Of a stretch of 52,592 nt of DNA, positions 1-52,592 are shown one piece after another. The position numbers and the translations under genes were made by a program. Under the pieces are notes generated by a model. It saw only the letters and a program-made list of their open reading frames with translations, ran no database searches and was not told the DNA's origin. Numbering within the stretch: the first letter of the stretch is position 1; the number at the start of each line of letters is the position of its first letter. The stretch is from Acidobacteriota bacterium (lineage in GTDB: Bacteria; Acidobacteriota; Vicinamibacteria; Vicinamibacterales; CAVVIG01), in the NCBI GenBank assembly GCA_017883165.1, contig JADGOC010000009.1:1-52592 (forward strand), written 5' to 3'.

Positions 1-150
1 TCGTCGAGAAGCTCGCTCAGGCCGGCCTCGTCACGCTGAAACACGCGGGCCGCAGCGTGATGGTGGAGCTCACTCCGAGCGCTGGCGACGAGGCTGACGC
101 GGCGGCGCAGGCCAGCCTGAAGGCCCGGACGGCCGACGAGGCGCCGTAGT
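1..150 (+). pseudogene. Inverted C-terminal fragment of the NYN/LOTUS gene
   Basis: Read on the plus strand from base 3, this stretch encodes VEKLAQAGLVTLKHAGRS followed by VMVEL and an acidic, Ala-rich tail, stopping at TAG 148-150. That is the second half of an OST-HTH/LOTUS domain. The neighbouring minus-strand NYN gene loses its LOTUS domain at exactly the preceding residues (ERNYGASS), so the two pieces fit head to tail on opposite strands with only about four residues missing. The TAG is the reverse complement of the Asn-Tyr codons of the minus-strand gene, so the true C-terminus lies beyond the junction, which I place around 115-147. It could be a fold-back join at a contig end, a real inversion, or (less likely) a second convergent LOTUS gene. 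Confidence 0.6.
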
Positions 151-805
151 TGCGCTCGGAGAAGGTGGAGTCGAGCTGCAGGAGCGTGCTTTTCAGCAGG
201 CCGGTCTGCGGCGTGACCTCGCGGTCGGCGAGGATCTTCAGCGCGCGGCGCACCACCGGGAGCGCCTGCGCGATCGGCGCGCTCGCCGCCGCGGCGGGCA
301 TCGGCCGGCCGGTCTTGATCGCGTTCTTCCGCACGCCGGCAAGGTTCTCGTAGGCGATGAACTCGTGGCAGTTGCGCTGCAGGATCACGCTCGTGAACGC
401 GCGGCCGCCGACGACGAAGACTTTCTTGTCGTACTGCTTGAGCTTCTCGACGAGCGAGAGGAAGTCGCTGTCGCCGCCGACGATCACGTAGGCGTTGATG
501 TGCGGGTGCGTGAACGCCATCTCGAGCGCGTCGAGGGCGAGGTTGATGTCGGCGCCGTTCTTGTCGCCGCCCGGCGTCATGTTGCGCTGGACGAGGCGGA
601 TGGCGTGCTGGGTGAGCGTGCGGCTGTACTCGCCGGAGCGCGTCCAGTCGGCGTACGCGATTTTGGTGACGACCTCGCCGCGTTCCTTGATGGCGTCGAG
701 CACGGTGCCGACGTCGAAATGCTGGCCGAGGGTGGTCTTCACGCCGATTTCGATGTTGTCGAAATCAATGAAGACCGCAATGTTGAGACGATCCTGATGA
801 GCCAA
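17..805 (-). CDS. NYN domain (LabA/DUF88-type) RNA-binding protein, LOTUS domain disrupted
   Basis: The first ~150 residues form a NYN/PIN-like nuclease domain. The acidic residues expected of the metal site are visible: FIDFDN near residue 13, GADINLALDALEM near 85 and IVGGDSDF near 108. A linker of Ala and Pro leads into the start of an OST-HTH/LOTUS RNA-binding domain (about residues 180-222, ending ERNYGASS). After that point the reading frame is the reverse complement of coding DNA, giving an unrelated Ala/Ser-rich tail to the stop at 17. The last ~45 residues are therefore not native. Members of this family pair a NYN nuclease fold with one or more LOTUS modules and are thought to act on RNA. 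The ATG at 805 is preceded on the minus strand by AAGGA, about 13 bases upstream. Confidence 0.85.
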   Translation of the reverse strand: MAHQDRLNIAVFIDFDNIEIGVKTTLGQHFDVGTVLDAIKERGEVVTKIAYADWTRSGEYSRTLTQHAIRLVQRNMTPGGDKNGADINLALDALEMAFTHPHINAYVIVGGDSDFLSLVEKLKQYDKKVFVVGGRAFTSVILQRNCHEFIAYENLAGVRKNAIKTGRPMPAAAASAPIAQALPVVRRALKILADREVTPQTGLLKSTLLQLDSTFSERNYGASSAVRAFRLACAAASASSPALGVSSTITLRPACFSVTRPA

Positions 806-890
806 AACGAATCCTTGAAATGAGGGTCAATCGCGCTCGAGCGTCAGCGGCCGGATGTGTCCAGCCTTGTTGCGCAGCGGTCGAGCTACA

Positions 891-909
891 CGGTCTCAGG
901 GTGAGACCG
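891..909. terminator. Small hairpin between the topoisomerase and NYN genes
   Basis: An 8-bp perfect inverted repeat (CGGTCTCA at 891-898, TGAGACCG at 902-909) with a GGG loop lies 28 bases past the topoisomerase stop codon, in the 131-base gap before the NYN gene. It has no T-run on either strand. It could be a factor-dependent terminator or RNA-stabilising hairpin, or an operator for the NYN gene. Confidence 0.3.
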
Positions 910-936
910 GCAACACCATTGTACTGCTATTCGGGT

Positions 937-3375
<2,439 letters not shown>

Positions 3376-3424
3376 GCGCGGGAATTGTACCGCGTCGGCA
3401 GGACCGGCGGGAACGGCGCCATAG

Positions 3425-3465
3425 GGCTGGAGGGGCAGGAAGGTGACCTTCCTGCCCCTCCAGCC
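3425..3465 (-). terminator. Strong hairpin immediately after glnN
   Basis: Perfect 20-base inverted repeat arms (3425-3444 and 3446-3465) with a single central base begin directly at the glnN stop codon. There is no T-run after it on the minus strand. The arm start GGCTGGAGGGGCAGGA matches the hairpin arm at 10694-10709 in 15 of 16 bases, so it may belong to a dispersed repeat family used as a 3' end structure. Confidence 0.6.
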
Positions 3466-5643
3466 TTACTTAATGAACAGCATCTCTCGATACGTGGCGA
3501 GCGGCCACGTCCCATGCGGGACCATCAGCTCGAGCTGATCGCCGGTCTCGCGCAGCGCCCCCATCGCCGGAATCACGACGTCTCGGAAGTGCTTGGCGTG
3601 TTTTTCAGCCGAACCGTTGCCGTCGTGATCGAGCGCGTGCGCCAGCTTGTCGGTACGCCGCCGCAACTCGTCCACGTGCCTGGTCAGCACGTCGAGCGTC
3701 TTCTTGCCTTCGATCGATTTGCCACCCGCCGCCTTGACTGCCGCGACGCTCTCGGCGACGCGCGTCTGGTAGTCGAGCGCCGCCGGCAGGATGTAGCGGT
3801 TGGCCATCAGCACCATCAGCTGACCCTCGACGTTGACCGTCTTGTTGTAGGTCTCGACCATGATCTCGTACCGCGCGTGCAGCTCGCGGTCGTTGAGAAT
3901 CTTGTACTTCTCGAACATGGCCACGACCGGCGGCGCGACCAGCTGCGGCAGCGCGTCGACCGTGTTCTTCAGGTTCAGCAGGCCGCGCTTGCCGGCCTCC
4001 TTCTCCCATTCCTTCGAGTAGCCGTTGCCGTTGAAGATGATCCGCTTGTTCTCTTTGATCACCTTCGGCAGCAGATCCGCCACCGCCTGCTGCAGCGACT
4101 TGCCGCCCTTTACCGCCTTCTCGAGCTCGGTCGCCATGTAGTCCAGCGATTCGGTGACCGCGACGTTCAGCGCGACGTTGGGATAGCCGATGCTCTGGTT
4201 CGCCGACACGGCGCGGAACTCGAACTTGTTACCGGTGAAAGCGAACGGACTCGTGCGGTTGCGGTCGCCCGCGTCGCGCGGGAGCTTCGGCAGCACGAGG
4301 ACGCCCGTGTCGAGCTCGCCGCCGTGCTTGGTCGATTTCGCGCCGCCCTTCTCGATTTGCTCGAAGATGTCGGTCAGCATGTCGCCGAGGAAGATCGACA
4401 GAATCGCCGGCGGCGCTTCGTTCGCCCCGAGCCGGTGATCGTTGCCGGCGCTCGCGATGCTGGCCCTGAGCAGCCCCTGCCACTTGTTCACGGCGCGGAT
4501 AACCGCGGCGCAGAACACCAGAAACTGCATGTTGTCGTGCGGGCTCGCGCCCGGCCCGAGCAGATTGTTCCCCTCGCCGTCGCTCATCGACCAGTTGAGG
4601 TGCTTGCCCGAGCCGTTTACGCCAGCGAACGGCTTTTCGTGAAGGAGGCACGCCAGGCCGAACTTGGGCGCCGACCGCTTGAGCGTTTCCATCACCATCA
4701 TCTGATGGTCGGTCGCGACGTTCGCGTTCTCGAACACCGGCGCGATCTCGTACTGGCTCGGTGCCACTTCGTTGTGCCGCGTCTTCACTGGCACGCCGAC
4801 CTTGTACAACTCCCCCTCGACTTCCGACATGAACGCCATCACGCGATCGGGGATCGCGCCGAAGTACTGATCCTCGAGCTCCTGCCCCTTGGGCGGCTTC
4901 GCGCCGAAAAGCGTCCGCCCCGCGTTGATGAGATCGGGCCGCGACAGGTAGAAATAGCGATCGATCAGGAAATATTCCTGCTCCGGCCCGCACGTGGTGA
5001 TGACGCGCTCGGCCGTCGAGCCGAAGAGCTTCAGGATCCGCACCGCCTGCTTCGACAGCGCTTCCATCGAGCGCAAGAGCGGCGTCTTCTTGTCGAGCGC
5101 TTCGCCCGTCCAGCTCACAAACGCCGTGGGGATGACGAGCGTCGTCGAATTGCCGCTCTTCAGCAGCCACGGCGGGCTCGTCGGATCCCAGGCCGTGTAG
5201 CCGCGCGCCTCGAAGGTGGACCGCATGCCGCCCGAAGGAAAACTCGACGCGTCCGGCTCGCCCCTGATCAATTCCTTGCCGGAGAATTCCGCGACCGCCT
5301 TGCCGTCGCCGGTCGGCGCCAGAAACGAATCGTGCTTTTCCGCCGTGATGCCGGTGAGCGGCTGAAACCAGTGCGTGTAATGGGTGGCGCCATGCTCGAC
5401 CGCCCACTCCTTCATCGCGGACGCGACCGCGTCGGCGACGGAATGGTCGAGCGCCTCGCCGTGCGTGATCGTCCGCCGCAGCGCGTGATAGGCCGGCTTG
5501 GGAAGGCGCGTCTGCTGCACCGCGTCGCTGAATACGAGGCTGCCGAACGATTCGGCCGCCCGCGACGCGCGCGGCTCCTTCGCTTCCGTCACCGACCAGT
5601 CGCGAATCGCGCTAATCGCCTCCCCCAACACCGTCGAACCCAT
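3466..5643 (-). CDS. glnN: Type III glutamine synthetase
   Basis: ATP-dependent synthesis of glutamine from glutamate and ammonia in the cytoplasm. The length of 725 residues is typical of the large GSIII (GlnN) class and far exceeds GSI (about 470). Recognisable blocks are the N-terminal [17 protein letters not shown], then [20 protein letters not shown] (near 85), EQEYFLID in the middle, the ATP/glutamate-binding [13 protein letters not shown] (near 336-350), and [15 protein letters not shown] enzymes are not known to be adenylylated. The ATG at 5643 is supported by the strong ribosome site AAAGGGGG (5649-5656), five bases upstream. A promoter with a candidate operator lies just upstream (see 5691-5738). 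The gene is followed by a perfect hairpin and probably forms its own transcript. Confidence 0.95.
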
Positions 5644-5690
5644 CGTCGCCCCCTTTAGCTCACACGTCCTGAAACCAGCCCCGGTAGCGC

Positions 5691-5738
5691 ATCATAACGC
5701 GCTCTTGCAGAAACGAGAATTGTACTAGAATTTCTGCA
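5691..5738 (-). promoter_or_regulatory. glnN promoter with inverted-repeat operator candidate
   Basis: On the minus strand TATGAT (5691-5696) is a good -10 hexamer, and the matching -35 region (about 5714-5719) is poor. A perfect 8-base inverted repeat, TGCAGAAA (5706-5713) and TTTCTGCA (5731-5738), spans the -35 zone with a 17-base spacer. Inside it the hexamer AGAATT occurs twice as a direct repeat. The geometry suits a dimeric regulator controlling a nitrogen gene, but I cannot name the factor. Confidence 0.4.
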
Positions 5739-5835
5739 GATCATACAGGAAAAGCGCTATGAGTATCTAGTAACTAGCTTTGATTCAAGAGATCTGTAAT
5801 CAGCCAAGTGCGAATCGTGCGTATTCTTGGCAGCA

Positions 5836-6480
5836 TCACGCCTGCGGCATGTTCCAGCCCAGCAGGGTGAGGAATTCGGCCAACACCATCGCCGTCGCTC
5901 CCCAGATTTCGTCATCGCCGCCGGGCCCGACGCGAAAGAGCGGAATCGTGATCGAACGCTCGTCGCGGACGCGATCGACCGTCGTGAATCGCGACGGTTC
6001 GAACAGCTCATCCAAAGGAACGTCGAGAATCCGCGCCACCTCGCCGTCCGACGGCGCCAGACCCGGCCGCGCGCCGACCTCGGCGACGATGGGGTGGAGG
6101 CGGAAGCCGCTGACGGGAATATCGAGCGGCGTGAGCGCGCCGAGAAGGCGCACGCCTTCGAGCGGCAGCGCGATCTCTTCGTGCGCTTCGCGAAGCGCGG
6201 CCTGTTCGAAGGTTTCGCCAGGTTCGATGACCCCGCCCGGGAGCGACACCTGGCCGCCGTGGCGGCCCAGCGTGCTCGCGCGCACGGTCAACACGATGTG
6301 CGGACGCCCGCCGACCGGAAACATGAGGAGCAATCCTGCCGCCTGGCGAATCCGCGCCTGATTGAAACCGGCCGGCCACTCGTGGCGCGGCCGCGGCGCC
6401 AGGCCGTCGTGCGCGGATCCGCCGGGTAGAGGCTGAGCAAGGGCTATCTCGAGTCGGCGGACCGCGTCGGCGAACGTCAA
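5836..6480 (-). CDS. Nudix hydrolase, CoA pyrophosphatase type
   Basis: Probably cleaves coenzyme A or its derivatives to 3',5'-ADP and phosphopantetheine. The CoA pyrophosphatase signature is visible as LTVRASTLGRHGGQVSLPGG, running straight into the Nudix box (GGVIEPGETFEQ then AALREAHEEIAL). The Gly near the end of the box is replaced by Ala, and the catalytic REAHEE core is intact. I choose the TTG at 6480 because it overlaps the stop of the upstream SGNH gene as TTGA and gives a normal ~214-residue protein. An open frame continues upstream but runs through the SGNH gene and is probably not translated. Coupling to the lipoprotein gene may be incidental. Confidence 0.85.
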   Translation of the reverse strand: MTFADAVRRLEIALAQPLPGGSAHDGLAPRPRHEWPAGFNQARIRQAAGLLLMFPVGGRPHIVLTVRASTLGRHGGQVSLPGGVIEPGETFEQAALREAHEEIALPLEGVRLLGALTPLDIPVSGFRLHPIVAEVGARPGLAPSDGEVARILDVPLDELFEPSRFTTVDRVRDERSITIPLFRVGPGGDDEIWGATAMVLAEFLTLLGWNMPQA

Positions 6481-7376
6481 GGCACCAGCGTCATCCGCGA
6501 ACAGCTGTTCAGCGGAGCCGGATATGACGAAGATGTGATCGCTCTGACGACTTCGCCCGCGATGAACGCGTAGCCGGCATCGTTTGGATGGAACCCGTCC
6601 GAGGAATAATTCGAGGCGATATACGTCCGCGCGTCGCACATCAAATCGATCACGCCGATACCCTGCGCCGTCAGCGCATTGACCACCGTCGTCGTCATGC
6701 CGACCGAGGCGCGCTGCGCCGCCTGTTTCTGATCAAGCCGTGCGCCGGCGAGCAGCGGCAGGCCGGCGAGGTTGGGCACGTTCAGCGCGACGATGCGCGG
6801 GTTGCCGGCGCGGGCTCTGATGCCGGCGAGCAGTGTCGTGTAGTCGGCGCCGAAGGCCCGCACCTGGCTGTCGATGTACCCCGATGGATCGCTCGCGCCC
6901 ACGCCGTTGCCGAGCGCCGCCGTGATCGTGTTCACCTCGTTGCCGCCCGCGAAAATCGTGACGACCGTGCTGTTCTGTAGCACGAATGGCATTTCGAACA
7001 CGATGAAGTTGCCGGCGATGATGCGGCCGTTATTCGTGCCGAGCGCCTCGAAATCCGGGCCGATCACGGCGGTCGGGAGCCCGAGGTTCAAGAGCGTGAC
7101 GGTGAATCCCTGCGCCTGCAGCTGCCGGGTGGCGACATACACGTAGCCCATGCCGTTAGGGCACGACTGGGTCGGAATGTCGCATGGCACGCTGCTGCCG
7201 TGTCCGGTTGCGTCGCTCGCGCCGATGGCGGTGTACACGATGGTGGACCCCGCGGCGGGCGGCGCCGCGGTCGAAGTCGGGGCCGTCATCCCCTTGCAGG
7301 CCGCGAATAACGTTGCAACCAGCAGGGCGACAACGACATGCAGGCCGATCCGCGAAATTGGACGTGAAGAGCTCAT
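6477..7376 (-). CDS. SGNH/GDSL-family hydrolase, lipoprotein
   Basis: An envelope lipoprotein with an esterase fold. The ATG at 7376 gives MSSSRPISRIGLHVVVALLV followed by the lipobox LFAAC. The SGNH blocks are recognisable but variant: block I is AIGASDATG (Ser in place within GASD), block III is FAGGNEVN and block V is DGFHPND with the Asp-His pair. The substrate is unknown; family members cleave acyl esters of lipids, polysaccharides or small molecules. An alternative start at 7463 would add 29 residues ahead of the signal and overlap the divergent gene, so I reject it. The 80-base gap to the divergent peroxiredoxin gene must hold both promoters. Confidence 0.8.
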   Translation of the reverse strand: MSSSRPISRIGLHVVVALLVATLFAACKGMTAPTSTAAPPAAGSTIVYTAIGASDATGHGSSVPCDIPTQSCPNGMGYVYVATRQLQAQGFTVTLLNLGLPTAVIGPDFEALGTNNGRIIAGNFIVFEMPFVLQNSTVVTIFAGGNEVNTITAALGNGVGASDPSGYIDSQVRAFGADYTTLLAGIRARAGNPRIVALNVPNLAGLPLLAGARLDQKQAAQRASVGMTTTVVNALTAQGIGVIDLMCDARTYIASNYSSDGFHPNDAGYAFIAGEVVRAITSSSYPAPLNSCSRMTLVP

Positions 7377-7456
7377 GCGTAAAAAGGTGCAACGAGAGTG
7401 CCGCATGAAGTCCATGGCCTTGACTAGAATGACATGGTTCGCGTGGAAACGGTGTT

Positions 7457-8011
7457 GTGTCACTCCTGAAGCAGCTGCGCATGCTCGCGGCCACGGCCGC
7501 GGCGGCGGCAGCCGGAGTCGTCACGATGGCGTCAGGAAGAAGCGAGCGGGGCGACGTGAAGCTGCGGCCTGGTGATCTCGCGCCTGATTTCACGCTCACC
7601 GGATCCGACGGCCGCACGTATCATCTGCGCGAGATCGTCGGGCACGGACATGGCGTGGTGATCGCGTGGTTTCCAAAGGCGTTCACGGGCGGTTGAACGG
7701 CCGAGTGCCAATCGCTCGGGACGAGCGGTCATGATTTGCAGCGGTTCAACGTGCGATACTTTGGAGCGAGCGTCGATTCCGCCGAGACCAATGCGCGGTT
7801 TGCGCAATCGCTCGGCATCACCTATCCGATCCTGGGTGATCCGTCCAAATCCGTGGCGCGCGCGTACGGGGTGCTCGGCGCCAGCGGCTACGCTTCGCGC
7901 TGGACGTTTTACATCGGTGCCGACGGCCGCATCGTCGACATCGATACGCATGTTCGTGCGGCATCACACGGCCGCGACATCGTCGCGAAGCTGAGCGAAT
8001 TGGGTATGTAA
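7457..8011 (+). CDS. Peroxiredoxin, predicted selenoprotein (in-frame UGA = Sec)
   Basis: An AhpC/TSA-family peroxiredoxin of 184 residues if the TGA at 7694-7696 is read as selenocysteine. Upstream the frame gives DLAPDFTLTGSDGRTYHL and AWFPKAFTGG. Immediately downstream, in the same frame, it gives TAECQSLGTSG and then a complete thioredoxin-fold remainder (YFGASVD, FAQSLGITYPILGD, ASRWTFYIGADG) ending at TAA. The UGA falls exactly on the peroxidatic Cys of the family motif PxxxTxxC (PKAFTGG-Sec, residue 80); a second Cys at residue 84 could resolve it. A stem-loop fitting a bacterial SECIS follows (7711-7729). The N-terminus is Ala-rich and hydrophobic (MLAATAAAAAAGVV), so export or membrane anchoring is possible. 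The GTG at 7457 has GGAAA upstream. It is followed after one base by the DUF349 gene. A standard gene caller would split it in two. SelA, SelB, SelC and SelD are not in this window. Confidence 0.85.
7711..7729 (+). promoter_or_regulatory. Candidate bacterial SECIS stem-loop
   Basis: Just inside the coding sequence after the UGA, bases 7711-7718 pair with 7722-7729: A-U, one U-G wobble, then the six-pair stem CGCTCG/CGAGCG, closed by the loop GGA (7719-7721). The loop begins 22 bases after the UGA. Bacterial SECIS elements lie within the coding region, with the apical loop roughly 16-37 bases from UGA and a G in the first two loop positions. Both hold here. A competing fold (CCGAG 7701-7705 with CTCGG 7715-7719) is also possible. 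Confidence 0.6.
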
Positions 8012-8012
8012 C

Positions 8013-10745
8013 GTGGCCATGGCACTACTCGACCGATTCAAAGCGCAACCTCGTCACAAGCATCCCGATCCCGCCGTGCGGCTGGCGTTTGTCGCCGAGC
8101 TGCCGATCGACGAGCGCGAACAGCTCGCGGCGATGGCGCGCGAGGACGAGGAGCCGCGCGTGCGGCGCGCGGCGACGGCGAAGCTGATGGATCCGGCGGC
8201 GCTGGCGGGCGTCGCGCGCGACGACCGCGACGAAGCCGTGCGAAGCCAGGCGGTCGACATGCTGCGCGACATCGCGCTCGAGGCGTTCGAGGGCGTCGGC
8301 GAGGCCGAGAGCCTCGCGGCCGTCGAGGCGCTGGCCTCGCTCGGCGACCCGAAGACGCTGGCCCTCGTCGCCAAGAGCGCGGCGCGTGAGGGGGTGGCGC
8401 GGGCGGCGCTCACGAGCGTCAGCGACGTGCGGGCGCTCGGGTCGATTGCGCGCCACGGGTCGTTCGAGGCGCTGCGCGCGGCGGCGCTCGACCGCGTGCA
8501 GGATCACAGCGAGGTCCTCGCCGTCGCGATGAACAGCGATTTCAAGGACACGGCGCTCGCGGCGCTCGACCGTGTGTCCAGCCGCGAGGATCTCGAGCGC
8601 GTGGCGGAGCGCGCGAAGAACAAGAGTGCCGTCAAACGCGCGCGCGCCTCCGTCCGCGATCTGGACGCGCGGGCCGCCGCCGAAGCCGCGGCCGCCGCGA
8701 CAGTTGAGCCGCCGGCGCCCGATCCGCGGGACGCCGTTCGCGCGCAGATCGAAGAGGCGTCGCTCGCCGTGCAACGCGTGCAGGACGCGGCTCGTGCGGA
8801 AGCCGCGCGCGCGCAAGAGGCCGAGCGGATCCTGGCGAACGCCGAAGCCGCGCGCCAGCGCGAGGAGCGGAAGGCCGCCGAGCGCATGCGCATCGAGGCC
8901 GACGCGCAGAAAGAGAGCGAACGCCGTCACGGGCGTCTCGCCGAGCTCGCCGCCGAAGGGGACGCCGCCGCGGGCGACGCCGACCTCGCGTCGGCGCGCC
9001 GCCGGTTGACCGTCGCCCGGCGTGAGTGGAAGGACGTCACCGACGGCATCAGCGCGATCGATCCGGCCCTGGCCGAGCGTTTTGCGGCCGCCGAGGCGAG
9101 ACTGACCGCGCGCGACACCGAGGCGCACGAAACCGACGCGCGCCTTCGCCGCGAGGCGCTGGCGCGGTTGCAGCAGCTCGCGGCGCGCGTCGATCCGCTC
9201 GCGGCCAAAGCCGACCTGTCGCTCAAGGCGGGCGAGCGGGCGCTGCACGACGTGCGCGCGGCGCTCGCCGATGTGCCGTCACTGCCGTCCAAACGCGAGT
9301 ACGACGACCTCGTCCGCCGGCTGAAGGCGGCGCAGTCGGCGCTGACGCCGAAGGTACAGGAGCTGCGCGAAGCCGAAGAATGGAAGCGTTTCGCGAACGC
9401 CGGCGTGCAGGAACAGCTCTGCGCACGCATGGAAGCGCTGCGCGCGCTCGAGGATCCCGAGGAGCTCGCCAAAGAGATCCGCCAACTCCAGGAGCAGTGG
9501 CGTCAGGTCGCCGACGTGCCTCGCGCGCAGGGCGAAGCGCTCTGGCGGCGCTTCAAGGTGGCGCACGACGAGGTGTGGCCGCGCTGCGAAGCGCACTTCG
9601 CGGCGCAGGCCGAAGCCCGCGCGGCCAGTCTCGTGGCCAAGGTGGCCTTGTGCGAGCGCGCCGAAGCGTTGTCCGAGTCCAGGAACTGGATTCAGACGGC
9701 CGACGAGATCAAGCGTCTGCAAGCCGAGTGGAAGACGATCGGTCCGGTCACCCGCGGCCAGGAAAAGGCCATCTGGGACCGCTTCCGCGTTGCCTGCGAT
9801 CGCTTCTTCACGCGGCGCCACGAAGATCTCGTCCAGCGCAAGACGATGTGGGCGGAGAATTACGGGAAGAAAGAAGCGCTGGCGGTGCAAGCCGAAGCGC
9901 TCGCGCAGTCGACGGATTGGGAAGCCGCCGCCTCCGGGATCAAGCGGCTCCAGGCGGAGTGGAAGACGATCGGTCCGGTGAAGAAGACGCGTTCGGAAGC
10001 GATCTGGCAGCGCTTTCGCGGTGCATGCGATCTGTTCTTCAGCCGCTACGCGCAGCGCCATGACATCGCCAAAGCCGAACGGGTGGCGGCGCGCGAAGCG
10101 ATCTGCGCGGAGCTGGAGGCGCTGGCAGTCGTCAGTCCTCAGTCGTCCGACGATACTCCGGGGTCGCCAGTCGACAGTTCAGAGTCACCAGTCACCAGCC
10201 AGCAAGCACCTGTCGATCTGGGCCTCACCGTTCGCGGCCTTCGCTCGAAGTGGCAGCAGGAGATTGCGGCGCGCGGCGTCGATCGCGATCGCGCGATCGC
10301 GCTCGACGAGCGGTTTCAAGCGGCGTTCAACGGCGTGCTTGCGCGGTGGCCGGCTGCCTTCGCCGGCACCGAGCTCGATCCCAACACGAATCGCACGCGC
10401 ATGGAAGCGCTCGTCAAGCGGGTCGAGGATCTCGCCGCCTCGCTCCTCGGCGCGCCTGGCGCCGCGGCCGACACGGCGCTCTCGCCGACCACACGTCTGG
10501 CCTCGATGCTCAAGGAAGCGCTCGCCGCCAACACGATTGGCGGAAAGGTGGACCAGGAGAGCCGGTGGCGCGCCGCGCAGGAAGACGTGCGTCAGGCGCA
10601 GGCGAGCTGGGCGCGGATTGGCCCGGTCGCCGAAGAGACGCGCCGCGCGTTCGCCGATCGGTTTGCCCGCGCGTGCCGGCGGATTAACGAAGGGGCTGGA
10701 CGGGCAGGAGCGGCTGGAAAGGCGGCCCGTCCCGCCCTCACTTGA
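8013..10745 (+). CDS. DUF349 repeat protein with HEAT-like N-terminus
   Basis: A 910-residue cytoplasmic protein of unknown biochemical role. Residues 1-210 consist of short alpha-helical HEAT-like units (for example DPKTLALVAKSAAREGVARA). Residues about 215-330 are a highly charged coiled coil rich in Ala, Glu and Arg. At least two clear DUF349 repeats follow, near residues 565-600 and 641-676, each with RLQAEWKTIGPV and a following WxRFRxACD.FF motif. Weaker copies lie on either side. The start is GTG 8013 or ATG 8019, one base after the peroxiredoxin stop, so the two genes are probably co-transcribed. Residues about 705-732 come from a low-complexity DNA insertion (see 10128-10212). The 3' end overlaps the convergent FKBP gene by eight bases. 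Confidence 0.8.
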   Translation: MAMALLDRFKAQPRHKHPDPAVRLAFVAELPIDEREQLAAMAREDEEPRVRRAATAKLMDPAALAGVARDDRDEAVRSQAVDMLRDIALEAFEGVGEAESLAAVEALASLGDPKTLALVAKSAAREGVARAALTSVSDVRALGSIARHGSFEALRAAALDRVQDHSEVLAVAMNSDFKDTALAALDRVSSREDLERVAERAKNKSAVKRARASVRDLDARAAAEAAAAATVEPPAPDPRDAVRAQIEEASLAVQRVQDAARAEAARAQEAERILANAEAARQREERKAAERMRIEADAQKESERRHGRLAELAAEGDAAAGDADLASARRRLTVARREWKDVTDGISAIDPALAERFAAAEARLTARDTEAHETDARLRREALARLQQLAARVDPLAAKADLSLKAGERALHDVRAALADVPSLPSKREYDDLVRRLKAAQSALTPKVQELREAEEWKRFANAGVQEQLCARMEALRALEDPEELAKEIRQLQEQWRQVADVPRAQGEALWRRFKVAHDEVWPRCEAHFAAQAEARAASLVAKVALCERAEALSESRNWIQTADEIKRLQAEWKTIGPVTRGQEKAIWDRFRVACDRFFTRRHEDLVQRKTMWAENYGKKEALAVQAEALAQSTDWEAAASGIKRLQAEWKTIGPVKKTRSEAIWQRFRGACDLFFSRYAQRHDIAKAERVAAREAICAELEALAVVSPQSSDDTPGSPVDSSESPVTSQQAPVDLGLTVRGLRSKWQQEIAARGVDRDRAIALDERFQAAFNGVLARWPAAFAGTELDPNTNRTRMEALVKRVEDLAASLLGAPGAAADTALSPTTRLASMLKEALAANTIGGKVDQESRWRAAQEDVRQAQASWARIGPVAEETRRAFADRFARACRRINEGAGRAGAAGKAARPALT
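10128..10212. repeat. CAGTC-type low-complexity insertion within the DUF349 gene
   Basis: A run of degenerate AGTC/CAGT units (GTCGTCAGTCCTCAGTCGTC and later CACCAGTCACCAGCC) interrupts otherwise GC-rich, Ala/Glu-coding DNA. It encodes a Ser/Pro/Asp/Thr linker, VVSPQSSDDTPGSPVDSSES, between DUF349 units. The base and amino-acid composition differ sharply from the flanks. It looks like an in-frame simple-sequence expansion. Confidence 0.6.
10694..10732. repeat. Hairpin at convergent 3' ends, related to the glnN hairpin
   Basis: The inverted repeat GGACGGGC (10698-10705) and GCCCGTCC (10725-10732) lies at the very end of the DUF349 gene, just ahead of the convergent FKBP stop. The 16 bases at 10694-10709 match the arm of the glnN hairpin (3425-3440) at 15 positions, and GGCTGGA recurs at 10712-10718. 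It may serve as a bidirectional terminator and may be a second dispersed repeat family. Confidence 0.5.
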
Positions 10746-11529
10746 TCGCGATCAACTCCACGTCGAACACCAGCATCCCGTACGGCGCGGTCTGTCCCTT
10801 GTACGCGAGGCTTTCGGGAATCCAGAACCGCATCTTCTGGCCTTCGACCATCAACTGCAGCCCTTCGGTCCACCCGGCGATGACCTGGTCCAGCGGAAAT
10901 GTCGCCGGTTGGCCGCGCGTGACGGAGCTGTCGAACATCTTCCCGTCCGTCGTCCATCCGGTGTAGTGCACCGTGACGGTATTGCTCGGTTTCGGGTGGC
11001 GTCCGCCGACGCCGTCGCTCAGCGCTTTGTAGGCGAGGCCGCTCGGCGTGTGCTTCGCGTCGCTCGGCGGCGCCTTAAAGTCGGCCGGCGGGCGGTTGGG
11101 CATGTTGATCAACTCGACGTCGAAGACCAGCATCCCCGCGGGCTTTCCCACCTGCCCCTTGTATGCGAGCGACTCGGGAATCCACAGCCGGCGCTTCTCG
11201 CCGACGACCATCTGCTGAAGCCCTTCGCCGAACCCGGCGATCACGCCCTTGACGGGGAACGTCGACGGCGTGCCGCGCGCCACGGAGCTGTCGAACATGG
11301 TGCCGTCGGTATGCCAGCCGGTGTAATGCACGGTGACCAAATCGGCGGGCGTTGGATGGTCGTGTCCGGTACCCGGCTTGATGATCTTCGCTGCGAGCCC
11401 TGACGCCGTTTTCACGGCGTCGGCCGGCGGTGCCGCGACGTCGGAGGGCGGCGGAATCGTGTTCGTGGTGGTTTGAGCGGAGAGCGTGATCGACGCGAGC
11501 ACAACGGCAGACGCAGCCAGTAGACGCAT
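10738..11529 (-). CDS. Tandem-domain FKBP-type peptidyl-prolyl isomerase, exported
   Basis: Catalyses cis-trans isomerisation of prolyl bonds and probably acts in the periplasm. The ATG at 11529 (MRLLAASAVVLASITLSAQ) is favoured over the GTG at 11544 because AAAGGA (11536-11541) sits six bases upstream of it. The signal peptide is followed by two FKBP domains. Domain 1 has VTVHYTGWHTDGTMFDSS and FGEGLQQMVVGEKRRLWIP. Domain 2 repeats this as VTVHYTGWTTDGKMFDSS and WTEGLQLMVEGQKMRFWIP. Both end in MLVFDVELI. The two domains are similar enough to be an internal duplication. The gene converges on the DUF349 gene with an eight-base overlap. Confidence 0.92.
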   Translation of the reverse strand: MRLLAASAVVLASITLSAQTTTNTIPPPSDVAAPPADAVKTASGLAAKIIKPGTGHDHPTPADLVTVHYTGWHTDGTMFDSSVARGTPSTFPVKGVIAGFGEGLQQMVVGEKRRLWIPESLAYKGQVGKPAGMLVFDVELINMPNRPPADFKAPPSDAKHTPSGLAYKALSDGVGGRHPKPSNTVTVHYTGWTTDGKMFDSSVTRGQPATFPLDQVIAGWTEGLQLMVEGQKMRFWIPESLAYKGQTAPYGMLVFDVELIAIK

Positions 11530-11580
11530 CAGAAGTCCTTTCACTGATATTTTATTCTACGCGACGCGGCGTGATGTCGC

Positions 11581-14448
11581 TTATCGGCGCCGTTTCTGCA
11601 GTTCTTCCAGCCGCATCTTCAACGCTTCGAGCTTCTGCCCGGCTTCCCCGAGCTTGCCCTCCGCCGTCAGCCGCTGATAATCGGCGAGGTCGCGCGCGGC
11701 GTCCGCGATGAGCGCATTGACGTCGCCCGCGACCTCGGGCACGCCGGCAGCGGCTGGCGCCCGCGCGGCCGCCGGCGCGGCCGCGTTCGATCCCGGAGAT
11801 GTTGGCGCCTGGGGCGCTGACGCCGAGAGAGATGAAGCGGCGCCGCCGAACAGGCCCGCCATCGCCGCCTCGAACGTCGGCCCGTACGCGAGCCGATCCT
11901 GCAGCGCGAGCACGACGAGCCGCAGCTCGGGCATCGGGCTGCGCTCGGCCTGCAGATAAATCGGTTCCGCGTAGAGCAGCGCCCGGCCAATCGGGATCAC
12001 GAGCAGGTTCCCTCGGCGCACGTGCGATCCCTGCTGGTTCCACAACGACAGCTGCCCGGAGAGCTGCGCGTTTTGGTCGATGCGCGCTTCGATCTGCAGC
12101 GGGCCGTCGACGAGCTTGGTTTTCGGAAAATCGAAGACCATCGCCGTGCCGTAATGCTCGCCGTCGCTGCGGCCGGCAATCCAGCCGATCAGGTTGTTGC
12201 GGTTCGCCGGCGTGAACGGCAGGATCTCGACGAATTCCGTCGCCGCTTCTCCCGGGAGCTTCATCAGCACGAAGTTGGGCTCCATCGGCAGCGCCGCCTG
12301 CGATCCCTGCGAGGTCATGCCGACTTCGGACGCCACGCTCCACAGGTCTTCCCGGTTGTAGAAAACTTCCGGATCCGTCATGTGATACACGGAGTAGACG
12401 GAGGCCTGCAGCTTCAACAGCATCTCGGGATACCGCACGTGCTTGCGCAGCGCGGGCGGCATCGACGAGGCATCCTTGAAGAGGCTCGGAAAGATCCCAC
12501 GATATGCCGCGACGATCGGATCGTCCTCGTCGAACACATAGAAGGTCGTCGTCCCGTCGTAGGCATCGATGACGGCCTTCACGCTGTTGCGCATGTAGTT
12601 GATCGTGTCGGGTCCGAGCTCGTAGTGGCGCGAATACGGATAGGTGTCCGAGGTCGTGAACCCGTCCATCATCCACAGCAGCCGCCCGTCCTCGTTGACG
12701 ATGATGTAGGGATCGGGATCGAAGGTGAGGAACGGCGCGAGCGCCAGGACACGGTCGCGCACGCTGCGCCGCATCAGGAGCCGGCTCTCCGCCGTCACAT
12801 CGTCGCTGAAGGGAAGCTTGGCGAGATCGCCGCGATCGAGCGCGATCAAGAGTCGCCGGAAGAATCCGCCGAGCACGATGCCGCCCGTGCCTTCGTATGA
12901 CGTCAGGCTGTTGGTCTCGCCCTGCGGGTAGTTGAACTCTTTCTGCCGCGTCTTCACGTACACGTCGGTGGTCGTGAGCTCGCCGAAGTACACCTCGGGC
13001 CGCTTCACCGAAATGGACGGGATGGTGCTCTGCACCGGCATGTTGCTCAGGATGAGCGTCGGCAGTCCCTCGGACGTGAAGCCGTTCACCGGATTCATCG
13101 TCACGCCGTAGCCGTGCGTGTAGATCAGCTTCTCGTTGATCCAGTTGCGGCTGCTCTCGGGCAGCTTGTCGACGTTCAGCTCGCGCGTGGCGAGCATCAT
13201 CTGGCGCACGCTGCCGTCGATCTCGTAGCGATCGATGTCGATGTCGGGGAAGTCGTAATACGTGCGGATTTCCTGAATCTGCCGCAGCGTGTCCTGCAGG
13301 GCGTGCCAGTCCCAGAGGCGGATGTTCTGCAGGGTCGCCTGGTTGTTGGACGCGTCGGCCGCCTCGACGGTCGTCTCGGCCGGGAACGGGCGCTGCGCAA
13401 TGCGGTCGAGGCCGTAGGCCTGACGCGTCATCGCGATGTTGTTCGAGATGTACGGCTGCTCTTTGACCAGCTCGTTCGGCTTCACGATGAAGCTGCTGAC
13501 GTACCAGCCGAGCACGCCGACGACGACATAGCAGGTCGCGGCGGGAGCGACGGCGGCGACGAGCCAGCGCACGCGCGGCGCCGTGACGGCGTTGATCGCC
13601 GCCATCACCGCGCCGGCGGCGAGCGCGATCGACACCAGCAGCATCCCCGTCAGCGTGACGTGCGCGTCGGTATAGGTGACGCCAGCAAAGATCGTGTGAT
13701 CGACGAAGAGGTGCTCGAAGCGTCCGAGATAGACGTGCACGGCGAGCATCGACAGGAGCGCGGCGAACGCGAGCGAGAGGCCGCGCCAGCCGGCGCCGAG
13801 ATCGCCGCCGCGGTGGCGCCCCATCAGCGCGCGCGAGCCGCCGATGACGAAGACAAAGGCCACGGCGATGGCAAAGACGATCACGGTGAGCGTCATCAGC
13901 CAGCCGGCGATGAGCTGCCACGCCGGCAGCGTGAACAGATAGAAGGCGAGCGGCCGGCCGAAGATCGGATCGACGGTGGCGGCCTGGGCCGCGGCGGCGT
14001 GCAGCGCCTCGGGCCGCGCGCCGTACCAGTACAGCGCGAGCGTCGGCCACTCGGCCATCATCCCCGCGCCGGTGGCGGCCGCGATGGCGAGCGAGACGCC
14101 AAGCGCCATCAGCCGCAGGACCGGCTCGACCGGCACCTTCACCGGCTGGCCGTTGATCATGATGGCGCCGCCGGCGATCTCGGCGAGATCAGCCGGCTTC
14201 AGGGCGAGAAACGACCCGTACAGCACCAGAAACGTGACGGCCGCGAAGCCGGTGAAGACGGCGCCCTGCAGATTGAGCGTCTTCCAGAACACGGCGGAGT
14301 ACCCGAGCGACGCGAACCAGAGCGCGTCGACGTAGTAGGACAGGGTCGTGCTCCCGCCGAACAGCACCACGAAAATCGCGCCGAGGAGGAGCAGGCGGCC
14401 GCGGCGGCGCGGGCGCCGAGGGGGCGGCCAGTCGATCGTGTCAGCCAT
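11581..14448 (-). CDS. UPF0182 family membrane protein
   Basis: A 955-residue integral membrane protein of the UPF0182 (COG1615) family, whose function is unknown. The N-terminal third contains about seven hydrophobic segments (for example LLLLGAIFVVLFGGS and FTGFAAVTFLVLYGSFLAL). After it comes a large extracytoplasmic domain with the family's conserved stretches: PYISNNIAMTRQAYGLD, TRELNVDKLPESSRNWINEKL, YTHGYGVTMNPVNGF, and later GRSDGEHYGTAMVFDFPK. The C-terminus is an Ala/Pro-rich linker and a short charged coiled coil (KLEALKMRLEELQKRRR). It starts with ATG at 14448, 93 bases after the molybdenum hydroxylase stop on the same strand, so read-through from that operon is possible but not shown. 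Confidence 0.9.
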   Translation of the reverse strand: MADTIDWPPPRRPRRRGRLLLLGAIFVVLFGGSTTLSYYVDALWFASLGYSAVFWKTLNLQGAVFTGFAAVTFLVLYGSFLALKPADLAEIAGGAIMINGQPVKVPVEPVLRLMALGVSLAIAAATGAGMMAEWPTLALYWYGARPEALHAAAAQAATVDPIFGRPLAFYLFTLPAWQLIAGWLMTLTVIVFAIAVAFVFVIGGSRALMGRHRGGDLGAGWRGLSLAFAALLSMLAVHVYLGRFEHLFVDHTIFAGVTYTDAHVTLTGMLLVSIALAAGAVMAAINAVTAPRVRWLVAAVAPAATCYVVVGVLGWYVSSFIVKPNELVKEQPYISNNIAMTRQAYGLDRIAQRPFPAETTVEAADASNNQATLQNIRLWDWHALQDTLRQIQEIRTYYDFPDIDIDRYEIDGSVRQMMLATRELNVDKLPESSRNWINEKLIYTHGYGVTMNPVNGFTSEGLPTLILSNMPVQSTIPSISVKRPEVYFGELTTTDVYVKTRQKEFNYPQGETNSLTSYEGTGGIVLGGFFRRLLIALDRGDLAKLPFSDDVTAESRLLMRRSVRDRVLALAPFLTFDPDPYIIVNEDGRLLWMMDGFTTSDTYPYSRHYELGPDTINYMRNSVKAVIDAYDGTTTFYVFDEDDPIVAAYRGIFPSLFKDASSMPPALRKHVRYPEMLLKLQASVYSVYHMTDPEVFYNREDLWSVASEVGMTSQGSQAALPMEPNFVLMKLPGEAATEFVEILPFTPANRNNLIGWIAGRSDGEHYGTAMVFDFPKTKLVDGPLQIEARIDQNAQLSGQLSLWNQQGSHVRRGNLLVIPIGRALLYAEPIYLQAERSPMPELRLVVLALQDRLAYGPTFEAAMAGLFGGAASSLSASAPQAPTSPGSNAAAPAAARAPAAAGVPEVAGDVNALIADAARDLADYQRLTAEGKLGEAGQKLEALKMRLEELQKRRR

Positions 14449-14541
14449 TCGCGATCGATTATAGGCCCAGCTGAATCTCGCGCGGCGCGCGCGGGGCCAG
14501 AATCTGCCCGAGCCTGTCGTTCGACGGGATGGACGGTCCGA

Positions 14542-16677
14542 CTACTGGTTGGTTGATGCCGGAAGACCGTGCGGGACGAGCGGCAGCGCACGCAGGCGCG
14601 TGCCGGTGGCGCTGAAGATGGCGTTGCCGATGGCCGGCGCGAGGCCGACCATTGGTGTCTCGCCGGCGCCGGCCGGCGGCAGATCGCGGCGATCGAGCAG
14701 GATGACGTCGATCGGAGGGACGTCGCTGAAGCGCGGCAGCCGGTATTGCGCGAAATGGCCGTTGGTCAGCCTTCCGTTCTCGAAGCCGATCGCTTCGAAC
14801 AGGGCGCCGCCCAGGCCCTGGATGATGGCGCCTTCCACCTGATTGTTCAGGCCGTTGGGATTCACGATGGCGCCGCATTCGAACGCGACGGTGACGCGGA
14901 CGAGTGTCACCGCGCCACGTGCCACGCGCACTTCCACGCAGCAGGCCGTGTAGCCGCCCTTCTCGACGCCACACGCCAGGCCGATGCCGGTGGCGTTGGC
15001 CTTCCAGCCGAACTTGTCCGTTGCGGCCTTGAGGACCGCGACGAGTCGGTCGTCGCGCAGGTTCTTCAGCCGGAAGGCGAGCGGATCGATGCCGGCGGCG
15101 TGCGCGACCTCGTCCATGTGCGACTCGCGCGCGAAGTGATTGGCCACCGCTGCGAGCCCGCGATACGAGCCCTGGCGCAGCGGCGATTGCGCCGGATGGA
15201 ACACGATGCGCTGATTGGCGACGTCGTACGGCGTGCCAATCGCCGCCGGACCGGAATTGTAGTTGTGATAGTCCCAGGCCGTGACGACGCCGTCCTTCTG
15301 CGCGGCGGCGTGGATCTCGATCACGCCGGCGGGGCGGAAGTACGCCCACGCGAATTCTTCTTCGCGCGTCCACACGAGCTTGACCGGCTTGCCGGCCGCC
15401 CGCGCGAGGCGTGCCGCCTCGATCGCGGCGTCGCCGGTGTGCTTGCCGCCGTAGGCCGAGCCGGTGTCGGGCACGATGACGCGGGCCTTGTCCGGCGCCA
15501 CATGGAACGCGTCCACCAGCTCCTGCTGCACGCCGAACGGCCGCTGGGTGCCGGTCCACACCGTGACGCGGCCATCCTGCCACTCCGCCACCGCGGCGCG
15601 CGGCTCGAGCGGCGCGTGCGCGATGTAGGCGACCGTGTATTCGGCGTCGACCTTCAGCGGTCCGCGCGTCAGCGCCTCGTCCACCGACCCGGCGATGATG
15701 GGCGAGCCGGCGTTGCCGTCGGCCGGCCTCTTCAAATCCGTGAACAGCGTCCGCGCGGACGCGCCGGATCCGGCGGTCCACTCGGCTTTGATCGCCAAGG
15801 CGGCCTGGCCGGCGGCAGTGGCAGTCGGCGCGGCGACGCCGAGAAAATTGCCGTCGTGCACCACGACCACGCCGGGCATCGCCTCGGCGGCGCTCGCGTC
15901 CACGCGCGCCAGCGTCGCGCCGTACGACGGCGGACGCACGATCCGCCCGTACAACAGACCCTCAGGCGTCATGTCCGACGTGTAACGATGGCGCCCCGTG
16001 ACGATATCGCGGCCATTTATTTTCGGCACCGCGGTGCCGGCGACCGCCCAGTCCTTCGGCGACTCGAGCACCGTCTTCTCGCTGACGGTGGCGACGAGCG
16101 GCGCGTTTTTCACGAGCTCGCCAAATCCAATCGACTGCGCCGCGCCCGATCCCTGGACGCGGCCATCCTTCACGGTGACCGCGTCGCGCGCGATGTTCCA
16201 CTGCGCGGCCGCACGGCTCGCGAGCACCTCGCGTGCCGCCGCCGCCACCTTCCGCAACTGCAAATTCATCGTCGGCGTCGTCCGGCTGCCGAACGTGCCC
16301 TGGTCGTAGGGCGTCCGGCCGGTGTCGGCCATCACGAGCGTGACGGCGGCGATCGGAACTTTGAGCTCTTCGGCGATAGCCTGGGTCAGCGACGTGCGGA
16401 TGTTCTGACCGAGCTCCACCTTGCCGGTGAACGCGGTAACGGCACCGTCCTCGCCGATGTGCAGCCAGGCGTTGACGTCGGCCGGCATGCGATCGCGATC
16501 GCCGCCGCCGCGTCCCGATTCCTGCTGCGCGCTGAGGACACCGTCGCGCGGAACGACCAGGAGGACGAGCAGCCCCGTGCTGAACGATTTCAGGAAATCG
16601 CGGCGATCGACTTCGAAGCGGTAGCGCGGCCCTTCGAAGAGCTCGTAGCGCTCGAGCTCGATATCAGGCTCTGGCAT
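14542..16677 (-). CDS. Molybdopterin-binding subunit, xanthine dehydrogenase/isoquinoline oxidoreductase family
   Basis: Large catalytic subunit of a molybdenum hydroxylase that inserts water-derived oxygen into an aldehyde or N-heterocycle; the substrate is unknown. The ATG at 16677 is chosen because it overlaps the 2Fe-2S gene by 14 bases and places a twin-arginine motif, RRDFLKSFSTG, near residue 23 before a hydrophobic segment. This indicates Tat export of the folded, cofactor-loaded enzyme. Later blocks fit the IorB-type arrangement: ELGQNIRTSLTQAIAEEL, GTFGSRTTP, GSAYGGKHTGDAAIEAARLA, GSYRGLAAVANHFARES, and the Moco-site Glu in GAGETPMVGLAPAIGNA near the C-terminus. It is the last gene of a set with a 2Fe-2S subunit and two cytochromes c, so electrons probably pass from Moco through 2Fe-2S to the cytochromes. 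Confidence 0.9.
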   Translation of the reverse strand: MPEPDIELERYELFEGPRYRFEVDRRDFLKSFSTGLLVLLVVPRDGVLSAQQESGRGGGDRDRMPADVNAWLHIGEDGAVTAFTGKVELGQNIRTSLTQAIAEELKVPIAAVTLVMADTGRTPYDQGTFGSRTTPTMNLQLRKVAAAAREVLASRAAAQWNIARDAVTVKDGRVQGSGAAQSIGFGELVKNAPLVATVSEKTVLESPKDWAVAGTAVPKINGRDIVTGRHRYTSDMTPEGLLYGRIVRPPSYGATLARVDASAAEAMPGVVVVHDGNFLGVAAPTATAAGQAALAIKAEWTAGSGASARTLFTDLKRPADGNAGSPIIAGSVDEALTRGPLKVDAEYTVAYIAHAPLEPRAAVAEWQDGRVTVWTGTQRPFGVQQELVDAFHVAPDKARVIVPDTGSAYGGKHTGDAAIEAARLARAAGKPVKLVWTREEEFAWAYFRPAGVIEIHAAAQKDGVVTAWDYHNYNSGPAAIGTPYDVANQRIVFHPAQSPLRQGSYRGLAAVANHFARESHMDEVAHAAGIDPLAFRLKNLRDDRLVAVLKAATDKFGWKANATGIGLACGVEKGGYTACCVEVRVARGAVTLVRVTVAFECGAIVNPNGLNNQVEGAIIQGLGGALFEAIGFENGRLTNGHFAQYRLPRFSDVPPIDVILLDRRDLPPAGAGETPMVGLAPAIGNAIFSATGTRLRALPLVPHGLPASTNQ

Positions 16678-17125
16678 GCGCAGCTTCCTTGATCGCGGCG
16701 ACAATACGCGGATACGTCCCGCAGCGGCAGACATTCCGGTCCATCGCCTTGACGATCGCCTCGTCGGTTAAATCAGCAGTAGACGCGAGCAGGCCAACCC
16801 CCGCCATGATCATCCCGGGCGTGCAGTAGCCGCACTGCATCGCCTCGTGCTTGAGGAACGCCTCCTGCAGCGGGTGCAGACGGCCGTTGCTCTCGAGCGA
16901 CTCGATTGTACTGACGGATTTGTCCTGCACGAGCGACGCGCGGGCCTGGCACGACCTCACCGGCAGGCCGTCGATGAGGACCGTGCACGCGCCGCACTGG
17001 CCTTCACCGCAGCCGTATTTGGTGCCCGTCAGGCCGAGCTGATCGCGCAGAACCGACAGAAGCGTTTGAGTCGGCGTGACGTCCACTTCATGGGTGGCGC
17101 CGTTCACGCGGAGCGAGACTTTCAT
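16664..17125 (-). CDS. 2Fe-2S subunit of the molybdenum hydroxylase
   Basis: Small electron-transfer subunit of 153 residues with two [2Fe-2S] sites. The plant-ferredoxin-type site is KYGCGEGQCGACTVLIDG with the fourth Cys in RSCQ. The alpha-helical site is MQCGYCTPGM with RNVCRCGTYPRI. This Cys pattern is diagnostic for the xanthine dehydrogenase/aldehyde oxidoreductase family. It has no export signal of its own, so it probably rides with the Tat-targeted large subunit. It starts with ATG at 17125, 27 bases after the monoheme cytochrome stop, and overlaps the large subunit start by 14 bases. Confidence 0.95.
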   Translation of the reverse strand: MKVSLRVNGATHEVDVTPTQTLLSVLRDQLGLTGTKYGCGEGQCGACTVLIDGLPVRSCQARASLVQDKSVSTIESLESNGRLHPLQEAFLKHEAMQCGYCTPGMIMAGVGLLASTADLTDEAIVKAMDRNVCRCGTYPRIVAAIKEAAHARA

Positions 17126-17151
17126 GATCGCAGCCTATGTTACTCCCACGC

Positions 17152-17763
17152 TCACTTGCCGGTGGCGTAATCTTTTCCGCCGTACACTTCCTCGTGCGCG
17201 GTCGGATCGCGAAACGGCGACGGCGCCTCCGGGTCGGGAATCCGGCGGCGCACCGCCGGCAGATGGCGCAGGTAGACGACGACGGCGTGACGGTCTTCTT
17301 CGGTCCAGTTCGTGTAGGAGCCCCACGGCATCATGCGGTACGACGTCACGTGGCCATCGGGAAACACGCCGCTCCGCATCACGCGCTTCACCTCATCGTC
17401 GGTCCGGCGCGCCAGCCCCGTCTCTTTGTCCGGCGTGAGATTGCGCGCGACGTACGTGCCGTCGTGCGTCAGGAACTTGAGACCGCCCGCCAGGTACTTG
17501 TCGAACTGCGGCCCCTTGGGCCCCGGCACCTGGTGGCACCCGATGCATCCGGCCGTCACCACGAGATAGCGCCCGTGCTCGGCGATCGCGCGTTGCGCCG
17601 GGTCTTTGATGTCGGCAACCGTTGGCGCCGCGTCGTTCTGCGCCTTCGAGAACGTTTCCGGCGGCGCGATGAAGAACGGCGGAATGAAGTAGAGAAACGC
17701 GCAGAATCCTGCCACCGCCAGGATCAGGACGATGAAGAAGGCCCACGTCAGGAATCGCTTCAT
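17152..17763 (-). CDS. Membrane-anchored monoheme cytochrome c
   Basis: A 203-residue c-type cytochrome with one N-terminal membrane helix (FLTWAFFIVLILAVAGFCAF) and a single heme site, CIGCH, near residue 72. The likely distal Met lies in the YRMMPWGSY segment near residue 145. The ATG at 17763 overlaps the triheme gene's TGA as ATGA, indicating translational coupling. A longer frame on this strand runs back into the triheme gene and is a shadow. It probably takes electrons from the molybdenum hydroxylase at the outer face of the inner membrane, together with the triheme protein. Confidence 0.9.
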   Translation of the reverse strand: MKRFLTWAFFIVLILAVAGFCAFLYFIPPFFIAPPETFSKAQNDAAPTVADIKDPAQRAIAEHGRYLVVTAGCIGCHQVPGPKGPQFDKYLAGGLKFLTHDGTYVARNLTPDKETGLARRTDDEVKRVMRSGVFPDGHVTSYRMMPWGSYTNWTEEDRHAVVVYLRHLPAVRRRIPDPEAPSPFRDPTAHEEVYGGKDYATGK

Positions 17764-19118
17764 CGCTGGCCTCCTTTCGTGCCGACGTTGCCCGGATAGA
17801 TGATGATCGGCGGGTCGTCCTGCAGAATCAGCATCTTGAACTTGCCCCACAGATACATCGGCAGAAGCGGCCGAGTGATTTCCGGAACTTTGTTGGACAC
17901 CGGCGGCACCGTCCGCAAGTACGCGACCATGGCGTTCAGATCCGCGGGCGTCATGGCCGAGAAGGCCGACCAGTCCATGGGCAACGGCGGCAGGCGGACG
18001 CCGTTCGGACGGGTGCCGGTGGTGATCACGCGCTTGATCTGGTCGTCGGTCCATCCGCCGAGGCCGGTCTCTTTGTCCGACGTCAGGTTGCCCGTGGGGT
18101 AATCGCCGAACGGCAGCACGCGCATCAGTTGACCGCCCGCAAGCGTCATCCCGGGCATGATTTTGCCGTCCTGATCGAGCGGCGAATGGCAGACCACGCA
18201 GAGGTGCGTGTCGACGAGATACTTGCCGCGCTTGATCGGGTCGGCCTTCGCCTCGGCCGCGTCCCGCGCGTAGAGCGCGGCGACTTCCTCCGCGTTCATC
18301 GACCACACCGGCTTTCGCCCCAGCGAGACGACAAAGTTCGCGAGATCCCACATCTCGGCGTCGGTCGCGGTGTCCTTGAACGACGGCATCGGCGTGCCCG
18401 ACATGCCGGTGCGGAAGCGCAGGTAGATGTCGCGCGACGTCGCGCCGCCGTGGAACGTCCACGGCTGCGTGAGATCGGCGGCGGTCAGCGGGTGATTCCA
18501 GTCGTCCTCGAATTCGGTGGCGATCGCGAACGTGCCGTGTCCGTCGGTGCCGTGGCAGCTGCCGCAGCTCAGCCGCTCGAAGACCTGGTGGCCGCGCGCG
18601 ATGCTCTCGGGCGAGCTCGGCACCTGCGGGCCGAGGGTGACCGCCGCCGCCAACTCGGTCGTGAAGCGCGGCGAGAGCGTCTTGATGTAGACGACGACGT
18701 CCTGAATCTCAGCGTCCGAGAGCAGCTTCTCCCACGCGGGCATCGCCGAGCCGTAGACGCCCTGCCGCACCGTGCGCAGCAGATCCTCGTCGGTCGGGAT
18801 GCTGCCGGTCTCGGTGGAGCGGAGCTTGTATCGGCCCGCGGTGAAATCGCGCGGCCGCGGCATCAGCATCGGCGCCGCGGGGCCGTCGCCGCTGCCCGTC
18901 TTCCCGTGGCATTCCACGCAGCGCGTGTCGTAGACGCGTTTTCCGCGCGCCGCGCTCTCGCTCGGCGCCGCGGCGACCGCGGGCCCTGTCGGCGCTGACG
19001 GCGTTGTCGGCGGCTGAGCGTCAAGGCCGCCGCGGACGGCGCCGAATCCGATCGCACCGGAACAAACGAGCGCGCCGATGGCGATCGGGCGGACAAACCG
19101 CTGAGAGGCCGATGTCAT
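17760..19118 (-). CDS. Triheme cytochrome c
   Basis: A 452-residue exported protein with three c-type heme sites: CVECH (near residue 67), CGSCH (near 185) and CVVCH (near 306), each heading its own cytochrome c domain. The N-terminus contains a hydrophobic segment (IAIGALVCSGAIGFG) consistent with a signal or anchor, followed by a Pro/Ala linker. Three-heme cytochromes accompany membrane-bound alcohol and aldehyde dehydrogenases and some molybdenum hydroxylases, feeding electrons towards quinone or a terminal oxidase. A C-terminal hydrophobic tail (MYLWGKFKMLILQ) may be a second membrane contact. AGGAGA lies ten bases before the ATG. The gene is coupled to the monoheme gene by ATGA. Confidence 0.92.
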   Translation of the reverse strand: MTSASQRFVRPIAIGALVCSGAIGFGAVRGGLDAQPPTTPSAPTGPAVAAAPSESAARGKRVYDTRCVECHGKTGSGDGPAAPMLMPRPRDFTAGRYKLRSTETGSIPTDEDLLRTVRQGVYGSAMPAWEKLLSDAEIQDVVVYIKTLSPRFTTELAAAVTLGPQVPSSPESIARGHQVFERLSCGSCHGTDGHGTFAIATEFEDDWNHPLTAADLTQPWTFHGGATSRDIYLRFRTGMSGTPMPSFKDTATDAEMWDLANFVVSLGRKPVWSMNAEEVAALYARDAAEAKADPIKRGKYLVDTHLCVVCHSPLDQDGKIMPGMTLAGGQLMRVLPFGDYPTGNLTSDKETGLGGWTDDQIKRVITTGTRPNGVRLPPLPMDWSAFSAMTPADLNAMVAYLRTVPPVSNKVPEITRPLLPMYLWGKFKMLILQDDPPIIIYPGNVGTKGGQR

Positions 19119-19132
19119 GAAGGCATCATCTC

Positions 19133-20110
19133 CTATGGAATCAAGACCAGCTTGCCGAGCGCTCCCGATTCCATGACGGCCGTGTGCGCGCGCCCGGCGT
19201 CGGCGAGCGGAATCTCCTGCGCGATCACGGGCGCCAGCGTCCCGTTGTCGAGCCCCGCCACGAGCGCCGCGTGAATCGACGCGAAATCCGCTTCGGATAC
19301 ATTGAAGTAGGTCACACCGAGGATGGCGCCGTCGCGTCCCATCACCTGGCGCGGGTCGATCTCCACGCGCCCCCGGTTGCCGACGACGACGACGCGGCCG
19401 CGCGGCGCGAGGAGCGACAGATCCTTGTCGAGATTGATGTGGGCGGCCATTTCGATCACGACGTCGACGCCGCGTCCGTGGGTCGCCTGCTTGATCTCGT
19501 CGAGATAATTCGGTGCGTGATGGTTCGCCACCACATCGGCGCCCTGCGCGCGGACAAGGTCGAGGCCGCGATCGGTGCCGCCGGTGCCGATGACGCGCAG
19601 GCCGTGCGCGTGCGCGAGCTGCACGGCCGCGATGCCGACGCCGCCCGTCGCGCCGTGCACGAGCACGGTTTCACCGGGCCGCGCGGCGGCGCGATGGAAG
19701 AGCGCGCGATAGGCGGTGGTATACGGGACGCCGAGCGCCGCTCCCTGCGCGAACGTTGCGCGCGCGGGCAGCCGATGGAGCTGCGCCGGCGTGCACACGA
19801 CGCGTTCCGCGTACGTGCCGGCGCCGGACAGTGTGCTGCCGTGGCCGGCGATGTACACGCGGTTGCCCGGCGCGACGCCCTTCACCTCGGCGCCGACCTC
19901 TTCGACCTCGCCCGCGCCGTCCGAGCCGGGAATGAAGGGCAGCGGCGGCTTGCGCGCGTACGTGCCGGTCACGACGTACACGTCCACCGGATTGACGCCC
20001 GCCGCGCGGATGCGGACGAGCACGTCGGAGGGGCCCGGCCTGGGATCGGGCACGTCCTCGAGGCGCAACACGTCCGGACCGCCGAACTCACGAACGAGAA
20101 TCGCATGCAC
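19133..20110 (-). CDS. Quinone oxidoreductase-like medium-chain dehydrogenase
   Basis: A 325-residue NAD(P)H-dependent MDR enzyme of the zeta-crystallin/quinone reductase type. The N-terminal GroES-like part carries RAAGVNPVDVYVVTG and PFIPGSDGAGEVEEVG. The Rossmann part carries VLVHGATGGVGIAAVQLA. The Cys/His ligands for catalytic zinc typical of alcohol dehydrogenases are absent, which fits a quinone or enone reductase. It is the first gene of the minus-strand run, 14 bases ahead of the triheme cytochrome gene, so it may share the operon. Its substrate and any link to the hydroxylase are unknown. It starts at ATG 20110, divergent from ispG with 33 bases between starts. Confidence 0.88.
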   Translation of the reverse strand: MHAILVREFGGPDVLRLEDVPDPRPGPSDVLVRIRAAGVNPVDVYVVTGTYARKPPLPFIPGSDGAGEVEEVGAEVKGVAPGNRVYIAGHGSTLSGAGTYAERVVCTPAQLHRLPARATFAQGAALGVPYTTAYRALFHRAAARPGETVLVHGATGGVGIAAVQLAHAHGLRVIGTGGTDRGLDLVRAQGADVVANHHAPNYLDEIKQATHGRGVDVVIEMAAHINLDKDLSLLAPRGRVVVVGNRGRVEIDPRQVMGRDGAILGVTYFNVSEADFASIHAALVAGLDNGTLAPVIAQEIPLADAGRAHTAVMESGALGKLVLIP

Positions 20111-20143
20111 GAGCGAATGCTATCATGAGCGATCTAGCCATTC

Positions 20144-21370
20144 ATGAGCCTGGTCAAACTCCACAAGACGGTCGGCGTCAAGGTCGGCTCAATCCAGGTC
20201 GGGGGCGGCGCGCCCATCGTCGTCCAGTCGATGACGATGACCGACACGGCGGACGCGCGCGCGACCGCCGTGCAGTGCATCGAGCTGGCCGAAGCCGGAT
20301 CGGAGCTGGTGCGCGTCACGGTGAATCTGCCCGAGGCGGCCGCCGCCGTTCCCGAGATCAAGCAGCGGATGCTCGACGCGGGCTGCACGGCGCCGCTCAT
20401 CGGCGACTTCCACTACAACGGCCACCTTCTGTTGACGAAGTTTCCCGCCTGCGCGCGCGCGCTCGACAAATACCGCATCAACCCGGGCAACGTCGGCACC
20501 GGCGCGCGGCGCGACGAGCAGTTCAGCACGATCTGCAGAGTGGCCGTCGATCACAACCGGCCGGTGCGGATCGGCGTCAACGGCGGTTCGCTCAATCAGG
20601 AGCTCGTCCTCGCGAAGATGCAGGAGAACACCGATCGCGACCTCGGCCGGAGCTCCGAAGAGATCGTCAACGAGTGCATGGTGCTGTCGGCGGTGGAGTC
20701 GACCGCGCTCGCGATCGAGAGCGGCTTGCGGAAGGATCAGATCATCATCTCGTGCAAGACGTCGCGGCCCCGCGACCTGATTGCCGTCTACCGCGAGCTG
20801 TCGCGGCGCACCGATCAGCCGCTGCACCTCGGGTTGACCGAAGCGGGTATGGGCGTCAAGGGCCTCGTCTGGTCCGCGTCGGCGATGGGCGTGCTGCTCA
20901 GCGAAGGCATCGGCGACACCATCCGCATGTCGCTCACGCCGCGCCCCGGCGGCGATCGCCGCGAGGAAGTGTACGCGGCGTGCGAGCTCCTGCAGGCGCT
21001 CGGGCTCCGATCGTTCTCGCCGAGCGTCACCGCCTGCCCCGGCTGCGGGCGCACGACGAGCAGCACGTTTCAGGAGCTCGCCGAACGGATTCAGGCGTAC
21101 GTCCGCGAGATGATGCCGCAGTGGAAAACCCACTACGACGGCGTCGAGACGATGACGCTCGCCGTCATGGGTTGCGTCGTCAACGGCCCGGGCGAGTCGA
21201 AGGCCGCCAACATCGGCATCAGCCTGCCGGGAACCGGCGAGGCCCCCAATTGTCCCGTCTTCATCGACGGCCGGCACGTCGACACGCTGCGCGGCACGTA
21301 CGAAGAGCTCGCCGCCCAGTTCCAGCGTCTCGTTGATGACTACATCGAGCACACCTACGCCAGACGCTGA
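20144..21370 (+). CDS. ispG: 4-hydroxy-3-methylbut-2-enyl diphosphate synthase
   Basis: Penultimate enzyme of the MEP isoprenoid pathway; it reductively opens MEcPP to HMBPP using a [4Fe-4S] cluster. At 408 residues it is the standard bacterial two-domain form. The TIM barrel begins [20 protein letters not shown] and contains [16 protein letters not shown]. The cluster domain has [19 protein letters not shown] and then [11 protein letters not shown], which supply the three Cys ligands and a Glu. It is divergent from the MDR gene. Its 3' end overlaps recQ by 35 bases, suggesting coupled translation. Confidence 0.97.
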
Positions 21371-23234
21371 TCAGCGGCTCGAGTCGGCCCTGCAGCGCGT
21401 GTGGGGATTCTCGAGCTTTCGTCCGCTGCAGCGCGAAGCGATGCAGGCCATCCTCGCCGGACGCGACAGCGTCGTCGTGCTGCCGACCGGCGGCGGGAAG
21501 TCGCTGTGTTTCCAGGCGCCGGCGCTCGTGCGTCTCGCGACGGACGCGTCGAGCGCAGGGCGCGTCCCGTCGAACCGGCCGGAGCGACTCGGCTTCGCCC
21601 TGGTCGTCTCGCCGCTGATTTCGCTGATGAAGGATCAGGTCGACGGCCTGCGCGTCGACGGCGTGGCGGCCGCGTATCTGAACAGCTCGCTGACACCCGA
21701 CGAACGCGACGCGGTGCTGGCGAGCCTGCGCAACGACGAGTGCCGTCTGCTGTACGTGTCGCCGGAGCGGCTGGTGGGCGAGGGGAGCCAGGGGTTTCGC
21801 CGCATGCTGCAGCAGACCGGCGTGCGGTTCATCGCCATCGACGAAGCGCACTGCATCAGCCAGTGGGGCCACGATTTTCGTCCCGAGTACCGGCAGCTCG
21901 GCCGCCTGCGCGACGATTTTCCCGACGTGTCGCTGCACGCGTTCACGGCGACCGCGACCGAGCGCGTCCGCCGCGACATCATTACCGAGCTGCGTCTGCA
22001 GGATGCGGCGGTCCTCGTCGGTTCGTTCGACCGGCCGAACCTGACCTACCGCGTCCTGCGCCGCGGCAATCTCCATCGCCAGCTTCTGCAGATTCTCGAA
22101 CGCCACGCGGGCGAGGCCGGCATTGTCTATTGCGGATCGCGCCGTGAAGTCGAGGCGCTGGCCGTCTGGCTGCAGGGAGAAGGCCTGCGGGCGGCGCCGT
22201 ACCACGCCGGGTTGGCCGACGATGTGCGCAGCCGGAATCAGGAAGCGTTCCTCGACGAGCGCATCGACATCATGGTCGCCACCGTCGCGTTCGGGATGGG
22301 GATCGATCGCTCGAACGTGCGCTTCGTGGTGCACGCGGGCGCGCCGCGATCGCCCGAGCACTACCAGCAGGAATCGGGCCGCGCGGGCCGCGACGGGCTG
22401 CCGGCTGAGTGCGTGCTCATTTATTCGGGCGCCGACTTCGTCCGCTGGCGGCAGATGCTCGAGATGAACGGCGAGCTGACCGACAGCGGCCGAGCACTCC
22501 TGCGCGACATGGAGCGCTACGCGGCCGGCACACGGTGCCGCCACCGCTCGCTCGTGGAGTACTTCGGCGAGGCGTATGGACGCGCGGAGTGCGGCGCCTG
22601 CGACTGGTGCCTGAAGGAGCTGGATGCGGTCGCGGATTCCACGGTCGTCGCGCAGAAGATCCTGTCGTGCGTCGCGCGCGTGAAACAGGCATGGGGCATC
22701 GGCCACGTGTCCGATATCCTTATCGGACGCGCGACCGAGAAGGTCGTCGCGAGCGGCCACGACGATCTGTCGACCTTCGGTTTGCTGAAGGACGAGTCCG
22801 TGACGGCCCTGCGCGGCTACATCGAGCAGTTGGTCGGCGACGGCCTGCTGACGCGCGACGGCGATCCCTATCCTGTGTTGCGGTTGACGCCGGCGGGCGC
22901 GGCGCTGCTGAGAGGCGAGGGGGCCTGCTCGCTCTATCGGGAAGTGCAGCCGCCGAAATCGAAGAAAAGCGTCCGCGGCCGCCGCGAGAGCGTCGTCGCC
23001 GACGTCGATCAGGAGTTCTTCGATGCGTTGCGGGAGGTGCGGCTGCGTCTGGCGCGGGAGCGCGGCGTGCCGCCGTACGTCATCTTCCACGACACGACGC
23101 TGCGCGACATGATCCAGCGCCGCCCGCGCACGCTCGAGGATCTGCACGACATCTACGGCGTGGGCGCGAAAAAAGCCGCAGACTTCGGCGACGCCTTCCT
23201 CGACGCCATCCGCACGTTCCGCCGTCCTGAGTAG
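21336..23234 (+). CDS. recQ: ATP-dependent DNA helicase RecQ
   Basis: A 3'-5' superfamily 2 helicase acting in recombination and fork repair. Visible motifs are [18 protein letters not shown] (motif 0), [11 protein letters not shown] (Walker A, near residue 50), [15 protein letters not shown] (near 168), and the [10 protein letters not shown] motif VI. A zinc module follows with Cys at CRHRS and CGACDWC (near 400-425). The winged helix contains [15 protein letters not shown]-terminal HRDC domain (near 558-620) includes FHDTTLRDM and [18 protein letters not shown]. The ATG at 21336 is preferred to the TTG three bases upstream. It overlaps the ispG end by 35 bases and converges on apaG. Confidence 0.95.
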
Positions 23235-23253
23235 ACGACGTCGATCGTCGTGA

Positions 23254-23682
23254 CTAGTGAACGGTGTAGGGCTCGTGCAGCGCGAACGGCGCAATCTCGA
23301 CGTCGAAGGGCTCGCCGTCCTGCGCGACCATCTGATAGGTGCCGTGCATCACCCCGGTCGACGTCTTGAGCGGACATCCCGATGTGTACTGAAACGACTC
23401 GCCCGGCCCGAGCCTCGGCTGCTCGCCGATGACGCCGGGGCCTTTGACTTCTTCGGTGTGGCCGGCGGCGTCCGTGATGATCCAGTGGCGGCTCAGGAGC
23501 TGCACGGTGTCGTCGCCCTCGTTCGAGATGCGAACGGTGTAGTAGAAGAACCAGTGATTTTGGAACGGCTGAGAGTGCTCGGCCGCATATTGCGACTCGA
23601 CCTCGACGCGGACATTGTTGGTGAGCGCTTCGGACGTGCACGTGTGCAGCGACGGCTCTTTCGACTCTTTGGACTCGGACAT
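23254..23682 (-). CDS. apaG: ApaG family protein
   Basis: A small all-beta ApaG/DUF525 domain protein of about 142 residues. Recognisable segments are VRVEVESQYAAEHSQP, FFYYTVRISNEGDDTVQLLS, RHWIITDAAG, EEVKGPGVIGEQPRLGPGES and a Gly-rich MHGTYQMV near the end. ApaG is linked in enterobacteria to cobalt and magnesium handling, but its biochemical role is not settled. The N-terminal Glu/Ser/Lys stretch (SESKESKEPS) is an extra tail. The start is ATG 23682 rather than TTG 23685. It is divergent from the aconitase-family gene with a 37-base gap. Confidence 0.93.
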   Translation of the reverse strand: MSESKESKEPSLHTCTSEALTNNVRVEVESQYAAEHSQPFQNHWFFYYTVRISNEGDDTVQLLSRHWIITDAAGHTEEVKGPGVIGEQPRLGPGESFQYTSGCPLKTSTGVMHGTYQMVAQDGEPFDVEIAPFALHEPYTVH

Positions 23683-23719
23683 CAATGTCTCATGATACCA
23701 GCGTTAGTATTAGAAGGTC

Positions 23720-25756
23720 ATGCACACGATTGAATCCGCCCGTTTGAAGCCCGGCGTCACACGCGAGTCGGTCGCCCCGCCGGCGGCGGCTGACGCGGCG
23801 CAGTCGACCGCGATCATCCGCGGCACCGCGCTCATCATCTGGGACCTGAAAGTCCCCGGCAAGAAACAGAAGCTCGACGCCATCGATACGGATCAGATTA
23901 CCCCCGCCGCCGACTGCGTGTCGGAGAGCCTCGAGACGCTCGACGAACGCTGGAAGGCCGGATCGTTCCGCTACCTGATGCCCGATTTTCGCGCCCGAGT
24001 CCATCGCGGCGAGACGTTCCTCGTCGCCGGCGACCGGTTCGCGATCGGCTCGTCGCGTGAAATGAGCCCGGCGGGACTCAAAGGCGTCGCCGAAGAAGTC
24101 GGCCTGGAGATGGTCGTCGTCTGCGGCCAGAACATGGGCGACATCTTCCGCCGAAATGCGCTAAATCTCGGGCTGCACGTTGTGCAGAGCCCGGAGGCGG
24201 TGGCCGACGCGCGCGACGGCGACACATTCAGTTTTGACCCGCGGTCGCGGCAACTCACCAACGAGACGCAGGGCAAGACGTACGACCCGGTGCCGCTGAC
24301 GCCGAAGGAAGACGAGATCCGCAGGAGCGGCGGCATCTTCACGGTCGGCCGCCGCGAGTTCAAGGCCTCCGTGCAGACCACGCCTGCCATCGAATGGCCC
24401 GATCCCGACCAGGCGCGCGGCATGACCTCGACCGAACAGATCGTGTGGGCCCATCGCGTCGACAAGACGGCGGCCGCGACGCCGGGTGCGACGCTGCGCG
24501 TGTACGCCGATCTGCTGCCGGCCTCGGACGGGACCGCGCCGTTTGCGATTCACACGTTCAACCAGATTACCGGCGGCCGCACGATCTTCCCGCGCCAGGC
24601 GGCGATCGCCAACGATCACTTCGTCTTCACCGGCAAAAAGGACGATGACAAGCAGACCGCCATCGGCCGGGAGTTCGCGCGCGCGCACGGCATCGAGAAG
24701 CCGTACTACGCGACGCCGGGCGACGGCATCTTCCATTTCTACTTTCCCGAGCAGGGGCTGATCGTGCCGGGGCAGTTCATTCCCGGCGCTGATTCGCACA
24801 GCCGGGCGTACGGCGCGTACGGGGCCGTCGGCATGGGCGTCGGATCGACCACGCTCGGCTTCGGCTGGTCGACCGGCTACATCTTCTTCACGCTCGCGAA
24901 GGCGCGCCGCGTGGTGTTCGGCGGCCGGCTGCAGCCGTGGGTGAGCGGCAAGGACATCGTCCTCGAGCTGCTGCGGCGGTGGGGCGTGAAGCAGTCGCAG
25001 GGGATGTCGGTGGAGCTCGTCGACGCGAATCAGCAATTGCGGATCGCGTATCGCAACACGATCGCCAACATGATGGCCGAGGCCGAAGCGCTGAACGGCA
25101 TCTTCGCGCCAGACGCGATCACGGAGGCGTGGTACCGCGCGAAGGGGATCGTCGACCTGCCGTACCCGCCGTTCGCGCCGGGCGCGGACGCGCGCTACGA
25201 GATCGACGAGACGATCGACCTGACGGGCGTGACGGCGATGATCGCGAAGCCGTTCAGCCCGGGCAACGCGTTTCCCGCCGAGGAAGTCGCGCGCGAGCGC
25301 ATCACGTTCGACAAGGCGATGATCGGGTCGTGCACCAACGGGAGCTACGACGATCTCTTGACCGCTGCGCTCGTCATCCGCGCGGCGCGTCGGCAGGGCG
25401 CCACGCGCGCGGCGAAACCGTTCGTCGTGTTCCCCGGATCGGGCGGCGTCGGCCGCGAGATCACGGTGGCGGATCCGCGGCTGGCGGGCGAGTCGATCGC
25501 CGACGTCTTCCGATCGGTCGGCGGCGTGATTCGCCAGTCGTGGTGCGGGCCGTGCTTCGGGCAGGGGCCTGACGCGCTCAGCAAGGGAGAGCGCGCCATC
25601 ACCTCGTTCAATCGCAACTGGCAGAACCGCATGGGCCTCGGCGGCGAAGGCTATCTCGCCAGCCCCGCCGTCGTCGCCGCGTCGGCGCTGGTCGGCTACA
25701 TGGCGCCGCCGAGCGAACTGGGGCTCGAGTGGAATCCCGAGGATTTCGATGTCTGA
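23720..25756 (+). CDS. Fused aconitase-family dehydratase, small-subunit domain first
   Basis: A 678-residue [4Fe-4S] hydro-lyase that joins a LeuD/swivelling domain (about residues 30-215; [29 protein letters not shown]) to a LeuC/aconitase large domain (about 230-678). The cluster ligands are visible as [13 protein letters not shown] (near 538) and SWCGPCFG (near 609). The substrate-side segment [22 protein letters not shown] is also present. The domain order is the reverse of canonical aconitase, where the swivel domain is C-terminal. It could act on isopropylmalate, homocitrate, methylcitrate or citrate; the sequence alone does not say. No leuA, leuB or citrate-cycle genes are adjacent. 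The downstream ferredoxin gene overlaps by eight bases. Confidence 0.88.
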
Positions 25757-26153
25757 CGCCTCGCTCGAGCGCCAGCGCGAGATCGCGGAGACGATTGGCG
25801 TCGACGTCGCGCACCGCCACATTCTGCTCTGCTGCGATCAGACCAATCCCAAATGTTGCGAGAAAGCGCGCGGGCTCGAGGCGTGGGAGTTTCTGAAACG
25901 CCGGCTGAAAGAGCTCGGCCTGTCGGAGCGTGGCGGCATTCTGCGAACCAAAGCGAACTGTCTCCGCATCTGCGAAGGCGGCCCGATCGCGGTCGTCTAT
26001 CCCGAGGGTGCGTGGTACGCCGGCTGCGATCCGCCGGTGCTCGAGCGGATCATTCAGGAGCATCTCATCGGCGGCCACCCCGTCCGGGAGCACCTCATCA
26101 CGCAGCATGCCTTGACCAACTCGGTCGTGTTGAAGAAGAAGCCGCGTGGATAA
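25749..26153 (+). CDS. Thioredoxin-like [2Fe-2S] ferredoxin
   Basis: A 134-residue protein of the thioredoxin-fold 2Fe-2S type. Cys ligands are suggested by [15 protein letters not shown] near residue 30 and by [18 protein letters not shown] near 75, the latter with the GGP-hydrophobic-YPEG ending typical of this family. It overlaps the end of the aconitase-family gene by eight bases and is therefore probably co-translated with it. A redox or cluster-maintenance role for that [4Fe-4S] enzyme is a reasonable guess, but nothing more. A second pair of adjacent Cys in each motif makes exact ligand assignment uncertain. Confidence 0.88.
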
Positions 26154-26168
26154 GCCGGAGATCGCGCC

Positions 26169-26840
26169 GTGGTGACGGAGCGCAGCATAGCCGCGGGCAC
26201 GCACGGCCGCTACCTCGTCGAGGCGCCCTCCACGCCGACTGCTCCAGCGCCTTGCCCGGTGCTCGTCGGCTTTCATGGCTATGCGGAAAGCGCCGAGATC
26301 GAGCTCGATCGTCTGCGATCGATTCCGGGCGCGGGCGGGTGGCTGCTCGTCTCGGTCCAGGGGCTGCACCCCTTCTATCGAAGCCGTAGCGAAGACGTCG
26401 TCGCCGGCTGGATGACGCGGCAGGACCGCGATCTGGCGATCGCCGACAACCTGGCTTACACCGCCGCCGTGCTGCACGCAGTGTCGCGTGAATGGAACAC
26501 GGACGGCCGCGTCGTGTTCAGTGGTTTTTCGCAGGGCGTCGCGATGGCATTTCGGGCGGCGGCGGCGAGCGCGCAGGCCGCCGGGACTGTCGTCGCTGTT
26601 GTGGCTCTTGGGGGCGACGTGCCGCCGGAGCTCGATTCGGTTGCGCTCGCTCGGATTCCGGCGGTCCTCATCGGCCGCGGCACGCGCGATGGCTGGTACG
26701 GCACCGAAACCTTCGACTCAGACGTGCAGCGGCTCAGCGCCGCCGGCGTGCACGTCGAAGCGGCCGCGCTTGACGCCGGCCACGAATGGATCGACGCGTT
26801 CAGCCGCGCGGCGGGCGCGTTCCTGAGCCGGCGCTGGTAG
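26169..26840 (+). CDS. Alpha/beta hydrolase, carboxylesterase/phospholipase type
   Basis: A 223-residue serine hydrolase. The oxyanion-hole segment is VLVGFHGYAESAE, the nucleophile elbow is VVFSGFSQGVAMAF, an Asp candidate is in GRGTRDGWYG, and the His is in DAGHEWIDAF. The order and spacing match the small carboxylesterase/YpfH-type family. No signal peptide is seen, so it is probably cytoplasmic. It starts 15 bases after the ferredoxin stop and may belong to the same transcript. Its end overlaps the convergent hydrolase gene by 41 bases. Confidence 0.88.
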   Translation: MVTERSIAAGTHGRYLVEAPSTPTAPAPCPVLVGFHGYAESAEIELDRLRSIPGAGGWLLVSVQGLHPFYRSRSEDVVAGWMTRQDRDLAIADNLAYTAAVLHAVSREWNTDGRVVFSGFSQGVAMAFRAAAASAQAAGTVVAVVALGGDVPPELDSVALARIPAVLIGRGTRDGWYGTETFDSDVQRLSAAGVHVEAAALDAGHEWIDAFSRAAGAFLSRRW

Positions 26841-27495
26841 CCGCCATCCACTCCGCCATCGTCCGCTGGACGTCCTCATAGATCGCCGCCTGCGCCTGCG
26901 CGTCGCATCGGGACCGCTTGAAGGAATGATCGCCGCCGTCGACGACGTGGAGCGTCGGCCGGGGATGGAGCGAGGCGAGGAGCGGCTCGAGCTCCTCCGG
27001 CGTTCCGAACGGATCGCGGCTCCCCTGCACGAACAGCATCGGCCGCCTCACCGCGGGAAGGTGCGCGTCGCGCCGGCGCTCGGGTTGTCCGGGCGGATGC
27101 AGCGGATACCCCAACAGCACGAGGCCCGCAATCGGCGCCCCGGCGTCCGCCGCCGCCACCTGCGTGGCGATGCGGCCGCCCATCGATTTGCCGCCGATGA
27201 AGAGCGCCTGGCGCGCCGACTCGACCCGCTCGCGGGCGCCCTCGATCACGGCGCGATAGCACGCTTCGAGCAGCGGCGCACGGTCGGGCACGCGCCGGCG
27301 CTGTTCGGTGTAGGGGAAATTGAACGTCACGACGTCGATGCCGAGCGCGGCCAGTGCCTGCGCGAAGCTCACGATGAACGGGCTGCGCTGGCCGGCGCCG
27401 GCGCCGTGCGCGAGGACTACGGTGGCGCCGCTCGCCGGGCCGGCGGTGTACACGAGCGCCGAGGTCGCGGTCTTGGCCGCGACTTCGACTCGCAT
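26800..27495 (-). CDS. Alpha/beta hydrolase, TEX30/KANL3-like
   Basis: A 231-residue alpha/beta hydrolase with VVLAHGAGAGQRSPF (oxyanion region), GGKSMGGRIA (nucleophile elbow GKSMG) and the acid/base segments GSRDPFGTPEEL and DGGDHSFK. The set GAGAG, GKSMG and GDHSF is characteristic of the TEX30/KANL3-like dienelactone-hydrolase relatives; the substrate is unknown. The ATG at 27495 follows the BON gene's TGA by one base. A GTG at 27513 would overlap that gene. Its 3' end overlaps the other hydrolase gene on the opposite strand by 41 bases. Confidence 0.85.
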   Translation of the reverse strand: MRVEVAAKTATSALVYTAGPASGATVVLAHGAGAGQRSPFIVSFAQALAALGIDVVTFNFPYTEQRRRVPDRAPLLEACYRAVIEGARERVESARQALFIGGKSMGGRIATQVAAADAGAPIAGLVLLGYPLHPPGQPERRRDAHLPAVRRPMLFVQGSRDPFGTPEELEPLLASLHPRPTLHVVDGGDHSFKRSRCDAQAQAAIYEDVQRTMAEWMAATSAGSGTRPPRG

Positions 27496-27496
27496 C

Positions 27497-28048
27497 TCAC
27501 TCGGATTTTTCACGCGCGTCGCGGACCTCTGCGTCGGTCTTGAGATCGTTGATCACCGAAAACGCCCCGAACTGCGCCGCCAGCGATCGCGCCAGCATTC
27601 GGTCCACGTTGCTGTTGACAACGCCCGTCAGCGTCACGTGCCCATTGTCGACGATGATGTGAATCGGCGGATTCGCCATCGTCGCATAGTTCCAGAAGTT
27701 CGAGTTGCCGTAGATCGAGCGCGCGATACGGTACCGCAGCTCGTCATCGAACCGCGACACCGGCAGCACGGCGATCTTGTTGTTCACCTGGCGCACGCCC
27801 TCGACTTTCGCCACGCGCCGCTCGATGTCGTCCCGTTTGAACGGCATCGTGACCTTGCCCGTGAGCGTGACCACGCCGTCGTGGACGGCGCCGTCGACGG
27901 CGTCGAAGATTGTGAACGGTGTGTAACGGCTCACGCTGGCGGCGATGTCCTTCGCCACTTGAAAGTCTTTTCGCTCAGCCGGACCGGCCACCGCCATCTG
28001 TGCGGTGAGCGCGAGAGCTGCTGTGAGCAGTGTGATGGTTCTCGGCAT
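27497..28048 (-). CDS. Exported protein with two BON domains
   Basis: A 183-residue periplasmic protein. The signal peptide is MPRTITLLTAALALTAQMA with cleavage near AVAG. Two BON domains follow: the first includes VHDGVVTLTGKVTMPFKRDD and VEGVRQVNNKIAVLPV, the second HIIVDNGHVTLTGVVNSNVD. BON domains bind phospholipid or envelope components and occur in stress-related proteins such as OsmY. It is followed one base later by the TEX30-like hydrolase. The upstream 165-base gap (28049-28213) holds no gene; I noticed only short TGATGACGT repeats in it. Confidence 0.88.
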   Translation of the reverse strand: MPRTITLLTAALALTAQMAVAGPAERKDFQVAKDIAASVSRYTPFTIFDAVDGAVHDGVVTLTGKVTMPFKRDDIERRVAKVEGVRQVNNKIAVLPVSRFDDELRYRIARSIYGNSNFWNYATMANPPIHIIVDNGHVTLTGVVNSNVDRMLARSLAAQFGAFSVINDLKTDAEVRDAREKSE

Positions 28049-28213
28049 GTTTCCCTCCTGCAGCGCAGGCTTTTGCCTTGTGGTGGGGCAAGCGGAATGC
28101 CAAGAGGCTGGACTGGAAAGGTTCGGGAAAACCGGAGGTTCTCGAACGCGGCTCCCACCGCGTCCCCCCTTGGGGACATTGATGACGTTGATGACGTCGA
28201 GCGCCGACGAGAC

Positions 28214-29368
28214 TCAGCGGTGAGCCGAATATCCCGCGAACGCGAGGCCGAGACCGTAGGTGACGGCGGCCTCCAGAATGCCGACCGCCGTCATCTCGAG
28301 CCCGGTCGCCCACCACGGGCGCATCGTGACGAGCGCCTTGGACGCGCCGACCGCGAAGTGCGCCATCGTGCTGATGACGAACGAGGCCATGACGGCCGGC
28401 ATGCCGACAGTGAAGAAGAAGGGAATGATGGGGATGAATCCGCCGACCGCGGTCGACACGGCCGCCGAGACGGTCGACCGCCACGGATTGGGGAACGCGG
28501 CCTCCGACAGCCCGAGCTCTTCGTGGACGAGCGTGTGGAGAAACTGTTTCGGTTCTTTTTGCAGGCGCTCGGCCATGCCGCGCGCTTCGTCCGGGGAGAA
28601 GCCTTTGAGCTGGTAGAAGAGCTCCAACTCGAGCAGTTCCTCGTGCGGATCTTCTTCGATCTCCAGACGCTCGCGCGACACTTCTGATTCGTAGACCTCG
28701 CGTTCCGATTTCGACGCGAGGTACGCGCCCGCGCCCATCGACAGGGCGCTCGCGAGCGTGCCCGCGAGTCCGGCGGCGAGGACGACCTCGCTGCCGCCCG
28801 TGTAGCCGGCCATGCCCGACACGATGCCGAAGACGGCGCCGAGGCCGTCGTTGACGCCGTAGATCGCGTCGCCGATCCAGCCGGCGCCGCGCACGTGCCA
28901 GCGCTCGCGGTGCAGAATCGAGTCGAGCGTCGATCGCGGCGAGGGCATCACGCCACCCGCCAGCGTGCGCAGCACGACGGCGTGGTCGCGCTCTTCGAGC
29001 ATCGCCTCTTCCGCGATCTGCCGATCGGTCGGATCGCTCAGGCGCGCCATCAACTGGTTGTATTCCGCCTCAGCCTTCGTCTCTTCCTGCTCGAGGCGGT
29101 GCAGCACGACGTTGGAGTCGCCCATGCGCTGGAACCACGACAGGCCACGCTCGACCTCGGATCGGTCGGGCTCGCGGCCGGTCGTCATCTTGATGCGTTC
29201 GGCCCACCGCGTCGCGTGGGTGTCCTCCTGCTCGGCGAGCCGCAGCAGAATGTCGCGGCGCGTGGAATCGTGCTCGCGTCCGGCGAGCAGACGGTACGTC
29301 GTCGCCGCTTCGACCTCGCGGCGCCACATCATTTCGACCGTGGCCAGGTTGACCGTGTCGAGGCTCAT
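28214..29368 (-). CDS. Erythrin-VIT1 fusion (ferritin-like domain plus VIT1/CCC1 transporter)
   Basis: A 384-residue membrane protein in two parts. Residues 1-150 form a ferritin-like four-helix domain with diiron-type Glu/His residues (RREVEAATTYRLLA, AEQEDTHATRW, QEETKAEAEYNQL, EEAMLEERDHAVV). Residues about 160-384 form a VIT1/CCC1-like transporter (IGDAIYGVNDGLGAVFGIVSG, LASALSMGAGAYLASKSE, and C-terminal helices). Related proteins (MbfA) export iron or manganese and protect against peroxide. The ATG at 29368 overlaps the ZIP gene's TGA as ATGA; the longer frame upstream is a shadow over the ZIP gene. Coupling to a ZIP protein suggests one metal-homeostasis unit. Confidence 0.92.
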   Translation of the reverse strand: MSLDTVNLATVEMMWRREVEAATTYRLLAGREHDSTRRDILLRLAEQEDTHATRWAERIKMTTGREPDRSEVERGLSWFQRMGDSNVVLHRLEQEETKAEAEYNQLMARLSDPTDRQIAEEAMLEERDHAVVLRTLAGGVMPSPRSTLDSILHRERWHVRGAGWIGDAIYGVNDGLGAVFGIVSGMAGYTGGSEVVLAAGLAGTLASALSMGAGAYLASKSEREVYESEVSRERLEIEEDPHEELLELELFYQLKGFSPDEARGMAERLQKEPKQFLHTLVHEELGLSEAAFPNPWRSTVSAAVSTAVGGFIPIIPFFFTVGMPAVMASFVISTMAHFAVGASKALVTMRPWWATGLEMTAVGILEAAVTYGLGLAFAGYSAHR

Positions 29369-30120
29369 ACGCGGAAACCCACGAGCCATTCCGACAGCAC
29401 GATGGTCGCGATGCCGGCCATGATCAGCAGCACCTGGCGAATCGCGTTGGTATCGATCTGGCCGCGGTGCAGATCGGGAATCAGATCCGACATGGCGATG
29501 TAGAGCAGGCTCGCCGACGAGAAGGCGAGCACGAACGGCCTGATGCCGGGAATCAGATCCACGGCGGCGTACGCGACGAGCGCGCCGGCGATGCCCGAGG
29601 CCCCCGTCGCCACATTCAAGAGCAGCGCGCCGCCGCGGCTGTACCCGGCGGCGAGGAGCACCGCGACGTCGCCGACCTCCTGCGGGATCTCGTGCGCCGC
29701 GACGGCAATCGCCGTGTTGATGCCGAGCGGGATCGACGTCAGCACCGCCGTGCAGATGATCGCGCCGTCCATGAAGTTGTGAAACGCGTCGCCGACGAAC
29801 ACGAGGGGGGCGGTGGCGCCATGCACCTGACACTCGTCGGTGTGGCAGTGGCGGAGCAGCACGAGCTTTTCGAGAACGAAGAAGGCGAGGATGCCCGCGA
29901 GCAGGGTGCCGAAGACGGCCGCCGGCGCGAGCGAGGCTAGCGCCTCAGGCAGAAGCGCGAGCAACGCGACCCCCAGCATCGCCCCGACCGCGTAGCTCAC
30001 GAGCCACGGCACGATGCGGGTGCGCACGTCGTGGCGGAAGAGCAGCAGCGACGAGGCGACGAGGAGGCCGCCGCAGCTACCGAAGAGGCTCAGGCCGAGA
30101 GCCGTTCCGAGAAGACGCAC
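29365..30120 (-). CDS. ZIP family metal transporter
   Basis: A 251-residue inner-membrane metal-ion transporter with about eight hydrophobic segments. The binuclear metal site is visible in helix 4 (VGDAFHNFMDGAII) and helix 5 (VAAHEIPQEVGDVA). A short His/Cys loop (RHCHTDECQVHG) precedes helix 4 and may bind metal. ZIP proteins move zinc, iron or manganese into the cytoplasm. It is the first gene of a two-gene unit with the erythrin-VIT1 transporter (ATGA overlap) and starts eight bases after the VWFA gene stop, so it may be part of a longer minus-strand transcript. Confidence 0.93.
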   Translation of the reverse strand: MRLLGTALGLSLFGSCGGLLVASSLLLFRHDVRTRIVPWLVSYAVGAMLGVALLALLPEALASLAPAAVFGTLLAGILAFFVLEKLVLLRHCHTDECQVHGATAPLVFVGDAFHNFMDGAIICTAVLTSIPLGINTAIAVAAHEIPQEVGDVAVLLAAGYSRGGALLLNVATGASGIAGALVAYAAVDLIPGIRPFVLAFSSASLLYIAMSDLIPDLHRGQIDTNAIRQVLLIMAGIATIVLSEWLVGFRV

Positions 30121-30128
30121 GCGACATT

Positions 30129-31226
30129 CTAGCTTGCCACGTACCCGCGGCGTGCACGAACGCGATAGGCGCCGTTCCTCACCTCCACGCGGATCGAATG
30201 CCAGCGGCCGTCCTTCTTGCCGCTCGCCGGGTAGCCCAGGTAGTACTGCTTGCTCAACTCGTCGGCGATGCCGTTGGTCGCCGGATCCAGGTCGCGCGGC
30301 TGACGGATGATCTCGGTGCGCCCGCCGCTGTCGTCAGTCATGTCGCGCAGCGCGGCGACGTCCACCGGATCGGTGCAGCCGCGCTGCCAGGCACGGCTGT
30401 TCGGCGGCGGCACCGGCGCCGGCGGCGGGAATATGCCCCGGCGGCCCGGCGGAAAGGGGAACGGAATCGGCAGCGGGCCGCGGCGCTGCGGCTGCGGCCT
30501 GGTGGGATCGACCCGCGGCGAGCGGTCCGTGCCTTCGGCCCCGCAATCGATGCCGACCGCGTAGACCAGCGCCTCGCTCTCGTGAATCAGCTGCTTCACT
30601 TCCCGGATCGTCGTCGTGCTGGTCGTGTCATTGCCGTCGGAGATCACCACGAGCGCCTTTTTCCGGTTCTTGCCCGTTTGCGCGAGCGGCACCGCGTCGG
30701 CGATGGTGTCGAACATCGCCGTCCGGCCCGTCGGGACGACGCGGTTCAACGCGCGGCTGAGCGCGCCGCGGTCGCTCGTCCAGTTCTGGAGCAGGACCGG
30801 CTCGTCGCTGAAACGGTACAGGAAGAATTCGTCCTGCGGCCCGAAGAGATCGGACAGAAATCGATCGAGCGCGCTTTTCGCGGCCTGGATTTTTTCGCCC
30901 GACATGCTCTGGCTCGTGTCGAGCGCGATGCCGAGGCTCACCGGCACGCGGTCGGCGCTGAAATGCGTCACTGTTTGCGGCTGATCGTCTTCGTAGACGA
31001 GAAAATCTTCCTGGCGCAAGCCGGGCACGAACCTCCCGTTGGCGTCGACGACCGTCGCCGTGACGTTGATCAGCTCGACGCCGCTCTTGAAGCGAAACGC
31101 GCTCTCGGGATTCTGCGCCGGCTGCGGCCGCGCCGCCGGCGGCTGCTGACCGTGCAGCGACACGGCGAGTATCGCGACGGCGGCGAGCACGAAGGCCCCT
31201 GGTCCGGCCGAGCGGATGGGTGTCAT
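30129..31226 (-). CDS. VWFA-domain protein, acidobacterial type
   Basis: A 365-residue exported protein. The N-terminus has a hydrophobic signal (GAFVLAAVAILAVSLHGQ), followed by the segment FKSGVELINVTATVVDANGR and FVPGLRQEDFLVYEDDQPQ, typical of the VWFA-related family expanded in acidobacteria. The MIDAS-type metal site is DTSQSMSG near residue 102, and the later TGRTAMFD and VISDGND complete it. A Pro-rich insertion (PFPPGRRGIFPPPAPVPPP) sits within the domain. Its role is probably protein-protein interaction at the envelope. It overlaps the upstream membrane-protein gene as ATGA and belongs to a three-gene unit with the TonB protein. Confidence 0.88.
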   Translation of the reverse strand: MTPIRSAGPGAFVLAAVAILAVSLHGQQPPAARPQPAQNPESAFRFKSGVELINVTATVVDANGRFVPGLRQEDFLVYEDDQPQTVTHFSADRVPVSLGIALDTSQSMSGEKIQAAKSALDRFLSDLFGPQDEFFLYRFSDEPVLLQNWTSDRGALSRALNRVVPTGRTAMFDTIADAVPLAQTGKNRKKALVVISDGNDTTSTTTIREVKQLIHESEALVYAVGIDCGAEGTDRSPRVDPTRPQPQRRGPLPIPFPFPPGRRGIFPPPAPVPPPNSRAWQRGCTDPVDVAALRDMTDDSGGRTEIIRQPRDLDPATNGIADELSKQYYLGYPASGKKDGRWHSIRVEVRNGAYRVRARRGYVAS

Positions 31227-31966
31227 GGCTGTTTCGCCTGGGCCATCGCCCGCGCGCGCCGATCGACGTGCGGCACGACCCGGTCGTCCGGTACAGGGGT
31301 TCTGAAGCTAACACGATAGCGGCCGACATCGCTGGCGCCGGCAATGGCGACGGCAAACGGCGTCTCCATCCCCGGCGCGAGCGTGGACACCTCCACCGCC
31401 GCGCGGCCACTCGCGACGAAGCCGCCCTCGTGATTGAAGAGCAGCACGACGGCCGTCAGGTGCGGCACGTCGGCGCCGGCATCGGGGTTGCGGACGATCC
31501 CGCGCACGACGAACCGATCCGCGTCGAGATCGTGCGTCAGCGCGACGAGTTCGAGGGGCGCCGCTTCCACGTCCGCCACCTTCGCCGACTGCGTCCTTTG
31601 TGGACCGCCCACGCCGGGTGCGCCCGCCGTGTTGTGCCGGCCGCCCAGCACCACCACCAGAGCCGTGACGCTGCCCACCGCCAGCACGCCGAGCGCGAGC
31701 ACCGCGGCCGGACGCGAGCGCCCCTGCGGCGGATGCGCCGAAGTGAAGAGATCGGCGGAGGTCGTCTCCACGCGCAGCGGCAGGTCGGTCACCGCGCCGC
31801 TCGGGTCGGACATCGCGTGCGGCCCGCCGTGAATCTCGGCCGCCAGCGCCGCGACGCGCGCGTCGGAGCGGCGCCGCTCCTCTCGCGCCAGCCGCCAGGC
31901 GAGCGTCGTCATCACCGCCGCGAGGAGGAGTGAGAAGAGCGTGGCCAGGGCGAGGGTGATGTCCAT
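31223..31966 (-). CDS. Membrane protein of unknown function (FxLYD-like C-terminus)
   Basis: A 247-residue protein with an N-terminal membrane helix (MDITLALATLFSLLLAAVMT), a cytoplasmic-looking charged linker, a second helix (VLALGVLAVGSVTALVVVLGG) and a C-terminal beta-rich domain. That domain (DRFVVRGIVRNPDAGADVPH onward, then a stretch ending RYRVSFRT) resembles FxLYD-type domains; this is a weak recognition. The ATG at 31966 overlaps the TonB gene stop as ATGA, and its own stop overlaps the VWFA gene as ATGA. The tight coupling implies a joint envelope function. The open frame continues upstream inside the TonB gene but is not needed. Confidence 0.75.
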   Translation of the reverse strand: MDITLALATLFSLLLAAVMTTLAWRLAREERRRSDARVAALAAEIHGGPHAMSDPSGAVTDLPLRVETTSADLFTSAHPPQGRSRPAAVLALGVLAVGSVTALVVVLGGRHNTAGAPGVGGPQRTQSAKVADVEAAPLELVALTHDLDADRFVVRGIVRNPDAGADVPHLTAVVLLFNHEGGFVASGRAAVEVSTLAPGMETPFAVAIAGASDVGRYRVSFRTPVPDDRVVPHVDRRARAMAQAKQP

Positions 31967-33024
31967 CAGCGCAACTTGAATTCGACGGCGACCTCGACGA
32001 TCACGTCCACCGGCGTGCCGAGATGCTGCGCCGGCGCGAAGCGCCACTGGCGGACGGCTTGCGCCGCGCGATCGTTCAAGCCCGAACCGAGCCCCTGCAG
32101 CACCTTCACATTGCCGACCGTTCCGTCGCGCCGTACGATGATTTCGAGCACGACGTCACCTTCGATGCCGCGTTGCCGGGCCTCTTCGGTGTAGTCGGCC
32201 TTGACCTCGCGCAGCAGCCGCGGCGCCTCGATGCCGCTGCCGGGACGATACGGTCCGCCGCCGATCCCGCCGCCCGATCCTGGCCCGATGCCGGCACCGT
32301 CGCCTTCGCCAAGGCCCGGTCCCGTGCCCGAGCCGACTCCGCCGCCGCGTCCAGAGCCGTGGCTCTCGGCTTGCGCCGCGGCTTGCGCGACCAAGCCGAT
32401 GCGCGTCCGCGGATCGGCTGGAGCCGCGACGATCGGGGCCACGACGGCCAGCGCGACTTCAGTCTTCGCGGCCGACTTCGGTTCCGGGGGCGCCGCGATC
32501 GGCGCGATGCGCCTCGGCGGCTGCCGCACGGGGATGGGGCTCGACATTTTTTGATGGCCCTCGCGCATCGCCTTCGGCGGCGGCGCCGGCTGCCGCAGCC
32601 CGCCTCCACCGCCGCCACCGCCCGGTCCCGGCGTGACGAGGAAGACCAGACGCATCGGCTCGGGATGATCGTCGGATCTGAGCGTCGCCGCTTTCGGTGC
32701 AAGACCGAGCGTTGCAATGAACACGGCGACCGCCAGCACCGTGACATGCAGCGTGCTCGACACGACGAGCGGCACCCCCTTCGACCGTGACGGCCGATCG
32801 ACGGGCGTCAGGCTTGAAAAGAGCTGCCGCGGCGCGGTCGTCCGCGGCGGACGCCTGCCGTGCGCCAACGCGCGGCCGACGCGCACTGCGTCGGCGAACG
32901 AAACCAGCCCGCTGCCGCCTCCCAGGGCCGCGACGACCGGCCCGGCCGGTACACCGGCGGCACGGGCGATCTCCTCGGCTGAATACACGTCAGCCGGCGT
33001 CTGGGAGAGCATGAAAGCTGCCAC
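31966..33024 (-). CDS. TonB-like energy transducer with an unusual N-terminal domain
   Basis: A 352-residue protein ending in a clear TonB C-terminal domain (YTEEARQRGIEGDVVLEIIV, RRDGTVGNVKVLQGLGSGL, AVRQWRFAPA). Before it are a Gly-rich linker (about residues 220-265) and a Pro-rich stretch. A single membrane helix lies near residue 88-108 (VVSSTLHVTVLAVAVFIATL). The ~80 residues before the helix are not typical of TonB: SAEEIARAAGVPAGPVVAAL reads like a helix-turn-helix of the Rrf2/winged-helix kind. The GTG at 33024 begins the frame; no ATG lies upstream in frame. It is the first gene of the unit with the FxLYD-like and VWFA proteins, each joined by ATGA. Confidence 0.85.
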   Translation of the reverse strand: MAAFMLSQTPADVYSAEEIARAAGVPAGPVVAALGGGSGLVSFADAVRVGRALAHGRRPPRTTAPRQLFSSLTPVDRPSRSKGVPLVVSSTLHVTVLAVAVFIATLGLAPKAATLRSDDHPEPMRLVFLVTPGPGGGGGGGGLRQPAPPPKAMREGHQKMSSPIPVRQPPRRIAPIAAPPEPKSAAKTEVALAVVAPIVAAPADPRTRIGLVAQAAAQAESHGSGRGGGVGSGTGPGLGEGDGAGIGPGSGGGIGGGPYRPGSGIEAPRLLREVKADYTEEARQRGIEGDVVLEIIVRRDGTVGNVKVLQGLGSGLNDRAAQAVRQWRFAPAQHLGTPVDVIVEVAVEFKLR

Positions 33025-33124
33025 GTACCTTTTTCGGCCGTTTCGACCTGAAACTTCTCGATTGGCTCCTGATCTCGCACTTCTGGGTGTGCTCGCGCCG
33101 TGACACCTGTCTTAAACTGGCGGC

Positions 33125-33892
33125 ATGTCATTTACCGGAAAAACCGTCATTGTGACCGGCGCCACGAGCGGCATCGGCAGGGCTTCGGCCGAGGCCTTCG
33201 GGCGGGAAGGGGCTTCGGTTGTGGCGGTGGGACGCGACGCGGCGGCGCTCGCCGGTGTCGTCGCGGCCGTTGTCGGCGCCGGCGGGCGCGCGCACGGCTG
33301 CGCCGCCGACGTGACCGCCGACGAGGCGCCGGAGCGCATCGTCCGCACGGCGATCGAGACGTTTGGCGGCCTCGACGTGCTGGTGAACGCCGCGGGGGTG
33401 ATCGCCACCGGAACGCTCGAGACGACGAGCGACGAGGCGTGGGACGCGATGATGGCGGTGAATCTCCGCGCGCCGTTTCGGCTGATGCGAGCCGCGGCAT
33501 CCGGTCTGCGTGCGCGCAAGGGTTCAGTGGTCAACGTGTCGAGCGTGAACGGCCTGCGATCGTTTCCCGGCGTGCTGGCGTACTGCGTGAGCAAGGCCGG
33601 CGTCGATCACCTCACGCGTTGCGCGGCGCTCGAGATGGCGCCGCTCGGCGTCCGCGTGAACGCCGTCAATCCCGGCGTGACGGTGACCAACCTCCATCGG
33701 CGGTCCGGCATGGGCGAGCCGCAATACGCGGCGTTTCTGGAACGCGCGAAGGAGACACATCCGCTCGGCCGGCCCGGCGAGGCCGGCGAGGTGGCCGCTT
33801 TGATCCTGTTTCTCGCGTCAGATCGCGCGGGCTGGATGACGGGCGAGACAATACCGATCGATGGCGGGCGGCATCTGACCTGTGCCAGGTGA
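33125..33892 (+). CDS. Short-chain dehydrogenase/reductase
   Basis: A 255-residue classical SDR. It shows the cofactor-binding VTGATSGIGRASAEAFG, the structural NAAG (LVNAAGVIATG), the catalytic Ser in VVNVSSVNG and the YxxxK pair in YCVSKAG. The C-terminal WMTGETIPIDGGRHL is typical. The missing basic residue next to the Gly motif and the GRDAAAL after strand 2 do not settle NAD versus NADP. The substrate is unknown. It is divergent from the TonB gene with a 100-base gap and convergent with a methyltransferase gene, separated by a hairpin. Confidence 0.93.
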   Translation: MSFTGKTVIVTGATSGIGRASAEAFGREGASVVAVGRDAAALAGVVAAVVGAGGRAHGCAADVTADEAPERIVRTAIETFGGLDVLVNAAGVIATGTLETTSDEAWDAMMAVNLRAPFRLMRAAASGLRARKGSVVNVSSVNGLRSFPGVLAYCVSKAGVDHLTRCAALEMAPLGVRVNAVNPGVTVTNLHRRSGMGEPQYAAFLERAKETHPLGRPGEAGEVAALILFLASDRAGWMTGETIPIDGGRHLTCAR

Positions 33893-33894
33893 AA

Positions 33895-33914
33895 TGCAGA
33901 TTCTGCGATCTGCA
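33895..33914. terminator. Bidirectional hairpin between SDR and methyltransferase genes
   Basis: A 7-bp perfect inverted repeat (TGCAGAT 33895-33901, ATCTGCA 33908-33914) with a six-base loop fills the gap between two convergent stop codons. It lacks a T-run. Its position suits shared transcription termination. Confidence 0.45.
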
Positions 33915-33915
33915 C

Positions 33916-34482
33916 TCACGCCTGTCTGGGTTTGACTCCCTCGACAAACATGAGCCCTTCGCGCTCGGCGAGCCTCCGCACCGGCGTGAACCCTTCAGCC
34001 GAGAGCGCGGCGATCGCGTCGAAGCCCGGCCCGCCCTGCGCGCGGGTCAGCAGCGCGCCGAGCCCGCCTCGCGGCGCGGCGCCGATCACGATCGCGCGTC
34101 CCCCGGGTCGAAGCGCGCGGAGCACTTCTCGCAGCATCCCGACGCGCGCCTCCGGCGTCAGGGCGCCCGCGAAGCCGCCGGTGTCGTCGATCACCGCGAC
34201 ATCGAAGGTGCCGTGTTCGACCGGCAGACGCGTCGGCGGCGCCATCTCGATGTCGACGAGCACGCCCGCCTCGGCGGCGCCTTTGCGCGCGCGCAAGGCT
34301 GAGCTGTCGTCGGGCACGACGGCGACCGCCTGTCCCGACAGCCCGACTTTCGCCGCCACTGCCGCCAGCCGTCCGCCGTCCGCGCAGCCGATCTGCAGCA
34401 TGCGGTCGCCCATCTTGACGCCGGTCATGCTGACGGCAAGCAGGTGGGGATCGCCGCGGCGGGGGAAAAAGCCCATGAGCAT
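33916..34482 (-). CDS. Class I SAM-dependent methyltransferase-like protein
   Basis: A 188-residue Rossmann-fold protein. Motif I reads MLQIGCADGGRLAAVAAKVG, close to the VLDxGCGxG consensus. An acidic residue follows strand 2 (VAVVPDDSSALRARK), and post-motif FDVAVIDDTGGF and LRPGGRAIVIGAAPRGG fit strands 4 and 5. The substrate is unknown. It starts at ATG 34482, with an alternative ATG at 34476. Only 20 bases separate its start from the divergent inositol-3-phosphate synthase start, leaving little room for a leader (see 34487-34494). Confidence 0.82.
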   Translation of the reverse strand: MLMGFFPRRGDPHLLAVSMTGVKMGDRMLQIGCADGGRLAAVAAKVGLSGQAVAVVPDDSSALRARKGAAEAGVLVDIEMAPPTRLPVEHGTFDVAVIDDTGGFAGALTPEARVGMLREVLRALRPGGRAIVIGAAPRGGLGALLTRAQGGPGFDAIAALSAEGFTPVRRLAEREGLMFVEGVKPRQA

Positions 34483-34486
34483 TAAT

Positions 34487-34494
34487 GATATAGT
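34487..34494. promoter_or_regulatory. Possible back-to-back -10 elements for leaderless transcripts
   Basis: The 20 bases between two divergent start codons contain GATATAGT. On the plus strand TATAGT (34489-34494) lies eight bases before the GTG of the inositol phosphate synthase. On the minus strand TATATC (34492-34487) lies four bases before the methyltransferase ATG. At those distances transcripts would begin at or near the start codon. No good -35 is visible. Confidence 0.3.
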
Positions 34495-34502
34495 TTTCGA
34501 CC

Positions 34503-35799
<1,297 letters not shown>

Positions 35800-35816
<17 letters not shown>

Positions 35817-36291
35817 CAAGACGCAGCCGGCGCTCATCGGCGGCCTCGTGATGGGGGTGCTCTCCGCGCTGCCCATCATCTCCGCCGGGAATCTGTGCTG
35901 CTGCCTGTGGATCATCAGCGGCGGTGTGCTCGCGGCGTATCTGTTACAGCAGAATTCGCCGACACCGATTACGCAGAGCGACGGCGCTGTCACGGGACTC
36001 CTCGCCGGCGTCATCGGCGCCGTCATCTATCTGATCCTCTCGATTCCAATCACCTTGCTCGTCGCGCCGATGCAGCACCGGATGCTTCAGGGGCTCATGG
36101 ATCGCGCCAACAACATGCCGCCCGAATTCCGCGAGTACATGGGCAGCTACGTCGGCGGCGCGGTCGGGCTCATCATCGGATTCGTGTTCATGCTGGTGAT
36201 GGGCGCGATCTTCTCGACCATCGGCGGCCTGCTCGGCGCCGTCTTCTTCCGCAAGCCGCTGCCGCCGGCCGACGCCATCTCGTCTTCGTAG
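35800..36291 (+). CDS. Small polytopic membrane protein, unknown function
   Basis: A 163-residue protein with about four hydrophobic segments: ALIGGLVMGVLSALPIISAG, CCCLWIISGGVLAAYLL, LLAGVIGAVIYLILSIPITLL and GGAVGLIIGFVFMLVMGAIF. Gly-rich spacing is common in self-associating helices. Three adjacent Cys lie near residue 34. The GTG at 35800 overlaps the end of the inositol phosphate synthase gene by 17 bases, suggesting co-expression, possibly linked to inositol lipid metabolism. I do not recognise the family. Confidence 0.75.
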
Positions 36292-36386
36292 TTTCCCGAT
36301 CCTGCACACTCCTGCGCGCGAGGGTCGCCGGCGTCACGGGGCGTCCCGGCTATCGCCATTTCGCCGACGAGCCGAAACGTTGAGAC

Positions 36387-37592
36387 GTGGAGTGGGTCTA
36401 TCTACGTGCGGGTGCAGGGTGCGGGGTGCTGCGTGTACCGTGCGTGTGCCGGGTGCTGGGTGCCTGGTGCCTGTTCGGCGCAGTCGTGCTTGCGCAGACG
36501 CCGGTCCGCCCGGCGCCGCAGCGTCCGGGGCAGATGCCGACGTTGCCGCTGACGCAGCTCGACGATCGCGCGCTGGCCGCCGATCTCGACAACCGCGCGT
36601 TCACGCTGACCTTCGCGCAGCCGGTGCCGATCAAGGATCTGCTCCTGTTGCTCGTCCGCGGCACGAGCCTGAGCGTCATTCCCGACCCCGCGATCGGCGG
36701 ATCCTTCATCGGCGAGCTGAAGACCGTCACGGTGCGTCAGGCGCTGTCGCTCATTCTCCCGCCACTCGGACTCGACTACGGTCTGGACGGCGGGTTCATC
36801 CGCGTGTTCAAGCGGCAGCCGGAAACGCGGCTCTTCGACATCAACTACGTCGCGACGCAGCGAAACGCCGACGCCGTGATCGGCACCACCGGCATCTCCC
36901 GCGACGCGCCGTTCGCGCGCGTCTCGAGCGCGACGTCGACGGACCTGTTCGCCGATCTCACCAAAGGCGTGCAGACCCTGTTGTCCGACCACGCCGTGTT
37001 CAACGTCGATCGCAAGGCCGGGCTCCTGCAGGTCACCGATTTTCCCGAGCGCCTCGATCGCATCGGCGTCTATCTCGACGCGGTGCACGACCGTGTGCAC
37101 CGTGAAGTGCAGATCGACGCCCGCGTCGTCGAAGTGGAATTGACCGACGAGACAGCGACGACGCTCGACTGGACGGCGCTGTCGCAGGCGCGCGATCTGA
37201 CGAAGGTGATGGCGGCGCTCAGCGCGCAGGGGAAGGTGACGATCCTCGCGAGCCCGCGTCTGCTCGCGCTCAACAACGAGCCGGCGATCGTCAAGACCGA
37301 CAGCTTCACGTTGAGCGTCACGCCCCAGATCGCGACCGACGCGGTGATCATGCTCAGCCTCAGCCCGATTCTCTCGACGCCCGCGCTGAATGCGTCCGAC
37401 ACGCTCGCGCGCGTCGGCGACGGCCAGACGATCGTGATCTCCGGCCTGTCTCGAGAGCGCGAAATCAAGGAGCGGAAGAACGCGGGCATCAAAGGCGGCT
37501 GGTTCGGGCGTGCGACGGTGGTGACCAAGAAACGCGTCGAGCTGGTGATCCTGCTGACGCCCAAGATTCTGACGCCGGCGGCGTCGAGCTAA
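36387..37592 (+). CDS. MshL/PilQ-like secretin
   Basis: Outer-membrane secretin of a MSHA-like or type IV pilus system, 401 residues. An STN/N0-like domain comes first (TLTFAQPVPIKDLLLLLVRG and SLSVIPDPAIGGSF), then an N1-like domain around HAVFNVDRKAGLLQVTDFPE. The secretin core has VTILASPRLLALNNEPAIVK, TPQIATDAVIMLSLSPIL, the DGQTIVISGLSRE motif and the C-terminal KKRVELVILLTPKIL. It is shorter than most PilQ proteins and fits MshL. Its signal peptide region is encoded by a GGGTGC-type simple repeat (36405-36478), so the true start is uncertain. It is followed five bases later by the AAA ATPase gene. Confidence 0.88.
   Translation: MEWVYLRAGAGCGVLRVPCVCRVLGAWCLFGAVVLAQTPVRPAPQRPGQMPTLPLTQLDDRALAADLDNRAFTLTFAQPVPIKDLLLLLVRGTSLSVIPDPAIGGSFIGELKTVTVRQALSLILPPLGLDYGLDGGFIRVFKRQPETRLFDINYVATQRNADAVIGTTGISRDAPFARVSSATSTDLFADLTKGVQTLLSDHAVFNVDRKAGLLQVTDFPERLDRIGVYLDAVHDRVHREVQIDARVVEVELTDETATTLDWTALSQARDLTKVMAALSAQGKVTILASPRLLALNNEPAIVKTDSFTLSVTPQIATDAVIMLSLSPILSTPALNASDTLARVGDGQTIVISGLSREREIKERKNAGIKGGWFGRATVVTKKRVELVILLTPKILTPAASS
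36405..36478. repeat. GGGTGC-type simple repeat forming the secretin signal region
   Basis: Degenerate copies of GGGTGC/GGTGCC run through this stretch (for example GCGGGTGCAGGGTGCGGGGT and CGGGTGCTGGGTGCCTGGTG). Codon use here (Cys, Val, Arg, Leu, Gly) departs strongly from the neighbouring coding DNA. In frame it reads as a Cys-rich hydrophobic segment before VVLAQTP. Confidence 0.65.
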
Positions 37593-37596
37593 GTTT

Positions 37597-39051
37597 ATGT
37601 ACGAACAATATTACGGATTCGCCGAGAAGCCGTTCAGCCTCACACCGGATCCGAAGTATCTCTACCGGAGCCAGCCGCACGCCGATGCGTTCGACCTGCT
37701 GCAGTACGCCATCCGCCGGCGCGAAGGCTTCGTCGTCGTCACCGGCGACATCGGGACGGGCAAGACGACGCTCTGCCGGGCGCTCCTCGAGGAGATCGAT
37801 CGGACGACGTTCACGGCGCTGGTGCTGAATCCGTTTCTATCTGAGGAGGATCTGCTCAAGCGGATTCTGCAGGACTTCGGCGTCATCTCACGCGACGAGT
37901 TCAAGGCGGGGCGGCTGGCGCGCATCTCCAAGCAGGAGCTGATCGACGCGCTCTACGATTTCCTGCTGGGTCTCATCCCGCTCAAAGCGAGCGCTGTGTT
38001 GATTATTGATGAAGCGCAGAACCTGCCCTTGCCGGTGCTCGAGCAGATCCGGATCCTCTCGAATCTCGAGACCGACAAAGAGAAGCTGCTGCAGATCATC
38101 CTCGTCGGCCAGCTCAATCTCGGGACGTTGCTGCGATCGCCCGAGCTGCGCCAGCTCGATCAGCGCGTGTCGATTCGGTATCAACTCGAACCGCTCGATC
38201 CGGAAGCGGTCGCCGCGTACGTCGCGCACCGGTTGACGATTGCCGGCGGATCCGCGTCGGTCGCGTTCACGGCGCAGGCGCTCGTCGAGGTGCATCGCCT
38301 GTCGGGAGGAATTCCGCGTCTCATCAACCTCATTTGCGATCGCGCGCTCCTCGCGGGCTACTCGGTGCGCACCAACCGGATCACGCCGGACATGGTCGTG
38401 CACGCGGCCAAGAGCCTTGACCTGCAATCGCCGGCGGCGCGGAGCTGGTTCGGCGTGCCGCGGCTGACGTGGCGCGCGTCGCTTCTCGCGAGCGCGGCCG
38501 TCGCGCTGTTTGCATCGGCGATGGCGGTGAGCGCGACGACGATTCTCTACCAGCGGTTTGCTCCCGGAACGTTCGCGGCACAGCTGGAGGCCAGTTCGCC
38601 GGCGGCGCGCGGCCCGCAGGCCGATGCGCGGTCCGCGAACGGGATCACGCCGGCGCACGATCCGCTGACGCCGTCCGCCGAGCCGGTCGATCGCCAGCTC
38701 CCCTCGGACGCGGCGCTGACGATTCTCATCGGGTCGTACCCGGTCTCCGGGCCGGACGATGTGCGCGTGACGAGCAGCAGCGCCATCCGCGCGGTGACCG
38801 AGTGGCTGGAGGCGTCGGGCTTCCCCGTGTACTACGCCGAGGTCGATCTCGGCGAGCGCGGCCGCTGGCGGCGCGTGCTCGCGGGGGCATACACTGATCC
38901 TGAAGCGGCGCGCGCCGACGCGGCGCGGCTCAAGACCAGCGTGGCCGGAGCCGACGCGCGGATCGTGTCTGCGGGAATGGCGATGGGACTGGTCGCCGCT
39001 TCCTCGCACGAGCCGGATCCGGTCGTGCGCCGCTCTGGAATCGAACCGTGA
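37597..39051 (+). CDS. ExeA/MshM-like AAA ATPase with C-terminal SPOR domain
   Basis: A 484-residue inner-membrane ATPase of the GspA/MshM family. It opens with the family's MYEQYYGFAEKPFSLTPDPK. Walker A is GDIGTGKTT (near residue 49), Walker B is VLIIDEAQN (near 135), and the sensor/arginine region SGGIPRLINLICDRALL follows. A membrane helix (about 290-315) separates a periplasmic part ending in a SPOR-like domain (LTILIGSYPV and GFPVYYAEVDLGERGRWRRV). Homologues help insert or assemble secretins using peptidoglycan contacts. The start ATG lies five bases after the secretin stop, and the TPR gene overlaps its end as ATGA-like coupling (four bases). Confidence 0.9.
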   Translation: MYEQYYGFAEKPFSLTPDPKYLYRSQPHADAFDLLQYAIRRREGFVVVTGDIGTGKTTLCRALLEEIDRTTFTALVLNPFLSEEDLLKRILQDFGVISRDEFKAGRLARISKQELIDALYDFLLGLIPLKASAVLIIDEAQNLPLPVLEQIRILSNLETDKEKLLQIILVGQLNLGTLLRSPELRQLDQRVSIRYQLEPLDPEAVAAYVAHRLTIAGGSASVAFTAQALVEVHRLSGGIPRLINLICDRALLAGYSVRTNRITPDMVVHAAKSLDLQSPAARSWFGVPRLTWRASLLASAAVALFASAMAVSATTILYQRFAPGTFAAQLEASSPAARGPQADARSANGITPAHDPLTPSAEPVDRQLPSDAALTILIGSYPVSGPDDVRVTSSSAIRAVTEWLEASGFPVYYAEVDLGERGRWRRVLAGAYTDPEAARADAARLKTSVAGADARIVSAGMAMGLVAASSHEPDPVVRRSGIEP

Positions 39052-40490
39052 GTCTGATCCTGGACGCGCTTCGGCGCCGTAAGTCCGATCACGACGACCA
39101 GCCGGCGGGAGGCAGAAGCGCTCGCGCCGACGCGGTGCTGACGATGCTCGGCTATCGGCGGCAACGCGATCAGGGGCGGCCGCCGCTGAAGACGCTGGCG
39201 ATCTATGGCGCCGGCGCCGTGGCGGTCGGTTTTCTGGGGCTGTGGGCGTTGGTCACGATACTGGCGCCCCCGGCGTCGTCAACGTCGCCGCTCGCGCAGC
39301 CGGTTCGGCAGGTCGCCGCACGTCGGCTGACGCCAACACCCGCGCCGCTGCGACCCGCGACACCGGCGCCGCCGCGGCCCGCGACACCGACGCCCACGCC
39401 GCTCGTGGCGCGTCCGTCTGCCACGCCGCCGCCGCGATCGACTCCGTCAGTTCCTCCAGCGTCAGCGGCGATCGTGCGCGCGTCGCCGATGCCTCTGGCG
39501 ACGCTGCCTCCGTCGCCCAAACCGACGCCGGCATTGTCACCGCCGCCGAGGCCGACGCCCATCGAGACGCCGACATTGCCGAGCGCGACAGCTGTGCCGC
39601 CGTCACCATCGCCGCGGTCGCCGGCGACGGTGGCGAGAACACCCACGGCGTCGCCGGCGCCGCTCCTGCGGGCGACGACACCGACGCCCGCGCCGAGCGC
39701 CGTGCGACCGACTCCGTCTCCGATCGCGCGCGCCGCGACGCCGACGCCTGTGCCTCGTGCGGCGACATCGCCGCCGAACGTGCGCTCGACGCCTGTGCCT
39801 CGTGCGGCAGCATCGCCGCCGGACGTGCGCACGTCGCCGGCGCCGCGACGCGCGGCGGCGCCCGCGCCCACGCCGAGTCCATCACCGGCCGCGCCGCCCT
39901 CGGTCCCGGTGACGGCGGACCATTTCGGTCTCGCCGTCTACTATCAGCGCGTCGGCGACTTCGACAACGCGCTCGCGCAATACCGGCTGCTGCTCGAACA
40001 GAACGACGCGAGCGCCGAGGTCCACAACAATCTGGGCCTGCTGTATCAGGATCACGCGCAGTACGACGAGGCGGTGAAGCAGTTTCAACGGGCGATCGTG
40101 CTCGAGCCGAAATACGTCAGGGCGCACAACAATCTCGGCGTCGCTTTCATGCGTGGCGGACAGATGGATCAGGCGGCGGCTGAATTCCGTGTCGCGCTCG
40201 TCTCCGACCCGCGTAACGTCGAGTCGATGGTCAATCTGGCGCTCGTGCAGAAGGCGGCCGGCCGTCTGGCCGACGCGCGCGATCTGCTGCGGCGCGCCGT
40301 CGAGATCGATCCGCGCAACGCGGGCTCCCACTACAACCTGGCGGTCGTCGCCGACGAGAGCGGCGACAAGGCGACGGCGGTCGAGCATTACCGCACGTTT
40401 CTGAAGCTCGGGACCGTGACGCACGGCGAGCTCGCCGCGCAAGTGCGTGCCCGGCTCGCGTCGCTGGAGGGGGTCGGGAGCCTTTTGTAG
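39048..40490 (+). CDS. MshN/GspB-like TPR protein with Pro/Thr-rich stalk
   Basis: A 480-residue protein. The N-terminus [14 protein letters not shown] is the GspB/MshN-type cytoplasmic lead, followed by a membrane helix ([13 protein letters not shown] region, near 55-70). Residues about 85-290 are an extended Pro/Thr/Ala/Arg stalk with repeats such as [17 protein letters not shown] and [15 protein letters not shown]. The C-terminal ~180 residues contain TPR repeats ([60 protein letters not shown]). The last residues and the TAG stop are supplied by a palindromic repeat (40469-40561), so the native C-terminus may have been longer. Confidence 0.88.
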
Positions 40491-40561
40491 TTTTTGCCAC
40501 CCTCCGTACGGTTTGCCATGCCAACAACGGTGGCAAAAACTGCAAAAGGCTCCCGACCCCC
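40469..40561. repeat. Palindromic repeat element, copy 2, at the TPR gene stop
   Basis: Arms 40469-40501 and 40529-40561 are 33-base inverted repeats with one mismatch around a 27-base loop. The outer 23 bases match copy 1 at 1418-1489 apart from that one substitution. The mismatch is T40488 facing G40542; it turns the consensus CAG into TAG, which is the stop codon of the TPR gene. The right arm ends 12 bases before the acs start codon, so the hairpin would sit in the acs leader or act as a terminator. Confidence 0.85.
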
Positions 40562-40573
40562 TATACTGTCCGC

Positions 40574-42535
40574 ATGGCCGACGAAAAGCCTGCTGAGATC
40601 GACGATCTTCTCCGCGAACACCGCACGTTCTCTGCATCATCCGAATTCAAAGCCCACGCGCTCGTCCGCGACGAATCGATCTACGCCGAGGCGGACCGCG
40701 ATCCGGAAGCGTTCTGGGCGCGCTTCGCCGATGAGCTTGAATGGTCGCGCCGCTGGGATCGCGTGCTCGACTGGCAACCGCCCCACGCCAAGTGGTTCGT
40801 CGGCGGCACCCTCAACGTCAGCGTCAACTGTCTCGACCGCCACCTCCGCGGCCCGCGGCGCAACAAGGCCGCGCTCATCTGGGAAGGCGAACCGGGCGAT
40901 CGCCGCACGCTCACCTACTTCGATCTCTTTCGCGACGTCTCCGCGTTCGCCAACGTCCTCAAGTCGCTCGGCATCACCAAAGGCGACCGGGTCGCGATCT
41001 ACCTGCCGCTCATTCCCGAGCTCGCGATTGCGATGCTCGCCTGCACGCGCATCGGCGCCGTCCACAGCGTCGTGTTCGGTGGCTTCAGCGCCGACTCGCT
41101 GCGCGACCGCATCAACGACCAGAACGCGCGGCTGCTCATCACCGCCGACGGCGGCTATCGACGCGGGCAGATCGTCCCGCTCAAACAGGTGGCCGACGAG
41201 GCGCTCGCCGGCGCCCCCTCGATCGAAAACGTCATCGTCGTCCAACGCGGCGCCGGGCCGATACCGGTGCACATTCAGGAGGGACGAGACCACTGGTACC
41301 ACCGCTTGATGCAGGACGCGCCCCTCACATGCGAACCGGAGCCGATGGACTCGGAGGACATGCTCTACATCCTCTACACGTCGGGCACGACCGGAAAACC
41401 CAAGGGCATCGTCCACACGACGGGCGGGTACCTTGTCGGCGCCTATGCGACGACCAAGCTCGTGTTCGATCTGCACGAGGAAGATGTCTATTGGTGCACG
41501 GCCGACATCGGATGGGTCACCGGACACAGCTATGTTGTCTACGGGCCGCTCGCCAACGGCGCCACCGTGCTGATGTACGAGGGCGCCCCCGACTGGCCGC
41601 AGAAGGATCGCTTCTGGTCGCTCGTCGAGCGCCACGGCGTGACGATCCTCTACACGGCGCCGACCGCCATCCGCGCGTTCATGCGCTGGGGCACCGAATG
41701 GCCGAAGCGCCACGATCTCTCGTCGCTGCGTCTCCTAGGCAGCGTCGGCGAGCCAATCAACCCCGAAGCGTGGGTGTGGTACTACCACTTCATCGGCGCC
41801 GACAGATGTCCCGTCGTCGACACCTGGTGGCAAACCGAAACGGGCGCCATCATGATCACGCCGCTTCCGGGCGTGACGACGCTCAAGCCGGGATCCGCCA
41901 CGCGGCCGTTCCCCGGCATCGCCGCCGAGATTCTGACGGAGGCGGGCGACAGAGTTGACGTCGGCGGCGGGCTGCTCGCGCTGACGCGTCCGTGGCCCTC
42001 GATGCTCCGCGGCATCTACGGCGATCCGGATCGCTATGTGAGGCAGTACTGGAACAAGTGGGGACCCGGCGTCTACGTCACGGGCGACGGCGCCAAGCGC
42101 GACGCCGACGGCTTCTTCTGGCTCCTCGGCCGCGTCGACGACGTGATCAACGTCGCCGGGCACCGTCTGGGGACGATGGAAGTCGAGAGCGCGCTCGTCG
42201 ATCACCCGAGCGTCGCGGAAGCGGCGGTCGTCGGCCGTGCGCATGAGCTCAAAGGACAGGCGATCGCCGCGTTCGTCACGCTCAAGGACGGCACCACGTG
42301 GACCAAGGATCTCGGCGACGAACTGAAGGAACACGTCGTCAGGAAGATCGGCGCGATCGCCCGGCCGGACGATATTCTCTTCACCGCCGATCTGCCGAAG
42401 ACGCGCTCGGGAAAAATCATGCGGCGCCTGCTTCGCGACATCGCCGAAGGGAAGGCCCTCGGTGACACGACGACGCTCGCCGATCCCGGCGTCGTCGCGA
42501 AGCTGAAGGAAACCTACGAGGACGAGTACGGGTAG
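40574..42535 (+). CDS. acs: Acetyl-CoA synthetase (AMP-forming)
   Basis: Activates acetate to acetyl-CoA through acetyl-AMP. At 653 residues it is full length. Key blocks are the ATP-binding [20 protein letters not shown] (near 265), [18 protein letters not shown], the acetate-pocket Trp in [19 protein letters not shown], the hinge [19 protein letters not shown], and the C-terminal [14 protein letters not shown] with the lysine acetylated in other Acs enzymes. It lies 12 bases after a palindromic repeat and interrupts a pilus gene set, with which it has no clear functional tie. The convergent GGDEF gene ends directly at its stop codon. Confidence 0.97.
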
Positions 42536-43558
42536 CTACGCGCTCGGGGCGGGGCGCTGCGGCTGCACGCCCGAATAGCCGTCGATGCGCCTTACGCGAT
42601 TTCGACCGTCCTGTTTGGCGCCCTCGACCGCGGCCTCCGCGTCGGCTATCAGCCGCTCGGGATCGACCACGTCGCCGACCGCCACCTTCAGGTTCACCAC
42701 GGCCGCGCTCAGTGTCACCGCGACCGTCCGGTCGTCGCGGTGATCCTTGAACTCGAGCCGTTCTTCCACCGTCTTCCGGACGCGCTCGGCGAGTTCGGCC
42801 GCGTTGTCCGAATCGGTGCGCGTGAGCAAGACGACGATGGAATCTTCGGAGTGGCGCGCGACCCAGTCATGCTGCCGGAAATAGGTCCGCAGCGTGATCC
42901 CGAGGCGCTCGAGAATCTTGTCGCCGACGCCGTAGCCGTGCTCCTTGTTGATCTCCGACAGACGATCGACGTCGAATAAAATCAGCGAGACGTCGTAACC
43001 GAACCTGCCCGCGCGCTCCAGCTCCTTCTCGAGCACGGCTTGAAACATCGGCCGCGTGTACAGCGTCGTCAGGCGATCGACGATCGCGGTGTCGCTCGGC
43101 TCGAGCTGGGCGAGCTCGGTGTAGGCGCCAAGCAGGTCGAACGACCCGCGCCGCACGAGCTGCGCGACGAGCGGCCACGGCTCACTCGTGGCGCCGAACG
43201 TCTCATCCACCGCCAGTTCGTCGACCACCGTCCGCTCGGTCAGATACGCGAAGGTGAAGAGGCGTTCCATCGAGAGCCCGCGTTCCAGCACGATGCGGTG
43301 AAGATCGGCGACGAGACCGCTGCGCGGCTCGAGCCGCCCGTCGCGCACGGCGACGGCCAGGAGCTCCACGAGCAGATGTCCCACACGGTTGCAGAACTCC
43401 GCATCGAGCGTTTCGGCGCCGCTGAAGGGAAAGATCGCGACCGTGTCGGCGGTGATGGCGTCGACGCGCTCGAGCAGCACGCCGGAGATCTGCTGCCGCA
43501 GGTCGTGCTGCGCGTGGCCGCCTTCTTCGTCGCCAAATGCGGGATCGTTCGACTCCAT
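42536..43558 (-). CDS. GGDEF-domain protein with degenerate active site
   Basis: A 340-residue cytoplasmic protein. The N-terminal ~155 residues are helical and unrecognised. The C-terminal GGDEF fold begins LTTLYTRPMFQAVLEKELER, with LILFDVDRLSEINKEHGYGVG near residue 190. At the catalytic position the sequence is RHSEDSIVVLL instead of RxGGDEF, so diguanylate cyclase activity is unlikely and there is no RxxD inhibitory site. It may act as a GTP or effector sensor. It sits between acs and the PilM-like gene, transcribed away from the latter, which makes pilus regulation a reasonable guess only. Confidence 0.85.
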   Translation of the reverse strand: MESNDPAFGDEEGGHAQHDLRQQISGVLLERVDAITADTVAIFPFSGAETLDAEFCNRVGHLLVELLAVAVRDGRLEPRSGLVADLHRIVLERGLSMERLFTFAYLTERTVVDELAVDETFGATSEPWPLVAQLVRRGSFDLLGAYTELAQLEPSDTAIVDRLTTLYTRPMFQAVLEKELERAGRFGYDVSLILFDVDRLSEINKEHGYGVGDKILERLGITLRTYFRQHDWVARHSEDSIVVLLTRTDSDNAAELAERVRKTVEERLEFKDHRDDRTVAVTLSAAVVNLKVAVGDVVDPERLIADAEAAVEGAKQDGRNRVRRIDGYSGVQPQRPAPSA

Positions 43559-43706
43559 TGTCCGGATAGCACATGTTCACTCAACCGCCCGGCCGACGCA
43601 AGCGCGCAGCGCCTCATCCCGAGCAGTGCATTTCCGTGCAACGCCGTGCGGCCGACAGGCGCCTCGCTACCGACCGCGGCGTCCCGAACCGAAAGAAGGG
43701 CAGGAG

Positions 43707-45191
43707 TTGTGTACCAACCTCGGCATCGAAGTCTCGTCGCTCGCCTGCCGCATCGTCGACATTGAGCGGAGCTCCCGGTGGGGATCGTCGGGCCCGTCGG
43801 GCTCGTCGGCGCGTGATACCCGAGTCCGCTCGTTTGCCGATTTGCCGCTGACGAGTCTGGAGACGACACGGACGCTCGCGTCGCTTCGTGGACGTCAGGC
43901 AGCGGTCGTCGTCTGGAACGCGTGCTGCGCGCATCGCCTGATCCCGGTGGCCGACGGCCGCTACGAGACGATGCGTGCCGAGGCGGTTTCGGAGTTCGCC
44001 GAGTCGCTGGGTGACGTGCGCGTCGATCGGCGTCACCTGCTCGCGGGCATTGCGCCGGCTGGATCGCCGGTGGAGGGATACGGGCGCCGGCTGGTGATGC
44101 TCGCCGTCGCCGACGCGGCGGCCGTGCGCGCCGTGCTGCGGCCGATTGTCGCCGCCGGCGTGCGCATCCGGTCGGTCGTGACGCCCGCGCTCGCGCTGTT
44201 GTCGCTCGCGCGCACCCGCCGCGCGATGGCGACGCCGGACGCGATCGACGCGTACGTCGCGCTCGAGGAAACGGCGAGCTGCGCCGTGCTCGTGCGGAAC
44301 GGTCTGCTCGTCGCCGCGCGCGACATCGCGTGGGGATATGTCGAGAACGAGGCTGGGCGGCTGCGCCCGCGCCTGGATCTCGCGGCGCGGCTGGCCGACG
44401 AGCTCGCCGCGCTCTTCGGCGCCGCCAGCGCTCCGGTGCGGCAAGTCTGCATCTGCGGCGGCCTCGCGGATCTGCGGTCGACGACGATGCCGCTGATGGA
44501 GCGGCTCGACGTCGAGGTCGAGACGCTCGACTCGCTGTTTGCGATCGATGCCGCGCATCTGCCGGAGCCAGCCGACGCGTTTCGCGAGCGCGCGTCGGCG
44601 CTGCGATTGGCGTGGGCGGTGGCGGCCGATCGACGGGCGCCGATCAACCTGCTGCGCGACGCGCAGCGTCGATCGACGAACACCAGGCTCGCGCGCGCGG
44701 CTGTCATGGCCGGGGTCGCCGCCGGGCTCGGCGGCGCGTGGAGCATCGAGCGGTTCTGGATGCCTTCCCCGGTTGAGACGCCGATCGTGCGATCGATGTC
44801 GCGGCCGCTGCCAGCGCGGCCCTGGCCAGCGCCGACGCGGCCGACACCAAGACCGGCCGTGCCGGTCGCGCAGCCGGAGCTGGCTGAGGCGATCGAACGC
44901 CCGGTGAGAAGCGGCGCGACTCACGGGAAGGAGCCGTTGGAGAAGAAACCGCGCGTCATGCGCGCGGCGGCGCGGCTGCCGGGCGCGGCGCCCGCGCCAT
45001 TTGACGTCGCGTTGGGGACGATCCTGTACGCGCCGAATCGTCAGTTGGCGATCATTGACGGCCGGATCGTGCAATCGGGCGACGATGTGAAGGGCGCGCG
45101 CGTCGTCGACATCACGCCGACACGCGTGCTGTTGCGGGATGCGGACGGCCAGCCAAGGCAGTTATTGCTGAGCGAGGCTGTTGGGAAGTGA
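43707..45191 (+). CDS. PilM/MshI-like actin-fold protein with MshK/GspB-like C-terminus
   Basis: A 494-residue inner-membrane assembly protein. The N-terminal ~300 residues resemble the PilM/GspL-cyto actin fold: TNLGIEVSSLACRIVDIE at the start, DIAWGYVENEAGRLRPRLDL in the middle and a closing VCICGGLADLRSTTMPL. A membrane helix follows (ARAAVMAGVAAGLGGAWSIE), then a Pro-rich stalk. A C-terminal domain, GTILYAPNRQLAIIDGRIV then QSGDDVKGARVVDITPTRV, matches the MshK/GspB/PilP-type pattern. This joins functions usually on two proteins. TTG at 43707 is chosen because AGAAGGG lies about six bases upstream; an open frame extends further but runs over the divergent GGDEF gene. Confidence 0.75.
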   Translation: MCTNLGIEVSSLACRIVDIERSSRWGSSGPSGSSARDTRVRSFADLPLTSLETTRTLASLRGRQAAVVVWNACCAHRLIPVADGRYETMRAEAVSEFAESLGDVRVDRRHLLAGIAPAGSPVEGYGRRLVMLAVADAAAVRAVLRPIVAAGVRIRSVVTPALALLSLARTRRAMATPDAIDAYVALEETASCAVLVRNGLLVAARDIAWGYVENEAGRLRPRLDLAARLADELAALFGAASAPVRQVCICGGLADLRSTTMPLMERLDVEVETLDSLFAIDAAHLPEPADAFRERASALRLAWAVAADRRAPINLLRDAQRRSTNTRLARAAVMAGVAAGLGGAWSIERFWMPSPVETPIVRSMSRPLPARPWPAPTRPTPRPAVPVAQPELAEAIERPVRSGATHGKEPLEKKPRVMRAAARLPGAAPAPFDVALGTILYAPNRQLAIIDGRIVQSGDDVKGARVVDITPTRVLLRDADGQPRQLLLSEAVGK

Positions 45192-45347
45192 GTTGCTGTG
45201 TGGTGGAAGCCAGGACCGAAGCCACAAGATGTAGTGGGTAGGTATGACAATATTGAAATTGGTTGCGATTTCGTATTGATCACTTCCCACCGCGCTCCGT
45301 TAAAATGGTTTTCTCGTTTGTCAGCAACCAGTTAGGGTGAATTCAGG
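45192..45347 (+). promoter_or_regulatory. Gap with possible promoter for the PilB-like gene
   Basis: This 156-base gap is markedly more AT-rich than its surroundings. TTGATC followed after about 19 bases by TAAAAT (45301-45306) could be a sigma-70-type promoter; TTGAAA with a downstream TATTGA is another candidate. AGGG lies in the last bases before the GTG start. No open frame of note is present. Confidence 0.35.
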
Positions 45348-47357
45348 GTGCGCAAGAAAATCGGTGAGTGCCTGATTCAGGCAGGACTCATCACAGAAAG
45401 CGACCTGCGGACCGCTCTGGACGAGCACAAGCGCACCGGCGAGCGGCTGGGCGTCGTGCTGGTGCGGATGAATCTTGCGACTGAGAAACAGATCGCCAAG
45501 GCGCTTGCGTTCCAACTCGGGTTCCCCTACGTCAACCTGGCCGAGAACCCGCCCGATCCTCCGGCGGTGGTGCTCATTCCGAAGGAAGTCTCGCTCAAGC
45601 GGGTCTGCGTCGCGGTCGGTCTCGAGAAGAACCTGCTGACGGTCGCGATGTCCGACCCGCTGCTCTTCAGCCTCGTGCAGGATCTCGAGTTCCAGACCGG
45701 CTACCGCATCAAGCAGGTCGTGGCGACCCGCGCCGACATCATGGAGTCGATCCAGACCGGCTACCCCGACAAGGCGCTGATGCGCACGAACCAGATCGGT
45801 TCGGACCTCGTCGTGACGGCGGCGGCGCCGACGCTGCGCGGGCGCGGGATGTCGGGCGACGAAACGGCACTCGCCCGCCGCGTGGAAGAGGAAGTGTTCG
45901 AGCCGGTCTCGGGCCTCAAGGAGCGCAGCGAGGCGGCGCCGATCATCGATCTCGTCGATCTCATCGTGAAGAGCGCGATCAAGAGCAAGGCGAGCGATAT
46001 CCACGTCGAACCGCTGGAAAAAGGCGTCCTCATCCGCCATCGTCTCGACGGGCTGCTGAAGGAAGTGATGGACCTGCCCAAGTGGGTCCACGAAGGGCTG
46101 ATCGCGCGGCTGAAGATCATGGCGGGCATGGACATCGCCGAGAAGCGGCTGCCGCAGGACGGCCGTCTCCGCTCGACGGCCGACGACGGTACCGAGGTCG
46201 ACTTTCGCGTGTCGACGCTCCGCACGCTCTTCGGCGAAAAAGTCGTCATGCGCGTGCTCGATCACCGCAAGGGTGTTCCGTCGCTCGAGGAGATCGGGAT
46301 GTCGGCGACGGCGCTCGAGGAGGTCCGCGATTTCCTCCGCCATCAGCACGGCATGATTCTCGTCGTCGGCCCGACGGGCAGCGGCAAGACGACGACGCTG
46401 AGCTCGGCGCTGAAGGCGGTGCAGTCGGAGAAGACCAACATCATCACGATCGAGGATCCGGTCGAGTACCAGATCCCGGGCGTCAATCAGACGCAGATCA
46501 ACGAGAAGATCAAGCTGACCTTCGCGAGCGCGCTGCGGTCGATTCTGCGGCAGGATCCCGACGTCATTCTGCTCGGCGAAATCCGCGACGCGGAGACGGC
46601 GAAGATCGCGATGCAGGCGGCGCAGACGGGGCATCTCGTGCTCTCGACGCTGCACACGGACAACGCGCCGTCGGTCGTGACGCGCCTGATGGACATCGGC
46701 ACGGAGCCGTACGTCATCGCCTCGGCGCTCATCGGTGTCGTGGCGCAGCGCCTCGTGCGGCGGCTGTGCATCCATTGCCGGCGCCAGTACACGCCGCCGG
46801 CCGACACGTTGCGGTCGTTGAACATCGCGGACGCCGACGCGTCGGCGATTCCGTTCTACAAATCGGTCGGCTGCGATCAATGCAACCACACCGGCTATCG
46901 CGGGCGCATCGGCATCTACGAAGTGATGCGCGTCTCCGACAAGCTGCGGCGGCTGATTTCGGCGCGCGCGCCCGAAGACCAGATCCGCGAGGGGGCGTTG
47001 TCGAGCGGCATGATCAGCCTGGGCGAGGACGGGCTGTCGAAGGTGAAGAGCGGCGTGACGACGCCGGAAGAGCTGCTGCGCGTGGTCACCGAAGTGCGCG
47101 AGATGCGGACGCTCTGCGCGGGGTGCGGGTCGGCGGTCGGCGTCGATTTTCTCGCGTGTCCGCAGTGCGGCAAGCGTCTGAGCGGCGGGTGTCCGCACTG
47201 CGGCCGCGCGCTGCAGCCGGGATGGAATTTCTGTCCGTACTGCGCGCGCACCACCGAGCCGAAGAAGAGTCCCAAGCGTCTGCGCGATCGTGAGGGGCAC
47301 GATCAACCAGAGCGGCGCGAGCTGCCGCCCGGCAACGTGGCGGAGTTCAAGAAGTAA
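45348..47357 (+). CDS. PilB/MshE-like assembly ATPase with C-terminal double zinc ribbon
   Basis: A 669-residue hexameric traffic ATPase powering pilus or pseudopilus extension. The N-terminal MshEN/T2SSE-N domain (GECLIQAGLITESDLRTAL, AKALAFQLGFPYVNLA) may bind c-di-GMP in some relatives. The core has Walker A GPTGSGKTTT (near 341), the Asp box IITIEDPVEYQIPGVNQ, Walker B ILLGEIRDAETA and the His box STLHTDNAPS. A tetracysteine zinc site follows (CIHCRR, CDQCNHTG). Unusually, residues about 589-636 add eight more Cys in four CxxC pairs (CAGCG, CPQCGK, CPHCGR, CPYCAR), a double zinc ribbon. It starts with GTG at 45348. The J-domain gene starts at the base after its stop. Confidence 0.92.
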   Translation: MRKKIGECLIQAGLITESDLRTALDEHKRTGERLGVVLVRMNLATEKQIAKALAFQLGFPYVNLAENPPDPPAVVLIPKEVSLKRVCVAVGLEKNLLTVAMSDPLLFSLVQDLEFQTGYRIKQVVATRADIMESIQTGYPDKALMRTNQIGSDLVVTAAAPTLRGRGMSGDETALARRVEEEVFEPVSGLKERSEAAPIIDLVDLIVKSAIKSKASDIHVEPLEKGVLIRHRLDGLLKEVMDLPKWVHEGLIARLKIMAGMDIAEKRLPQDGRLRSTADDGTEVDFRVSTLRTLFGEKVVMRVLDHRKGVPSLEEIGMSATALEEVRDFLRHQHGMILVVGPTGSGKTTTLSSALKAVQSEKTNIITIEDPVEYQIPGVNQTQINEKIKLTFASALRSILRQDPDVILLGEIRDAETAKIAMQAAQTGHLVLSTLHTDNAPSVVTRLMDIGTEPYVIASALIGVVAQRLVRRLCIHCRRQYTPPADTLRSLNIADADASAIPFYKSVGCDQCNHTGYRGRIGIYEVMRVSDKLRRLISARAPEDQIREGALSSGMISLGEDGLSKVKSGVTTPEELLRVVTEVREMRTLCAGCGSAVGVDFLACPQCGKRLSGGCPHCGRALQPGWNFCPYCARTTEPKKSPKRLRDREGHDQPERRELPPGNVAEFKK

Positions 47358-48173
47358 TTGAAGGACTACTACAGGCTGCTCGAGATTGCGCCGACCGCGC
47401 CGCAGGACGAGGTCAAACGCGCGTTCCGGCTGCAAATCGCACGCTATCACCCCGACAAGGTTCAGCACCTCGGCAAGGAATTCCAGGCGATGGCGGCCGA
47501 CCGCGCCGCCGAGCTGACCGAGGCGTACCGCATTCTCTCCGACGAAGGACGCCGCGCTGACTACGACCGCGCGTACGCGTCGGGCGCGGCGACGGCGCCA
47601 CCGGCGGCCGAATCCAAGGCGCCGGCATCACAGACCGCACCGGCGCCAGAGGCGCCGCCCGAACCAGGCGCGTCCAAGCCCGGCGCGCCGAAGGGCGAAT
47701 GGTTTTCGGAGGAGCGCGCGACCCGCGACGAGTATGTCCGCAAGGCGACGCTCAGCCGGTTCCGCCAGGCCTTCGCCCTGGCCATGGGCAAGGCGTACGA
47801 TGAATCGCCGGCTCGCGGATTCGACCTCGCGTTCGTGCCGAAGGCCAAGCTTTTCAGCCGCGGCAAGGGTCCGCGGCTGCTGGGACGATTCGTCTCGCGC
47901 GTGGACGCCGCCGCGGTGGGCGACACCTGGACGCAGATCGGCAAGCTGAACACGCCGTCGGATGAGGAAGTCTGCGTCTTTCTGATGGGGACGGCGATGG
48001 CGCCGCGCCGCGAGCTGGAAGATGCGATCTCCGCGCAGCGGCGCAAGGCACGGGCGCCGGGCGCGAAGGTGACCGTCATTCCCGTCGACACGCGCGTCTG
48101 GGATGCGCATATTCCCGTGGACGCGCCGGCGGTCGTCAAGAATCTGCTGGCGCGGCTGCGTAGCGGCACGTAA
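47358..48173 (+). CDS. J-domain protein with unknown C-terminal domain
   Basis: A 271-residue protein. Residues 1-70 are a J-domain ([20 protein letters not shown], then the HPD motif in ARYHPDKVQ and [20 protein letters not shown]), which stimulates Hsp70 ATPase. An Ala/Pro linker follows, and a ~150-residue domain that I do not recognise ([40 protein letters not shown]). That part lacks the zinc fingers of DnaJ. It begins with TTG immediately after the TAA of the PilB-like gene, so the two are surely co-transcribed. A chaperone role in pilus or signalling assembly is inferred from position only. Confidence 0.85.
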
Positions 48174-48226
48174 GCTTAAGGGAACCCTCGGGCGGGTCCG
48201 CTCGTCTCAGTCTTACGGCTCCAACT

Positions 48227-48913
48227 ATGGCTCTGATTGAAACCGTCGACCTCTGGAAGACCTACGTCATGGGCGCGGAAGAGATCCATGCGCTGCGCGG
48301 CGTCTCGATTTCCATCGACCCCGGCGAATACGTCGCGATCATGGGGCCGTCCGGCTCGGGCAAGTCGACGCTGATGAATCTCATCGGCTGCCTCGATACG
48401 CCGAGCAAGGGGTCGTATCTGCTCAACGGCAAGCAGGTGAGCCAGATGAACGACAACGAGCTCGCGCGGATCCGCAACGAAGAGATCGGCTTCGTCTTTC
48501 AGACGTTCAACCTGCTGCCGCGCGCGACCGCGCTGCACAACGTCGAGCTGCCGCTCGTTTATGCGGGCGTGCCGGCCAAGGACCGTCAGGAACGTGCCAA
48601 GCAGGCGCTGCAGAAGGTCGAGCTCGGCGATCGCATTACCCATCGGCCCAACGAGCTGTCCGGCGGCCAGCGCCAGCGCGTCGCCGTGGCGCGCGCGCTC
48701 GTCAACAACCCGTCGATTCTTCTCGCCGACGAGCCGACCGGCAACCTCGACTCGAAGACCGGCGCCGAAATCATGGGGCTGTTCGAGCGGCTCCACAAGA
48801 GCGGCAACACGATTGTCCTCGTCACGCACGAACCCGACGTCGCGGCATTTGCCTATCGCACCATCCACATCCGCGATGGAATGGTCGAAGACGACGTGCG
48901 GCGCGCCGCATAG
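48227..48913 (+). CDS. ABC transporter ATP-binding protein, MacB/LolD type
   Basis: A 228-residue ABC ATPase. Walker A is [18 protein letters not shown], the Q-loop is in [12 protein letters not shown], the signature is [15 protein letters not shown], Walker B is [12 protein letters not shown] and the H-loop is LVTHEPD. The [15 protein letters not shown] segment and overall length match the MacB/LolD/FtsE group, whose partners work in envelope lipoprotein or peptide export. No permease gene is next to it in this window; the following gene is a glycosidase. The ATG at 48227 lies 53 bases after the J-domain gene. Confidence 0.93.
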
Positions 48914-48917
48914 GCGC

Positions 48918-50399
48918 TTGCGCCCCCATCCCCACCTCTACGAAATCAACACCTGGCCTTGGCTGGACGCCCTCTCGCGTCGCCACGGCCGATCGCTGAC
49001 CCTTGGCGGCGTCCCCGACGCGCAATGGGACGCGCTCGCCGCGCTCGGGATCGATCTCGTCTATCTGATGGGTATCTGGCGCCGCAGCCCGCTTGGCCGC
49101 GAGATCGCGCGGTCGAACGCGCTGATGTTTCCGGAGTACGATCGCGCTCGGCCGCGATGGCAGATGTCGGATGTCGTCGGCTCCGCATACTCCATCGCCG
49201 CCTACGAACCCGACCCGCGCATCGGCTCGTGGGCCGACGTCGACGCCGTGCGTGAGAAACTGCACGCACGTGGGATGCAGCTCGTCGTCGACTTCATTCC
49301 AAACCACACCGGCTTCGATCATAGATGGATGCACGATCAGCCGGCGCGCTACGTCAGCGCGCCGGCTGACGTCGCCGGCCGCGATCCGTCCGCGTTTCGG
49401 ATGGTCGCCTTGCCGTCGGGCGAACGGCGGTTCGTCGCCTGCGGCCGCGACCCGTACTTTCCGCCGTGGACCGACGTCGCGCAGCTGGACCACTTCAACG
49501 ACGACACGCGCGCCGCGATCATCGGCGAGCTCCGCACGATTGCCCAGCATGCCGACGGCGCACGCTGCGACATGGCGATGCTGGCGCTGACGGACGTGTT
49601 CGGCCGCACGTGGGGATCGCTGGTCCATGCGCCGGCGCCGGCCACCGAGTTCTGGTCGGATGCTCGCGCGGCCGTGCCGGGGTTCACGCTGATCGCCGAG
49701 GTGTACTGGGATCTCGAGTCGCGGCTGCAGCAGCTCGGGCTCGATTTCACGTACGACAAGCGCTTGTACGATCGTCTCGTCCACGAGGCGGCACGTGACG
49801 TGCGGGCCCACCTCGTCGCCGACGATGCGTTTCAGCGGCGGTCGGCGCGGTTCATCGAGAATCATGACGAGCCGCGGAGCGTCGTCGCGTTCGGCGATCG
49901 CGTCAGGGCGGCGGCGGTCGCTGTTAGTACGCTGCAAGGGCTGCGCTTCTATCACGACGGCCAGTTCGAAGGACGACGGGCGCGGCTGCCCGTGCAGCTT
50001 GGCGTCATGCCCGACGAGCCCGTGGACGAGGGGCTGCTGGCGTTTTATCGTCGCCTGCTGGCCATCGTCGATTCAGCGCCGTTTCATGATGGCGAATGGC
50101 GGCTGCTCCACATTTCGCCGGCCGGCGACGACAGCCACGAGAATGTCGTGGCATGGCGATGGCACGACGATCACGCGGGCACGGCGCTGCGCATCGTCGT
50201 GGTGAACCTGGGAGACGGCCCCGCGCAGGGACGCGTCGCCCTGGCGGGCGATCTCCCCGCGGACGGCGAGACGCTGACTTTTGAGGATCTGCTCGACGGC
50301 CAGCGGTATTCCTGGCCGCGCGTCACGCTCGACACCGACGGTGGTTTGTACGTGCGGCTCGAGCGGGGAGGGGCGCACATCTTCGCCGTCGGCCGCTGA
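48918..50399 (+). CDS. Alpha-amylase family (GH13-like) glycoside hydrolase
   Basis: A TIM-barrel enzyme of about 493 residues. The family entry HLYEINTWPWLDALSRRHG is at the very start. Region I is VVDFIPNHTGFDH, region II carries the nucleophile candidate Asp in GARCDMAMLAL, region III has the Glu in LIAEVYWD, and region IV is FIENHDEPRS. The C-terminal beta domain includes VVVNLGDGPAQGRVAL. Substrate specificity is not evident. TTG 48918 is preferred because homologous proteins begin only a few residues before the YEINT motif; ATG 48876 would add 14 residues and overlap the ABC gene. No signal peptide is seen, so it is probably cytoplasmic. Confidence 0.85.
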   Translation: MRPHPHLYEINTWPWLDALSRRHGRSLTLGGVPDAQWDALAALGIDLVYLMGIWRRSPLGREIARSNALMFPEYDRARPRWQMSDVVGSAYSIAAYEPDPRIGSWADVDAVREKLHARGMQLVVDFIPNHTGFDHRWMHDQPARYVSAPADVAGRDPSAFRMVALPSGERRFVACGRDPYFPPWTDVAQLDHFNDDTRAAIIGELRTIAQHADGARCDMAMLALTDVFGRTWGSLVHAPAPATEFWSDARAAVPGFTLIAEVYWDLESRLQQLGLDFTYDKRLYDRLVHEAARDVRAHLVADDAFQRRSARFIENHDEPRSVVAFGDRVRAAAVAVSTLQGLRFYHDGQFEGRRARLPVQLGVMPDEPVDEGLLAFYRRLLAIVDSAPFHDGEWRLLHISPAGDDSHENVVAWRWHDDHAGTALRIVVVNLGDGPAQGRVALAGDLPADGETLTFEDLLDGQRYSWPRVTLDTDGGLYVRLERGGAHIFAVGR

Positions 50400-50414
50400 T
50401 CGCTTGAACCTGGT

Positions 50415-52475
50415 GTGCGCCACAGGCTACGCTGGACGCGCATCGTGCGAAAAGCGGTTACGGGCATCCTGATCGGGCTGGGCGCGGGCGCGGCGGTTCT
50501 CGCCGCGGATCTGCTGCTGATCAGAGCGGCGGGCGGCATCGGCTCGACCCCGCTGCAGCGCGCCGAGCTCATTACCTACGACTGGCGGCTCGCGCACACG
50601 GCGCGTCCCGAGACCGCACGCCAGGACATCGCGCTCGTCGAAATCGACGAGTATTCCCTCCGAAATCTCCAGAAGTTCGCCGGACGCTGGCCGTGGCCGC
50701 GCGTCGTGCATTCGATGCTCGTCGATTACCTCGCGGCCGCGCACGCGAAGCTCGTCGCCTACGACATCGACTTTGCCGAAGCCGACACCCGGAAGGGGTT
50801 TGATTTCGGCGACTCCACCGAGTCGGGAGCGGAGTCCGACGACGAGCTGGTGAAATCGGTAAAGGCGGCGGGCAATGTCATGCTCCTGGCGGACGCGACG
50901 TTCGAAGGGACGCTGCTCGACAACAGCGTTTCGGCGATCCCTGATGCCGGCTACCATCTCGATCGTCCCGGCATCGTGGAGCGCCGAGTCGTGTTTCCGC
51001 CGTTCGCCGCGCTCGCCGCGGCGGGCGTCGGCCTCGGTCACAACCTGTTCATCCTCGACCCGGACGGTCCGATCCGGCACACCGTGCCGTTCGTGCGCTC
51101 GGGCGGCCGCGTCGTCCCGTCGCTCGGTCTCGCCGCCGCCATGCGCGTCGCGGGCATTCCCGCGGGCGGCGTTGCGCTGGACGGCGACGTCCTGACGATC
51201 GGCGATCGCATCGTTCCGCTCGAGCGGAGGCGTGTGAAGACGGCGGCCGGCGCGGACAGCTATCTCTGGGCGCTCGTCGATTTCCGCGGGCCCGCGCTGC
51301 TCGACGACCTGAAGCATCGTCCTTATCCGAGCTACTCGTTTTACGACCTCGAGTACTCGGAGGAGCAGATTCTCGCCGGCGTGAAGCCGAACGTCGATCC
51401 ATCGGTGTTCCGCGGCAAGATCGTATTCGTCGGTGCCACGGCCACTGGGCTCAGCGACGTGTTCGAGACGCCGTTTGCCGGCGCGAAGATGCCGGGGATC
51501 CAGGTGCACGCGGCCGTCGCCGACGATCTGCTGTCGAATCGTTTTCTGCGCCAGGCGCCAGGCGGCGTCCGCGTCGCATCGGTTGTGGCCGGCGCCGTCG
51601 CCATAGGCGTCGTGGCGACGCTCCTGCCGGCGTGGTGGGCGTCCGGGATCACGCTCGCGGCGTTCGCGCTATTCGGATGGATGGCGACGCGATTATTCGC
51701 GGCGGGCTGGTGGCTGAACGTGTCGCAGCCGGTGCTCGCCGGCTCGTTCGCGCTGTTTGGCGGCGTCGCGTATCAGTACTTCGTCGAAGGGCGCGAGAAG
51801 CGGAAGATGAAGAAGCTCTTCGGCCAGTACGTGTCGAAAGACGTGTACGCGCAGCTCGTCGACAACCCCGCGCTCGCGCGGCTTGGCGGCCAGCGGCGCG
51901 AGATGACCGTGCTCTTCTCGGACATTCGTGGTTTCACGACCGTGTCGGAGAGCGGGCAGCCGGAAGCCATCGTCCAGATGCTCAACGAGTACTTCACCCG
52001 GATGGTGCAGGTCGTGTTTCACTACGGTGGGACGGTCGATAAGTTCGTCGGCGACATGGTGATGGCGCTCTTCAGCGCGCCGCTCGACGATCTGCAACAC
52101 GCCGACCATGCCGTCCAGGCGGCGCTCGACATGATTGCCGAGCTGGAGACGTTGAACCAGCGGTGGCAGGCGGAGGGACGGCCGGCGCTCGACATCGGGA
52201 TCGGCATCAACACCGGGCCGATGATCGCGGGGAACATCGGCTCGGATCAGATCATGAGCTACACCGTCATCGGCGACGCGGTGAACCTCGGGTCGCGGCT
52301 CGAATCGCTCAACAAACAATACGGCACTCGGATCATCATCAGCGACGCGACGCGCGCGCGGCTGACCGGCCGGTTCGAGCTGAAGCCGCTCGGCGACGTT
52401 GTCGTCAAAGGCAAGACCCAACCGGTGGCGATCTTCGAAGTCGTCGGCCGTATGAAGGATGAGGCGCGAGCATGA
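50415..52475 (+). CDS. CHASE2-domain class III adenylate cyclase
   Basis: A 686-residue membrane-bound sensor enzyme. An N-terminal helix (GILIGLGAGAAVLAADLLLI) precedes an extracytoplasmic CHASE2 domain (about residues 45-375; YDWRLAHTARPE, ALVEIDEYSLRNL, RWPWPRVVH, FRGKIVFVGATATGLSDVF). Three membrane helices follow (about 380-465) and then the cyclase domain. Metal-binding Asp residues are in LFSDIRGFT and KFVGDMVMALFSAP. The transition-state Asn/Arg lie in VNLGSRLES, and YTVIGDAVNLG is typical of class III enzymes making cAMP. It starts at GTG 50415. Its stop overlaps the next gene as ATGA. Confidence 0.93.
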   Translation: MRHRLRWTRIVRKAVTGILIGLGAGAAVLAADLLLIRAAGGIGSTPLQRAELITYDWRLAHTARPETARQDIALVEIDEYSLRNLQKFAGRWPWPRVVHSMLVDYLAAAHAKLVAYDIDFAEADTRKGFDFGDSTESGAESDDELVKSVKAAGNVMLLADATFEGTLLDNSVSAIPDAGYHLDRPGIVERRVVFPPFAALAAAGVGLGHNLFILDPDGPIRHTVPFVRSGGRVVPSLGLAAAMRVAGIPAGGVALDGDVLTIGDRIVPLERRRVKTAAGADSYLWALVDFRGPALLDDLKHRPYPSYSFYDLEYSEEQILAGVKPNVDPSVFRGKIVFVGATATGLSDVFETPFAGAKMPGIQVHAAVADDLLSNRFLRQAPGGVRVASVVAGAVAIGVVATLLPAWWASGITLAAFALFGWMATRLFAAGWWLNVSQPVLAGSFALFGGVAYQYFVEGREKRKMKKLFGQYVSKDVYAQLVDNPALARLGGQRREMTVLFSDIRGFTTVSESGQPEAIVQMLNEYFTRMVQVVFHYGGTVDKFVGDMVMALFSAPLDDLQHADHAVQAALDMIAELETLNQRWQAEGRPALDIGIGINTGPMIAGNIGSDQIMSYTVIGDAVNLGSRLESLNKQYGTRIIISDATRARLTGRFELKPLGDVVVKGKTQPVAIFEVVGRMKDEARA

Positions 52476-52592
52476 AAACAACATTACTGACGGTCGTGAT
52501 CGCCGGCGTGATCGCCGGCCTGCCGGCGCCGGCGCATGCGCAGCTCGGCGGCTGCTGGACAAAGCGCAGAAGGCGCAGGATGCGAAGAAGAA
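52472..52592 (+). pseudogene. Start of a probable M48-type metallopeptidase gene, frameshifted
   Basis: The ATG overlaps the cyclase TGA. The first 27 codons give a clear signal peptide, MKTTLLTVVIAGVIAGLPAP then AHAQLGG. After base ~52546 the frame turns into Arg-rich nonsense, while the frame one base over reads LLDKAQKAQDAKK, a plausible continuation. One missing G in the GGCGG run would explain this. Sequences of the form AQLGGLLDKAQKA begin some exported M48 peptidases, but the window ends before any catalytic motif, so the family call is tentative. A sequencing or assembly error near the contig end is the simplest explanation. Confidence 0.55.

Follow-up and report, generated by a model that had tools for sequence, protein, structure and literature searches.

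We identified a gene at positions 7457–8011 (forward strand) that almost certainly encodes a selenocysteine (Sec) peroxiredoxin – a BCP/AhpE-like member of the AhpC/TSA family in which Sec, predicted to be inserted at an in-frame UGA via a SECIS hairpin, would be the peroxidatic residue. The window in which the gene lies (52,592 nucleotides) is contig 23 of a 4.24-Mb, 334-contig draft genome of an Acidobacteriota bacterium that is rated 100% complete. A sequence-only reading of the window had taken the UGA at the peroxidatic cysteine position to be Sec. This proposal is supported by the location of the UGA at a catalytic column otherwise occupied only by Cys, by SECIS behaviour across homologues and by a complete Sec machinery in the genome, all of which are apparent from sequence.

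A peroxiredoxin reading frame with one internal UGA

Translation of the region from the GTG at 7457 to the TAA ending at 8011 identified TGA 7694–7696 as the sole break in the frame. With the TGA read through, the 184-residue product matches Pfam AhpC-TSA (PF00578; E 9.5e-27, 93.8 bits against a cut-off of 26) and also Redoxin, and close homologues align from residue 1–7 onwards. The TGA corresponds to residue 80 and falls at the peroxidatic position of PKAFTGG-U-TAEC, an instance of the PxxxTxxC catalytic motif. The sequence-only reading had described exactly this: a continuous peroxiredoxin frame broken only at the catalytic position and intact thereafter to a normal TAA. The frame is indeed open to its stop at 8011, and the part downstream of the TGA is conserved.

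Consistent with membership in the AhpC/TSA family, the product combines the AhpC-TSA domain with PxxxTxxC/U and an arginine, and P73, T77, U/C80 and R148 are conserved among homologues. A second cysteine, Cys84 (codon 7706–7708), is present in 108 of 110 aligned rows and, given the resulting U-x3-C arrangement, is predicted to be the resolving residue. The N-terminal hydrophobic segment noticed in the initial reading (7457–7555) is a feature of the homologue family, found in 92 of 112 members by a simple hydropathy criterion. AlphaFold confidence is low there, and the segment suggests membrane anchoring or export.

Gene calling under table 11 ends the open reading frame at TGA 7694–7696 and restarts the remainder at TTG 7736, which yields the two fragments anticipated for automated annotation. 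Because such calling stops at UGA, Sec peroxiredoxins are easily missed in environmental bacteria.

A DUF349 repeat protein (8013–10745, forward strand; PF03993, E 9.3e-60) adjoins the peroxiredoxin gene downstream. The next gene had been placed one base after the TAA; an open reading frame does begin there with a GTG at 8013, but its likely start is instead ATG 8019, since orthologues align from MALLDRF. This gene follows the peroxiredoxin gene in the close orthologous clade, in Sec and Cys members alike, and the adjacency may reflect operon structure. Within the examined flanks of other homologues it was not found downstream, save at greater distance in one (L035). Because the adjacency is limited to this one clade and is independent of Sec or Cys, it amounts to a conserved neighbourhood and not to evidence of shared function, and we rejected as unproven the functional coupling to DUF349 that had been proposed.

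Selenium machinery and the catalytic column

We found all four components of the Sec machinery in the same genome – SelA (544 bits), SelB (345 bits), SelD (340 bits) and tRNA-Sec (62 bits) – each above its curated cut-off. ARAGORN likewise reported a tRNA-SeC with anticodon tca. The SelD of this genome (L018 1390–2475, reverse strand; G000:C46) is itself a selenoprotein candidate, with a single in-frame TGA in ACAGUASK, which we take to be the customary Sec site of SelD.

We asked how the catalytic column is occupied elsewhere using 112 homologous copies from genome collections, some of which are near-duplicates of one another across two collections. The column contains TGA in 59 copies, TGC in 47 and TGT in 6, with no other codon represented. 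Each Sec copy has one internal stop, the TGA at this column, and the Cys copies have none. The UGA therefore aligns exactly with a column that is otherwise Cys, an in-frame UGA at a redox-active Cys position flanked on either side by homologous sequence. Among named orthologues, the nearest come from Acidobacteria MAGs, and the family extends across Acidobacteriota, Planctomycetota and Verrucomicrobiota; a plasmid search returned distant homologues only (<60% identity). Sec and Cys sequences are intermixed on the tree, with 14 label changes, at least nine of them forced by well-supported branches.

The presence of SelA tracks the presence of TGA copies. Across the class, counting from the listed matches, SelA exceeded its cut-off in 90 of 100 TGA-bearing genomes and in 13 of 27 Cys-only genomes (Fisher p 8e-6). 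Several of the ten TGA-bearing genomes lacking an above-cut-off SelA (G036, G105, G108, G162 and six others) are incomplete or contain SelA fragments only, though G105 is rated 100% complete.

These comparisons bear on two alternatives to Sec insertion. The first is that a TGC or TGT has mutated, or been misread, to TGA, splitting what is really a Cys peroxiredoxin. A single base separates these codons, and the assembly is a 334-contig draft. However, the equivalent TGA is present at the same column in 59 homologous copies, drawn from independent assemblies and several phyla. Sequence past the TGA is conserved to a normal stop, the genome encodes the full Sec machinery, and the SECIS covariation described below is specific to TGA copies. 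We consider a sequencing error or pseudogene to be refuted by the comparative data, and its residual probability to be negligible.

The second alternative is that the UGA is read through as some other amino acid, by a suppressor tRNA or through general UGA reassignment. Its sole support is that the frame is open once the TGA is treated as a residue. Yet TGA substitutes only for Cys and only at one catalytic column, neighbouring genes are normal under table 11, and the genome encodes a tRNA-Sec with a tca anticodon alongside SelA, SelB and SelD. We rejected general reassignment on this comparative evidence, and regard readthrough as another amino acid as having virtually no chance of being correct.

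The same genome encodes a second Sec peroxiredoxin, a 53% identical paralogue with a TGA in PKAFTGG-U-TAEC (G000:C165:31759–32217; L133 at about 3700–4233). In two other loci a Cys and a Sec paralogue adjoin on one contig (L052, 809–1351 and 1504–1986; L102, 4920–5447 and 5609–6133).

A SECIS hairpin conserved among Sec members

Bacterial SECIS elements are characterized by a position just downstream of the UGA and by a G within the first two nucleotides of the loop. The sequence-only reading had recognized a stem-loop at 7711–7729, with loop GGA, 22 bases after the UGA. The stem-loop exists, and 22 nt is the distance from UGA 7694–7696 to the start of the apical loop, with the stem itself starting at 14 nt. 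It can be drawn as 8 bp closing the GGA loop or as 7 bp with the 5-nt loop of the homologue family. Folded alone, the 19-nt hairpin is stable (–9.7 kcal/mol, z –3.6). Longer windows (42–86 nt) showed no unusual stability (z about –0.4 to –1.1), and an Rfam search with the hairpin returned a chance match but no relevant family. Since the longer windows are unexceptional, folding energy alone would not prove a SECIS; the comparative evidence does.

For this comparison we defined a fixed pairing register, counting the T of TGA as position 0, in which positions 17–23 pair with positions 29–35 across a 5-nt loop. Each of the 52 distinct TGA sequences can make six or more of the 7 pairs, with 45 making all 7, and all of them have G as the second base of the loop. 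Such pairing is mostly absent from the 48 distinct Cys sequences, of which one has 7 pairs and three have 6, with most having 3–5. Among TGA sequences, four of the stem pairs vary on both sides (e.g., GC/AU, CG/UA and CG/GC). Stem covariation was 0.403 against 0.186 ± 0.019 in shuffled alignments (0 of 500 shuffles as high), and 27 doubly changed cells were observed in the stem against 5.3 in shuffles. Pairing was 98% in the fixed register and 31–67% when the partner was slid.

To allow for the intermixing of Sec and Cys sequences on the tree, we compared Sec/Cys pairs that are phylogenetically independent. On average, the stem accompanies TGA in 7.7 of 9 such pairs, and it never shows the opposite association (median p 0.008). 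The hairpin at 7711–7729 – just downstream of the UGA, with a loop G and conserved among Sec members – thus behaves as a SECIS across homologues, as judged from their sequences. One Cys-type homologue (L062, around 4929–5438) has TGC at the catalytic column together with an almost intact SECIS-like stem (GTCATTCCGTGAGAGTGGC), which is likely a relic of a recent Sec-to-Cys change.

Predicted mechanism and relationship to known peroxiredoxins

We propose that SelB, with Sec-tRNA-Sec (UCA anticodon), would bind the SECIS hairpin 14 nt downstream of UGA 7694–7696, so that translation continues with Sec as residue 80 and does not terminate. The Sec80 selenolate would then attack the peroxide O–O bond, producing a selenenic acid. 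Cys84, four residues on, probably resolves Sec80 to form an intramolecular selenenylsulfide, and reduction by a thioredoxin-like donor may follow, by analogy with BCP-type enzymes. In the AlphaFold model (pLDDT 88), a single helix (residues 78–89) holds both Sec80 and Cys84, and the top PDB fold matches are BCP and AhpE peroxidases.

A different function is nonetheless conceivable, in which Sec is inserted but the protein acts as a disulfide oxidoreductase or peroxide sensor. The classical BCP of E. coli has its Cys pair spaced x4, and the U-x3-C spacing with conserved Cys84 departs from it. Some Prx-like Sec proteins are also listed as thiol:disulfide oxidoreductases (PMC13188914). Against this, the PxxxTxxU motif is complete, and the motif and Arg148, which sits where the catalytic arginine is expected, are invariant or nearly so among homologues; the best structural matches are likewise peroxidases. 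We consider an oxidoreductase or sensor unlikely, and favour a peroxidase.

As the initial reading had stated, Sec peroxiredoxins are already known in some bacteria. TxxU peroxiredoxin is catalogued as a selenoprotein family with experimental support (PMC13188914); a 2006 study counted Sec peroxiredoxin 12 times and tabulated Sec-to-Cys events (PMC1794560), and a 2016 survey placed it in 78 organisms (PMC5029168). The gene described here is a new example of a known selenoprotein type, and not a new system.

Comparison with characterized relatives places the protein near several families. With Sec peroxiredoxins such as PrxU of Eubacterium acidaminophilum (PF00578, TxxU; PMC13188914, PMC1794560) it has in common the AhpC/TSA fold, PxxxTxxU and a UGA with downstream SECIS. 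Its score against the NCBIfam PrxU model (NF040737) is weak, however – 36.3 bits against a curated cut-off of 270 – implying a different subfamily, and, unlike PrxU, it has an N-terminal hydrophobic segment and a U-x3-C pair. PrxU is from Clostridia, whereas the present protein is from Acidobacteriota and relatives. The best NCBIfam match is the equivalog model for BCP/PrxQ, a thioredoxin-dependent thiol peroxidase (NF006960, PRK09437), at 67 bits, below its cut-off of 140, and the protein resembles BCP/PrxQ in fold and in having a second Cys nearby in the same helix, though with the x3 spacing noted above. The best PDB sequence match is the 1-Cys peroxiredoxin AhpE of Mycobacterium tuberculosis (4x1u/1xvw, E 2.4e-12), also a top fold match, which shares FPxAFTGxC but has Cys in place of Sec and, in the alignment, no Cys at the Cys84 position.

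We tentatively suggest, at somewhat less than even confidence, that the homologues constitute a peroxiredoxin subfamily not previously described, whose members would be anchored or exported, would pair a catalytic Sec/Cys with a resolving Cys at x3 spacing, toggle repeatedly between Sec and Cys across three phyla and occur in some genomes as side-by-side Sec and Cys paralogues. In the open-access literature, which we covered in part, we found no description of an x3-spaced, N-terminally hydrophobic subfamily or of how widely it occurs in Acidobacteriota, Planctomycetota and Verrucomicrobiota; we make no claim of first description. If the suggestion is correct, this toggling subfamily would lend itself, as a natural system, to measuring why selenium is retained in some bacteria and lost in others. 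Sec and Cys have been exchanged many times, each time with the SECIS following, and the resulting matched pairs allow a test of what selenium contributes to peroxide reduction.

One further homologue, a Cys-type sequence from a MAG labelled Klebsiella pneumoniae (L071), is nested among Verrucomicrobiota sequences, which suggests a mislabelled bin.
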